Positions 1 to 64,000 of a stretch of DNA of 64,000 nt are shown here, in pieces. The notes under the pieces are model-generated. The model did not search any database. It was given only the letters and a program-made list of their open reading frames with translations, and had not been told where the DNA came from. The number at the start of each line of letters is the position of its first letter. Positions within the stretch are counted from its first letter, which is position 1. A program made the position numbers and the translations under genes. The DNA is from Branchiostoma floridae (lineage: Eukaryota > Chordata > Leptocardii > Amphioxiformes > Branchiostomatidae), in contig NC_049995.1 in NCBI RefSeq assembly GCF_000003815.2, positions 13,354,062-13,418,061 on the forward strand, given 5' to 3'.

Positions 1-2834
1 TGACGGATTCTTAGAAAGTGTTTGATAGCGTTCAGGGAGGCTTCCAGTTGAATGGGGTACCTCCCTAATTCCGCTCTTGTGGCAAGGTTAGATGCTGGTC
101 TGGGGATATTTAGTGCTTGTTTGCAGAATTTAAGGTGAACAGATTCAATGGGACAGGTTTTAGGGCTTTTTAATGCGCCCCAGATTTCTGAGCCATAAAG
201 TAGAATAGGTTTGACACATGCATCGAAAAGTTTGTTTCTAACTGGTAATGAGGCGGTGGCTTTATCTAAAGATTGTTTTATTCCGAATAAAGCCTTCAGA
301 CCTTTGCCACTCAGGTATTTGTTGTTAGCTTTAAACGTGCCAGCTGCACTCACAATAATACCGAGATAAGTATAACAAGTTACAATTTCTATTTCACGAT
401 TATCAAACAGGAGAGAACAGTTTTTAGGTAGACTGCCACCCTTTTTAAATACAATAATTTTTGTTTTCCTAAGATTTACTTTTAATTTCCAAAGTGCACA
501 ATAATTTTCCAGATTGTTCAAGGAATGCTGTAATCCCTGTTTGGACTCGGAAAAAATTACCAAGTCGTCAGCATACAACAAGCAAGGGACAGTTTTGTTG
601 TACATAAATGGAGGATTACAGGGAGCACCGTCAAATTGGGACACAATATCGCTAAGAAAAAGGTTAAATAATGTAGGGCTTAAATTACACCCTTGTCTCA
701 CACCACAATTAGTAACAAAAGTTTCAGTCAATCCATTTTTAGATTTAACGCAGTTTATAGTCTTTGAATACATGCCTTCTATTACTTTTAGAAATTTACC
801 ACCAATACCGAGCTTACTCAATTTAAACAAGAGGCCGTTTCTCCAAACAGAATCAAATGCTTTGCTAAAATCAATGAAGCAAGCGTAAAGTTGACGGTTT
901 TTGTTTAGATATTTGCTAACTAGTGTACTTAAAACAAACAGATTATCGGTAGTTCTAAAGTTTTGTCTGAAGCCTGCTTGGTGTGGCTGGAAGAGGTTAT
1001 TGTGTTCTGCGTATTTGACAAGGCGTGAATTTAGAATGGAGGAAAATAATTTCCCTAAACAGCTGATTATAGAAATCCCTCTGTAGTTATCTGGCAGGGA
1101 GGTGTCTCCTGACTTGTGGATAGGAACAATATGACTTACTGACCATTCTTGCGGAAAATGACCATTTTGTAAGCAAGTGTTAAACAAGTGGAGTATAGGT
1201 TCTTTAAGCAACATTTTACCAGATTTTAGCATTTCATTCAAAATTCTGTCATTGCCGCTTGACTTACTGTTTTTTAGTTTTAAAACTGCGGTGTCCAATT
1301 CTTCTGGAGTAATTGCGGAATCTAGTTCTGACGAGTTTGGTGGGGTGTTCGAAAAGTCTGTTTGAACGTTTTCACTGGGAAGGTCGTTGTCTGTAGAGCT
1401 ATCAGGAAATTTGTCAAGATTCTTGAAGTGATTTACCCATTCCTCCTCTGTAATCTGGTTATCGTCATTTGGCTTTCCTGGTTTCAGTTTATTTATCAAG
1501 TTCCAGAATGCACTCGGGTTTCTTTCCTTTAGTGAAGACAATTGATCCATGATTTGTTGGTGGAAATCTCGTTTTTTCTTTTTTAACAATTTCTTATATT
1601 CTTTTTTACTTTTGAAGAATCTACCCCTTATGTCTGGATTCGAAGGATTTTTTTCCAGTAAAGATGCTATGTTTTTCACTTCCCTTTTCATTTCCATGCA
1701 GGTTTTGTCAAACCATTTCTTGTTTTGTCTTTTACGTGGGCGTTTCCTTACCCTTTTCAAACATAGCGACTGATCACCTGCTTCTCTCAGAATGGAACCA
1801 AACTCAGACACATAATCATCGATTTCCGAAGTGCTGTTTATGTTGTTTGGAACATTAGAACAAAGTAAACGTAGTCTGTCGACGAAATGAGACTGGCCGA
1901 GAGAAGAAAGAAACTTCTGGGCTGATTTATCGTTCCATTTATATTGTTTGGGGAGAGGTTTTGCATTTGATATTTTCCGGCTTTCTTGATAGGAGTGATT
2001 TGTTGATTTTGATTGGATTAATGCCCAAACCATGCAGTGATCAGAGAATAACGTTAATGGTTTTATGTGAAACGATAAGATATGTGGGATCAGGGACTGA
2101 CTGCAAATTATGTAGTCAACTGTGCTGCTTCCACGCGGTTGGTGACAGGTAAATTTCCCCTGTAAATCCCCAGCTACCCTCCCGTTTAAAACTCTTAGGT
2201 TAGCTTGAACACATAGGTCAGCGATATGCCTGCCGAATTTATTCGGAGGGGCCTTATCCATGTGTTGTCTATCTGAGGAGTAAGGGAAGCTGTCTGGATT
2301 ACAATCGTCGGGAGTGCTATCATCTACATAATCGCGCAAATCACCAAGACGAGCGTTTAAGTCGCCGCCAAGTAAAATAAATCCGTCTGAACTATATCTG
2401 GATATTTCGCTTTCTAGGATTTCTAATGTATGATTTTCTGCGTATTTGTGGGTGGTTGATGTACTGGGACTAATATATGCCGAACAGATGAACAAGTCTT
2501 TTGGTAGGCCCAGTAGCTTTCGGTCTATCTGTACCCAGAGAACATCTGTGGATTTTGATTGTGCTTTCTTGACGTAGTTTCTGTACTCAGTCTTGTAGAA
2601 GAAAATTATACCCCCCGATGAGCGCTTTGCTCGCTTGTTTTTTTGTCTGCATTGGTGGAAATAACTGTAGCCGGGAATGTTAATTTTTGTGTTTTCTGTG
2701 CTCCAGGTTTCTAGGAGCGAGAAGAAGTCAAACTTGTTTACATAAGACACGAAATCTATATCCTCTAATTTGGTACCTAAGCCATGAACGTTCCAGGCAC
2801 CAAAGCTTTTGCTTCCGCCTGGGAAAGTTTTCAT
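1..2834 (-). CDS. LINE ORF2: APE endonuclease plus reverse transcriptase, C-terminus cut by window edge
   Basis: The frame opens with ATG at 2834-2832 and stays open to base 1, at least 944 codons. The start reads MKTFPGGSKSFGAWNVHGLG, the typical beginning of an APE-like endonuclease (substrate-nicking domain). Further on are a GGDLNARLGD-type motif and an SDHCMVW motif near the endonuclease end. The reverse transcriptase follows, with FIDFSKAFDSV (motif A), GVRQGCNLSP (motif B) and LYADDLVIF (motif C, catalytic Asp pair at 564-569). The reading frame at the start, at YADD and at the left edge is the same, so no frameshift is needed. The last visible residues, around IKHFLRIR, are still inside the coding region. 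The function is target-primed reverse transcription. The clade (CR1/L2-like or another APE clade) is not settled by eye. Confidence 0.92.
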   Translation of the reverse strand, partial: MKTFPGGSKSFGAWNVHGLGTKLEDIDFVSYVNKFDFFSLLETWSTENTKINIPGYSYFHQCRQKNKRAKRSSGGIIFFYKTEYRNYVKKAQSKSTDVLWVQIDRKLLGLPKDLFICSAYISPSTSTTHKYAENHTLEILESEISRYSSDGFILLGGDLNARLGDLRDYVDDSTPDDCNPDSFPYSSDRQHMDKAPPNKFGRHIADLCVQANLRVLNGRVAGDLQGKFTCHQPRGSSTVDYIICSQSLIPHILSFHIKPLTLFSDHCMVWALIQSKSTNHSYQESRKISNAKPLPKQYKWNDKSAQKFLSSLGQSHFVDRLRLLCSNVPNNINSTSEIDDYVSEFGSILREAGDQSLCLKRVRKRPRKRQNKKWFDKTCMEMKREVKNIASLLEKNPSNPDIRGRFFKSKKEYKKLLKKKKRDFHQQIMDQLSSLKERNPSAFWNLINKLKPGKPNDDNQITEEEWVNHFKNLDKFPDSSTDNDLPSENVQTDFSNTPPNSSELDSAITPEELDTAVLKLKNSKSSGNDRILNEMLKSGKMLLKEPILHLFNTCLQNGHFPQEWSVSHIVPIHKSGDTSLPDNYRGISIISCLGKLFSSILNSRLVKYAEHNNLFQPHQAGFRQNFRTTDNLFVLSTLVSKYLNKNRQLYACFIDFSKAFDSVWRNGLLFKLSKLGIGGKFLKVIEGMYSKTINCVKSKNGLTETFVTNCGVRQGCNLSPTLFNLFLSDIVSQFDGAPCNPPFMYNKTVPCLLYADDLVIFSESKQGLQHSLNNLENYCALWKLKVNLRKTKIIVFKKGGSLPKNCSLLFDNREIEIVTCYTYLGIIVSAAGTFKANNKYLSGKGLKALFGIKQSLDKATASLPVRNKLFDACVKPILLYGSEIWGALKSPKTCPIESVHLKFCKQALNIPRPASNLATRAELGRYPIQLEASLNAIKHFLRIR

Positions 2835-3131
2835 ACTGTTGATTAAGTACTAGTACTAAGAAAAATTGTGTCTTTACGGTCCGAATCCACAATACTTGAC
2901 AATACTTAACTAGTTAAACATTTAAATAGAGATACTATGACAATGAATTCTAAAACTTCAGTGAGATACTATAAATTGGAAGTCTAAAACTACTACTATA
3001 TGTTTATGAAATACCAACGTTAGCAAACAATGAGTCTAGCAGTTCTTTAAGAGATAACAAACAAAAACAGAAAAGGGAATTTAAAAGTAAAGGCACATAG
3101 GGTGACGCAAAGTACAGTCCCAGTACACATC

Positions 3132-5660
3132 CTACCACATGGCGAACATTGGCGGCCACATCATACTTGGGTGCCATGGCCAGGGCGGTGGGTTCATCAG
3201 CGGTGGATGTCGGGGCGGGATGGGGATGTTGGCGTTCGGGTGGGGTCCCCAGGGCACGGGAGGAGGCTGGAACATGGGCCGGCTCCAAGGTCCGGAGGGT
3301 GGGGGCTGGTTCCAGGGTCCTGCACGGTGTCTGGGCGTGATCGCTGTTTCCCCCGTCTGGCCATTCGAAGTAGAGGACTTTGACCCTTGCAGGGTGATAG
3401 GGCCGCTAACCCTTGGCGCATCGAACGTCTGTCCTGTTCTCTGTGTTGAAGGTCCGGTAGGAATGACAGGCATACATTCTGTCGGGCCTCTCTCAGGTGC
3501 CGGTGCAGGGCGTCCATGCACGGGGTGGTGACTTGAAGTTGGAGCGGGTTGGGAGCGAGTAGGAGACTGAGTTGGTCTTGGAGCGGGTTGGGGTTGGAAT
3601 CGAGGAGGTGTCTGACTGGGTCTGTCCATCTGTGCACCAACTACTGCGTCTCTGTACGAGCGGTTCGGAGAACTTAGCTTGATGTTTGCTGTAGGTTGGT
3701 TGTTGTTGATGATAGGGTCGTTCCTTCGGCCCATGTAATGGCCCAGGCCTACGAGGGGGTTGATCGTTCGCTTTATGTTGGCTGCCAGAACCCGAGTCCC
3801 ATTTCTGTTGAGATGATATCCGTCTGATGAGTACAGGGGTCTCTTGATGGTCCCAGAGGTGGCAAAGTTCGAGTTGTCGATAGTGTGAATGTAAGACGTC
3901 TCATCAGCGGCGACCTTCAGGAAGGTGTTGACGTCATCACCAAATTGTTGGAGGGTGGGGTCATCTCTTGGTAGCACTGAAGATAAGACAAGGTTGGTGC
4001 GTGGATACTTCTCGTGGGTTACCTGGATTAGCTCGCGAAAGTTCTCTGTCACCAATGTAGCGTCTCTAGCATCCCGTATGTCATTCGTCCCAACATGGAA
4101 CAAAATGACCTTTGGGTCAGGTCGGGCCGAACTCTGAATGTAGTCTAGGCATTGAGAAATGTTGAAGGCCAATTCTTTATTCACACGTTTGTTTGGGTAC
4201 AGTACGTCCGTTTTTAGCGCTTTGGTGTTGGAGTCTCCCAGGATGAGTATGTCGGGCTGGGTTTCTTTGTTTTGTAGATTGGTCGTCATTGTCTCCTTCG
4301 GCGGGATCTCAGTGTTGTCTCTGGCTGCACGCGGGCGGTGATTAGCTTCTGAATGGCTTTTCTGTACACCTTGTTTCTCCGACATATGTGAACTGCCAGC
4401 GGCGGTACCATCAATGGCCTCGTTCAGCACCTCGAATCTGTTGTGTACCTTTATTGTCGCCACTTCGCGGATTAGCCTGTCGGCGCGTTCTGAATCCTGA
4501 TTTTCCCTGGTTTGAGTTCCCGCCGATGTCACCTGCCGCTTTGATGTGGTCTTGACTAATTCGTCGAATCTGTCTCGTAACGTCTTGACTTCACGTGCAA
4601 GATCGCGCTTTTCCCTTTCAAGACGCACAATGTCATCTTTCAGCTTTTTCCCTTCTTCAATAGTGAGGCCACTACACCTGTGGTTTTGGCCGGAGGATTT
4701 CAGTTTGTCTTCAAGGACAGACAGCCGTTGTGAAATAGAGTCCTCAAACGTTTTTCTGTCGGCGATTGAATCAACTAGACACGTTTCCAGCTTGTTTACG
4801 CTGTCTTGAACAATAGAGCAATTGGAAGAGGAACACCGATCCGCCACATTTGTCTGAGTGTTAGACATATTGTCAGATACACCTTCAGTCTCATTACTGT
4901 TTACATCAAGCAAACCTTTAGGTACAGTTCTGCACAGCGGACACACATCAGACGCAAGGGGTTGATCACACGTTTGGCAAAGTGTAGTGCTGCTATTCAC
5001 TGTCGTTATAGAACCCTCCAGGCTTGTGTTCTGAGGTAAAACAACCGTATTATTGTTCACGAGAGGAGTGGAGCTAATGTTCTGTTGTACCTTCTGTCTG
5101 AGACCAGGGAACACTTCCGAAAACCAAAGCAAGTACGCCGAACCTTGAATCAGCAACTTCTGGGTCGATTCGTAGATTTTGATGCTCACAGAACCAACCG
5201 ACTGTTTGGTTTGGAAGTCAACGAACGTGGTTTTGATGTGATGACCGTCACTGGACTCGTCTTTTGCTCGAGTGTTGTAGAACTCCTCACATTTAGAAAG
5301 CCAGGAAATCGCATGATTGGGGGGAAGGTATATTGTGATACTTTGAGCGTTGTGTTGTATACAATAGTTCCTAGGCTGTTTCAGCGATTTCTTGGAGAAT
5401 CTGGGCGCGCCGGGGATGGTATGGCTGTCGTTGTACTGTTGTCTACGGGAAGCGTCCGAAAGAACAGTAAAAGCCTTCCTCACCTCTTTGTGCTTTACAT
5501 GAGCTTTCTTGAAGACGCTGTCTGTCCTGCTGAGCTTGCACGCTTCTTCATACAACAGGAGCTCTGTCGTGTAGGCAGCGACAATTTCATCGTGAGTCGC
5601 TGTGGGTGGAACACCGAGTGCCGAGTACAACTTTTCAGGGTCACTTCCATCGGTCGCCAT
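3132..5660 (-). CDS. LINE ORF1 protein: J-domain-like N-terminus, zinc motif, coiled coil, SGNH esterase
   Basis: An 842-residue protein. Residues about 8-78 read like a J domain (YSALGVPPTATHDEIVAAY, then VRKAFTVLSDASRRQQYND), but the HPD tripeptide between helices II and III is absent. Residues 105-190 hold a beta-rich segment with IKIYESTQKLLIQG. C228, C231, C240 and C243 form a CxxC-x8-CxxC putative zinc ribbon. Residues about 335-370 are charged heptad-like sequence, a likely coiled coil. An SGNH/GDSL hydrolase follows: GDSN at 475-478 (nucleophile Ser), GTND at 524-527 and DGYHLN at 613-618 (Asp/His pair). The last 180 residues are Pro-rich and end in Trp/Met-rich sequence. Esterase-bearing ORF1 proteins are known from CR1/L2 LINEs and are thought to act in the RNP or at membranes. 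The J-like module is the unusual part. All four SGNH blocks are present, so activity is plausible. Confidence 0.93.
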   Translation of the reverse strand: MATDGSDPEKLYSALGVPPTATHDEIVAAYTTELLLYEEACKLSRTDSVFKKAHVKHKEVRKAFTVLSDASRRQQYNDSHTIPGAPRFSKKSLKQPRNYCIQHNAQSITIYLPPNHAISWLSKCEEFYNTRAKDESSDGHHIKTTFVDFQTKQSVGSVSIKIYESTQKLLIQGSAYLLWFSEVFPGLRQKVQQNISSTPLVNNNTVVLPQNTSLEGSITTVNSSTTLCQTCDQPLASDVCPLCRTVPKGLLDVNSNETEGVSDNMSNTQTNVADRCSSSNCSIVQDSVNKLETCLVDSIADRKTFEDSISQRLSVLEDKLKSSGQNHRCSGLTIEEGKKLKDDIVRLEREKRDLAREVKTLRDRFDELVKTTSKRQVTSAGTQTRENQDSERADRLIREVATIKVHNRFEVLNEAIDGTAAGSSHMSEKQGVQKSHSEANHRPRAARDNTEIPPKETMTTNLQNKETQPDILILGDSNTKALKTDVLYPNKRVNKELAFNISQCLDYIQSSARPDPKVILFHVGTNDIRDARDATLVTENFRELIQVTHEKYPRTNLVLSSVLPRDDPTLQQFGDDVNTFLKVAADETSYIHTIDNSNFATSGTIKRPLYSSDGYHLNRNGTRVLAANIKRTINPLVGLGHYMGRRNDPIINNNQPTANIKLSSPNRSYRDAVVGAQMDRPSQTPPRFQPQPAPRPTQSPTRSQPAPTSSHHPVHGRPAPAPERGPTECMPVIPTGPSTQRTGQTFDAPRVSGPITLQGSKSSTSNGQTGETAITPRHRAGPWNQPPPSGPWSRPMFQPPPVPWGPHPNANIPIPPRHPPLMNPPPWPWHPSMMWPPMFAMW

Positions 5661-5872
5661 TGTTCCGAGCGCTTGGGTCGGCTTGGGTTGTCTGTTGCTC
5701 CAAAATTACCGCCGTATTTGCAGCGAAAATAGACCAAAGTACGCAAAAACCTACTCAAGTAGAAGAAACTTACATCAGCAAACTAGTAGAATGTAAAATA
5801 TTGGATGGATCGCACGGTTAGACACAATTTAACTTATTCTAGCAGGAGCGTGCGATCGCCGTGACCGTCGTC

Positions 5873-5884
5873 GCCGCCATCTTG
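5873..5884 (-). promoter_or_regulatory. YY1-like motif at the 5' end of the LINE
   Basis: The minus strand reads CAAGATGGCGGC, a match to the vertebrate YY1 core (AAGATGGCGGC), located about 215 bases upstream of the ORF1 ATG and at the estimated 5' end of the element. In mammalian L1 elements a YY1 site at the extreme 5' end positions transcription start; a similar role here is inference. Confidence 0.45.
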
Positions 5885-5890
5885 ATATAG

Positions 5891-6193
5891 TGAATCAGCA
5901 AAGAAAAGGACTGATGAATATGGACTTGAGAATTGCAACTGCATGGAAAAGGACTGACGAATACGGACACTAGAGTAAAAAAAAAAAAAGGGTAGTTCTG
6001 AGTTATTAGACATTTTGTACTAGATATTCTAGGCCGCCGACGTTTCGAACGGACACTTGGACTTTAGTTTGATGGCAGTAGTTCGGTAATAGTAGTAATT
6101 TGTTATGTTAATATCTGTACAATGCGTGCCTACAGGACTCACACTGCAAAAGGATGTTTCTTGGAGTAGTGATGATTGTAACGAGTGTATCAA
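5891..6193. other. Spacer between IgSF receptor and LINE
   Basis: AT-rich spacer with a short poly-A run near 5977-5989. Contains no recognisable gene; probably the 3' UTR of the receptor. Confidence 0.4.
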
Positions 6194-7117
6194 TCAAAGA
6201 AACGGGGGCAGATTTGACGGAGTCACTGCAATAGTTTTAGGCATGCCCAAGGCTAACTGCGCATGAGCAGGGAGAAGGGGATAAGGAGACGAAAGTTCGG
6301 CAGTGTGAAGTCCTGCTATGTAGATTTAGAGGTTTCATGGATTAAAAGAGCAACATCGGAACAACAGCGTCGGTCTATCTTGTGACACTTACACAAGATT
6401 AATGTTTGAATGTTCAAAGAGTTTCCTTATCAAACACTAGTTTTCATCTAATCAACGTCAAGCACAGATAGGTAGTACTAATATAATATTTACCTTCTGT
6501 CTGCGAGGCATCCTCAGACTCTCATATCCGTCGTTCGAATTACATGCCTAAACAAAACAAGTTATTATTGGCATATGGTGAAATTGCATATTTGTTGTAA
6601 AAAGAAGAGACTGCACCATATAAGAGTTGGAATGTTGACAGAGTACCTAGTATATGCTTTGCACTCTCAACATGTAAACCTGAATATTCACTTACTACTT
6701 GTTCCAATTCCATGCTACAAGATGTTTTGTTCGGCGGATTATCTGCAATAGATAAATCACAATCAAGTCATCATACACAATGGACAGAAAATGTGGGGGA
6801 TCGTATTGTACTTTGTGTTTTATTTTGTATGGGTTATGAAACTACATAATTTTGAAACTACATAAAAGTCCACATGCATGTCATAGGTTGACCATACCAT
6901 CATAATAGTTTTAATAAAAGGTTTAGAGAAAGATGCAAAACCTTTAGAGAAACTTGCAAATATATCATGTGAAATCTCCATATGTAGACAATCATATACC
7001 CACCACGGGCTGCATGTCTTCTCGCAATCACTACGACAACAACAACCACGGCAATCAGCACCACAGCACTGATCGCCACAGCTATGATTATAACCGTTGA
7101 GTCGACTCCGCTGATAT
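6194..7117 (-). other. Transmembrane and cytoplasmic exons of the minus-strand IgSF receptor
   Basis: Exon 7117-7004 encodes a hydrophobic segment rich in I/V/A (VIIIAVAISAVVLIAVVVVV) followed by ARRHAAR, a stop-transfer signal. The donor inside CCCGTG/GTGGGT is chosen because the alternative GG/GTATAT would give an immediate stop in the next exon. Exons 6742-6696 and 6547-6494 add a tail containing GYESL, a possible tyrosine-based motif. Exon 6256-6194, after a pyrimidine-rich acceptor, adds 20 residues and the stop. This tail does not resemble the tail of the second copy. Confidence 0.6.
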
Positions 7118-10100
7118 CTGCGAAGACATGTAATAACAACTATAAAGTAACTTGTTTCGACCAGTCCTCTCAAATTGATCGGAGGGACTTAGGTGCAATT
7201 TTTTTATACATGAAATAAGATTTTGAATACGCGTTTTTTTTTGGGGGGGGGGGGGGGGGGTAACGACTAAAGAAGAATTAAACACAACATCCTCACAATG
7301 AAGGGTTACAATCACACATTAAAAACATATTTCTTACTGAATATAAGCACCTTTTTCTCGCTTAACTACCAAGGATGCAGAAAGCATTTTGTGCAAAAAG
7401 CTTCGGACTTTTTCACTCATTTGATACAAGAACAGACTTACCCGCAGGTTCGGTCTCACTAATCCTGCTGTTTTCAGGATCAACAGTGAATCCGTTCTCA
7501 TCGGGATTTCCCAACTGACCATCTATTAAGTTACTAGTGTAACTGGTCTGGGCTGCAGCCGACTCAGATTGGGCCACAGTAGCCTCAAAATCAGCAAGGA
7601 CACTGCCGGATCTGACAATAAAATGGGACATTCAGAATTTTCGATTATCTAGGACTGTACCTTTGTGGAGACTGCGAAACTTACAAATCACTACTTTAGT
7701 GACCGCAAGCACAAATTTCAAAAAATCTTTTTCAAATAATAATGATAAAAACTGCAATTCTTTACACTGAAATATATATGATAGCAAAGTCCATAAAATG
7801 CTTTCTAAGGAAATTGTTGATACCCACCTGCAGCCTGTCACCTCTGCTCCTTCATAGCCTTTGTATAGCTCAAATATAGAGTTCACCTAGAAGGAAAAAA
7901 AACGATGAAGGGCAATTTGCATAAGTCAAATATAATCCTGCATTACTCTAATGTGTTACAGCATGACAGCTAAACATTAGATTTAATTGCTGTGTTCATT
8001 AGATAGCAATTGCAAGTGAAGGAGCTCAAAGTTTCACATACCTGTGTTACTATCCTGTTTGAAAGCTCTCCATCACAAATCCCCTTGCTGTACTGAACAC
8101 TGGTGATGGCAAGGGTTCCATACAGGATTCGGTTGTCTGTGAGGAAAACAATACATGATCATGATTTGAAACTTAACTTCCAAGTAAACATGACAAACAT
8201 CTTGTACATTACAATGCTCATCGAAAATATAGATCAATGGCTTACTTGCAATTGAGGACTGACAACTGTGAGAATATGCTTGCTACATTGGTTATTGTAA
8301 CATCAGGAAAATAAAATGAGAATGCAAACAAGTGACAATGCTCTTCATATTTACCGTGTGTTTTGAGATTAACCTATAAGTACAAAGCACTTGAAGGAGT
8401 AGCAAAAACAATTATTACATTTTGGTCAAGACTTGTTCCTTATGTAATATACCTTCTATCAGAACCTGGATGACGTTAGAGTACACAGCTCCCTGACTGT
8501 TCTCTGCCTGGATGCGGATCTCGTACTGTCCTTTTCCAGGGAGTTTCACATTCTCTGTGAACTCGGGTCTGTTCTTGGAAGCTTCCTCAGTGACTTGTTT
8601 GACAATGACCCAGTCTGTAGTTCCGTCCAGCCTGTACTGTACAGTGTGATCTGTCTTCAGACCACCATTAGACGCCGCTGTCCATATCAAGGTGACATTG
8701 CCTGCTGCTGTCTTCTTAGTGTAGTCAAGGTTGGTGGAAGGTTCTGGTTTGGCTGGGTTTCAATCAGCAGTAAATCAAAATTCGACACTGCCAGGTTATT
8801 GTTATTGGTACTCATAGCACACTTAATTGAAGAGAAGAATGCAAAGAGTATGTACAATGCTACCTGTAAATTTGAAACTTGTTGTTTTTATTGTGAAAAT
8901 ATGGAAATGGTGAAAAATCCCAATTGTTTACACTTACTTTCAGCCACCAGTTGAATAACTGTTGCCCGTTGTCCATGCTCATTCGTTGCGGTACACGTGT
9001 AGTCCCCATAGTTCTCCCTCTCCACGTCTGCTATGTAGAAAGTGCTGACTCCATCCTGGCTGGTGGCATTACCAGTGATGTCATATCCACCCTTCATCCA
9101 TGTGTAGACTATCTGTGGCGGGTAGGCGAAGGCAGAACATTCCAGTGTGACAGGCTGGGACCTGCCTATGGCGTACCTGTCTCTGGTGTGGTTGAAGATT
9201 GGGATAACTGGGGAAACATTTAGAAAACAATAAACCAAAAGTCATACTAGACAATACGGCAGCCTACCCTCCTCTGTGGTTGGCCAGGCAGCTAGGTGCT
9301 GACTATAGTAAAAAAGAATCTCAACTTTTTTCTATATTTTACTATCGTACATAGATATCATTAATTAGAATGTGATTTGTCACAACATAAGCACAAGCCA
9401 TTTACAAATCTTAATCTAATGGATACTATTGTGAATAAAGCTATTACAATCAAAAATCATGCAAGGACTTACAGTTGACATTGAGAGTAGTTTCCTTGCT
9501 CACAGGTGATCCCACCACACCATTGTCAGCTGTACACCTGTAGACACCTGCATTTTCATGACTAACAAAATTGTTGGTATAGATGAGAGAATTTCCTGTA
9601 GTCTGCTGTAGTAGAGTTTCTCCTGTCTCCACAAACATCCACGTCATGGAGGTGACGTCAGGGTTACTGTTTGCCTCACAGGTCAGGCTGACGGACTGGG
9701 TTTCGTGCACGGGGTTGGGAGTGGCGGTTACTATCAACTCGGGGGAATCTAAGGGGACAGAATTCTCTATTTTAGGACCGCCATTTAATGTGGGTGAAAT
9801 CATGGTCCAACATTTCAAAGTACCAACATGTAAAGTATAAAACAGAACATGCAATCATGAACTGTGATGAGAAGTATTCAACCAACAAAAACTGCCTCAG
9901 GACATTTGTGGACAGGGACATACACGTATTATAATGTGTATGAGTAGATAATTCCAAACATTGTGTATTGAAGGAAACTAAACAAGCCAGGACAGACAGT
10001 TAATGGATGTACTTATAAGCAGACAATAATGCTAGGCTGTAGGCCATTATGCCATAGATTGATGCACCATGCTTGTCAGCATGAATGTTGTATGGTATGC

Positions 10101-13100
10101 AGGACAGACACCTTTGCCTAGTCTTACAGTATTAGTTATGTCCAGTGTACAAGAAAAGAGTCAGAAACTAGGTCATGAAAGTGTCAAGACTTCAACTTCA
10201 GTCATCATCATGATCAATCAAGAAAAATTAAGGCTGAGGTGACAGCTGATGACAAATAACACACCATGATTGTATACAAATGTGCAAATATATATTTGAC
10301 TTCCCATTGACCTTCATGGCAAGAAACAAATTAAAGGAATCTTAGAGGTAACTATCACAGCACGAAAACAACTTTTTAAGCAAAGTTTCAGAGATACGTA
10401 TAAAGCCCTTAAAGGCGGAGAAATATTTCAGCAGATTTTAAGATCTATCAAAGGCATCGGAAACATACATTTGGCATTTACGGAAGATTTCAGCGTTTGT
10501 AAATCTAACTTAATCTGTTGTGTTTCTTTACGTGAATTTTACATGTATTTGAGTATGCCGAAAAGACAACTTAAATGTCTCAAAAATATTTTCTGTCAAA
10601 ACGGACAAATGCCGTTTCTCTAGATCTGTTACAAAATACATGTTAACCGGCTATGTCAAATGTAATAAGCCTTTGTCTGGTGTTAGATAAAACATGGCGT
10701 CATCTGTTTTATAACAGTGGCAAGATTTACAGTCAAAACTGAAAATTATTGCGCTTTCTGGTACAAAATGTTATGTTTATACCTCAGCAAATACAAATAC
10801 AATACAATACAAAGTCAAATACCATAATATTCTGTGTTTTTTAGCAATTCCGAAAGCATTTGACGTATTCAAACTTTCTGTGCGCAAGGTTTAATTCGAA
10901 CAGGGGAGAACCTCTCACGGTTAGCTTATATGCGCTATTTTACGTTATATGAAATGTTGCGTATACCATGGTCAATATTGACCGAAGGATGCCATATATA
11001 TAATTTATTTCGAACCGTCATTTACGCAAAGAAGGGAAGACCTCCCCCGTTAACATATTTGCCAAGACGTATATGAAATGTTGCGTATTTCATTTGAATA
11101 TACGAAATGATTATTCTTTGAATCCGCGCAGTTTAAGCGAACTAGGGGAGACCTCTCCCGTTTAGCTTACTAGTATATGTTGCCAAAACGTATATGAAAT
11201 GTTGCGTTTTTCTTTTCAACATACGACATGTTTAATCTTTGAATCCGCGCAGTTTAAGCGAACTAGGGGAGACATCCCCCGTTTAGCTTATATGCTGCCA
11301 AAACGTATATGAAATGTTGCGTATTTCTGTAAAACATACAACAAGTTTAATCTTTGAATGCTCGCAGTTTAAACGAACTTCGGGAGACCAACCCCATTTA
11401 GCTTATATGTTGTCAAGACGTATATGAAATGTTGCGTATTTCTAAAACATACAACAAGTTTAATCTTTGAATCCGCGCAGTTTAAGCGAACTAGGGGAGA
11501 CCTCCCCCGTTTAGCTTAGATGTTGTTAAGACGTATATGAAATGTTGCGTATTTCTGTAAAACATACAACAAGTTTAATCTTTGAATCTAGGGGAGACCT
11601 CCCCTGTTTAGCTTATATGCTGCCAAAACGTATATGAAATGTTGCGTATTTCTGTTGAACATACGACATGTTTAATCTTTGAATCCGCGCAGTTTAAGCG
11701 AACTAGGGGAGACCTCCCCCGTTTAGCTTATATGTTGCCAAAACGTATTTGAAATGTTGCGTATTTCTGTTGAACATACGACATGTTTAATCTTTGAATC
11801 CGCTCAGTTTAAGCGAACTAGGGGAGACCTCCCCCGTTTAGCTTATATGTTGCCAAAACGTATATGTAATGTTGCGTATTTCTGTAAAACATACGACATG
11901 TTTAATCTTTGAATCCGCGCAGTTTAAGCGAACTAGGGGAGACCTCCCTTGTTTAGTTTATATGTTGCCAAGACGTATATGAAATGTTGCGTATTTCTGT
12001 TGAACATACGACATGTTTAATCTTTAAATCCGCGCAGTTTAAGCGAACTAGGGGAGACCTCCCTCGTTTAGCTTTTATGTTGTCAAGACGTATATGAAAT
12101 GTTGCGTATTTCTGTAAAACATGCAACAAGTTTAATCTTTGAATCCGCGCAGTTTAAGCGAACTAGGGGAGACCTCCCCCGTTTAGCTTATATGTTGCCA
12201 AAACGTATATGTAATGTTGCGTATTTCTGTAAAACATACGACATGTTTAATCTTTGAATCCGCGCAGTTTAAGCGAACTAGGGGAGACCTCCCTTGTTTA
12301 GTTTATATGTTGCCAAGACGTATATGAAATGTTGCGTATTTCTGTTGAACATACGACATGTTTAATCTTTAAATCCGCGCAGTTTAAGCGAACTAGGGGA
12401 GACCTCCCTCGTTTAGCTTTTATGTTGTCAAGACGTATATGAAATGTTGCGTATTTCTGTAAAACATGCAACAAGTTTAATCTTTGAATCCGCGCAGTTT
12501 AAGCGAACTAGGGGAGACCTCCCCCGTTTAGCTTATATGTTGCCAAAACGTATATGTAATGTTGCGTATTTCTGTAAAACATACGACATGTTTAATCTTT
12601 GAATCCGCGCAGTTTAAGCGAACTAGGGGAGACCTCCCTTGTTTAGTTTATATGTTGCCAAGACGTATATGAAATGTTGCGTATTTCTGTTGAACATACG
12701 ACATGTTTAATCTTTAAATCCGCGCAGTTTAAGCGAACTAGAGGAGACCTCCCTCGTTTAGCTTTTGTGTTGTCAAGACGTATATGAAATGTTGCGTATT
12801 TCTGTAAAACATACAACAAGTTTAATCTTTGAATCCGCGCAGTTTAAGCGAACTAGGGGAGACCTCCCCCGTTTAGCTTATATGTTGCCAAAACGTATAT
12901 GTAATGTTGCGTATTTCTGTAAAACATACGACATGTTTAATCTTTGAATCCGCGCAGTTTAAGCGAACTAGGGGAGACCTCCCCCGTTTAGCTTATATGT
13001 TGCCAAGACGTATATGAAATGTTGCGTATTTCTGTTGAACATACGACATGTTTAATTTTTGAATCCGCGTAGCTTAAGCAAACTTGGGGGCACTACCCCC

Positions 13101-16100
13101 GTTTTATCTATTAGCTAATACCGTCTCAAAGGTTATATGAAACGTTGCCTTTTTCTGCTGAACATACGGCATGTTTGAAGCGCAGTTTCTGCGAACAGGA
13201 GGAGACCCTTTCCTTTTTTTTTATACCGCATATATGTTCTGAAATTCCAGGGTCTAAATTAGGGTGAGGCCGCCTGTTTTCTTTGTGGCAAGTTGACACT
13301 CGAGCTAAGAGACGGTAGAAATCTCGACTACTGCTATGAATATCTCCGCGACTCAACCTCTGCTTGAAGAATAAGGATGTAGTAGGTATAGCGTTTTGTG
13401 CAGTGAGTTGTGTTTTCTCTATAAAACGGCAAGCAGTTCTTACGACAGGTAAATGTACGAAATATGTTTATTTCTTTATCTACAAGCAAGCGTCGAGAAA
13501 GAACAGTTTGTGCACACAGGCGGTGTCTTCTCGTGTTGCTCGTGTTTGTTTGGGTTAATTATGGTGATATGCGTGGGCAGGCAAGATGTAAATTTATTCA
13601 GCGTTATTTCGTACTCGCCATGGGGCGCACACCTCCGTCCGTCCAAGGAGGTTGAACTTCCTTGGTCCGTCTGTGGCACATCTGTGTCATGTGATAGGAT
13701 GTATCCAATGGCAGAAAAGAGTGGGAGGTTCAAATTTACGGGCCATACGTACGACAAGGAGCGGTTATTTTCCAGGCGTTCATTTTTGAAGAGAAGTATT
13801 GAAGAAAGTTTGGGCCTGTTGTAGCCCGCAAGTTGTGGCCGCGACGCCGCTTTTACCGCCTAGGACACCCGGTGACGGAATTTGACTCAAAGATACGAGG
13901 TGGCTATCATTCTGTACAAGCTGTTGTTGTTGGAAATCGACACAGAATGGAAATCACGGCCCTTGTACCATCCGGATTAATAGAAGCCGAGACCGCAAGC
14001 TGAACATGTTTCGCGTTCACAGAATCCAGGACCATCCAACAGCACGAGTCATATCGGCCACTACTCTAGATCTTACCGGATTCTTATTCCTGTGGTGACC
14101 AGATAGAACTGTACATGTGTGCTCTTTTTAACTTACGCCGAAACTCTTCACCCGACACTGGAAATGGGACTGTGGACTGCTGCACGGAATTGCGCAACCG
14201 TTGTGATTGTTTCAACTGCCGACTACATCAGAATGAAAGGCCACAAATACCTAGTAGGCTGTAGTTTTTTTTTTACTTTTCCATGTAATATTTTCTCGTA
14301 ATTCAATAAAATTTCAAAGTTTCATCCATTGTATTTTCTTGCTTTGAAATGTGCTAATGATTATTCTCCTAAAATGGCACTTATCCACACCTTATAATCA
14401 ACTTAATGCACACGTATATGAGACGTACAGAGGGAACTTTAAACATGTCTTAAGGGTGTTTTAGTACGTATTTATGACAACTTTAAGCTGCTAAAAAGAA
14501 AAATATAGACACATTAAATCCTCTTAATTCACACGTATATGAGACGTAAATAGGCTTTAGATCAAATAAACGTGAAGTTTAAACATGTCTTAAGGGCGTT
14601 TTAATAGATATTTATGGCGAATTTAAGCTACTGAAAAGGCATCTAAACACGTTATAATCCACTTAATTCACACGTATATGAGACGTAAATAGGCTTTAGA
14701 TCAAATAAACGTGAAGTTTAAACATGTCTTAAGGGCGTTTTAATAAGTATTTATGGCAAATTTAAGCTGCTGAAAAGGAACCTAAACACACATTATAATC
14801 CACTTAATGTACACGTATATGAGACGTAAACAGGCTTTAGATCAAATAAACGTGAAGTTTAAACAAGTCTTAAGGGCGTTATAATAGGTATTTATGGCAA
14901 ATTTAAGCTGCTGAAAAGGCACCTAAACACACGTTATAATCCACTTAATGCACACGTATATGAGACGTAAATAGGCTTTAGATCAAATATACGTGAAGTT
15001 TAAACATGTCTTAAGGGCGTTTTAATAGATATTTATGGCAACTTTAAACTGCTGAAAAGGCACCTAAACACACGTTATAATCCTCTTAATGGACACGTAT
15101 ATGAGACGTAAAGAGGCTTTAGATCAAATAAACGTGAAGTTTAAACATGTCTTAAGGGCGTTTTAATAAGTATTTATGGCAACTTTAAGCTGTTGAAAAG
15201 GCACTAAAACACATGTTATAATCCACTTAATGCAATTGTATATGAGACGTAAAGAGGCTTTAAATCAAATAAACGTGAACTTTAAACAAGTTTTAAGGGG
15301 GTTTTAAAAATCATTTACGACATCTTTAAGCTGCTGAAAGACAACGGGAAAACCGGAAAATAAGGACTAACACGGACCTACAGAAAGACCACTTAAAGGC
15401 AATATTTACGTACTCGTATAAGTGGTGTATAGATCCGTAAAGGAGGAAAATACGTCAACATTACGCATGGTTTCAGCATCCTTAAATACCGTTTTTCGTG
15501 CCGTGTATTAACATTGTGAACAATTTGTCAGAAGCTGATGACTCAGTTATTCACATAAAGCAGAACATCCATACTGTTCAGTCTTTTAGTAGACTGTCAA
15601 GAAGTATAGTTTCAGGAGCATTTGTACAGCGCGAAGACACATGCGGCAGGCTTGTCTGTGTGCGGTAAACTGTCAAAGCTTACAATTGATAATGATCTCC
15701 ATTGATACAGTTTTAGTGTCAGTTGTGCCCTTTTGATTGTTGAAAGCTTCACAGATGTAGGTTCCGGCATCGCTGCGGTTTGCTTGAGTGAAGGTCAAGA
15801 CCTCATTGTTCCATTGGTTTGAACTTTTTTGTTTGGTCCACTTGTTACCAGCAATAGGATATGCAACGGCTGAACACCTGACGCTTACAGAGTCTCCCTC
15901 TGACACGGTCACAGGTGAGGTTTGGTTCAGTGTTGGTGTGTCCAGATCTGAGCAGGTTTGTAGATACTGTTGATGTTATTATCATTTGATTATGACATTT
16001 ACCTTAGAATTTCAAATTTAAAGCTTACAATTTGACTCAAACTAAGACTGATGTTCGTCAAATAACTTACACAGCACATCCACAATGCTTGTAGCTGAGT

Positions 16101-19100
16101 CAGATTGTCCTATGCCGTTGTCAGCTGTACAGGTATATGTGCCTGCATCATTTCTGTGGAGACTTGTGATCTGTGTGGTATTGTTGTTGGCAATGCCTGC
16201 TGGGATTGGTCCTGGGGCCTTGCTCCATGTAAAGGTTGGATCAGGGTTCCCGTCAGCCGTACATGTAAGAGTGAGGGGGTCTCCTTCTTTCTCTACTGCC
16301 GTACTCGGTGTGACAGTGGTTCCTGACGGTTCATCTATTTATACAAGGTCCAACTTGTGAACGGTCTGGATTATTAATATAGTCTAGACACGAACAGCAC
16401 AGATTAAAAGGACTTCTTTGTGTGGCTGAAAAAAAAACCTTCAATCCATCAAAAATGCAGCGAACAGTAACTGCACTGTTTTTTTTAAATTACAAAAATA
16501 AAATATATTTAAATAGATTTGAAACAAACAGCTTAACTCACAGTTCACAGTTACAGTAAATCACTTTGGCAGCCAAGCTTATAATGTTACAGTCACTGTG
16601 ACAGACCCAACAAAATTAAGTGAACAGTAACAGTAACTGCATTTTCTCCGACATTACACAAACTCTCTAAAGTTGAAAGCACGGGTACTCACAATTCACC
16701 ACCAGTCCCACAGGACCACTCTCCTGTGACGTCCCAACCACGTTAGTAGCCGTGCACCTGTACTGTCCAGCCTCACCACGCTGTACATTGTTGATGGTCA
16801 GGGTCCCTCTACTGTGGGAGACAGACTGTCCATCTCGTGTCCAGGTGTAGGAGGTAGGAGGTGGGACGGACTCGTCAGAGCTGCACGTCAGGGTCACTGT
16901 CTGGTCTTCTACTACTGGGTTTGGGGTGATGTCAACAGTTGGCTGGGAGGGCTTGTCTGTGGAACATATGTCATGTATATCAAGTAAAAATTACGTTAAG
17001 GCCATAGAAAATAACTTTTATGGATGGCATCCCCTTAAGACCCCAAATGTAATGCAAAATTGCAAAATAATATTAGGAAAAAAGCAAAATATGTAGTTGG
17101 CATATTACACTAAGTCTTTCAGTTGGCCACTACACTAAAGAACTGAATTATAACTGTTGCATTTCCTTTTTTTTGCAGTATTTATTGTTCATGTGTATCA
17201 GTAATTTTAGTGTGATTTTTAAACTCTTTCTGTCATGTCCGTTATGTGATATTGTATTGATGTGCAATGAATTTCATGTGTTGGACCGCAGGACAAATAA
17301 CTAAGAGAACTTTCAAGCTGTTGATGTGTCTCAATTATAAAGCAGCATTAATGGAGAAGCCAAGAAATGATGTACAGTCATGTAGAAAGCTTAACAATCT
17401 CCATTAGCATTTTAATGCACAATACAAAGCGTACTCACAATTCACCACCAGTCCCACAGCACCACTCTCCTGTGACGTCCCCACCACGTTAGTAGCCGTG
17501 CACCTGTACTGTCCAGCCTCACCACGCTGTACATTGGTGAAGGTCAGAGTTCCTCCACTGTGGGAGACAGACTGTCCATCTCGTGTCCAGGAGTAGGAGG
17601 CTGGAGGTGGGACGGAGTCGTCAGAGCTGCACGTCAGGGTCACTGTCTGGTCTTCTACTACTGGGTTTGGGGTGATCTCAACAGTTGGCTGGGAGGGCTT
17701 GTCTGTGGAACACATGCAGAGGTCGAACAATTAGTTCTGAGAACAGATAGAATACAGTATTACAAATTTGTCGTAAACGTCTATGGTCGTAAACTGAACC
17801 AACTTACTTGAATCCAATGTTTTTGTCAAACATTGCTCCCTGAAAAGTGAAAAGCTACAGGAATTGTACGTATGTGCTAGTGAATACACTGAAAAGCTCG
17901 GATTTCCCGACAAATAAATGTTCATGTAAATTTACTGTGCACATGCTGATCAAATTCACAAAACGATGTAATACTGACTGATGAAATGCGGTACACTTAC
18001 ACTGCACAGTGACGACAGTGTTTGCTGTCCCAGTTCCAGCGCTGCCATCATGGAATGTGTTTGTTGCTGTACACACATACGTGCCAGCTGCTGCCTGCTG
18101 GATGTTTGAGATGGACAGCTGTGCTGTAGAGGAGACAGCTGTGCTGCTGCCCTGTTTCTTCCACTCCACACTGGCAGCAGGTCTGGCAGACACCGTGCAC
18201 TCCACAGTCAGGGTCTCATCTTCAGTCACGGTTTCCTCACTTGGAGCCGATACCTCAGGGGCATCTGGGTAGAAAAAAAACGTAAAAAATACGTCGGCCT
18301 TAAGGTTATGTTGTATGCCATTGGTTACGGTTTAGAAAGTAAATATGCTACATAGAAAAGAATGATCCTGCTTTTATGAAATGATATATACTGAATTATT
18401 GTTAAGATGAATCCAGTTATTTGTATGTCTTGTAATTGTATACTACAAAGTTGCATAAAATTCCAAAACAATTCAAAAGCATTTACCATTCACTTAGTAA
18501 ACATGCATATTTATATCATCCTTTGTCGTATATTCCGTGTATTGTATTAGATTTCGTCCATGTACATCGTACAATGACCTGGAACTTTCTAATAAAAGTT
18601 AGTAAAAACAGTATGACAGTTGAATGTCTTTACAATGTTTGCTGCGACAATATGCATGAGATTGTCTGTTCTGAATCACAGATGAAGAGGTCTCTTGACT
18701 ATCAAAAATTACGATCCGGTACCGAGCGCCTGGCCCGGACGGTTCCGTGCATGCCAGGCAGTGCAACACCCAGCTAAATGCGTCTTCAAAGGGGATGGCA
18801 ATACGAAAAAATGTTCAAATTTTGTTAAAATGTTGGCAGCTAAATTTCAGCAAATGTCACAAAATTTGGTGGCTCTATAGTGTAAGCTGATACGCGTTCA
18901 CGCGTTATGCGACATAAAAGTTGCCGCAGGCTTAAAAAGTACCCCCCCCCCCCACATACACCGTCTGAAAATAGGGTTAACAGCAATAGTGATTCATATC
19001 TGTTTGAATGATACAACAAACTTACATTCCACACTGAGAACTGTGGATGCTGTATCAGGCATTCCCACATTGTTGGTCACCTCACAGGTGTAGGTGGTAT

Positions 19101-21193
19101 CGTGTAGGCTTCTTGGGGTATTTGTGATGGTGAGAACACCGTTATCCTCACTATACTGGTCCTCTGTACTGGGGTCAATGACCCTGGTACCTTCCTTCCA
19201 TGTGTAGCTGAAGGTGTCAGGAGTTCCCTCAGCAGGACAGCTGATTGTGGCAGACTCGCCTTGTTTCACACGGGTTGTACCGGGTGGGGGTGTGGTGATG
19301 CTGGCAGGGACTGGAATGAAGTGAAACGTCTGATTCGGATTCACATAATCTTTATTTTCATTTTAGTCATACATCATTGATACCACATTAGTCATACTAT
19401 ACGGAAGTTTTGCTATAAGTAAATCATTATTTCTGCCTTATTAGTTACATATTAAGCTTTAAAAAAACAATGCTTTCTTTTTCAACTCTGTACGATAATC
19501 TGTTTCTCCACATCTGTAGGTTTATGAATCGATAAACCAGTTACTTATTTGGTGTTTTACAAGATTAGTATAGAATTCTGGCCTACTCACCACCAAATAA
19601 AACAAAATATATCTTTAAGTTTATGTACCGGTACAAAACCATTTTTTCTTATTGGATCAGTCTAGAAAAAACGGACCTAAAAAAATTTGGTGGATTGGAC
19701 CTATTGGAATGCATGAGATTGAAACTTATTACCATACAGAAAAATGAAAAAAGAACTTTAATAGTCACCTGCGAGTATGAGCTGTGTACTTTCCTCAGCT
19801 GGATTGCTACCGATACCGTCAACAGTGACAGAACACCTGTAGACCCCAACATCTGCAGACGTGACCCCGGTCAGCTGAAGACTGGCCTCACCATTGGTGC
19901 TTGTCCAGGTTGTTGTAGCTCGGCCAACATAAGCAGAGTAGATGTAGGCATTCCCACTTCTGTCTATTTCCAAAATGTCAACCACAGGGTCGGAACTTGT
20001 TTTTATCCAATTTATTCTCCTTAACGTTTCCCCAGATCCCACTGTATATCGCCATGGAAACGAGGCTGATCCTCCTTCCACCACGTAGTAGGTCGGCTCG
20101 TTGTTGGTGATGGTTGCTCCTGATGATAGGAGGTGATTAGTCTATTCACTCATTTATTCGTATTTTCGTACTTTCAATATAGCATGTTTTAGCCCTGTTT
20201 TCACCGTCCCGAACACGCATGTGCAGTGACAGGATTTGTGGATAATATGTCAAAGGATAAGACACAGACTTGTAAACAGTACTCACCATGACCATTGTCT
20301 CGATTTGCATAACCGTTATTCAGGCGTACTTTTTTATGTCTCAGAGACTTTGACACATCGCCTATAAATTCCTGTAGCTGCACATTGAGTGCTCACAAGC
20401 TTCCCTGGCACTCTGAGGTGTCACACCGAACAACTAATCTCTCCAAACTTGTTAGTGCCAACTCTGAGGCTATATCGACGTAAAAGATGCCACTATCGTA
20501 TGTAATGACTACATGTTACATACGAGCAGATCGCGATGGTTCGGGCTAACGTTGGCACAGTGGTAGACAAAAAGTGGGTGATGGACAAAATATTAATTTA
20601 CATGTCGATTAGTATTGTCTGATAAAAACGACGATAAACCTTGTTTTCACCAGAAATGATTTTTCAACAGACCGATCATATGAGATGTATACCAGACTCT
20701 GCAGTTAAAACGCTATTGAGAACAAGAATTTAGTCAGGTTTTCGCGGTGGCCACTTCACCGCGAATTTAAGACCACTGCGAAAAATTTTTCCATGGCAGT
20801 AAGAGACTACAATGCATGGTGCTATCGCGAAATTAAAACTACCGAGAAAAGTCATTTTTCCCACTACCGCGAAATTAGATCCACGCGAAACTGAAATGTA
20901 TTTACAGTATGCTTCCAAAGCACCGTAATAGGCTTATTATATCTTTGGTCTGCCTCGGGTAGAACAGATTATAATTTCAACATTTATCACCCAATGCCGG
21001 ACGGTGAACTTAGTAATACCTTGCTTGCATATATACAAAGTATAGCGTTACGTACACTCGGTGACCTTAACGTTACCATACAAACTTTCAATATACTTTA
21101 CAGTCAGCGGTGGTATTTATCTCAGTACATACCTGACACGATCGTTTCCTCACTCAGAAAGAAGACGCTCAAAACTATCAGTATGGACAGCAT
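6194..21193 (-). CDS. IgSF adhesion receptor: signal peptide, V-like Ig, 8 Ig, FN3, SEA, TM, short tail (18 exons)
   Basis: Coding exons, 5' to 3': 21193-21133 (signal peptide), 20119-19769 (V-like Ig), 19310-19026, 18264-18001, 17702-17439, 16956-16693, 16334-16071, 15947-15684, 9748-9473 and 9207-8938 (eight Ig domains, one per exon), 8752-8453 (FN3), 8136-8042, 7886-7828 and 7611-7442 (SEA), 7117-7004 (TM), 6742-6696, 6547-6494 and 6256-6194 (tail). Every junction has AG/GT and all phases join (Ig exons 1-1; five are exactly 264 bases), giving 3465 bases, 1154 residues. Ig domains show the C..W..DAGxYxC pattern. Nephrin and echinoid have a comparable Ig-array-plus-FN3 ectodomain; the SEA insertion differs. 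Likely a cell-surface adhesion or recognition receptor; no ortholog is claimed. The final 20-codon exon is the least certain. Confidence 0.85.
7442..8136 (-). other. SEA domain exons of the IgSF receptor (three exons)
   Basis: Exons 8136-8042, 7886-7828 and 7611-7442 (phases 1-0, 0-2, 2-1) encode LYGTLAITSVQYSKGICDGE, then a helix with NSIFELYKGYEGAEV and then RSGSVLADFEATV. The pattern matches SEA domains, and the GSV step at the last exon start corresponds to the autoproteolysis site of mucin-type SEA domains (G/SVVV). The same three-exon layout and the same GSV step are present at 60279-61057 in the second copy. Confidence 0.7.
10905..13090 (+). repeat. Subterminal tandem array 1, about 115-bp unit, about 18 copies
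   Basis: The anchor TTTAATCTTTGAATCC recurs at about 11231, 11346, 11459, 11574, 11671, 11785, 11901, 12015, 12131, 12245, 12361, 12475, 12591, 12705, 12821, 12935 and 13051, a spacing of 114-116 with one short unit. Each unit holds GAACTAGGGGAGACC, a short inverted GGGGAGACCTCCCC, and CGTATATGAAATGTTGCGTA. The first copies from about 10905 are diverged, as is the last at about 13100. Confidence 0.93.
13420..14310 (+). other. Possible transcription unit inside the CACTA-like element
   Basis: TATAAAA at 13420-13426 and AATAAA at 14305-14310 bracket about 880 bases of unique core sequence on the plus strand. A 123-codon ORF (13453-13824) lies between them; its product is not recognised and has no clear domain. 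A potential donor (CGACAG/GTAAAT) follows the TATA box at about 13448. The promoter and signal are short motifs that occur by chance, so this is a weak call. Confidence 0.25.
14411..15330 (+). repeat. Subterminal tandem array 2, about 141-bp unit, about 6.5 copies
   Basis: CACGTATATGAGACGTAAA recurs at about 14411, 14532, 14671, 14812, 14953, 15094 and 15235, a spacing of 139-141 after a first shortened unit. Each unit also has AAACATGTCTTAAGGGCGTT and TTTAAGCTGCTGAAAAGG. The array lies between the core and the right end of the CACTA-like element. Confidence 0.93.
19769..20119 (-). other. V-like Ig exon lacking the first canonical cysteine
   Basis: A 117-codon exon. The F strand is intact (GVTSADVGVYRCSV), but the B strand reads GGSASFPWRY where Cys would be expected, and no other Cys is present in the domain. 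The intradomain disulfide cannot form in the usual way. This is the membrane-distal, probably ligand-facing domain. Confidence 0.7.
20733..20909. mobile_element. MITE fragment of the TTTACAGTA / TTCGCGGTG family
   Basis: The segment contains TTTTCGCGGTGGCCACTTCACCGCGAA-type sequence split by an inverted counterpart (TACCGCGAAATTAGATCC) and ends in TTTACAGTA at 20901-20909. It matches the more complete copy at 32000-32202 over most of its length; the left terminus is not preserved. It lies in intron 1 of the receptor gene. Confidence 0.6.
21133..21193 (-). other. First coding exon of the IgSF receptor: signal peptide
   Basis: The exon encodes MLSILIVLSVFFLSEETIVS and ends in phase 1 at a consensus donor (GTATGT). 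A hydrophobic core after the initiator Met is typical of a secretory signal peptide. The next exon starts in phase 1 after TATCATCAG. This exon is missing from the plus-strand partial copy. Confidence 0.75.
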
Positions 21194-22637
21194 TTCTTGT
21201 GGTAAATTGTGGTCAGCACTGAGTTAGATACGTTCCCAACTTCATGTTACTTCCTGGTCGAGTATTCGTGTACTCAGATTACCTATGACTAAAGTCGTAG
21301 CGTAAAAGTAGTAGAGAATTCGCGACGTAACGAATTTTAATGGCGGAATGCTGTGTCACTATAATCAAGTATCAAGATTTATGGACTGAAATAATGTGAT
21401 ATATTTTGATGTATGTCACAAAATATATTGTGATATATCGCAAGGTACGAATCGGTGACTGGGATCAAAATCTACGAGGTTGAAAGTGATGAGGATGTAA
21501 CATCTATTGGCATAATACCGGTCGGTTTACTGCAATTTCTCAAGCAATGCTAATTTGGCAAATGATCAACGCATCATTTTCTCCAGTTACATGTTGCTGT
21601 TACAGCTTACCTTTGCCACTTCTTCTGTGTAAATTATTTTGTCTCTCTGGTCCTGCTAAAAACATAATACAGTCAAACCTGTCTATAGCGGCCACTCAAG
21701 GGACCGGACACATTTGGCCACTATAGACAGGTGGCCTCTGTATAGAGGTGGTAACTTGTAGATAAAGTACCCAAGGGACCGACAAAAAGTGGCCACTATG
21801 GACAGGTGGCCCCTCTGTAGAGGTGGCCCCTAATACAGGTTTGACTGTATCGTAATTGGAACACACCGCGGAATTGCACGGAGAACGGGCGCGTGGTTGG
21901 AAGGGGGTGCACTATACCGGTCGAACGAAACACGGCACAATTAACTGCCGCTATGTACCATTATTCATCCTCTGTTGTTCCTTTCTTTCCTGTTAGTAGT
22001 TGCACAAAACAAAAATCTGCATGAGCATACAAAAAGTCATGAGAAAATGGGCGTATACTGACAAGAATTTTCATTTAATTTTGGTCCGTCACAACCGCTA
22101 TGACGTAAAACTTTACTGCTGGCCGTAGCATTAAAAATGGCGGGAAAATGGCGGCGTACGTTCAATTTGACCCATTCAGCCGTAGATCCGGGCTATTATG
22201 CAACGGTTCCTCACACTTTTACACGAGTTGTAGGTCACCAAAAGAAATTCAAGATTGCTGTTGAATCATGGTCGTCTTGTGCCGTGAGCACATGTGATTA
22301 TTATCTACAAATCTGGCGATGAACGTGACAGTGTGTTTGTCCCACGACGAGCTCGCCTGCCCCGAAAATGACCTGAAAACTTTTGGCCTTGTTGTCTTCG
22401 AATGCATTGTTATCGATGCTTTGTAAATTATGTATTGGACACCTAGATGTCTGAAGTGTGCATACCTCAGAAATAACTATTGTTGCATGTGTAGATCTCT
22501 TTAAGTTCCACTATTTTTAATCGACCGGTATAAGGCTTATGACCGGTATTATGCCAATGCATGTTAATTACTTGTTACTATCAGAGCAGGCGGCAAAGTA
22601 AAACATGCTTTTCACAAAAACCACTCGAATTATCTTA
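21194..22637. other. Intergenic region upstream of the IgSF receptor
   Basis: Holds the receptor's 5' UTR and promoter and one MITE (21670-21847). A 61-codon plus-strand ORF at 22137-22322 starts ATGGCGGG but shows no recognisable domain and no neighbours to splice to. Nothing else was identified. Confidence 0.4.
21670..21847 (+). mobile_element. TA-flanked MITE with CAGTCAAACCTG inverted ends (copy 1), 178 bp
   Basis: Begins CAGTCAAACCTG and ends CAGGTTTGACTG, flanked by TA on both sides (21668-21669, 21848-21849), the signature of Tc1/mariner-like elements. The interior is made of GTGGCC and TATAGACAGG inverted motifs. By eye it is identical to the reverse complement of 25674-25851. Confidence 0.85.
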
Positions 22638-22736
22638 GGCCCTGGTCACAAGAATCGTACGATTGACTGCGATGGAGGTTTTATGCTTGGCATAGGCGTA
22701 GTACGTCGTAAGTCGGGGGAGAATCGGAAGCAATGG

Positions 22737-23137
22737 TTTAAATATAGGTAGAACTTTATTGCTCGACATTTGTACATGGTACAAAGTATGGCAATGACTG
22801 TTACACAAAGTACAAAATAGGTGTAGAGAATAAAACTTGATATCCTAATTAACGTAACAAGAAGGGCTGACACATTAGTCTTTGATATAGTGTTACAATC
22901 GAGTTGGGCTATACATGAGATTCATTACTCTTTCTAATAGCAAAGCAGTCTTTGATATATTTGCCTATCCTTGCATTATGGGAGTCGTGGCATCCAAAGA
23001 TACATACAAATCTGTCTGTAGCATCGAGTCTCTTGAAATCTGCTGTACTGTATTCGAGAATTGTAAATAGCTCATTACGTAAAATAGCGTATCTAGAGCA
23101 TTCCATTAAAAAGTGAAATTCATCTTCAATATATAAA
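22737..23137 (-). mobile_element. 5'-truncated LINE fragment (C-terminal end of a reverse transcriptase ORF)
   Basis: On the minus strand the frame reads IEDEFHFLMECSRYAILRNE, the conserved C-terminal Cys/His-containing segment of many non-LTR ORF2 proteins, and stops at 22909. About 170 bases of 3' UTR follow. The 5' end is truncated at about 23137 against the Harbinger-like sequence. Not functional. Confidence 0.7.
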
Positions 23138-23339
23138 GCCGTACGCGTGGTCACAAGGATCGTAGTGCATCGCACGATGAGGTCATAAGAGCGTACCTGC
23201 GTCAATCGCAGGTGAATCATAGTAAATCGGGGAGCATCCTATGACGAAAATAGAGCTGAAATAGATTTTGAACATGTTCAAAATTTCTCCATCGTCGTAC
23301 GATTTTTATTGCCCCCATATCAGACTTCATTACGGCCAT

Positions 23340-24110
23340 TTATTTTTCTCTTCGCCAATGGCGAATGAGTATGTTTTTGCCGACTTGTCTCTGTATGTAG
23401 GTCAACAACATGTAAGTCGAGAAATTGTGGATGGAACTTTTTGATTTTTTGTAGGTGTGTAGCGGTTGTCTAAAGGCATGCCTAGTTTGAAAATGGTTTA
23501 CCTGGCGTTTTCCTACGGTACAGCAGCGAGCTTTGTATTTTTTCGAGGTTTGTTTCAGGAAGCATAAGTCAAAATGCAGCTGGGCGATTTCTACGATATT
23601 TGGTAGGTGAGTAGCGGTTGTGTAAAGGATTGTCATGTGCGAAAATGGTTTAGCTAGCTTTTACCTATGGTGCTATAGCTGGCTTTGTATGTAAGTGCGT
23701 TTGTCTGTATGCAAGATAACTCAAGATGCTTTTGATGAATGCTAATGATATTTTGTTGATAGGTAGGGGACACAGAAAGGAAGGTCAAGTTCGATAATGG
23801 GCCTCCTGGCGACTTGTTTTGGTACTGCAAGTGAGCGTCAAAGCTTTCAAAGTGAGCGTCAAAATTTTCCAGAAGTGCCAGGTTCATGATTTTTTAGTGG
23901 TGGATAGCTGTTAGGACTAGGAGTGAATGGTGTAATTTTGGGCCCCCTACCAGCTTGTTTGGAACTGCTGTGGGTCTTATAGTTCGTAACTTTTAAGAAG
24001 GATAACTCCAGAGGAGATTGTTGGATAGTTTTTGCTTTTGGTATGTAGTTACTTTGGGTGATAATGAACATAATGAGATGCAAATTATTTAATCACTATC
24101 TATTTGATAT
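23340..24110 (+). repeat. Dispersed repeat family (TTTGGTAGGTNGGTAG-type), copy 1
   Basis: Diverged modules contain TTGATGATATTTGGTAGGT-like strings, TGGGCCCCCT and AGCTTGTTTTGGAACTGC. Similar modules recur at about 28690-28960, 29540-29680 and 33160-33560. This is an old, abundant interspersed repeat; coding capacity is not evident. Confidence 0.5.
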
Positions 24111-25000
24111 AATTACTTAGGGGAACTTCTATATAGGTTAAAAATATACTTGTGACGGAGTCACCCGAAAGAACTTGAATCGGCCCATAGATGTCTAAAA
24201 ATAGAGAAAAAGTAGGCCAAGACAGGCAGTCTTGACAAGCATAAAATTCTGATTGACCAGGGATGCTACCCGAGGTCATCTTTGGTCACAGTCCAAGGCC
24301 CCCTAAAATCAATACTATTCGGCCAGGCAGGTCAGTTTGGCGGTAGAGTCTGATTTTAACAAAACACTATGAAAGTTGTGCTGGAAAGTATCACAACATT
24401 GTACATCATTTCCTTGTCACCAGTTCGCCGAGAAGGTTATGTGGTTTTTTGGGGGGCATTTGTGGGTTTGTGAGGAACACACGTTCATGCAGTCATTGGC
24501 TATTGGGGTAGGTACTATTTAGTAATACATGATAAGACGTTAAAGTCTTAATAAAGGCATGATTATTTGGCGAAGAGATGTGTTCGTCGAACTCTAGTTC
24601 TACTGATGAATTTTAAATCATAAATTCTTAGCATGTGGTCATGGTTCTAGTTTCCCCTGATTTATTTATTTTTTTATTTATTCACATATATTTTGCGAGT
24701 ATGAGGCAAAAAGCACAAATTGCTTATATTAAGCCTTCTACTCAAGAAACATACGCATAAAACAAGAATAGTAAACCACATTACATACATAAGTACAAAA
24801 TGGATAACAGAAAAATAAATTTAAACAAGACAAGTTGGTGCTGAATCAATTAGGAGAACCTGCCTGTACAATGGATATAGGTAATGACAAGATCAAAAAT
24901 GTTACAGTTCTGTTGATGTGAGAGAGATGTTGATCCCTGATACAGTAAAGTACACATAAAGTAGTGTCGTTGAAGTGCTTTAGGTCTACTATAATATTTG

Positions 25001-25373
25001 NNNNNNNNNNNNNNNNNNNNNNNNNNNNNNNNNNNNNNNNNNNNNNNNNNNNNNNNNNNNNNNNNNNNNNNNNNNNNNNNNNNNNNNNNNNNNNNNNNNN
25101 NNNNNNNNNNNNNNNNNNNNNNNNNNNNNNNNNNNNNNNNNNNNNNNNNNNNNNNNNNNNNNNNNNNNNNNNNNNNNNNNNNNNNNNNNNNNNNNNNNNN
25201 NNNNNNNNNNNNNNNNNNNNNNNNNNNNNNNNNNNNNNNNNNNNNNNNNNNNNNNNNNNNNNNNNNNNNNNNNNNNNNNNNNNNNNNNNNNNNNNNNNNN
25301 NNNNNNNNNNNNNNNNNNNNNNNNNNNNNNNNNNNNNNNNNNNNNNNNNNNNNNNNNNNNNNNNNNNNNNNNN
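25001..25373. other. Assembly gap, 373 N
   Basis: Run of N inside the Harbinger-like element. Sequence content is unknown. Confidence 1.
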
Positions 25374-25673
25374 GAAGCAACCCGAGAACAAGGGCCCGTA
25401 GAAGAGCCTGCCTTCAAGGCAATGTTTTACACGTGGCAGATCCAGTATCACACACAGGTGATGCATGCATTTGTTTGATGGCTACATACACGTGGGTTAA
25501 TAATTAGATCATATCTCATCTCTCGCGATCGCCTGTCTTGGGTCAGTTGACCATGGCCGTAACCATAGGGAAAACTCGAACAGAAAGGCAGGCTTATGAT
25601 ATAATGTTTATGATATTTTTTGTCTGATGGCATTTTTTCTTGATAGCATATCATCACAAAAAAAAGCAAACTA

Positions 25674-25851
25674 CAGTCAAACCTGTATTAGGGGCCACCT
25701 CTACAGAGGGGCCACCTGTCCATAGTGGCCACTTTTTGTCGGTCCCTTGGGTACTTTATCTACAAGTTACCACCTCTATACAGAGGCCACCTGTCTATAG
25801 TGGCCAAATGTGTCCGGTCCCTTGAGTGGCCGCTATAGACAGGTTTGACTG
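25674..25851 (-). mobile_element. TA-flanked MITE (copy 2, inverted), 178 bp
   Basis: Same family and same length as 21670-21847, in the opposite orientation, flanked by TA at 25672-25673 and 25852-25853. It is nested in the Harbinger-like element, so it inserted later than that element. Confidence 0.85.
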
Positions 25852-26244
25852 TATAATTTTCGAAAAAGCCTGACTCGTAGAGCCGGCAAGAAGGCCGATA
25901 TAAGCATGCTAGTACTTGATTTGAACCTATGTTTGTAAAACTTTTGATGTTATGGTTTCTTTTGATTTTTTTCAGTAAAAGACATCATAGGAAAGTATTC
26001 AACTGCTATAGCTGGGTCCACATTTGGTTGGTTAAAGAAGCACAAAAGCGGACAGGCGGCTATTCAGAAGAGACGCAAGTGAAAAATCGTACGACGCTGG
26101 AAAAATTTTGAACATCATCCGATGCTCTGCGATGGCTGTTTTTGATTACGATTTAGCTGCGATTCACTGCGCTCATGATCATCGTACGATGTGCGGAATA
26201 TGCCATCGCAAGGACGTCGTACGATTCTTGTGACCGGGGCTTTA

Positions 26245-26955
26245 CAAAGCACGTTTTGAGAAACAGTAGACCCACAACATTTTTATGATTTTGGTTTTGT
26301 TATATACGGCTTAACATCTTGTTGCAAAGGTTCACTTCCGTAATAGGCTCTCAGAAACAAGATGACAATGATTGAACTGAATGAAAAAAGAAATGGGATG
26401 AAACTGAGTAGAAGAAAAAATCGCACAGCCTGCGTTAACATTTTTGAGACAACAGATAACGTTGGGCGTGGTATTTGTTACTCTCCAAGCAGAGGTTGAT
26501 AATGAAAATCATGAAATTACCCCCACCAACCTCTGGTTGTAGAGTAGATATTGGTTACTAATCAGTCTACCTTAATTTGTAATAATGTCTTGTTTGGTAA
26601 CACGAGCCATGATAAGCCAAAGTGTAATCTTTCATAGTTTCCTTGAAGAAGCTAGGTATATGTTCCTGCTCGCTTTACGTGGTAGAAAAAAACACACACA
26701 CACACGTATACGCATAAAACATTCCGTTTATTGAGGAAACAATTTTGGAAAACACACTGAACATTTCAGCACATGTTCAATCATTCAGTAGAGCCGTCTT
26801 TGAAGACAGTGGCGAACTTTATTTCACAATAAAGCTGTTGAATTTAGTCAGCGTGCAATGTAGTGCATATTATCAAGAAAGACAACATTTGTAAGCAGAT
26901 GCATAATGTTTGCTTGCAAATGGGTAGGACTAACAAACTACTGCTGTGTTGATTA
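26245..26955. other. Non-coding stretch
   Basis: A short (CA)n tract lies at about 26693-26704, and a weak inverted pair (TTACTCTCCAAGCAGAGGTT and the reverse complement at about 26525-26545). No gene is recognised. Confidence 0.4.
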
Positions 26956-27797
26956 TGTTTACCTTCAAAGAAGGGAAACATTATTGTTTTTGCTCCGTTT
27001 CTTCTTCTTCAGGCAAAGGTCAATGACCTGGGCCAGACGATGCATTAGGTTTAGCAAACACCTAATGTGACAATCGATTACATAATGTAGCATTAGTACA
27101 TAATTGTAAGCTGCAGGACAGAGTTGTAGTGCTTTTTTTTATGACAAAGGAACACAAGATATACAATCTTGGTCACATAATCCAAAATTTAACAATTTTC
27201 AAATTATGTTTACTAAACGTGTGAATGTAGTTATGTGGGTACATACTATACGCACCCTCATACCAAGTTTTAGTTTATTTGGTTTTAATACGTACAAAGG
27301 CATAGGAGCCAAAACGTTAAATTGTTTTTCTTCAGATGAAAAAAAAACACCCAAAATTCAACAATTTTCAACTAATGTATGCCCGAAGTGAAAGTTACTG
27401 TGGGCACATGTCCTACACACCTTCATACCATATTTCAGGTCATTTGGTTTCAATACAAGGGTAAGGAGCCAAAAATATAAATTTGTCGTCAAAACAAATT
27501 TTTGAGTGATGTATATGCAAAAAAAGCGTGAATGGGTCATGTGCATGGGCAGATCTCCAATTCACCTCTGTACCAACTTTCGGGTCATTAAGTTGTAATA
27601 ACAGGGCACAGGGGCCCCAAATGTACATTTGTGGTCTACAATTGTATTCTTAATTTCTTGTTCATTATGTAATCAAACCCAAGGGTGTCTGCCACAACTA
27701 GAATAACCATCAACAGTCATCTGGTCTAGGTCATTGACCTTCTTAAATTGGAGAAAAAGGGAGCAAAAATAATGTGCATTTCCGTAAAGGTAAACAA
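26956..27797. mobile_element. Foldback element with about 95-base inverted ends and three diverged internal repeats
   Basis: The left arm (26956-27055) starts TGTTTACCTT and carries ACATTATTGTTTTTGCTCC and AAAGGTCAATGACCT; the right arm (27700-27797) carries the reverse complement of the same blocks in the same order. Between them the module around CTCATACCAAGTTTTAGTTT recurs three times, diverged, at about 27216, 27397 and 27538, each ending in GGAGCCAAAA-like or GGGGCCCCAAA sequence. No target duplication was identified. Confidence 0.65.
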
Positions 27798-30700
27798 ACT
27801 TGATGATGTACAAGAATCCGCATTTACAAAGTCACAACAAGTTGTTATTTTGATTCCCCTCATGTAGTTAAACAATTCACGTTTGACTCAACACATTTTC
27901 TACATACGAATTATATGTAACACTGCGAGTCTAACATCCTTGGTTAATTCGAAAAAGCCTGGGAGAACCGTGGCACCTCAAGTCTTTGCTCGCGGTTACC
28001 ATAAGCCAAACACAGCCAACGTTCTTACACAAGTAGCACTGCAGACACAAACAGAATCATATGAAGGTTATACAGAAAGAGAACTGTGCATTGTCTTCTA
28101 GACCACTAGAATCAAATGTTGTGAATTCAATAGATGTCATTTCACATTATTTGTACAAATCATATCAAGCAAACTCAGCAGTACCGAGAAAAAGAATTCA
28201 ATATGTACAACTACGCAATATTCTGCAGAGAAATTAATGCTTACCATGTTTTACACATCTTTCCAGTTAATCACTTTCGCTGTACATCAACATTAAATAC
28301 CAGTTCATCTATATATGACGCACGAGTTTGAACACAAGCAACACAGCAATGGCACATACACAAATCGAGAGACAACAATTCATTCAACAGAATTTTTATC
28401 GTTTTGAAGACAAGTGGACAAACTTTGAAATTTTGTACCAAGTAATAAATAAGTGATAGTTATTAACTAGACTGTTAACATTGTAACTTTTGCATCAACA
28501 CCTTAAGTGATGAACTTAAAATTCCTTTTTATCAAGAGAAAATTAATTAATCATTATAGAGTCATACGCTGCTTTACATTATCAGCTACATTGATAATCT
28601 TGCTGTAAATACATCACATGAATATCTTCTGTACAGTATGACATCCTCAACTGGTATTTGAATTCAGGACACCATCATAATTACCTTTGCAAGAAGGTTA
28701 TATTTTGTCTGTCTGTCAAAAGCATAACTTGAGAAGCCTGTGATGGATCATGATAGTATTAGGTAGGTGGGTAGGGGTCAGGAAAATGTGGGTTAAGATT
28801 ATGGGCCCCCTGAGAGCTTTCTAAGGCACTGCAGCGGAAATTTCGCTTTCGATATCTCGTGTTCTAGATCTGGACATGCCCTTGTCCTGACGTTTGAGTC
28901 ACTGTGGTAGATAGTTCTTGTGGAGGAGAGCAATATTGCTGTAAGTCTTGCCTAGCGGCCTTTTTAGACAATGTTTAGAGGAGAATTAATTAAGAACGTG
29001 TTGAATGATCATGATGATGTTTGGTACGTAGAGAGCCTAAGTGATAACGCACATAATAAGATAATAAAACCACAAATTAAGAATTATTTTGCAGTAACGA
29101 GGAACTTTGAAACCTCCACTGCATTCCATAATGGGTCTCTCAAACTTGTCACATATGTAACTGAAGAAGAGAGGAAATTGTCCATATCATCACTGATATG
29201 CAAATAATATCTCATTTGTAGCATTGATGAGAAAAATATTATTCTTCCATAATGGTATATGATGGAAACTTCATTGTTAGATAGTTTGACTTCTTTTCTG
29301 ATTCTGAAAGGTCAAACGTGTTCATACGAAAACAACACTTTTGTGTTCTTAATAACCTACGCTATATATATAGAAGGTGTTTTTGTTATTAATAATAAGC
29401 ATTCATTCGTACGTGGTTGAACAGCATACCTCCAAGTGGCCTAGTTGGATTGTATTGGTATTATATATGTAAGTAGGTCTTGATAGTGATAATGTCTCAA
29501 AATGATTAGACTTTGCATGGGTCGATCCCTAGCAATTTGTTACAATACTGCGACGTTTTGCCAGTTTTGGATATGCTATGATCGTCATTTTTGAGTGGTA
29601 AGTAGCTCTTGAAGCAGAGAGTGAGTGGAGTGTGTTTGGGCCTCCTAGCGACTTTTTTGTAACTGCAGGAACAGGTGATCATTACAGTCAACACATACTA
29701 GAACACATTTTCCATGTATGACTGATGGATATACAAATAGAGCCCAATAGAATCATAGCTAAAATCTATGGTTAATTGATTTTTCACCCATATTTAGTCC
29801 CAGAGATGAGGACACAGGAGCCTGTTGTCCATCAACTCTGCCCAGCTCTCCTCCTAGGGTGTGACTGATTACCAGGAATCACTTGTCAAGAAGAACACAT
29901 AAGAATCACAGTCTCCAATCAGCAATTATAAGGAAACTTATCAGATATAACGTTATATCCTCTAAAACAAACATTAGAAGCTGGGAACTGGGGAAAAAGG
30001 CATGATAAACACAGGAGATATCTCCTCTTCTGCATGGTGCGATTCTCCTGCATTTCCCCTGTGCTTCGACTATTGAACTAAGCTTTGGATGGGTTTGAAG
30101 GAGAATGACTGAAAGATTAATGGATCATAATATCTATGTAGTTATAGCCTACATGTGCTGTTTTATACAATTGCATGGAAACTATGCAACTCAAGTCTTA
30201 TTTGCATATCAATGAGGAAATTTGATAAACCTGCTGCATTCTATGACAGGACTTTTCAAACGTCTGAGATAAATGTTAATGAGAAAGCTAGGACCATTGA
30301 CAAAAATTTGCATACTTAAGTGAAAAGATCATACTGGTGGCATTTTGCACATACCTGATGGTAAACATCATAATTATGACCTCATTTGCATGATTATCAA
30401 GATAAGTCTGTGATGATTTGAGAAACATAATTTTTGGGGTGGAGATGGACATGTTTTGCCACTTCCATGGAAGCAAATGATCTTCTTCTTCCATAATCCA
30501 CCTGTCAGAATGACGTTCCACACCGAAAGCTTGTTTCTAGTACTACATCGTGAGTGCTTCCCTGATGGGTATAACCTTAAACTTTTCAAGTCAAAGGTCA
30601 ACAAACAGCTGACATTATAATCAAGTACGGTAACATTTCAGTGGCTCTTAGAGTCTTGTTTTGAGGTGAATCTGAATTGAAAAAAAAATTATCCAAGATG

Positions 30701-31689
30701 TGTATTCAAAATACATCAGTCAGTAAAGGTATGAGCTCTTACATCTTCCTATTGTGAAATGTCATACAGTGTACCACTATGATGTAGTGCTAAAATATAC
30801 TGATGCCCTTTTTAAAAGCAGCTGCTGTTGAATGATGTGGTCTTGAATTATGCCATGATGCACTTGCCTCAGGAATCTTCCTTTTCAGCTTCCTTCTTTC
30901 TGTGAAACAGAACACATGGTACTTGTCAAACTGTGTAAAATTACCAGAAGTATACCTGCAGGACAATTGTGAAACTTAAATGATATAATCATGTCTTATC
31001 CAGTGGTATCTTCAACTTGTGGGTCTTGAAAATAAAAACTGGCATCCTACAGGGAAGTGAGAACATGCAAGTCTATCACCCGTCCGTCATGTATTGCAAT
31101 GTTCCCAGAAAGTCTCTTGACCCAATAATGCATGAGCTTCTTGCACCTTATATTATAGGGCCGAGCCAATCATTCACTTGTCACAATGTTTTTTTCCTTG
31201 TTAATATACAATACAAAACAGGGTGTGTTGTATTTGTTTATATCATCCAAACAAACAGAGCTAACTCAAGTTTATTGAAAAAAAAAGAGCAAAAGACACG
31301 GCATTAAATCTTGTGAACAATGTTATCTTTCAATTCAAACAAAAGAACCAGGCCAACAGTTTAGTGGCTGTTTGAATTTTCGACAGCAACGCAGGCAAGT
31401 GAGTTCCAATTATTTGAATCGAGGTATGGAGCCCCGGGCCTTACTGTATACATGTAAAATATGGACCCGTTGGAACAATATCAACGTGAACACTGCCAGG
31501 TATGATATGAAAGTAAATACACAAATTCTGGAGAAAAAAGGTCGAAATGTTTTGTTCTCTGCCCTCACTGTAGACTAATCGTGTTTAATTGTAATCTTGT
31601 ATATGACTGTACAGATTGAAAATTGATAGTATCATAATTAGTGATGAGGGACAGCCAAGAGCACACCACTCCAAAGAGAGGAAGACTTG
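27798..31689. other. Gene-poor AT-rich region
   Basis: Contains two diverged copies of the dispersed repeat family (about 28690-28960 and 29540-29680) and otherwise AT-rich sequence. The small ORFs here have no start context, splice sites or composition suggesting real genes. Confidence 0.45.
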
Positions 31690-34483
31690 TTAAAGGGCAA
31701 ACCTTTTTCCTTTCTTTTTCTTTTTTTGTTTTGGAAGAGGATCATGCGGTATGGGTGGGAGCATGCCAGGCTTTCCATGCATTGGCTTTATAGAGAGACT
31801 ATCTGGAATCGTCACCTCATTAGCAGGAGCCACCACAGGTTTGGCAGTATCTCCTTCTGCCTGTGTCATCTGATGTTCAAGGTCAACCTGGTTTTGTGAC
31901 CTACACATGCACAAATCATGTAATATATATTTTTCTGTGTGAAATGCAAAGTATTAGAACAGTAGGCTCAATCTAGTACACCGTTAGCCTTAATCATACT
32001 ACTGTAAATGCAGAAATGTTCGCGGTGGATTAATGGTTGTGGTTTTTGCGGTGACCACTTCACCGCGAACATTTTTCTATTATGATATTAGATTGCAGGC
32101 TATGGTGTTACAGCGAATTTAAATCCACCGCGAAAAGTCCTTTTTCCCGCTACCACGAAATTAAATCCCCGCGAACTTATTTAATAAATACTTTTTACAG
32201 TATCTGTTTTTTCCAGATGTAGGGTTGGACAAGTCCACTAGCACTATTGTCCAGGGCAAATGCATGACTTACCCCACTTGCCCAATTGGGCAAGTAAGAT
32301 TTTTCCATTGAGTGAGATTTTGATACACTTGTTACTTTTTACAGTCATGACATCATTAGCTAAAGTTTACTTTAAACATAAAAAAAATTGAGGTGAGGCA
32401 ATAATTAAGGGTTAATGACCCGCCCCGAGGTGTATATTGTGTCATAACGCCTGGTCCTTTGCTATAACCCCCGAATAAAACCACCGAGTGAGCGAAGCGA
32501 ACAAGGTGGTTTTATGAGGTGGTTATTAGCAAAGGACCAGGCGTTATGACACCATGTACACCGAGGAACACGCGGGTCATTAACGTTATTATCATATAGC
32601 CTACCCAAACTTGCAAACTCCTATATGACGCATAGATCCCTTGGTACTATACGTGTGAATCCCTTTGTCGAATTTCTGAAAGTTCACATTTGTTCCTTGG
32701 TACATACATTTGTTTACAGATTGCAGTTTGGAACCAAAATTTCCACAGAAAATATTCAAAACATTGCAGTCTTTCGCTTTTTAGAACAACAAAACTCATT
32801 ATCAATGTTAACAGAAGGAGCTATTCCCTCCTTGCAGTCTGTACTTATTACATGCTTGAAAAAAGCATGTACTGTTTCTGGTAGGGATCTTTGTGATTCC
32901 GGACCTATATCTTTAGAACCTCTGGATGGATTGCGATTTCCTTTGCTATGGGGATAGAGTGTGTGACCTATTGTGCTACAATGTATTAAGTAGATTAATA
33001 GTTTGCTGTTGTTTTGTGGTTCGTTTTTAAAAAAATATTTACACCCCTTTTCCTGTTATGGAGTGATCTGGCCTCATTCCCTCTGTCTCAACCTCCTTGG
33101 GGACAGCTAGCAGCTGTAACATCTGTTTTGTGTTTTCAGTAGCATGGGAGTGTGTGGAAGGGTCGTTTCCAGTGCTATATCTCCAGAACAGAACGTGTGA
33201 TTGTGATGATATTTACCTCCATGAAAAATGGAGGTATAGTTTTTGGTGTGTCTGTGTGTGTGTCTGTTTGTGTTTCCACATATTTGTGGTCAGCATAACT
33301 TTAGAACCTGTTGATGGATTGTAATGATATTTGGTATTTGGGTAGGTGTTTGAAAGACGAAGGTCAAAGTCAAGTTTGGATCCCTTGGTGTGTGACCTTG
33401 GTACTGCAACAGAACTTGGATTTTTGTATCTTTTGACATGGATATGCTATGGTCTTGATTTTTTGGTGGCACATAGCTTGTGGTGTAAGGAAGAAGTGTT
33501 GTATGTTTGGGCCCTCTAGCAGCTTGCTCTAGAACTGCTGGGGCATTCTGGTCAAAATCTTCCAAGGAGCAAAAAAGAGCAACTGTGACCATCGCTGTCA
33601 CCTCTGTATGGTGTGAACCATTATATACACATTGAGATACAATGTATGTGCCAGGTGCAGGTGTAACAATAAGAAATAAAAATGAAATGGTGAGGACATC
33701 AGAAAGGTGTAGTTTTGGATCTGACTGTTTACCATAGGTAGATATATAACTTAAGAACACTGATGGAATAATTTTGCCAAACATCAAACCATATCAACCC
33801 CCACAACACACCATGCGCACCATCACAAAACAAAATATTTCAAGCAGGTTTGAGTTTTTAGACTCTTGTTCCCTCTGCTCTGACATATGTTTCGCTCCTT
33901 TTGATTGGCCAAACCCTCCATATCTTGTGTGTACCGCTCAGTCTGGTTGGTCAGAATGAATCAACACCAGCATCCGTGTCGATTTGCATCGACACCGGTG
34001 TCGATTCATTCTGACCAATCAGAAGGAGGATACACACCGGCCTGGCTGGAATCTAAGTGTTACGGCGTCATAACCAACGTGGAACGGGGCCTTCTGATTG
34101 GTCCGCGGCGCCTGTCTGTATGATAATAAAAATTCAATAGCTGAAACTGAAAATGCATATAAAAGTGACGTTTGTATATTGGGCAAATAAAAGAAACGTT
34201 CGGGCAAACACATTTTCTATGTGCCTGCCTGATAGGACAAGTTAATTATAGAAAACTTGTCCAACCCTGAGATGTCAGACAAATAAAAAAATTGCTACAC
34301 CCAAACATCTGATGAAGCTAATTATTGGACAAATCTTGAAGTTGTAAAATTAATACAATTTACATGCATTGTACTAGTTTGACAATGCCATTACTTCCAT
34401 TAGCGTGATCACTGTCTGAATAAAGTATTATAATTTAAATGCATTATTAGTGGCTTACCTTGCTTCACTGAACTCTTGGGAAA
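31690..34483 (-). CDS. Terminal exons of an unidentified gene with a Lys-rich C-terminus
   Basis: A 25-base exon (34483-34459; acceptor TTTTTTCAG, donor GTAAGC) joins in phase to a last exon (31900-31690; acceptor TGTGTAG). The joined frame reads SQEFSEARSQNQVDLEHQM and continues through a Pro-rich segment (KPGMLPPIPHDPLPKQ) to a basic end (KKKKKGKRFAL) and a stop. The very basic tail suggests nuclear localisation or nucleic-acid contact, but no family is recognised. Upstream exons may be the weak candidates at 37717-37624 and 39218-39009; the gap at 38116-38215 may hide others. The intron carries several repeats. Confidence 0.45.
32000..32202. mobile_element. MITE with TACTGTAAA / TTTACAGTA ends
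   Basis: Starts TACTGTAAATGCAG and ends TTTTTACAGTA, with internal TTCGCGGTG motifs on both strands. It is the fuller relative of 20733-20909. A diverged partial match (TACTGTAAATCATGAAATG) occurs near 46657 in a NOLC1 intron. Confidence 0.7.
32408..32586. repeat. Near-perfect palindrome of about 180 bp
   Basis: Left arm 32408-32485 (GGTTAATGACCCG, then TCATAACGCCTGGTCCTTTG and AATAAAACCACC) and right arm 32503-32586 are reverse complements with few mismatches, around a loop of about 17 bases. It could extrude as a cruciform or be a foldback MITE. Confidence 0.8.
33160..33560 (+). repeat. Dispersed repeat family, further copy
   Basis: Contains CTTTAGAACCTGTTGATGGA, ATATTTGGTATTTGGGTAGG and TGGGCCCTCTAGCAGCTTG, matching the modules at 23340-24110 and 28690-28960. 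An adjoining (GT)n tract lies at about 33245-33275. Confidence 0.5.
33944..34022. repeat. Palindrome with TTGGTCAGAATGAATC arms
   Basis: The left arm TTGGTCAGAATGAATC is mirrored by GATTCATTCTGACCAA on the right; between them a second nested inverted pair (TGTCGA ... TCGACA) is present. Further CCAAT-containing sequence (CTGATTGGTCCGCGG) follows to about 34110. Confidence 0.7.
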
Positions 34484-35940
34484 CTGAAAAAAGAGGACAA
34501 AAGAAACTAATAATCAAACTGCAAATGCCTTCAGTTCATAAAAAGTACAATGATTATCATATAATACTTCAAGAATTTAACAGAATACAAAGGGTCATAA
34601 ATCCAACTGTTGATTTTGTTTGGTATGGGAAAAATGTGCCACTCAGGCACTTGTCATTTAATACACTAAAGTTTACAGTTGACCTTATAGCTTCTAACTT
34701 TAAGCCAATCAATGGTTGTTAAAACTGCCACTCATGGTGTAAATAATGTCTCTGCACTGTGAATATTCCAAACTTGTGCTGGAATATAGTTACCTAAAAA
34801 GGCATCTGATATTTCTAATTCATAGATTAAAATGCAGTAGAATCATTGATTAAACATAAATCAAAGTAATGACATAATTATACTATTAATATACAAAATG
34901 TACATAATTTTGACATGTCAATCAACATACGGGCATGTGTATACTAGCATTCTGAAAATTTCTTGCAATATCTGAATTAAGACAGGTAAATAACACTTAA
35001 CCTAAGGTATTGATGAAAGTATTACATCAATACTAGGTTCAAAATATACAATGCAGTCAGTCACGTATTTACAATAATTTATGATGTTAAAAGATTACAG
35101 TCTGCTAACAATGATTTTGAAAGTACAGTTTTGAAGGACTGTCTCAAGTGAAAACTAGACTTGTTTGCAGTTAAGTGAACAAGAATTTAAGTCAGCTAAT
35201 ATACTATCATAATGGTACACTGGGATCTATGGGCACTTGTACTAGTTGTAGCATATTCAATCAGCTCATCTTGGACAAATCATGACAATACTCGTAACTT
35301 CAACACAGAAATTTGATACAAACAACATTTTAAAACCTTCTAACTGTTGAAAAATAGTCTGCACATCAAAGATCATACCAGTCAAAGGACTATTCAGTAA
35401 TTTTTTCTACTTTGAAATTGCTTCTCGATGCAGCAATAAAAAAACACACAGACAAGTTATATCCATCTTTAACCCCATGGAAGCATCTGGGCTTACATGT
35501 CCAAAACAGAAGCATGATGCTAAGTCTCCTATTCCTGCCGGTTAATAGTAGGAGTCTCAGACTACAATTTTTATTAAGATCACCACTAGATTCAGCCAGA
35601 ATGCCTGAGTCCCACAAACTCAATCACACCCTCTCAGCACTGCTAGCCTACATTTAGGCTTTACAATGCTCAATACTATGAGCTCGAGTCTATAATATTA
35701 TATAGGCCTAGCTTGAATTTCAGCGGGCATGACTGTGCAATAGAACCATATATTATCAGAATCTACCGATCAGAGGGCTTGTAACTTTAGGAATTGACCA
35801 ATCAGGAGAATGTGTAATATCTGTGACAGTTGTGTGCTGTTTCTTGGACTTGGGTGAGGTTTCTGACTGCATTTTTTTTCAATTGGATGAAAGTGGTGAT
35901 AATTGTTAGAGGCCAAGAAGAGTGATGACAGGGAAATCTC
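34484..35940. other. AT-rich non-coding stretch
   Basis: No gene, RNA or strong repeat recognised; presumed intron of the unidentified minus-strand gene. Confidence 0.4.
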
Positions 35941-36570
35941 CAGGGGCCTAAGCATTTGCACGAACCCTATGAAATTCGTACGGATATTATGTGATACACA
36001 TGAATCACTATGCGAAAACGCACAAATATTATGAAATTCGCACGAATCACTATGCAAAAACGCACGAATATTATGAAATTCGCACGAATCACTATGTGAT
36101 TCACACGAACCTTATGAGATTTGCCCAAACCTTATGCAAAATTGCGCAACCACTGCCGGGGTCACATGACAGACGGAGCGGGATTTTCAAGATGGCGCCA
36201 TCGATCGGCGGCGACGGAAAATACGATGTAACACGCCGAAATGAAGCAAAACAGTAGCTTACGGGCTATCAAATACATCTTTGCGACGGTAAATGTCCAT
36301 TCCATGCCTTGAAATATAAATATCACGGGTAGAAACGCTCAAAATTATGCCTCCTCTCGGTCGCCGTTTTTGCATAAGGATCGTGCAAATCTCATAAGGT
36401 TCATGTGAATCACATAGTGATTCGTGCGAATTTCATAATATTCGTGCGTTTTTGCATAGTGATTCGTGCAAATTTCATAATATTCGTGCATTTTCGCATA
36501 TAAAATTCGTGCGTATGCATAATATTCGTACAAATTTCATAGGGTTCGTGCAAATGCTTAGGCACCCCTG
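35941..36570. mobile_element. hAT-like foldback element, 630 bp, arms of about 200 bases
   Basis: The ends read CAGGGGCCTAAGCATTTGCA on the left and, as reverse complement, CAGGGGTGCCTAAGCATTTG on the right. Each arm is itself repetitive: a unit of about 42 bases with AATCACTATGCAAAAACGCA and ATTATGAAATTCGCACG. The 230-base centre is unrelated to the arms and holds CAAGATGGCGCC. CAGGG-type ends suggest hAT, but an 8-bp target duplication is not evident. Confidence 0.65.
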
Positions 36571-38115
36571 ATCTTTGGATGGCAAATCATCACACAGACT
36601 ATTGTACATTTGTTTTCATATCAAGTGGATAGTTTGCTTACTCAAAATAGCAGTTTGGATACAATTCAAAAATAATCAATGTACTTTTGTTATAAATCTT
36701 AAACAACCACTAAAAAGATTTCCTCCAGTACAGACTATAAGGAAGATATACAAAATTTGCCCTGAACAAAATAAATTTTTAAAAAGTCACATTCCCTATA
36801 CTTTCTGACAAGGGTAAAATTAATTTCCTCTTAGCATAAGTAAAACATGTAATTCTTGATAGAAAAAGGGGCAAATGTTACTTCCAAACTTTTGTAAAAC
36901 TAATATTATACTGTATGAAATATTGTGTATTCCTGTCAAGTACTGCAGGTAATCACTTCTTCAGTAGCTTGGCAATGAACTACAGCTGCAAGATCATACT
37001 GGGTGCCTGCAATTGAAGAGTAAACTTACTTTAGACGCTTGCACATTTTTTCTTTTAAATCTGCATGATACAAAAAATAACAAATTCGAAGTGGTAACAA
37101 TCTTCAATAAAAGTATGATTGATAAGCACCCATTTTCCCTGAATGCAAATGTTAGATCTCTTCCCCCACCACCCAAAGGAAAATCTAAAGCAGGCATGCA
37201 AGTGCATATCTGACAAAGGTTTACAGTAACCGTTGTTACAGTTACTGTAGTAGCACAACTAAGACTTAGGTCTTTCATCCAAAATATGCATCTGATTAAC
37301 ATTTTGACAAATTTTTGCATTAAATGTAGTGACTGAAATAGTGTAACAATTATATTTTGCATGACTAGTAACTTGATATTCAATCTATACGTCACTACCA
37401 ATTACAATCTTCTAAATCTATTGCAGATGGGGGTAACAGATTGTAAGGTTTGATAAGATACAACTCCTTGTATCTCTTACACAATATGTAAATTCTATCT
37501 TATTCGCTAGGTCTAATCTTTCATGCATTACATCATTGCTATATATGATAAGACCATGCTGTAATAAAATGAACATGCCTATGAAACAAGTGTCAAATGT
37601 TTCTGCAATTTCTGTCACTTCACGGCATCTCCTTTGCCATGGCCTGCAATTGAACTGGCTCCCGATTGCCTGTAGGTTGAGAGGGCCCCCCAGGGCCTTC
37701 AGGTGGGCCAGGCAAATCTAGGATGTCCAGAAAGAAAATATTGTTGGGAGATTGTTTTTGTATTACCCTTTTGTGAGTAGAAGATGACATTTATTAGAGG
37801 CACTTGTAAGGGCATTTATTAATTTTGATTATCATATAGCCAGGGGACGTGGACCAATCAGAAGGCCCCATTTCATGCTGGTTATGACACCGTAACAGAT
37901 GGAAATTCATCAACAGCCGTGCATTAATCATTTCATTAAATGCACACGTGCATTATAATGACTTTTGAAAGTTTGAACCATCAGAAGGACAGGCAGAGAG
38001 GGACAAGGGACATTGCAGGGGGGTGGTGGCTCCTTCTGTTAACATTGATAGCGCTTTTCTTTCTTCAGAAAAAAACTTAACCGTCTTTAAATAACACAAA
38101 TAAACGTAAAATATA
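36571..38115. other. Non-coding stretch with a weak exon candidate
   Basis: On the minus strand 37717-37624 has an acceptor-like TTTCTTTCTGGACATCCTAG and a donor-like GTGAAGT; two frames are open, one of them LPGPPEGPGGPSQPTGN. The phase does not link to the 25-base exon at 34483 in that frame, so it stays unassigned. The segment at about 37826-37880 (ATTATCATATAGCC, GGACCAATCAGAAGGCCCC) resembles the end of the repeat near 34110. Confidence 0.25.
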
Positions 38116-38215
38116 NNNNNNNNNNNNNNNNNNNNNNNNNNNNNNNNNNNNNNNNNNNNNNNNNNNNNNNNNNNNNNNNNNNNNNNNNNNNNNNNNNNNN
38201 NNNNNNNNNNNNNNN
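38116..38215. other. Assembly gap, 100 N
   Basis: Fixed-size gap, true length unknown. Confidence 1.
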
Positions 38216-39008
38216 GCGGGTCTAGTGTTACACTACAAACTACACAGCCTTACATGCTACTAGGAACTAGCCAACATGTCCACATATATACCTGAATCCC
38301 AGGAGCACGAACAGACTGATTAGATAAATGCATATTCCAAGCTTAACTAACATAACAATGGTATATCTACTTACCCATACAGGTACTCATACTATCCTAT
38401 AATGACTTACCTAACCAGCTAATCTATGTGAGCCCCGCCTCCCATATCATATGGTCAAACAAAGCTCGAAAGATGACCAGCTCTAATATTGTGCGACTTT
38501 CGTACGCACACAGCATCAGTAGCCTGTTCTGTAAGTTGTGTGTGTTTGCACCACATACATGGAGTATAGCCCAAACACAACCCCTTGGGAATGCATAAGT
38601 TGGCTTCCTTAAAATATTTCAAATTTAGACATGCTCCGTCCCTGAGGCGTCACCAAAAATGTGGATTAACCAGTTTAGTGATTGCGCCGCCCCTCAGCTC
38701 ACCTTACCTCATGACCCCTTTGTGCATACAAACAAAAACGATCGAGTCAAAGTGTCTCTATTTATTCTTGGTCCAAACTTTCATATATCAAAATCGTTTT
38801 CTGATCATCTGAACTACGGACTTTCAACTTCACCACATTGGCTCCTGGCCAACATTTGGGCTCTAGTAGTAAACATAAAATACACATACCAGCATAAAAC
38901 GAAATGCTAATATAGAAACAAATCTTTTGCTATAATCACAAACTAAGATATGCCCTCATGGTTTCCCACGAAGAAAAAACAGGAGCGTGCCTTGTAATCC
39001 AGTATTAC

Positions 39009-39218
39009 CTTGGTCTGAGTTGTGTAGACGTGCTCTGTGCTAACCAGTTGGAAGAGTCGCCAGTGACCGTTCTTTATAGCACGGTAGGCAAGTGACAAAT
39101 TACCTGAGGAATCTTGATGTACCGGTTTGGTTAGACCTTGGTTACGTGTACGCAAATGAACTTTACAATTGCATACGATCCAAAGTGTCACTATGGCACC
39201 CATACCAATTGGTAGCAA
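39009..39218 (-). CDS. Candidate first exon with hydrophobic N-terminus
   Basis: From ATG at 39218 or 39203 (MGAIVTLWIVCNC) the frame runs to TTQTK and then a GTAATA donor at 39008-39007. The hydrophobic beginning could be a signal anchor. A CCAAT box (GAGCCAATCG on the minus strand, near 39420) lies upstream. No homologous family is recognised and no downstream exon can be joined with certainty. Confidence 0.25.
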
Positions 39219-41962
39219 ATGGTAACTCTGGCTAGCTGGCTGCTATTCAACAAATGTCCACTATTCCAGCAAACCATGGAGTAAATGTATGGTATCAAAC
39301 CTATTCTGGTCCCAGTCTGCTTCCACGATCGAAGTCTGCTTCTCAGCTGGCACCAATTGGCACTTGATTGACACCTGAAGATGAATAAGATATGCGAGAG
39401 TTCTTTTGGAGATTTCGATTGGCTCGAATCACACATTCCTCGTAACGGCATGGTTGTAGAGCTATTCGAACAGTCTATATACGGAAGTTTGATCACCGCA
39501 GTACTCTGTTTCTGAGAAATATTCCAACAATATTTCTGAATTAACGCTGGAAGCAAGAATCAAAGCGTTTTAATTTCAATAGAGATAGAAGATTTGAGCA
39601 GAGGAAGAAATTTTGGCTAGAATAGACATGATTTAATTTCGGCGAGGAGCCAAATATTTGCTCCGCTAGATTTTCGCTCCGTTGGGGAGTTTATTTTATT
39701 TTACCGGGGCCCCTATTAAAAACAGGAACAGTATACATATGCATATATTAATTTACATATTATAATTACATCAGGTAGTGTGTGTGCGTGGAGTTAGGGT
39801 TAGGACTGTGGCTGGGGTTTAAATTTAAGTTAGGGTTATACTCGCGCTCCAAAGTGTGATCCCTCCTCTCTAAACCCGCTCAGAATTCTGCTTGAAATTA
39901 CTACCCCCACGAGTGCGACGCACTTCTCTCCCCTAGCTCATCCAGGTATACTGGACACCCTTCTGCAGTGTTGGGGCAAGTATTTGGCAGGGTCAGAGAT
40001 TTGTCCTGACGCCGGTCGGTGCTTTCTCCCGCGCCCCTGATCCATCACACAGACGTCACTCCAGGCAGTTCCACTAAATCAAACACCTTCTGATGGATTT
40101 CTACTGGAGGCTTTCAAATTAAACATCATTAAGTACTGGAGGAAGTGGGGCAATTGCAATTGATCAGGACGAGGTGGAAAGCCCGTACGTCGATCACGAA
40201 AATTGGTCCAAAGGAAAATGATTTATTAGCCGGAGAGGATCGCCGAACACCTGGGACCAGGACGATAGCGATGTTTCAACTCGGGTCACATTGGATTTAG
40301 GAATTTCAAGATAGATGTTGATTTCAGATATCTCTAAGATATTAGATTAAAGGAATAACATTTAGAATATTCAATCCGTAAAATAATTGGTAAAATGGCT
40401 CACATTAGATTGACAATGACAAGAGGAATGGGAAGTATAAAGATGGTAATTTGACATTCTTTCAGTGTACATTTAATGGCAGCTGAGACCACTGCGATAG
40501 ATTGACAGAATAGGGATTGGGTTGGGACGTTGGCAATATTTTGATATGGGTCACATCATAGATACTAAAAATCAACACTTACATGTCAAATTATAATTTT
40601 CCACAAAAAATGTTTAATCCAATTTACCATCATCCAAAACATCATACTATACATGGAAAGGCACAAGATTCTATCACAAGCCCAAATTCTTCCAGAATAC
40701 CACAGTTATAAGTTATAACTGCAGCATGGCTAATCTATTACAATACAGAATCTCTAGAATACAATCTACTGTCTGATTTCTATTGCTTGGACTGAATCAT
40801 TATGCCGTGTACAATTCATCTGATCCAGCAGTAGCAATATAATCTTCAGCCTTCTATCATTTGGCATTAAAGCTCTGTGTTGGTAAAATTGTAATACCAG
40901 CATCATGGGAAATTTGAACTACTTCAAAATACAAGAGACCCGTCCATTTGATGCAATCTTGTTCAGATTAGAACAAGAATATCTTTTCTGCATGTTTTTG
41001 TACATTACAGCACACAGATATCATTCTTGCTTCCACAGTAGTGCGCTGCTAACTAGTCTGGGATCAGTGCACTTGTCAGTGTATCTGGTATCTATGCATT
41101 CCCCAAGAACTATGAATACCATCTATGGCATACCATCAGTTCATATCCTCTGATTTACAATATAGCTATTCTTTGATTCACCTGCTCTTCTGTCAATTGT
41201 ATCTGACCCTGTTGATCATACTCTTCATTTCTTATCCACAAACCTATTGTGGCATTGAAGACATAGCATGAGCATCTTACCGGAGGCATTGATTTATGCC
41301 ATGGCATGTCACCCAGCATTTATAACAATCCTTTCACAGGACAGTGATCAGCATTACTGTAATGTTACTGTAACATCATCATTGGTTACTCTGCACAAGG
41401 ACGTCCTTGCTCTGCACATTCTGAAATTCTTAGCGATAGGTTATTTGCAATTGAGTAAAAAAAGAAGTCCCATAGCCCCTTTTAGGCTGTAAGCATGGGT
41501 TGTTATCTACTGTATCTAGGGTATTGGATGGTGGAGCTGATCCCTCTCCTTCTGGTTCTGCTGCCTTTTACCTCCACAAGTAAAGTCAGGTACCAATTTT
41601 CACACCTGTGTGGAGTGAGGAAAGTAACTTTCCACAATATCTACCTATTAGGAATGCCAGGGATTGTACCTATGACCTCTCCATTGGACAATTGGGTAAC
41701 ACATCATAACGAGGTCACGAATTTGCAAGTACATCAGCAGACACGTCAATGACATCAGTCTTGCTTACTGGGCACGCTCTTGATTGATATGAAAATGACA
41801 GCATGAAGGTAATGTGAGCATGCTCTACAAGTGAGCAAGCGAGTCTAAAGTATCATTTTGTGCTGTGTGCATGGATTGAACAGATGGCTACAAAGCTGTT
41901 GAAAATACAGATAGGCAGTCATCCATCTCAACTTACATGGACTTAATTCAGACGGCAACCAA
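39219..41962. other. Intergenic region without recognisable genes
   Basis: Scanned on both strands: several ORFs of 70-120 codons, none with a convincing domain or splice context. A more GC-rich stretch at 39840-40070 lacks recognisable content. Confidence 0.4.
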
Positions 41963-42078
41963 GCCTGGCATCCAGCCATATCATAGCTCCTGAGTCTTTT
42001 CTGTCCTCTCTGCAAAATTTACAGAGAGGACAGAAGAGACTCGGGAGCTATATATAATAGTATGGCTGGATACCAGGC
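41963..42078. repeat. Hairpin-forming inverted repeat, about 116 bp
   Basis: GCCTGGCATCCAGCCATA at the left is mirrored by TATGGCTGGATACCAGGC at the right, and inner arms carry CTGTCCTCTCTG / CAGAGAGGACAG around an 8-base loop. It lies about 100 bases beyond the end of the ORF at 42175. Confidence 0.75.
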
Positions 42079-42174
42079 TAAAGGCAACCTAGGCTCACAA
42101 CTAGGTGAGCTGGACAACGTTCATTTTCACAAGCAAAGTTTGCTGCAAGATCATTTCTATTGTGTGGGTTGGTA

Positions 42175-42391
42175 TCAGCCTGTGGACGTTGGTCTGTTAT
42201 CACCAATAGGTGGCCGTGGAACATCCGGTTTTCTCCACCAGTACACGAACCACACAACCATCCCCACAGGGAACAGCCACAGCACCCCACCCAGCACATA
42301 CACCAGCAACAGCACCGCTATCACCACAGGGTGCAGGGTACGGTCAAACACAATCATTGCCAGGCTGTGTCCGCACACAATTATATATCTC
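42175..42391 (-). CDS. Possible hydrophobic C-terminal exon downstream of FAM241B
   Basis: After a candidate acceptor (GCGGACACAG) the frame reads LAMIVFDRTLHPVVIAVLLL, continues hydrophobic to VVWFVYWWRKPDVP and stops after NRPTSTG. A cryptic donor at the very end of FAM241B (CAACA/GTGAGG) would join in phase, replacing the last Gln and stop with this segment and giving a second TM helix. It could equally be 3' UTR with a chance ORF; the normal FAM241B stop just upstream is the better-supported end. Confidence 0.25.
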
Positions 42392-42576
42392 AACCAACGT
42401 CTGATTATCTTCGCAACTTGTTAGCTTTACAGTCCCAGTAGTAACTGTAGACTTTGTAATTCTAATGACATTCCTTAGTAAATAACTTCGAAAACTATGA
42501 CTGAGTATGAGATACAATGTAGGAAGGTGGAAATGAGATTGATTTCTGCAATGTTTTAATGGTGCCCTGGCAGCCC

Positions 42577-43434
42577 TCACTGTTGTCGGCTGAGGTACGA
42601 CACTCCAAACAGCAGCCCAATGAACAGCAGTCCTCTCACACCCATCAACAGGAACACAACGGTCACGCCAACAGTCGCAATGGGTTCCACGGTCGTGCCC
42701 ATGAGCTGAAAACGAGGGATTCCCAGCGCCAAGAGTTTCTGGTTTATAGCGTCGAACATGGAAACTTGCTGTACATGCTGTCCTCCTGGACCAACATTTG
42801 GCTGCTCATCATGCTGGATGTACCCCTGGAGTTTGCAAAGAGAAGGCAGAAAGCTTTCTTTCATCTGTGTCTGTAACATGCAATTCAAGCAAATCTCTTA
42901 AGGTGGCACTGCTAACAAGACAAGACTCGTGCCCCAAGGGGCAGTGATTATCAATAGCTCTTTCACAAAGGTCAAGCAAACGTAAAATCACGTGCGTCTT
43001 TTTATTCTAAGGATATGCACTGTAAAATTTGATGCCGTTATTTCATTATTTACAAAATGGGCACATTGGCGACGGAAATTATGGGGTGGGAGGGGGGCGT
43101 TGTCCAAATTATTCTGCAATTTTTTTTTTTTTTCTTGAATACGCTACTGTACATGTATCAATCTTATTTAATTTCCTTACGTTAGACTGGTTAACCGCCC
43201 TGACGAATGCAAACAAGATATCGGGCAGTGTAGTATGTAGATCGAAAAAAAAATGTTTAAGTACTATTAAAGGACACGTCGACGACGACCGTAAACATCT
43301 GATTCATTTTTCGCCACTCTACGTTGTTTGCCTCTCACCTGCCTCCGTGTGGCTTGCTGGCGTTGTTGGTTGGGTCTCCGTACTCTTGGATCGTCGTCCT
43401 GTACGATTTCACCGTTAGCTAAAATTCTAACCAT
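42577..43434 (-). CDS. FAM241B: FAM241B ortholog, small single-pass membrane protein
   Basis: Two exons: 43434-43339 (MVRILANGEIVQDDDPRVR, then a Gln/Arg-rich stretch; donor GTGAGA) and 42825-42577 (acceptor CAAACTCCAG), both phase 0, 114 residues. The N-terminal MVRILANG-IVQDDDPRVR block is the family signature, and the C-terminal half has the family pattern of an amphipathic FDAINQKLLALGIP segment, VEP, a hydrophobic segment with LLMGVRGLLFIGL and a short end (YLSRQQ). The vertebrate FAM241B protein is of about this length (roughly 120 residues) and is poorly characterised; membrane insertion is clear, the role is not. An N-terminal polar region and a single TM near the C-terminus suggest a tail-anchored arrangement. 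Confidence 0.85.
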
Positions 43435-43794
43435 ACTGTGGTGGTCAAAACAACGGGCAAAAAGGATAAATTTAACTCATGATGTGGGGAGGGACAGACA
43501 TGTTGTGGTCCCACGATGCACAGCGACGGACGATACTATTGCCAAAAGGGGAGGTTTCAAATATCTAACCTTTGACCTAATGTAAAATTTACTACACAAT
43601 ATTGACAGTATGCCCCATATCACATTAAGTTTTACTAGGTGAAATGTAGAAAGCAAATGAGAACGTGATGACATAAAATGGATGAAATGAACGAAAAAAC
43701 TTTTGCTGCCATTTTTTAAAGTCTAGTCATGAGTCAACCTTGACATCTGCATGTGTATTAATGTTAACATTAACGTTACTATACTTCTGATTAG

Positions 43795-43832
43795 CCAAGG
43801 AGGTTTAAAAAGACTTTTTTAACCTCCTTGGA
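43795..43832. repeat. Short hairpin of the CCAAGGAGGTT / AACCTCCTTGG family
   Basis: CCAAGGAGGTTTAAAAAG is followed by CTTTTTTAACCTCCTTGG with almost no loop. Related hairpins occur at 50943-50989 and 51061-51103. Confidence 0.7.
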
Positions 43833-44311
43833 TGAGCCAAGTTAATTGTTGTAGTGTCATTAAGTTCAGTCATCAGGAAGATTAGACAATTATGCATATG
43901 GCACATGGTTGGTTATATCATCTACTTTCTTTCTAGTTCTGCTTGGAAAGTAGTTGATGACACTTCAAAAACACAGACCTGATCTATACTGAAGATTGTT
44001 GTCATTCTATCTTTGAGGGAAGGGGCAATAAATCTTAATACTAGTAGTTTTCATCCCATCATCAAATAATAATACAGCATATAACCTTTGTGGTAATGGG
44101 TAAGGACTAATTCAAATCAGTTTGAGCTTATCTTCATTAGCAGTACATATGTACCTTTGGTTTATGTATTAGTAAAGTTTTTAATTTACTAAACCGTAGT
44201 CTACAGTGCCTGAGACCTCTAGAGAGGAGCCAGGAGACCTCTCTACATCCATGACTACCTTGTCTCGCCAACAACCTGGAGGTCAAGGGACTAGGTAAGT
44301 AGGTAGGCATC

Positions 44312-44351
44312 ACCAAGAAGCTTTTATCAAGCTTGATAAAAGCTCCTTGGT
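44312..44351. repeat. Short hairpin ACCAAGAAGCTTTTATCAAG
   Basis: Near-perfect palindrome of 40 bases centred on AAGCTT, with one unmatched base. Its outer CCAAG/CTTGG ends resemble the GGAGGTT hairpins. Confidence 0.65.
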
Positions 44352-45283
44352 ATCACTATGAACTCCTCCATGCTATTCATAATGTTTTGGAGACTTAGTG
44401 TTTGTGTACATTTGTGCAATAGCCAGTGAGACAGAACAAGGATGAAGCGAACACACGTGTAAGGCATAATCCAATTAGTTTTATACAACGGTTTCCTAAT
44501 CGCATCATAGCATATCACACTAACATGATTTTGAAATTGATGCATACACATTCTAACTGTGTAATTTGACCCCCTTTGCCCAATAAAAAGAAATGGTGGT
44601 GACTAATTGCAATGAATGAGGACACTAGTTTGAGTACAATAGAAAGGGCTGGACAAATGGTGTTAAGAAATTAAAGGAGCCCCCTTTAACTTATCTTTCC
44701 TTTCGCTACAAGAATAAAAAAAAGATGGTTTTCCTTAGCAATCTTCTATCAGTTCATGCATTCAAAATTTCCAGCACTTTCAAATTGGCACTGATACAAT
44801 TTTACTAAATTCTACAAGCTCGTACCTTTCTGCTCATTCAGAGAAAATTTTCAAGTCAAACATGAAACCATCTTCTCTATCATCTAAACCATGTGAGAAT
44901 CATCATGTAATGTCCAAATCTATGAAATGCTGTCATTGTTAATACACTAAAGGTGTTCAATTTACTAGTAGTAAGAGCATGTTCAAAATAAATCCCATTT
45001 CAAGACCACAAGATATTACTATTTAATCACAGGATAGTTTAACAACACATGTTACCGTAACATAACATAGATGTATTAGTTTTGGTTTCAACAGTACAAC
45101 CTACAATAACAAGTTGATCCTCAGTCGATCATTAAAAGATCCATTGTCCAAACAAAAAGATAACTTTCTACAGAACATGCTCTAATTCATTAAAGCTTAC
45201 AGTAAAATAATTAGGTGAAAAGAACACCAACATAAATTCTTGTACATTCTATATATATTAAAGAGAGGTATCATACATTGCAT

Positions 45284-48200
45284 TTACTCAGAGTCAAACT
45301 TGATGGAGTTCACACCCATGTCTATAGGGCCTCCACGGTATGAGCCTCGCTTCTTCTTCGTCTTCTCGTGCCTGAAGGATTTTCCCTTGGTGAACTTCAG
45401 GTCCTTGTTAGCTTTGGCACCCCATGCATCGCCTCCCTGAAGAGACAAAATTCAATGCAACATTTAGCAATACCAGTACACATGTGTGATATAATTAATA
45501 TAATATTTTGGTTGTAGCCATTAGAAACTACTGTACTTTACATTTGTTTTTTTTAAGACCATAAAGATGTATTTCCTTGGTTCTTAATTTTAAAGAAGGA
45601 ATGAATAAGTTCCATATGAAAACTTAAATCTGATAATATTCACTCCATGAAGCTGCATACCAATGGACAGTCTTCCCCCCTCCTCAGATCTAAAACCCAA
45701 CAAATCAAAGAAGTCTGAACACAGGATTTTGAAGGACAAGTCAACTGACCTTGGACTCAAAGGCGTTGTTCTGCAGACGTGGGTCAATTTCAACCTCTTC
45801 TTCACGTACCCTCCTGAATGGCGTGTTCTTCTGTTGACAAAAAAAGATTTGTGTCAATACATTGTTTATTTCATTCATTTCAAAAGAATAATGCTTTCTT
45901 TTACTGCAAGGAACAATGTTAAAATGGTAAATCTTAAATAGTGCCAGTATGTTTTAAATACATACATTTCACTACAAAATACAAAAAGAATCTTTTCTTA
46001 TCCCCAAACCACTTCTACCTGGCATATGTTAAGTAAAACAGTATAAATGTATAACAATTGTTGTTGAAAATTCCACTAGCTACAGCTAATGTAGTAACAT
46101 GAAAGAACTAGAAATCCTGAAACTTAATACCTTTTCTTGTTGTTTCTTTGTCTGCGGTACTGTATTTGGGGTCTTCTTGTCTGCCTGTTGGTTGGAAGGA
46201 GTAGTCGTGGGAGTCTTGGGTTGGGATGTCTTGGCTGGTGTCTTCTTCTCCTCTTCCTCCTCTGAACTGCTGCTGTCTTCTGATGAACTGCTCTCAGCTT
46301 TCTTGCCATTGGCTGTGACAGAACACAGAGAGTATATCTTACACACAGTGAGAGACTCATCCTGGCCAGAATTTTTGAATTCCCTGAACAATGGTCAAGA
46401 ATCCTTGACATGCATTTTTGTACATTTCTCAGTCAGGATCTTGGTCTTTTTCAAAGATACTTGAATCCCTTTTTTCTAAGGCCTCATAAGATCCACCAAC
46501 CTCCATTACATCTGAGTTATTCTTCTCATAAACCAGTGCAAGGGACTAATGACTGATGGGGACAATATAATCTCTCTCATACATGTATAGGGGAAATTTC
46601 CTGACTCCTCCAGCTGCATTCTATGCAAAACTTGAATGAAATTCTAGAAGTTCTTACTGTAAATCATGAAATGTTTGCATGCAGGGGGTTAATTTTCAAA
46701 GTTGCTGTGGATACCTCTCTGCCACACCATGACACCACAAATAAGGTTTCCATTGAATTAACAATGTACTACATCAATACATAATCGTTTCAACTGCAAA
46801 CTCAAAACACAGCAAAAACCTCCTGACACAAAATCAAACTCACCTGTAGGCTTTTTCTCCACAGGTGCAGGTGTCTTGGGTTTGGGAGCCTCCTCTTCCT
46901 CAGAACTGTCTGAGCTGTCTGAGTCTGAAGAACTGTCTGCTTTGGCTTTCTTTGCAACTCCATTCACCTGTGACAACAAAGCAAATACAAACTATGTCAG
47001 TTTATATATCAGTAATCAACACAATATGTCTGCTTCTGAAAAATCTCAGTAAATCTAATTCCTACAGCAGTGTTATGGCTCTAATATGGAACTTTGTGTA
47101 CATTTCACAAGTATTGCCAGTATCTAATATACTCTCACTACCAATGCGTGTTGAACATTAGATACAAAATGACACCTACATATACACCTCTTGCTATTCT
47201 GAACAGACGTAATGTATTCATGTCTTGCAGTATCCATCTAATCATGTAGTATTCTACATATGGTTGGTGGGGCAAACACCTGCCACATGGCATTAAGTAG
47301 CTATCATGAGAAACATTGATCAGGGTCTTGCTACCTTTGGTGCTGCTTTTTCTGCAGGCTTTTTCTCCTCCTCATCTGAGTCACTCGACTCCTCTGAACT
47401 TGATTCATCCTTTTTTACAGGAGTTTTAGGCTTTGTCGGTGTTTTGTTGACTGTTGCTTTTGTGGGTGTTTTTGTTGCTGAAGTTTTAGTCGAAGCAGGC
47501 TTGGTTTCTTCCTCTGAACTACTGTCATCAGAACTTTCTTCCGAAGAACTGGACTCTTCCTTCTTGGCAGGAGGCTTTTGAACTTGAGGAGTGGCCTTTG
47601 CTGGTGCTTCATCTTCTGAATCTGAACTTTCCTCAGATGAGCTTGAGTCATCTTTCTTAGCTGCAGTTTTCTTCGGGGCAGGCGTGGCAGCTGGCTTTGT
47701 GACTGCTGGTTTCCCTACTTTTTTGGTAGATTCATCTTCTGAGCTGGATTCCTCTGAGCTGGATTCTTCTGAGCTGGATTCCTTCTTTTTGTTCACAGCT
47801 GCTTTAGCTGATGTTTTTGCTGGTGCCTTGTCGTCTTCTTCACTCTCTGATTCAGAGGAGCTTGAGCTACCATCTTTTTTCTTTGGGACAGTTTTTGCTA
47901 CTGCTGCCTTGTCTGTTACCGCCTTGACTTTGGACTCTTCTTCACTTTCACTTTCTGAGCTACTTTCTTCGGAGCTTGATGACGACTCCTTCTGCTTGGA
48001 TGCTGTTGTCTTCTGAACAACTTTTCCAGGCGTCTTTTCTTCTTCACTTTCTGAGCTTGAGTCACTAGAGGAACTTTCCTTCTTTTGGACTTGTGCTGCA
48101 ACCTTTTTAGCAGGTGGTGGTTTTGTAGTCTTGGAGGTTTCTTCTTCTTCAGATGATGAGTCAGAATCTTCAGATGAACTCTCTTCCTTAGGCGCTGGTG

Positions 48201-50319
48201 TTTTAACGGCAGGTTTTGCAGCTGGTACAGGCTTTTTTGCAGTTTCGTCGTCAGAGCTTGAGTCTGAATCTGAGCTGTCTGAGCTTTCTTGTGTAGCTTG
48301 TTTCTTGGCTGGTGGTTTGGGGCTAGCTTTGGACTGAGCAGGCTTTGCAGGTTCTTCCTCACTTTCTGAAGAGGAACTACTCTCTGAAGAACTTTCCTTT
48401 TTTCTCTTGACTCCTGTCTCCTTTTTTGGAGTAGGAGTTGGCTTGGCTTGTGGTTTTTCCTCTTCATCTGAACTGCTATCAGACTCCGAAGAGCTCTCTT
48501 TCTTTGCTACTGGCTTTTTTGTTGGAGTAGCTTTTTTCTTTGTTGGAGTTACTTTTGCAGGAGTGGACTTCTTCTGTTTTGGGGTGGCCTTTTTCTTGGT
48601 GGGTGTCGTTTTCTTATTAGCAGGGGTGGCTTTTTTAGATTCTGCTTCGCTGTCTGAGCTTTCATCATCAGAATCAGAGCCTGAACTGCTCTGTTGTTTC
48701 TTAACGGGAGGTTTTGCTGCTGGGGTCGATGTTTTGGCCTGTGCTGGTTTATCTTCGTCATCTGAACTACTGCTGCTAGAGGAGGAGTCCTTCTTCTGTC
48801 GTTTGACGGCAGGTTTGGCCTGGGGTGTGCCTGTCCTTTTTCTCTTCTTAGCACTGTCAGGTGACCTGTGTGAGGGGAAAGACCAAGTGTCAAAGGAAGC
48901 TTTTCACATTTCTTTAGCATTAATACTATCGGTATCTAAATGCGGTGTCAATTTTGATGACGACTGTAAAGATTTAGGACATACATGTACTCCCACGCAC
49001 AATTCCCGAGTGGAATGCCCTGCCTGGCACGGTTGTAAGCGCTCCCAACGTTGAGCACTTCCGTGCCAGGCAGGCGGCCTGCCCGCCCTAACCCGGGAGC
49101 CTCAGCTCCCCCCCCCTACTTTTGCCCCTCGCGGGGTCATTTGGGGGTATCCTATGCAGATGCAGATGCAGATGCAGAAAATGAGAGATGTTACTTGACA
49201 TTGCAGCTATGGAGAGAACAGTACTTTAAGTATAAAAGGATCCAGTAGTAGAGTACAAAATGTCATACTTAATTATTTTTGTGTGAAATTTAAGCCTTAA
49301 GGGCATTAAAAGACTTTCTGCATGTTGATTTTAAATGAAGCCTGATTCGCAAGAAGTCTATGTACTTACTTCTGCCACATTTCAAACCAATCCTCAACTG
49401 TGGGCTGCTCTTCATCTGGAGCCTGAAGTTTCTGCGAGACAAAGGAAATGCAAGATTTACTTTGCTGCAAAATGTTTATTTAATATTTCAAATGTACATC
49501 CAACAACAGCAATCCTGATTGGGTACAAAGTGAATTTAGTTGACTGTCAACTAAATTCACTTTGTACCCAGTCAATATAGTAGTACCTTCAATAAGTAAT
49601 GACTGAGACTGTTCCCTGGTTTGTCTAACATGGAACTATATTGCAATTCATGACTTTGGCTACTTTCTTCCTTATCCATGATCAAGATTTCAATGTACAA
49701 GTAAATTTAGTGTAATATGATTTGAAATATACAATGGGTTTTTAATGTCAGTTATGAGCAGGTTTATCTTTCTAACATTATTGAATATTCTATTGGATCA
49801 GACTAGAACTTTTCCTCCAAATACTGGTGGATATGATTTTGAAACTGGGGCCTTGCCCAGACCATACTCTCATCATAATGTAAAGGTTTTACTTGGTGTT
49901 GTTACCTGTTGAACTTAGGGTGCCCCCCTCCCACATGTTAACAAACACGGAACACGTGCGCACACGTGCAAAGTGTGTAGTTTTGTACCACTATGATCTT
50001 CCCAATTCTTGTCAAAAGCGATGATGTTGAAATGGACCGGTGACTTGGCAAGGACATCATCAGAGAATAGTATGGCCTTTAGGGCATTACAATATTCAAA
50101 CGATCGCACCACGCGTTAGAATTTTAAAGAAAGACGCCATCTTGACTTGCACAAGTTTCCAAGCAGGATGCTATAGGATGCTTGTAGAAACCCCCTCCCC
50201 AAGCGTCTTACCATTCCAGTCTGCTTCTGGAACCATTGTGCCGCCTTATCAAACTTGTGGTCCTTGAGGAACCCGTAGATGAAGGGGTAAATCACGCTGG
50301 GAACGGCGTTAGAAGACAT
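45284..50319 (-). CDS. NOLC1: NOLC1 (Nopp140): nucleolar and Cajal-body phosphoprotein
   Basis: Seven coding exons: 50319-50212, 49431-49370, 48865-47335, 46967-46844, 46312-46131, 45830-45750, 45436-45284; phases join and give 746 residues. The first exon encodes a LisH-type N-terminus ([20 protein letters not shown]); the next ends in EDWFEMWQK. The large third exon (510 codons) alternates Lys/Pro/Ala-rich linkers with acidic serine clusters ([13 protein letters not shown]), the CK2-target repeats of Nopp140. The C-terminus is the conserved SRP40 domain ([17 protein letters not shown]; then [16 protein letters not shown] and NSIKFDSE at the end). Nopp140 chaperones box H/ACA and C/D snoRNPs and shuttles between nucleolus, Cajal bodies and cytoplasm. 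The human protein is about 700 residues, so length fits. Intron 2 contains a LINE 3' fragment. NUDCD3 is divergently transcribed upstream. Confidence 0.95.
48970..49175 (+). mobile_element. 5'-truncated LINE 3' end with (GATGCA)n tail, in NOLC1 intron 2
   Basis: The plus-strand frame reads [20 protein letters not shown] and then [10 protein letters not shown] and a stop near 49090, the usual C-terminal end of non-LTR ORF2 proteins (T-x-PEWNxLP). A short GC-rich 3' UTR and a GATGCA repeat at about 49155-49178 follow. It is antisense to NOLC1. Confidence 0.75.
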
Positions 50320-50710
50320 GGCGAAGATTTAAAGTCCTGAAACCGGTGCGCGACAACGTGCTGTCCCGCGGACGGAGAGCACATGCGTGGTGACCTGACC
50401 TGAACTCACACTTAGCGTAACACTGATCTGTTGTTCCGTACCAAGTTCTAGCAGTATAAATTAGTACCTATTATCCTCATAAAATATTCCAAATAATATG
50501 AAAAGTACACAATTGATTAATGTATAAAAGCTGATAGTATTTTTGTATGATTGTTTATGTTTAGTGGCATAAATTTATTTTTTCTTGTGAAGTATCCGAG
50601 CCCACGAATATGGGGCTTATTATTTCTGAGACTAGAAAATAGATAGGTCATCGTTTTCTCCGACATTCGACGTAGGAAACTCCTGAAGTTTTTCAGGGGA
50701 AACAAGGGCC
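50320..50710. promoter_or_regulatory. Divergent promoter region shared by NOLC1 and NUDCD3
   Basis: Only 391 bases separate the two opposed start codons. The part next to NOLC1 is GC-rich (GTGCGCGACAACGTGCTG) and no TATA box is evident at a useful position on either strand. Head-to-head spacing under 1 kb usually indicates a shared bidirectional promoter; transcription starts are not mapped. Confidence 0.55.
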
Positions 50711-53700
50711 ATGGCGTCCCCTGAGATGTACGACACTGCTCTCCTGGGCATCCTACAACATCAGGGGAAGATAGAGAACTTCTTGGACGTGATGTTCGGC
50801 TTTTTGTACCGAAGAACGGACTTTTTCCGGACGATGCGCTCCAAGGAGGATCGGATGGGTTTCCCGCCAGGGGTCCAGGAGAAGATGCTGTATTCGGTAT
50901 GTGTGGATAGAGCCCATACAGCCCTAGCCTGGGTACCATCCTCCCAAGGAGGTTAAAAAAAGGAGGCCTGTGATTTTTTAACCTCCTTCATCCTCCATAG
51001 TATTAGTAACCCCTGGCACAATCTTTCGCTTGTAAACCACCGTTTGTGAGCGAAATATATTATCAAGGAGGTTAAAAATCTCTTTTTTAACCTCCTTGAT
51101 ATTATGAATATGAAGGATCATGGCATTATGAAGGATCAAAATGTTAGCAAGGATAAAGTAAAGGAGCTTTCATCAACATATATTATTTCTTCACCAGACA
51201 CCTTTGATACATTTCCTGCAAATTTCTATTCTAACTATTGTTAAGTAAAGCTGCTAGTGAGAGTAAAAAATGTAAGCACCTCTCTGGATCCCCATAGGTC
51301 AAATACCTTTTTATTATCATTAAAAGGGAAGGATTTATTTTATAATTTGTTTCAGATCTATTCTTTTATCATTTGTTTCAGATCTTCAAAAAGTGGCAGC
51401 ACTACGCCACCCAGGATGAGGAGAGGATGATGAAGAAGCTACAGGAGAAGGCAGAGAAGGAACGGCAGGCCGCTGCTGCAGGTAAAGGTGTGACGTGTGG
51501 AACAGGCCAGACCATATGCCTCTCCAGAATATACTGGGTATACTCTGACCAGGAGTTGTTTTGGCCTGTTACACTGGTCTGACATCATCCAAGAAACATA
51601 AATTACAAATATGTATCTGTATAGTACAGCTAACACTTGGAGTTACATATATACGCAGTGCTTGAGTTACAAGTTGGGTATGTCTGTATTATGTCATCAA
51701 ACTAATATAACCTAGTTACTAGTTAGCTGGATAAGAATGTTCTAATTTTGCCCTAGTACATGTACCATNNNNNNNNNNNNNNNNNNNNNNNNNNNNNNNN
51801 NNNNNNNNNNNNNNNNNNNNNNNNNNNNNNNNNNNNNNNNNNNNNNNNNNNNNNNNNNNNNNNNNNNNAATTTGTTGCAAACACATATTTGGGGGGTTAT
51901 GCATTTTGCTGTCAAAGGGCATAACTGCATGTGTAAAAGTTTTAACCACTGGGAACATTTCAAAATTAACAGTAAATGAAGTGTCTATTTGATCCAGAAT
52001 CATTCAAGTAACAACATTCCAATCATGCCTTCTTGTTCCACTGCAAATCAGCATCAGCAGTCGTGGAAGAAGTGGAGGTGGAGACAACACAAGCACCAGA
52101 AAACACAGAAAACAAGACGGACAAGCCGTCATCACCAGAACAGGCAAAGACTCAGACAGTTGCAACCAGCAATGTAGATACTGCTCCTGCAAGTGAGGGG
52201 CAAAGTGGTGGACAAAAAGATGAAGAAAGGAAAGAAAGGACAGAAGGAGAAACTGTAGATACTAAAGAGGCACCGAAGGATGCCAGTAAGACTGATGCGA
52301 AGACAGTGGAGGGAACAGAGGCAAAGGAAGGGGCAGCAGCAAAACCAACTAGGTGAGTTGCATGCAAGGCTAGGTTATGTCACGAACGTGGCTTGTATCT
52401 TTCAAGAGTTTTTGAACTAGAAAATCCGTACACATTTGTGAATTTGCAATTGTACTAAGGCCAGTTTTGATGCACATATGAAAGTTGATATATATGTAAA
52501 CCTATTGTCACTCTTGCATCTAGTTTATAATTATAGGTCATTGTCATTATAATTATAGGGTGACTAAAAAACAAAGGCAAATACATGTAGTTCACACACA
52601 AATACATGTAGTGCTTGCAAAGTTATATCTTTCCTTCAATTTCTGAACTTCACCGTCAGTAGCTAGTAACATTCACTGTAGTGTAGAGTGTAGAGTGACA
52701 GGAAGTGGTTAATACTAAAACATATTTTTAAAATTAACGAACTAGCGTGACTACCATTAGGAATACAAGAAACTCTTTCACAGAGGAGTCAGGTCTTTGA
52801 TCTTTTGTTGTTAGCTGTACTTACATTGGACATGTTAAAGATAGCCATTGATTCAAGCAATTTTTTCATATTTAATGGTTCTAACAATTTTTGAAACATT
52901 GGTGTCCAGCCAAGAGGAGTTTCAGCAGGATGCTGAGAGCTGGAACGGAGCTGTTCGAGAGAACTACAAGTGGGCCCAGCACATACACGAGGTGGAGATT
53001 AGGGTACATGTTCCTCAGAACATCAAGAAGGCAAAGGACTGTGTAGTGGATATCAAGAACAACTTCGTAAAGGTGGGGTTTGATAAATTTTCCGTTATAG
53101 CAGTGACAAAATGTTACAATTGAATGGAAAATCTAGAGTGACGAATATACTATTGACTATAGTGTATGTTGTCCAGTGGTACGTGACCCTGCTTTTGGGT
53201 CCAGAGTTTGAAACTTGGCTTTTGCCACTAACCTGACACACATGCTACTGGAAAGAGTCTTTGGAAATGATGTTGAACTGCAGTCAACTCTTCATTGTGC
53301 TAGTTCAGGTACTTAGAAGTTGAAAAGTCCAGTCCTGTAAATACTGTAGGTATCACTTGCATGCTCTTTCACAACCAGTGAATAGAACTGGATCAACATC
53401 ACTTTCTCTTACTTTAGTGCTTGGTTAATTGAATCTTTTATTGTATTGCTGTAGCCAGCAAGTTGGACAGAACTGTGTCTAAGGCTCTCTTAAGTCTTAT
53501 GCTGCTTGGTGACATGTTTGAGTTTTCATACTAGACAGTCCTACATTTCTTACCTTTTTGTAGGTTGCTATTAAAGATGGAGGCCAGGTGAAGGTGCTGA
53601 TGGAGGGGAAGCTGACCAATAAAATCATCTGTGAGGAGAGTATGTGGAGTCTGGAGCCAGGCAAATGTGTGCAGGTAAGCACATAGGGATGAACACATGT

Positions 53701-54251
53701 AAGCTCTTTATTTGTAGTGGCACTTCTGCCCCAAAACTATACCTTGACTGAAAACTACTTCTGGTTGCTGATGCTGATCCAACATGTATGCTACTAGAAA
53801 GGGTAGCAGGACTTCGGAGAGAATATTAAGCCTAATGTCAGTCCCATGTGGGAGGAAACTACACCACTCTCCTCTCTATTTGTTTCTTTTGTCCTTTTTA
53901 CTGCTTTTTCTTCTCCTTAAATTTGTACAAAACTAGAAGAGAACCAATGTTGCAAATAATGGCATAAAGCACTGAGAATGAGCTGAATCCTTATGTCTGT
54001 TTGCAGACAGGATGTTTATAACCTCTCCGGTCACCTCACCTCTCCTGTCCTGTCCTCTCCAGGTGAATCTAGAGAAAGAGAAGGAGTACTGGTGGAAGGC
54101 TGTCCTGGTAGGTGAGCCTGAGATCGACATCCAGAAGATAGAACCCATCAAACACATGCATGACATGGATGATGAGGAGCAGTCAGGGGTGCAGAGGATG
54201 ATGTTTGACCAGCACCAGAAGATGATGGGGAAACCCCAGAGCCATGAGATG
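50711..54251 (+). CDS. NUDCD3: NUDCD3: NudC/CS-domain co-chaperone, last exon not found in window
   Basis: Six coding exons: 50711-50896, 51382-51481, about 52061-52352, 52910-53072, 53564-53674, 54063-54251; phases 0, 1, 2, 0, 0, 0 join. The N-terminus (ALLGILQHQGKIENFLDVMF, then RRTDFFR and RMGFPPG) is the NUDCD3 dimerisation region. Exon 2 is coiled coil, exon 3 acidic low-complexity. Exons 4-6 hold the CS (p23/NudC) domain: NGAVRENYKWAQHIHEVEIR, VLMEGKLTNKI, SMWSLEPGKCV and EYWWKAVLVGEPEID, then FDQHQKMMGKPQSHEM. NUDCD3 is an HSP90-linked co-chaperone that stabilises dynein intermediate chain. The final exon expected after SHEM (about 35 residues in vertebrates) is not recognised downstream; 150 bases after exon 6 the sequence becomes homologous to intron 6 of the IgSF receptor. 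Gap 51769-51868 lies in intron 2. Confidence 0.93.
50943..50989. repeat. Hairpin, CCAAGGAGGTTAAAAAA family, NUDCD3 intron 1
   Basis: CCCAAGGAGGTTAAAAAA is mirrored by TTTTTTAACCTCCTT after a loop of about 15 bases. Confidence 0.7.
51061..51103. repeat. Hairpin, CAAGGAGGTTAAAAA family, NUDCD3 intron 1
   Basis: TATCAAGGAGGTTAAAAA is mirrored by TTTTTTAACCTCCTTGATA, loop of about 5 bases. Second member of the family within the same intron. Confidence 0.75.
51769..51868. other. Assembly gap, 100 N
   Basis: Fixed-size gap inside NUDCD3 intron 2, true length unknown. Confidence 1.
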
Positions 54252-54461
54252 GTCAGTTTGCTTCTTTTTCTTCACTGGGTTTTGCACCTCAGCCTTCTGC
54301 ACTTGAAGATCCATCGTGCTGCTTTCTTCAGTTTGCTTAGCTTAGTATAAAGGCCTGCTTTTGATGCTTACTAAATGCTGTGTTACTTTATTTAGTTACC
54401 AGTATACATTATTTTTAGTAATGTAGGGAACAGTAACTGTTTGCTGCATTTTTGTTGGTAC

Positions 54462-56725
54462 CGTTAGATCGAATCCGGCAGGTTGGCTGGACGACGAACT
54501 CAGAGAAGTAATGAGGCTCAGGGATGACGCCAGAAGAGAAGCCCATGCAACAGGCCTTGCTTCGGATATGAGTATATACAAGAAACTAAGGAATACAGTT
54601 GTCAAACTAAACCGGAAAAAGAAAGCTGCGTTTTTCAAATCTAAAATAGCGGAGTCCAGAAACAACCCAAAGGAAATGTGGAGAACGCTAAATGGAATAA
54701 TGAGCAGGGGACCTTCTCGGTCGGCCTGTACTGTAGAACGTGACGGAGTGATCCTCACCAAGGCGGGAGACATAGCCGACTACTTCAACTCATTCTTTAC
54801 ACAGAAGGTGAACTCTCTGAGGGAGGGGTTCGACTCGCAAGCAGATGGGGACCTTCTCGGGCTGATAAGGGATAAGATCATGGCGGGAAAAGACTGTAGT
54901 TTCCAGTTCAAACCTGTACACCACGAACAAATCCGCAAACACCTTTTGTCCTTGTCGGATGGGAAAGCTACTGGTCTAGACCAAGTTGACAACAACCTGT
55001 TAAAGTTAGCTGCCGACCATATTGCAAGACCACTGTGCTACATTATAAACTTATCGCTTACTACCTCTGTTTATCCGACGGCATGGAAAAGAGCCAAGGT
55101 TGTTCCCTTACCCAAGTCGGCAACGGCTCGTTTAAGCGGACCGAACAGCAGGCCAATTAGTCTCCTGCCTGCCTTTAGTAAAGTAATGGAGAAAGTTGTC
55201 AGTTCTCAAATATCGGACTATTTTCAAGGGAACGCCCTGATGTCACCTTACCAGCACGCCTACAGGAAGCATCACTCCACTGGGACTGCACTCTTGCAAC
55301 TAGTTGATGACTGGTACTGTAAAATCGACCAGGGGAACATCGTCGGGGTCATCTTTCTGGATTTCTCCGCTGCTTTTGACTTGGTGGATCACAGTCATTT
55401 GTTGCAAAAACTGACATGCTACGGTTTCTCAGATACAGCGGTTGGTTGGATGGGCAGTTACTTGGCAGGGAGAAAACAGTGTGTACATTTCAACGGCACG
55501 AATTCAACCTTCAGAGAGATACACTGTGGCGTTCCCCAAGGGAGTTGCCTTGGTCCGTTGTTGTTTACGATCTTTACCAACGACTTGCCACTTACCGTGA
55601 CGGAGACCACCCCCGCCATGTACGCAGACGATACATCAGCATATGCGTGTGCGCCATCAGTTGAGACAGTTACGGTTAAGTTACAGACAGACATGAATAA
55701 CATATGTGAATGGGTGCGTTTAAACAAACTCTTCTTGAATGCAAAAAAGACCAACTGTATGTTGATTGGGAGTAAACCAAAAATATCAAAGAAACCTGAA
55801 CTCACCTTATCTGCTGACGGGAGTCCTATACAACAAGTTACAACTATGAAGCTACTGGGGAGTACATTGGACGAGTGTCTTACATNNNNNNNNNNNNNNN
55901 NNNNNNNNNNNNNNNNNNNNNNNNNNNNNNNNNNNNNNNNNNNNNNNNNNNNNNNNNNNNNNNNNNNNNNNNNNNNNNNNNNNNNGACCTCCACATAAGA
56001 GACACTACTAAGAAAGAGTGGCTCGATCATTGGGCGCCATCAGAAGAAGTGCGGCATACTTGGATCAGTCGTTACTGAAATTGTTGACCGAAACACTTAC
56101 CTTGTCACACCTGGACTACTGTACAGCGGTTTGGACTTCTACTTCACAGAAGAACATCAACATACTACAAGTAATGCAGAATAAGGCGGGAAGACTTATT
56201 CTTGGATCTTACCGCATATCGGTCAGGCAGATGAACAGCGTCTTATCGTGGCAGACGGTTATGGAGAGACTTTACGTTACCAACATGTGTACTTTCCATA
56301 AAATACTCTACTTCAACCAACCTTCCACTCTTTACAGTAAACTACATCTCGTATCTCACCAACACACCTACAGCACAAGATCCGCAAAACGCAATGACTT
56401 CAAACTACCAAAACCAAAAACAACAGCTGCAACGAAGTCTTTTCTCTACCGGTGCTCAAAATCCTACAACACTCTTCCACAATATATCAGATCATCCGTT
56501 CCATCATCCTTCAAACTACTCATCAAAGACAGGCTAAAAAGGACTCAAACATTCTGATCTGGTAGCACTTTGAAATTGATGTAAATATGTATATACTATG
56601 TAATGTTATGTGTATGTGTACCAATGTAATGTATATGTTTTAATGTATGACCCCAGGAAGAGTAGTGGATGCACATGTGTATTCACTAATGGGTGTCATT
56701 TTAACAATAAACAATAAACAATAAT
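54462..56725 (+). mobile_element. L2-like LINE, 5'-truncated, reverse transcriptase region with 3' tail
   Basis: The frame opens in the linker before the reverse transcriptase (NPAGWLDDELREVMRLRDDA) and continues with RPISLLPAFSKVMEKVV, VIFLDFSAAFDLVDH (motif A), CGVPQGSCLGPLLF (motif B) and MYADDTSAYA (motif C). After the gap (55886-55985) the frame resumes with LGAIRRSAAYLDQSLLKLL, LSHLDYCTAVW and a stop at 56557. The 3' UTR ends in an (ACAATAA)n tail at about 56704-56722. The endonuclease and ORF1 are missing. It sits in sequence homologous to receptor intron 6, splitting TTGTTGG from the AAGCTTGGCTGCC block. Confidence 0.9.
55886..55985. other. Assembly gap, 100 N
   Basis: Gap within the reverse transcriptase ORF of the LINE. 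The frame changes across it, as expected for a gap of unknown length. Confidence 1.
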
Positions 56726-57105
56726 ACTATCACATGTAACAATAAGCTTGGCTGCCCAAGTGATACTACATACACTACAGTCATACATAATAATTTTTTC
56801 AGCCACACCCTCTCTTCGGCTCTTTTCATCTCGTGAGACGGTCAACAGCTCAGTCCGGGCCTCAGTCAGTTACTGGCTACTGGTTACAGTTCTCGCCTCC
56901 GGGCAGTGCCTCTGCTGATGACTCCAGTTTATCGGTTTATCAGCCACACCAAGAATGTTTTTTTATTAGTCAAAGAGTTTATCAAAGAGTTTATCGGTAT
57001 ATCAGCCACACCAAGAATGTTCTTTTATTAGTCAAAGAATGCTGATAGTTATTCTCTAGCCTATATCAATAATCCAGACCGTTCACAAGTTGGACCTTTT
57101 AATAG

Positions 57106-58176
57106 ATGAACCAACAGAAACCACCGTCACACCGAGTACGGCAGAAGAGAAAGAAGGAGACCCTCTCACTCTCACATGTACGGCTGACGGGAAACCTGAA
57201 CCAACCTTTACATGGAGCAAGGACCCAGGAACTATCCCAGCAGGCATTGCCAACAACAACGCTATACAGATCACAAGTCTCCACAGAAATGATGCAGGCA
57301 CATACACCTGTACAGCTGACAACGGCATAGGACAATCTGACTCAGCTACAAGCACTGTGGATGTGCTGTGTGAGTTGTAGAAAATATTATTGGTTTGACT
57401 AACATCAATCTTGATTTGAGTCAAATTTTAAGCTAAAAGTTTGAATTTTAAGGTAAATGCTAGTCAATAATAATAACGTCAACGGTATCTACAAACCTGT
57501 TCAGATCTGGACACACCAACCCTGAACCAAACCTCACCAGTGACCTTGTTAGAAGGAGATTCTGTCAGCATCATGTGCTCAGCTGTTGCCAACCCTACTG
57601 CTGGCTACAAGTGGACCAAACGGAACAGTTCATACCAATGGAACAATGATGCCTTGACCTTCTCTCAAGCAAACCGCAGCAATGCTGGAACCTACAACTG
57701 TGAAGCCTCCAACATTCAAAAGGGCACAACTGAGACTAAAACTGTAACACTGGAGATCATCGTCAATTGTAAGCTTTGACAGTTTACTGCACACAGACAA
57801 GCATGCCGTATGTGTCTTCACGATTCACAAACACTCACGAAACTATACTTCTTGACAGCCACTGAAAGACTGTCCTGCTTTATAATTTTAATAAAAGTCA
57901 TCAGCTGCTCCTCAGATGAATTGTCCACAACATCAATAGTTGCCTCTTAAGAGTCTTCTTGTTTCTTGCCAGAAATGGCAAAGGAAATTTAAGTCCTGCC
58001 ATACACATATGTTTGTACAGACATATATATGATGTGTCATCAGCTGTCACCTCAGCCTTCCTCTCTATTAACTGAAGTTGATTGGTTGTCATTTTAAATG
58101 GTCTTGAAACTTTCATAAATGTTTCTGACTTTTTTTCTTGTACACTGGAGATAACAGTACTGCTTGGCTAGGCAAA

Positions 58177-58207
<31 letters not shown>

Positions 58208-61200
58208 TTTATTTTGCGCTTTAAAAAATGATAACATACAGAAAATTATGGAAAACAACAGAACGTGCAAGGGGGGAGAAGTATCTGTGTTGCATACCAC
58301 ATAACATTGATCATACTGACAAGCATGGTTCCCATGTATTTTCTTTCCTGGCTTTTATTGTTTCCTTGAAGCTGAATGCATTATGTCTGGAATAATTTAC
58401 AAATATATGTCCCTGTCCACAAAATGTCCAGAGGCAGTCTTTGTTGGGTGAATACTTCTCATCAAAGTTTGTGATTGGATGTTCTGGTTTATATTTTACA
58501 TGTTGGTTTTTACATCAGATTTTTGTTACTTTAAAATGTTGGACCAGGATTTCACATAGTATACATTAAATGGAAGTCTCTAAAAAGATAATTCTCTCCC
58601 CCAGATCCCCCAGAGCTGACAGTAGAGGCTACTCCCGACCCCGTGAACGAGACCCAGTCCGTCAGCCTGACCTGTACAGCAGATAGTTACCCTGACGTCA
58701 CTTCCATGATGTGGATGTTTGTGGACACAGGAGAAACTCTTCTGCAGCAGGGAAGAGGAAACTCCATCATCTACACCAACAGTTCTGTCAGCCATGAAAA
58801 TGCAGGTGTCTACAGGTGTACAGCTGACAATGGTGTTGCTGGGTCACCTGTGAGTGAGGATATCACTCTTAATGTCAACTGTAAGTCATTGCCTGATTTG
58901 GAAAGTAGTAGCTTTATTCACAGTACTAAATTATAGACTTTTAAGATTTTGTAAATTACCCTTGTGCTGAGATTGTGACACATCTCATTCTTATACTCTA
59001 TTGAAGTAAAGTACTGCAAAATTGAGGTTTTTTTTGCCGTGGTCTTGGCACCTATCTTGCCTAAGCACATAGGAGGGTAGGATGCATCATTTTCTAGCAT
59101 GATTTTTTGTTTATTATCTTTTCATTGTTTTCCCCAGTTGTCCCCATCTTTAACCACACCAGAGACAGGTACGCTGTAGGCAGGTCTGAGCCCGTCACAC
59201 TGGAGTGTTCTGCCTTTGCCTACCCGCCAGATATAGTCTACATTTGGAGGAAGGGTGGATATGACATCACTGGTAATGCCACCAGCCAGGCTGGAGTCAG
59301 TACAATCTACATAGCGAGTGTGCAGAGGGAGAACTTGGGGGACTATACTTGTAGTGCCAGGAATGGGCATGGACAACGGTCAACAGTTATTCAACTCGTG
59401 ACTGAAAGTAAGTATAAACAACTGAGCTCTTTTGACCATTTCCATATTTTCACAACAAAACTGGGAAATGGGAAAAATGTCAAGACTTAGTTTAAAAATT
59501 TACAGTATTGAATACTCGTTGCAATATCCTCTTCATTTGATGATTGTGCTATAATTACAAGTAACAATAAACTGTCAGTACTGGGTGGACTTACCTTTTA
59601 ATTTGTTGATTCAAACCCAGCCGAACCAGAACCTTCCACCAACCTCGATTACATCAATAAGACAGCTGAAGGCAATGTCACCCTGACGTGGACAGCGGAG
59701 TTTAACGGTGGACTGCAGACAAATCACACTGTACAGTACAGGCTGGATACAGACAGTGATACAGACTGGGTCACTGATAACAGTACAGAAGTCACCGAGG
59801 AAGCTTCAGAGAACAAACCTGAGTTCACCCAGACCGTGCAAATCTCCAAGAAGGGACAGTACAAAATCCGCATCCAAGCAGGGAACAAGAATGGGACTGT
59901 GTACTCTAATGTCATCCAGGTCCTGATAGAAGGTGCATTTAACAAGTACATGTAGTCTTCACCGAAATGTAATGAATAACTACAGTAATGTTTTAACAAT
60001 TTCTTCAAGGGTAAATGCATTTTATAGGTAGATCTCCAAATGTAAGATAATTATAAAGAGTGTTCTAATGTACATTTAGAAGACTTTTCATTTTCTTATT
60101 TCCGTAATCAATCAAATTACCTCACAGTCATCAATCCATAATTTTGTGTAAGATATTGATGTGCATTTTCGATGAGAGTTTTAATTTGCTGAGCTTCTAT
60201 AAGAGATGTATGCAAGGAAAATAAGTTTATTAGTAATAAGTCTATTAGTAATTATAATGGTCATGTTTTTTTCCCCAGATAATCAGATCCTGTATGGAAC
60301 CCTCGCCATCACAAGTGTTAACTATACCAAGGGGATTTGTGATGGAGAGCTTTCTACCAGGATAGTATCACATGTATGTAAAACTTTGAGCTCCTTTACA
60401 TGTATCTGTTATTAGACAGTAATAATCTGTATCTATATCTATATAGCTGGTATAACCGCCCTTCAGTGTAACACACCAGCTTTGCAGGCACAATCGATTT
60501 ATACTATTCTGATTATCATAGAACCAATTCAATGCAATGTTGTGCTGTGGAGCTTGTTCAAAGCACTTCATGGAATATATTGAAATAACGCAAGATTATA
60601 CAATGTCATGTAGTTGACTTAATATTTAAGTTGCTCTTCATGTTTTCTACTTCTAGCTGAAAGCCATATTTGAGCAATACAAAGGCTATGAAGGAGCAAA
60701 GGTAACAGGTTGCAGGTGGGGCATCAACACTTCACTTTCCTTTGAATGCATTTTCTATTGACTTTGTTATCTGAATTATAGCAGTTTTCAGCATTATTAC
60801 TTGAACAAAATTTGTGCTTGTAGTCATTTCACTAAAGGATAGTGTTGTGATTTTAAGTTTCCAGGTTTATAGAAGCTCACAAAGGTCTGAATATCCAATT
60901 TTTATTGCTAGGTCTGGCAGCGTCCTTGCTGATTTTGAGGCTACAGTGGCCCAGTCAGAGTCAGCTGAAGCCCTGACTACATTCAAAGAGAACCTGTCAG
61001 CTGGCGAGTTCACAGTGGATCCTGAGAAGAGCAAGATCAGTGATGTCAAACCTGCAGGTCAGTTTTGCTCAATGCAAAAAAAAATGTTGTTTTTTTGTTT
61101 GTTGTACAGTATCTTTTTTGTTATTGCTGTTGATATTGCGAGTGACTGTAACACTTTGCATTGAGTATTACAGTGTTACAGTACGAAAACTTGATATCTT

Positions 61201-62358
61201 TGTTTTCATCATTAGTATTGTCTAATAAATATTTATCATTGAAAAATGACAAGTCTGTGTCATATAATGGAAAAATATTTTTGTTAGTATATACTTAAAA
61301 CAACATTGCTGCTTCTATTGTCACATGTAAGATTTGTATCCTTTTTTTCGGGGGGGGGGCAAGAAAGAACTTAACACAGATCATTTCCCACAATTCCCTT
61401 GTCTTCTTCACCGTTGGAGTACACTCCAGATCTGTCCAATATCATACCCGCTTCTCTTTTGTGTGCATGTGCGTTACTTACTCTCTGACTGATTGTTCTC
61501 GAGTCTGTACATGTAAACTATGCTACTGTTCATGTCTCCCCTGGCTTACAGAGAAACTGATTGGCCCTGGTAAGTCATTACCTTTCTATGCTTTAGCTTG
61601 ATGATACTGTATCGAGAATCATAAATTCTAAGGTCATGAATTATTTATTGGTATCAATTGCATGTGTTTTACATTCAGGTAAAATGCAATATTTTATGTT
61701 TGCTGAACTCTGAACATAAGTGTCATTGTTTAAATTTCAATTGATTCAATGACCTGTTGCATGGTAGTTTAAAAAAAAAAAAAACTTATGACAGTTTTAG
61801 AGTTAAAACCTGTAGTGTTTGAGCTTGGATAAATTAAGTTGTCCACCCAAACTGGATACAAACGGGGCAGGCCTATTTTAAAATCAAGCATGCAGAAGAT
61901 TTTGATCCTGTGTCACTTTTAATACCTTGAAATAGATCAGAGTCAAAATTATAACGATCTGTGATTTTTAACTTCAGAAATGTCTTTGCTGTGTTATATA
62001 GTAGACAATGGTTATAGTTGAAGATGAAGGCATCAGGTGGTCAGAACACTTTGTAAACTAGCGTGTATTTCTAGGTACGGAATCCGATAACCAAATGGGG
62101 ATAGGCCGGATAGTTCCTGCTATCATAGCGGCAGTTGTTACAGTACTGATAGTGGTGGCTCTGCTCCTCACTATCAAGTACTGTGAGAAAAGAAAGAAGA
62201 AAAACCAAGTTGGAAGTCATGTGAATGGAGGCGTGAGGAGGACAGCTGCTGAGAGTCCTGGGTCGGATGGACCTAGACATCTGATTAATGGGGATGTGGG
62301 GGAGGGAAATGGGGAGGACTTCCCTAGAAATAACGATGACTTTGAAACAGGATTTTGA
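57106..62358 (+). CDS. Second, 5'-truncated copy of the IgSF receptor: 4 Ig, FN3, SEA, TM, different tail
   Basis: Exons 57106-57369 and 57505-57768 (Ig), 58605-58880 and 59138-59407 (Ig), 59621-59932 (FN3), 60279-60373, 60657-60715 and 60912-61057 (SEA), 61552-61569 (18-base microexon), 62075-62358 (TM plus tail, stop). All junctions and phases match those of exons 7 onward of the minus-strand gene, and intron homology confirms duplication. Exons for the signal peptide, V domain and first four Ig domains are absent upstream. The TM (IVPAIIAAVVTVLIVVALLL) is followed by KYCEKRKKKN and a Gly/Asp-rich tail ending in DDFETGF. The frame is intact in every exon, so this is either a young partial copy, the 3' half of a gene misplaced by assembly, or a gene with a new 5' end. 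Confidence 0.85.
58177..58207. repeat. (ATTG)n microsatellite
   Basis: Perfect ATTG/GATT tract in the intron between the second and third Ig exons of the plus-strand receptor copy. Confidence 0.95.
61552..61569 (+). other. 18-base microexon (EKLIGP) before the TM exon
   Basis: AGAAACTGATTGGCCCTG lies between a good acceptor (CTGGCTTACAG) and a consensus donor (GTAAGT) and is phase 1-1, so it can be included or skipped without changing frame. No counterpart was seen in the matching intron of the minus-strand copy (7441-7118). Confidence 0.6.
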
Positions 62359-62826
62359 GTTCCCTTCTTGCTTTCAGCTTTGACCTTCTGTTATTGTTCT
62401 GTAGTCATTTTGTTTTCTGTAAGCAATCAATTTTATGCATGGATGCCTTTGCCATGCTGTCTTGTAGGAGGTGACGCATCTACTTTTCGGCGGCTCCAGG
62501 AATCGTCCAAAAACCTTACGAAAACTAGATATCCAGGATTCGTACTTCCGGTGCCGTCAATCATGGTGATTGACAGTACAGAAAACATTATTATGCACGC
62601 CCATGTTTCCATATATGGGTCGACCTCGTGAGACCTCGACAGACTCAAGTTGCGAGAGATTAAAACCCGGAAGTGACCGCTGCCCTCCCCATGATAGGAG
62701 GTCATCTGAATGCTACTAACACGTAAATAGAATGTGATGCTACACGAAAAACAACTTCAAACACACAACACATAATATAGTCGTGCGACTGTTATTGTCT
62801 ATCGTTGTGGACAACGGTTGTCTTTA
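62359..62826. other. Downstream region of the plus-strand receptor copy
   Basis: 3' UTR sequence and a segment (about 62520-62745) that resembles 63760-63935: both contain ATATCCAGGATTCGT and, further on, CATCTGRATGCTAYTAACAC. No gene recognised. Confidence 0.45.
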
Positions 62827-63572
62827 GAGGGTCTGCATGGGGGGGTCTTGGTAACGCTTAACGGTGAATTCAGGAGGCCCGGTAACGCTTAACGGTAAAT
62901 TCAGGAGGCCCGGTAACGCTTAACGGTAAATTCAGAATGAGTTACAAAGCATAACAGTAACATTGACGTGCATTCCTATTCATACAACGCTAGAGTACTA
63001 GTAGTTATATCAATGGGTGAAAATACATTGTGAGAAGCAAAAGGTGCCGAAGGCGCGACGCATTCCAGGGTGGTCCGGGGGATGCTCCCCCGGAAAAAAA
63101 AAATTAAAATCAAGACCCTCTTAAATGCTATTTCCTGCATTTTCGGCAAATTTTGCCGACCGACTAAGCTAGGTCGATTTTGACATTTTGCCCGAAACTA
63201 AGCTATGTTTGACACTGAAATCTGTATGAGTGATAAAGTTTTGAGGTCGACGCTTCCGCAACAAGGCCGGGAGGCTCGGAGAAATTTTGAAATCTGGACC
63301 CTTTGAAACGCCATTTCTTGCATTTTCAGGGGTTCTATCTGACATTTGACTTCGTGTGTATAGTATAACGGGTTACGAACAATTTCTTGGTAACGCTTAA
63401 CGGTGAATATTCAGGATAACAAATAACGATTAACGTTGAATTAAAACGACCAATAACGCTTCACGAAGAATATACCGATAACGATTCACGTTGAATTAGA
63501 GCGGGTCGGTAACGATTAACGGTGAATTAAAATGGCTCGTAACGCTTAACGGAAAAAGGCATGCAGACCCTC
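62827..63572. mobile_element. Inverted-repeat element with GAGGGTCTGCATG ends and AACGCTTAACGG repeats, 746 bp
   Basis: Starts GAGGGTCTGCATG and ends CATGCAGACCCTC, flanked by TCTTTA on both sides (62821-62826, 63573-63578), a 6-base target duplication. Both subterminal regions carry the motif GGTAACGCTTAACGGTGAAT: three tandem copies at about 62851-62932 and about seven diverged ones at 63388-63555. No coding capacity. Confidence 0.75.
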
Positions 63573-63704
63573 TCTTTAGACATGCGTTCAGAGTATTTCG
63601 GGGCACCCGCGGTGCAGGATACCATTGCGGTGCGTGCGTGACCCACAGTGACCGCTTGCTCGCAAATCAAAAATGGCGGGAGAATTCCTTATTTTCGTCA
63701 GGCG

Positions 63705-63850
63705 TTCAGGCCGTTTTCTGGATATCCAGGAAGCGTCCTCCTGTTCAAGCCGTTTCCTGGATATCCAGGATTCGTCCTGAGCCTGTTCAAGCCGTTTCTG
63801 GATATCCAGGAAGCGTCCTCCTGTTCAAGCCGTTTCCTGGATATCCAGGA
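63705..63850 (+). repeat. Tandem repeat with CCTGGATATCCAGG palindrome, 4 units
   Basis: TTCAAGCCGTTTCCTGGATA-type units start at about 63705, 63744, 63786 and 63824. Alternate units are more alike (AAGCGTCCTCC versus TTCGTCCTGAGCC), giving an 80-base dimer repeated about twice. Each unit holds the 14-base palindrome, intact in three or nearly so in all. Confidence 0.85.
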
Positions 63851-64000
63851 TGTGGACCAGACCTTGTGTGACAAAGGGACGCCATCTGGATGCTATTAAC
63901 ACGTTACCGTGAATGTGTCGCTATACGGAAACTTTGACAACAGTAACTTTATCCGATCTTGACTGCCATTTGTTAATTACGCAAAAAGCATTTGGGCCTG

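Follow-up and report, generated by a model that had tools for sequence, protein, structure and literature searches.

A J-like module without the HPD motif in the ORF1 protein of a Branchiostoma floridae LINE

As judged from its sequence, the ORF1 protein of a LINE in Branchiostoma floridae carries a genuine J-type signal at its N-terminus. The signal lies in residues 8–78 (5427..5639, minus strand), a module recognized through Pfam, PDB sequences, a structural model, Foldseek, VIA and alignments. Since the HPD tripeptide is missing, we describe the module as J-like and not as a canonical J domain. The window, that is, the whole stretch of DNA that was analyzed, comprises 64,000 nucleotides of contig NC_049995.1, and all positions given below are those of the window.

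A LINE with two open reading frames

ORF1 (3132..5660, minus strand) extends over 842 codons plus the stop, from ATG to stop, and encodes a multidomain LINE ORF1 protein. The first-pass annotation had reported an ORF of 842 residues and gave no strand; this frame is real and lies on the minus strand. Given the base composition, 842 codons would stay open by chance with a probability of about 10^-16, and the remaining five frames of the region contain 24 to 44 stops each. Downstream, an AT-rich gap of 297 bases (2835..3131, minus strand; 32% GC) separates ORF1 from ORF2, which starts from its first ATG at 2834 (3..2834, minus strand) and extends beyond the window. ORF2 combines an endonuclease (PF03372, E 4e-8) with a reverse transcriptase (PF00078, RVT_1, E 5.9e-40); among proteins of solved structure, LINE-1 ORF2p and R2 proteins are its best relatives. 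Because an endonuclease–reverse transcriptase ORF2 follows 297 bases behind ORF1, the element is a LINE. By its encoded domains it is classified as an APE-type LINE with two ORFs, the 3' end of which lies outside the window, and the locus is the 5' part of an intact-looking element. A reinitiation signal in the gap between the two ORFs was considered and rejected: three ATGs are present there, which is not unusually few (P 0.20).

The reverse transcriptase of the J-carrying element bears the motif GVRQGCNLSP, presumably a signature of the L1/RTE kind, and a second reverse transcriptase in the window bears GVPQGSCLGP, presumably a CR1-like one. The CR1/L2 setting of the first-pass annotation is doubtful, as by these signatures GVRQGCNLSP speaks against it. 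Esterase ORF1 proteins have been described for CR1, RTEX and Penelope-like elements (PMC3905857); L2 elements have them too, according to a survey that met them only in two vertebrate L2 and CR1 groups (PMC4120745). Our guess for the clade of the present element is RTEX.

Within the window, blastn found no further copy of the element, and tblastn returned one reverse transcriptase match of 28% identity at 54925-55860, plus a match inside the tail of ORF1 itself. No relative was found among viral contigs, nor any relative of residues 1–250 among bacterial and archaeal contigs, in scans that reach close relatives only and may not include the genome from which the window comes. A second LINE, broken by a run of N, has left remnants at 54427-56557 on the plus strand; its reverse transcriptase (RVT_1, E 8.7e-29) is the one that bears GVPQGSCLGP.

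The J-like module and the missing HPD

The J-domain pattern that had been noticed at residues 8–78 is borne out by profile and sequence searches. The DnaJ family PF00226 matches residues 11–77 of the whole protein with 33.6 bits (E 4.4e-8; cut-off 27.8) and reaches 39.9 bits (E 4.6e-10) when residues 1–90 are searched alone, and no Pfam family matched the controls, one reversal and five shuffles of residues 1–90. A phmmer search of the PDB with the same residues retrieved 24 distinct sequences at E<=0.01, all of them J-type proteins; among these matches are Sis1, CbpA and Williams-Beuren region 18, which we take to be J proteins. Alignment to the J domain of E. coli DnaJ scores 83, a value reached by none of 2000 shuffles (top shuffle 50), and blastp of this domain against ORF1 alone gives E 4.2e-8. 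When the same domain was compared with the window by tblastn, default seeding missed the J region, and relaxed seeding ranked it best (E 1.5e-6 or 4.8e-6; next match 0.25 or 0.28). The relaxed search with E. coli DnaJ found no second J-like region in the window, all further matches having E 0.25 or more. The shuffles, the Pfam controls and the relaxed tblastn together rule out chance as the source of the J signal.

Structure prediction points in the same direction for most of the module. In a single-sequence model, computed with no alignment, residues 11–70 have a mean pLDDT of 79–89 per ten-residue block, the block 71–80 has a mean of 47, and the confidence is below 50 from residue 75 onwards. 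The modelled helices comprise residues 8–15, 23–40 and 48–79, in the last of which helices III and IV run together. When this model was submitted to Foldseek, ranks 1–19 were all J-domain or DnaJ/Hsp40 entries, with 4j7z appearing three times and rank 12 counted as J-type through the name DNAj from the PDB sequence search; low probability first appeared at rank 21. The model gives helices I–III of a J domain, helix IV is not confidently modelled, and the four-helix J fold suggested by the first-pass annotation is a candidate fold.

In canonical J domains, the Y-HPD site falls at the position occupied here by residues 37–45 (YEEACKLSR; 5526..5552, minus strand), where no P or D is kept. The H of HPD aligns to E38 in all three alignments, and its P and D align to E39/A40, E39/K42 or S44/R45, depending on the alignment. 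The earlier statement that the module lacks HPD can even be widened: H, P and D are kept in no alignment, and the tripeptide is absent throughout the 842-residue protein.

We used four canonical J domains, those of E. coli DnaJ, 4j7z, 2lo1 and 2yua, as a yardstick panel. The ORF1 module is identical to them at 24/73, 24/67, 22/59 and 23/63 positions, respectively (33–37%), and keeps 13 of the 21 columns that are invariant in this four-sequence panel. The eight lost columns are the H, P, D and N of HPDxN, F57H, and the mild replacements I60V, Y64F and D77N. Where at least three of the four panel sequences have a basic residue, the module has lost all four columns of helix II and the single one of the loop, while keeping all four in helices III/IV. 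Basic residues of helix II contact Hsp70. The HPD motif serves Hsp70 stimulation (PMC3806816). The pattern of losses along the sequence reads as a core that was kept and an Hsp70 surface that was erased; as it comes from one copy and four yardsticks, it is a pattern and not a measure of selection. Given that the residues thought to face Hsp70 are gone, a scaffold role without Hsp70 stimulation is the natural inference. The first-pass annotation had proposed just such a scaffold; the absence of HPD and of the helix II basic columns would agree with the lack of stimulation that it proposed, and the scaffold role itself is one that we only infer. Its further proposal, that the module was captured from a host DnaJ gene, may or may not apply.

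The remainder of the ORF1 protein

Residues 86–200 (5061..5405, minus strand) form a second N-terminal domain, to which no family could be assigned and which carries a weak TBP-lobe-like signal at residues 120–177. The sole Pfam match is RnlA_toxin at residues 142–177 (E 0.021, below the cut-off). RnlA-type proteins and RNase HIII are reported to share a TBP-like lobe that has been linked to the binding of nucleic acid duplexes, and the lobe of RNase HIII binds RNA:DNA duplexes (PMC3710099, PMC7221094). A relationship of residues 86–200 to this lobe is a lead that we consider less likely than not. An RNase HIII profile, made from 77 of 80 kept loci out of 125 relatives (partial matches L053, L077 and L081 were dropped before the count), ranks residues 86–200 16th with E 6, a score exceeded by 15 of 1000 shuffles; the whole ORF1 ranks only 329th. 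In hhalign, the aligned residues are 120–175, a stretch that overlaps the RnlA match; the probability is 4%, and the score is also reached by 2 of 200 shuffles. Pairwise alignment to the TBP lobe is not significant, as 490 of 5000 shuffles reach its score. With residues 86–200 as the query, a PDB sequence search returned only an unrelated match (E 0.6), and NCBIfam and PHROGs returned nothing. The structural model has a pLDDT below 50 over these residues.

The CxxC zinc motif that had been reported downstream of the J-like module is present. It is a zinc-ribbon-like arrangement of two CxxC pairs, C228-x2-C231-x8-C240-x2-C243 (4932..4979, minus strand), whose Pfam matches to DZR and RING-type families are below the cut-off. 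A likely coiled coil follows at residues 281–376 (4533..4820, minus strand), with long modelled helices and the best heptads at residues 344–371. In these heptads, seven of the eight a/d positions are hydrophobic, which 14 of 1000 shuffles equal. The coiled coil of the first-pass annotation is thus a likely one; the helices come from a second model, which covers residues 280–654 with a mean pLDDT of 49, and have low confidence there (pLDDT 45–72 per block).

Residues ~470–635 (3756..4253, minus strand) correspond to an SGNH hydrolase, or esterase, with S477, N526, D613 and H616, in addition to H522 and S560. The Pfam SGNH hydrolase match at residues 505–623 exceeds the cut-off (E 9.1e-10), and together with the presence of S477, N526, D613 and H616 it substantiates the hydrolase that had been claimed for this ORF, in which the oxyanion Gly is without assignment. 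Among solved structures it matches 4c1b_A best (E 1.3e-7), an entry named 'ORF1-encoded protein' and presumably the ZfL2-1 esterase described by Schneider et al. In the sequence alignment, ZfL2-1 residues H191, N195, S228, D279 and H282 correspond to H522, N526, S560, D613 and H616, respectively, the residues having been counted by hand along the 4c1b_A alignment with a constant offset of 131 and the ZfL2-1 numbering taken from PMC3905857. Because the alignment with 4c1b_A begins only after S477, this residue was placed by its GDSN motif and by comparison with 6njc_A. According to the ZfL2-1 study, conservation of H191 and S228 is confined to the esterases of transposons (PMC3905857). The protein closes with a basic tail rich in Pro and Trp, residues 645–842 (3135..3728, minus strand), which ends PPPWPWHPSMMWPPMFAMW.

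Possible roles, known relatives and surroundings

For the role of the module, we regard as about evenly balanced the reading that a degenerate, Hsp70-independent J-like module serves the assembly of ORF1p and the RNP. The J-like helical core would be kept as a protein–protein contact surface that helps ORF1p to assemble into the RNP. The coiled coil would oligomerize the ORF1 protein, contacts to nucleic acid would come from the domain at residues 86–200 and from the zinc motif, and the esterase, like that of ZfL2-1, would bind lipid. For the contact role, the degenerate J-like domain of Tim16/Pam16, paired with the J domain of Pam18, may serve as a model. Pam16 itself is not known to carry HPD. 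It pairs with Pam18 via the J-type domains of both proteins (PMC3806816). A J-type domain freed from Hsp70 would thereby be found inside a mobile element, and a degenerate J module would show that LINE ORF1 proteins recruit protein-assembly folds besides PHD, RRM and zinc modules. Being short and deletable, the module also lends itself to a retrotransposition test.

A more elaborate proposal, which we consider distinctly unlikely as a whole, is that ORF1 forms a Gag-like unit from two re-used folds, in which the Hsp70-uncoupled J-like module would provide protein contacts and the TBP lobe would grip RNA or the RNA:DNA hybrid at the target. It is an open question by what means ORF1 proteins of the esterase type bind their RNA and form an RNP (PMC3905857). 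If the proposal is true, the TBP lobe would be the structural nucleic-acid-binding domain that has been reported to be lacking in these proteins.

Three other explanations of the module have to be weighed against its role in assembly. The module could chiefly be a helical hairpin that binds RNA or other nucleic acid, its basic helices III/IV, perhaps with the TBP lobe at residues 86–200, packaging RNA or holding the RNA:DNA hybrid during target-primed reverse transcription. The net charge of +5 over residues 50–78, as compared with -4 over residues 10–40, is consistent with this idea, and ribosomal hairpins are among the structural neighbours of the module. The idea would also answer a need: a structural domain for RNA binding is what Schneider et al. 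did not find in the esterase ORF1 proteins (PMC3905857), so one is wanted, and the weak TBP-lobe signals at residues 86–200 recall the lobe with which RNase HIII binds RNA:DNA (PMC7221094, PMC3710099). However, likeness to helical hairpins is common, and the TBP-lobe match is marginal by profile and not significant in the pairwise comparison described above, and we regard this explanation as unlikely. It is quite improbable, in our estimation, that the module still cooperates with Hsp70 or another chaperone by a non-canonical route, such as forming a pair with a J protein of the host and thereby directing Hsp70 to the RNP. The precedent is J-like Pam16, which regulates Pam18 through a heterodimer of J-type domains (PMC3806816), but the partner here is not known, and the loss of HPD and of all four basic columns of helix II makes direct Hsp70 stimulation unlikely.

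The remaining explanation is that the module is confined to a single copy, as a piece of host sequence without function that happened to become fused to the 5' end of one LINE. The lack of a second copy in the window, and of relatives in the viral and the bacterial and archaeal contigs, would fit such an event. The frame, however, is unbroken from the ATG through the J region into the rest of ORF1. Codons 1–100 have a GC content of 0.51 and a GC3 of 0.59, as against 0.44–0.61 and 0.41–0.57 in the remaining 100-codon blocks of ORF1; ORF2, with GC 0.39 and GC3 0.38, is unlike ORF1. The composition of the J region is therefore within or just above the range of ORF1 and not that of ORF2, which argues that the J region goes with ORF1. 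An identity of 33–37% and a patterned loss are also unlike a fresh copy of a host J gene, with a divergent donor being possible. We consider the chance join very improbable.

With assembly as the preferred reading, the protein can be set beside known systems. In common with ZfL2-1 and with the type IV (esterase) ORF1 proteins known from CR1, L2, RTEX and Penelope-like elements, it has an SGNH esterase after a likely coiled coil and upstream of an endonuclease–reverse transcriptase (PMC3905857, PMC4120745). What sets it apart is a J-like module, an extra domain and a zinc motif ahead of the coiled coil, together with a long Pro-rich tail behind. The J-bearing protein may thus be a variant of the esterase-type ORF1, which may already have been annotated in Repbase. 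The ORF1 domain table of PMC4120745 contains PHD, RRM, CCHC, transposase 22, zf/lz, coiled coil and esterase but no J domain, and the ORF1 modules named in the available portions of PMC4120745 and PMC3905857 are likewise RRM, CCHC, PHD, transposase-22, zf/lz and esterase, with no J domain. None of the matches listed in the searched literature, whose scope left Repbase and most subscription papers aside, was a LINE ORF1 with a J domain.

DnaJ/Hsp40 proteins share with the module a PF00226 profile above the cut-off, the order of the helices and the 13 of 21 invariant columns of the four-sequence panel, and differ from it by possessing HPD and the basic columns of helix II. The J-type domain of Tim16/Pam16 is likewise termed degenerate (PMC3806816), but that protein belongs to the mitochondrial import motor and is found without an esterase or a retrotransposon. 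Polyomavirus large T antigens, which are also proteins of a genetic parasite, carry a J domain at the N-terminus. They are, however, proteins of DNA viruses in which HPD is the hallmark of the domain, and two fish viruses without HPD are described, in the available text, as having no recognizable J fold (PMC4836724).

Elsewhere in the window, an open frame of 527 codons (47320-48903, minus strand) alternates Ser/acidic with Lys/Pro/Ala stretches and is Nopp140/NOLC1-like by look; at E 0.001 it matches no Pfam family. Ig domains occur in exon-like frames at 8415-9854 and 17855-18331 on the minus strand, together with a sub-threshold fibronectin III match. These frames perhaps belong to a single host gene of the immunoglobulin superfamily that shares its strand with the LINE. 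A tandem array with a 115-base unit (86–95% matches), which holds the near-palindrome AGGGGAGACCTCCCC, occupies 11033-12000 in a scan that covered positions up to 12000. The array probably runs on to ~13030, as suggested by weak repeated matches at 345-base steps.
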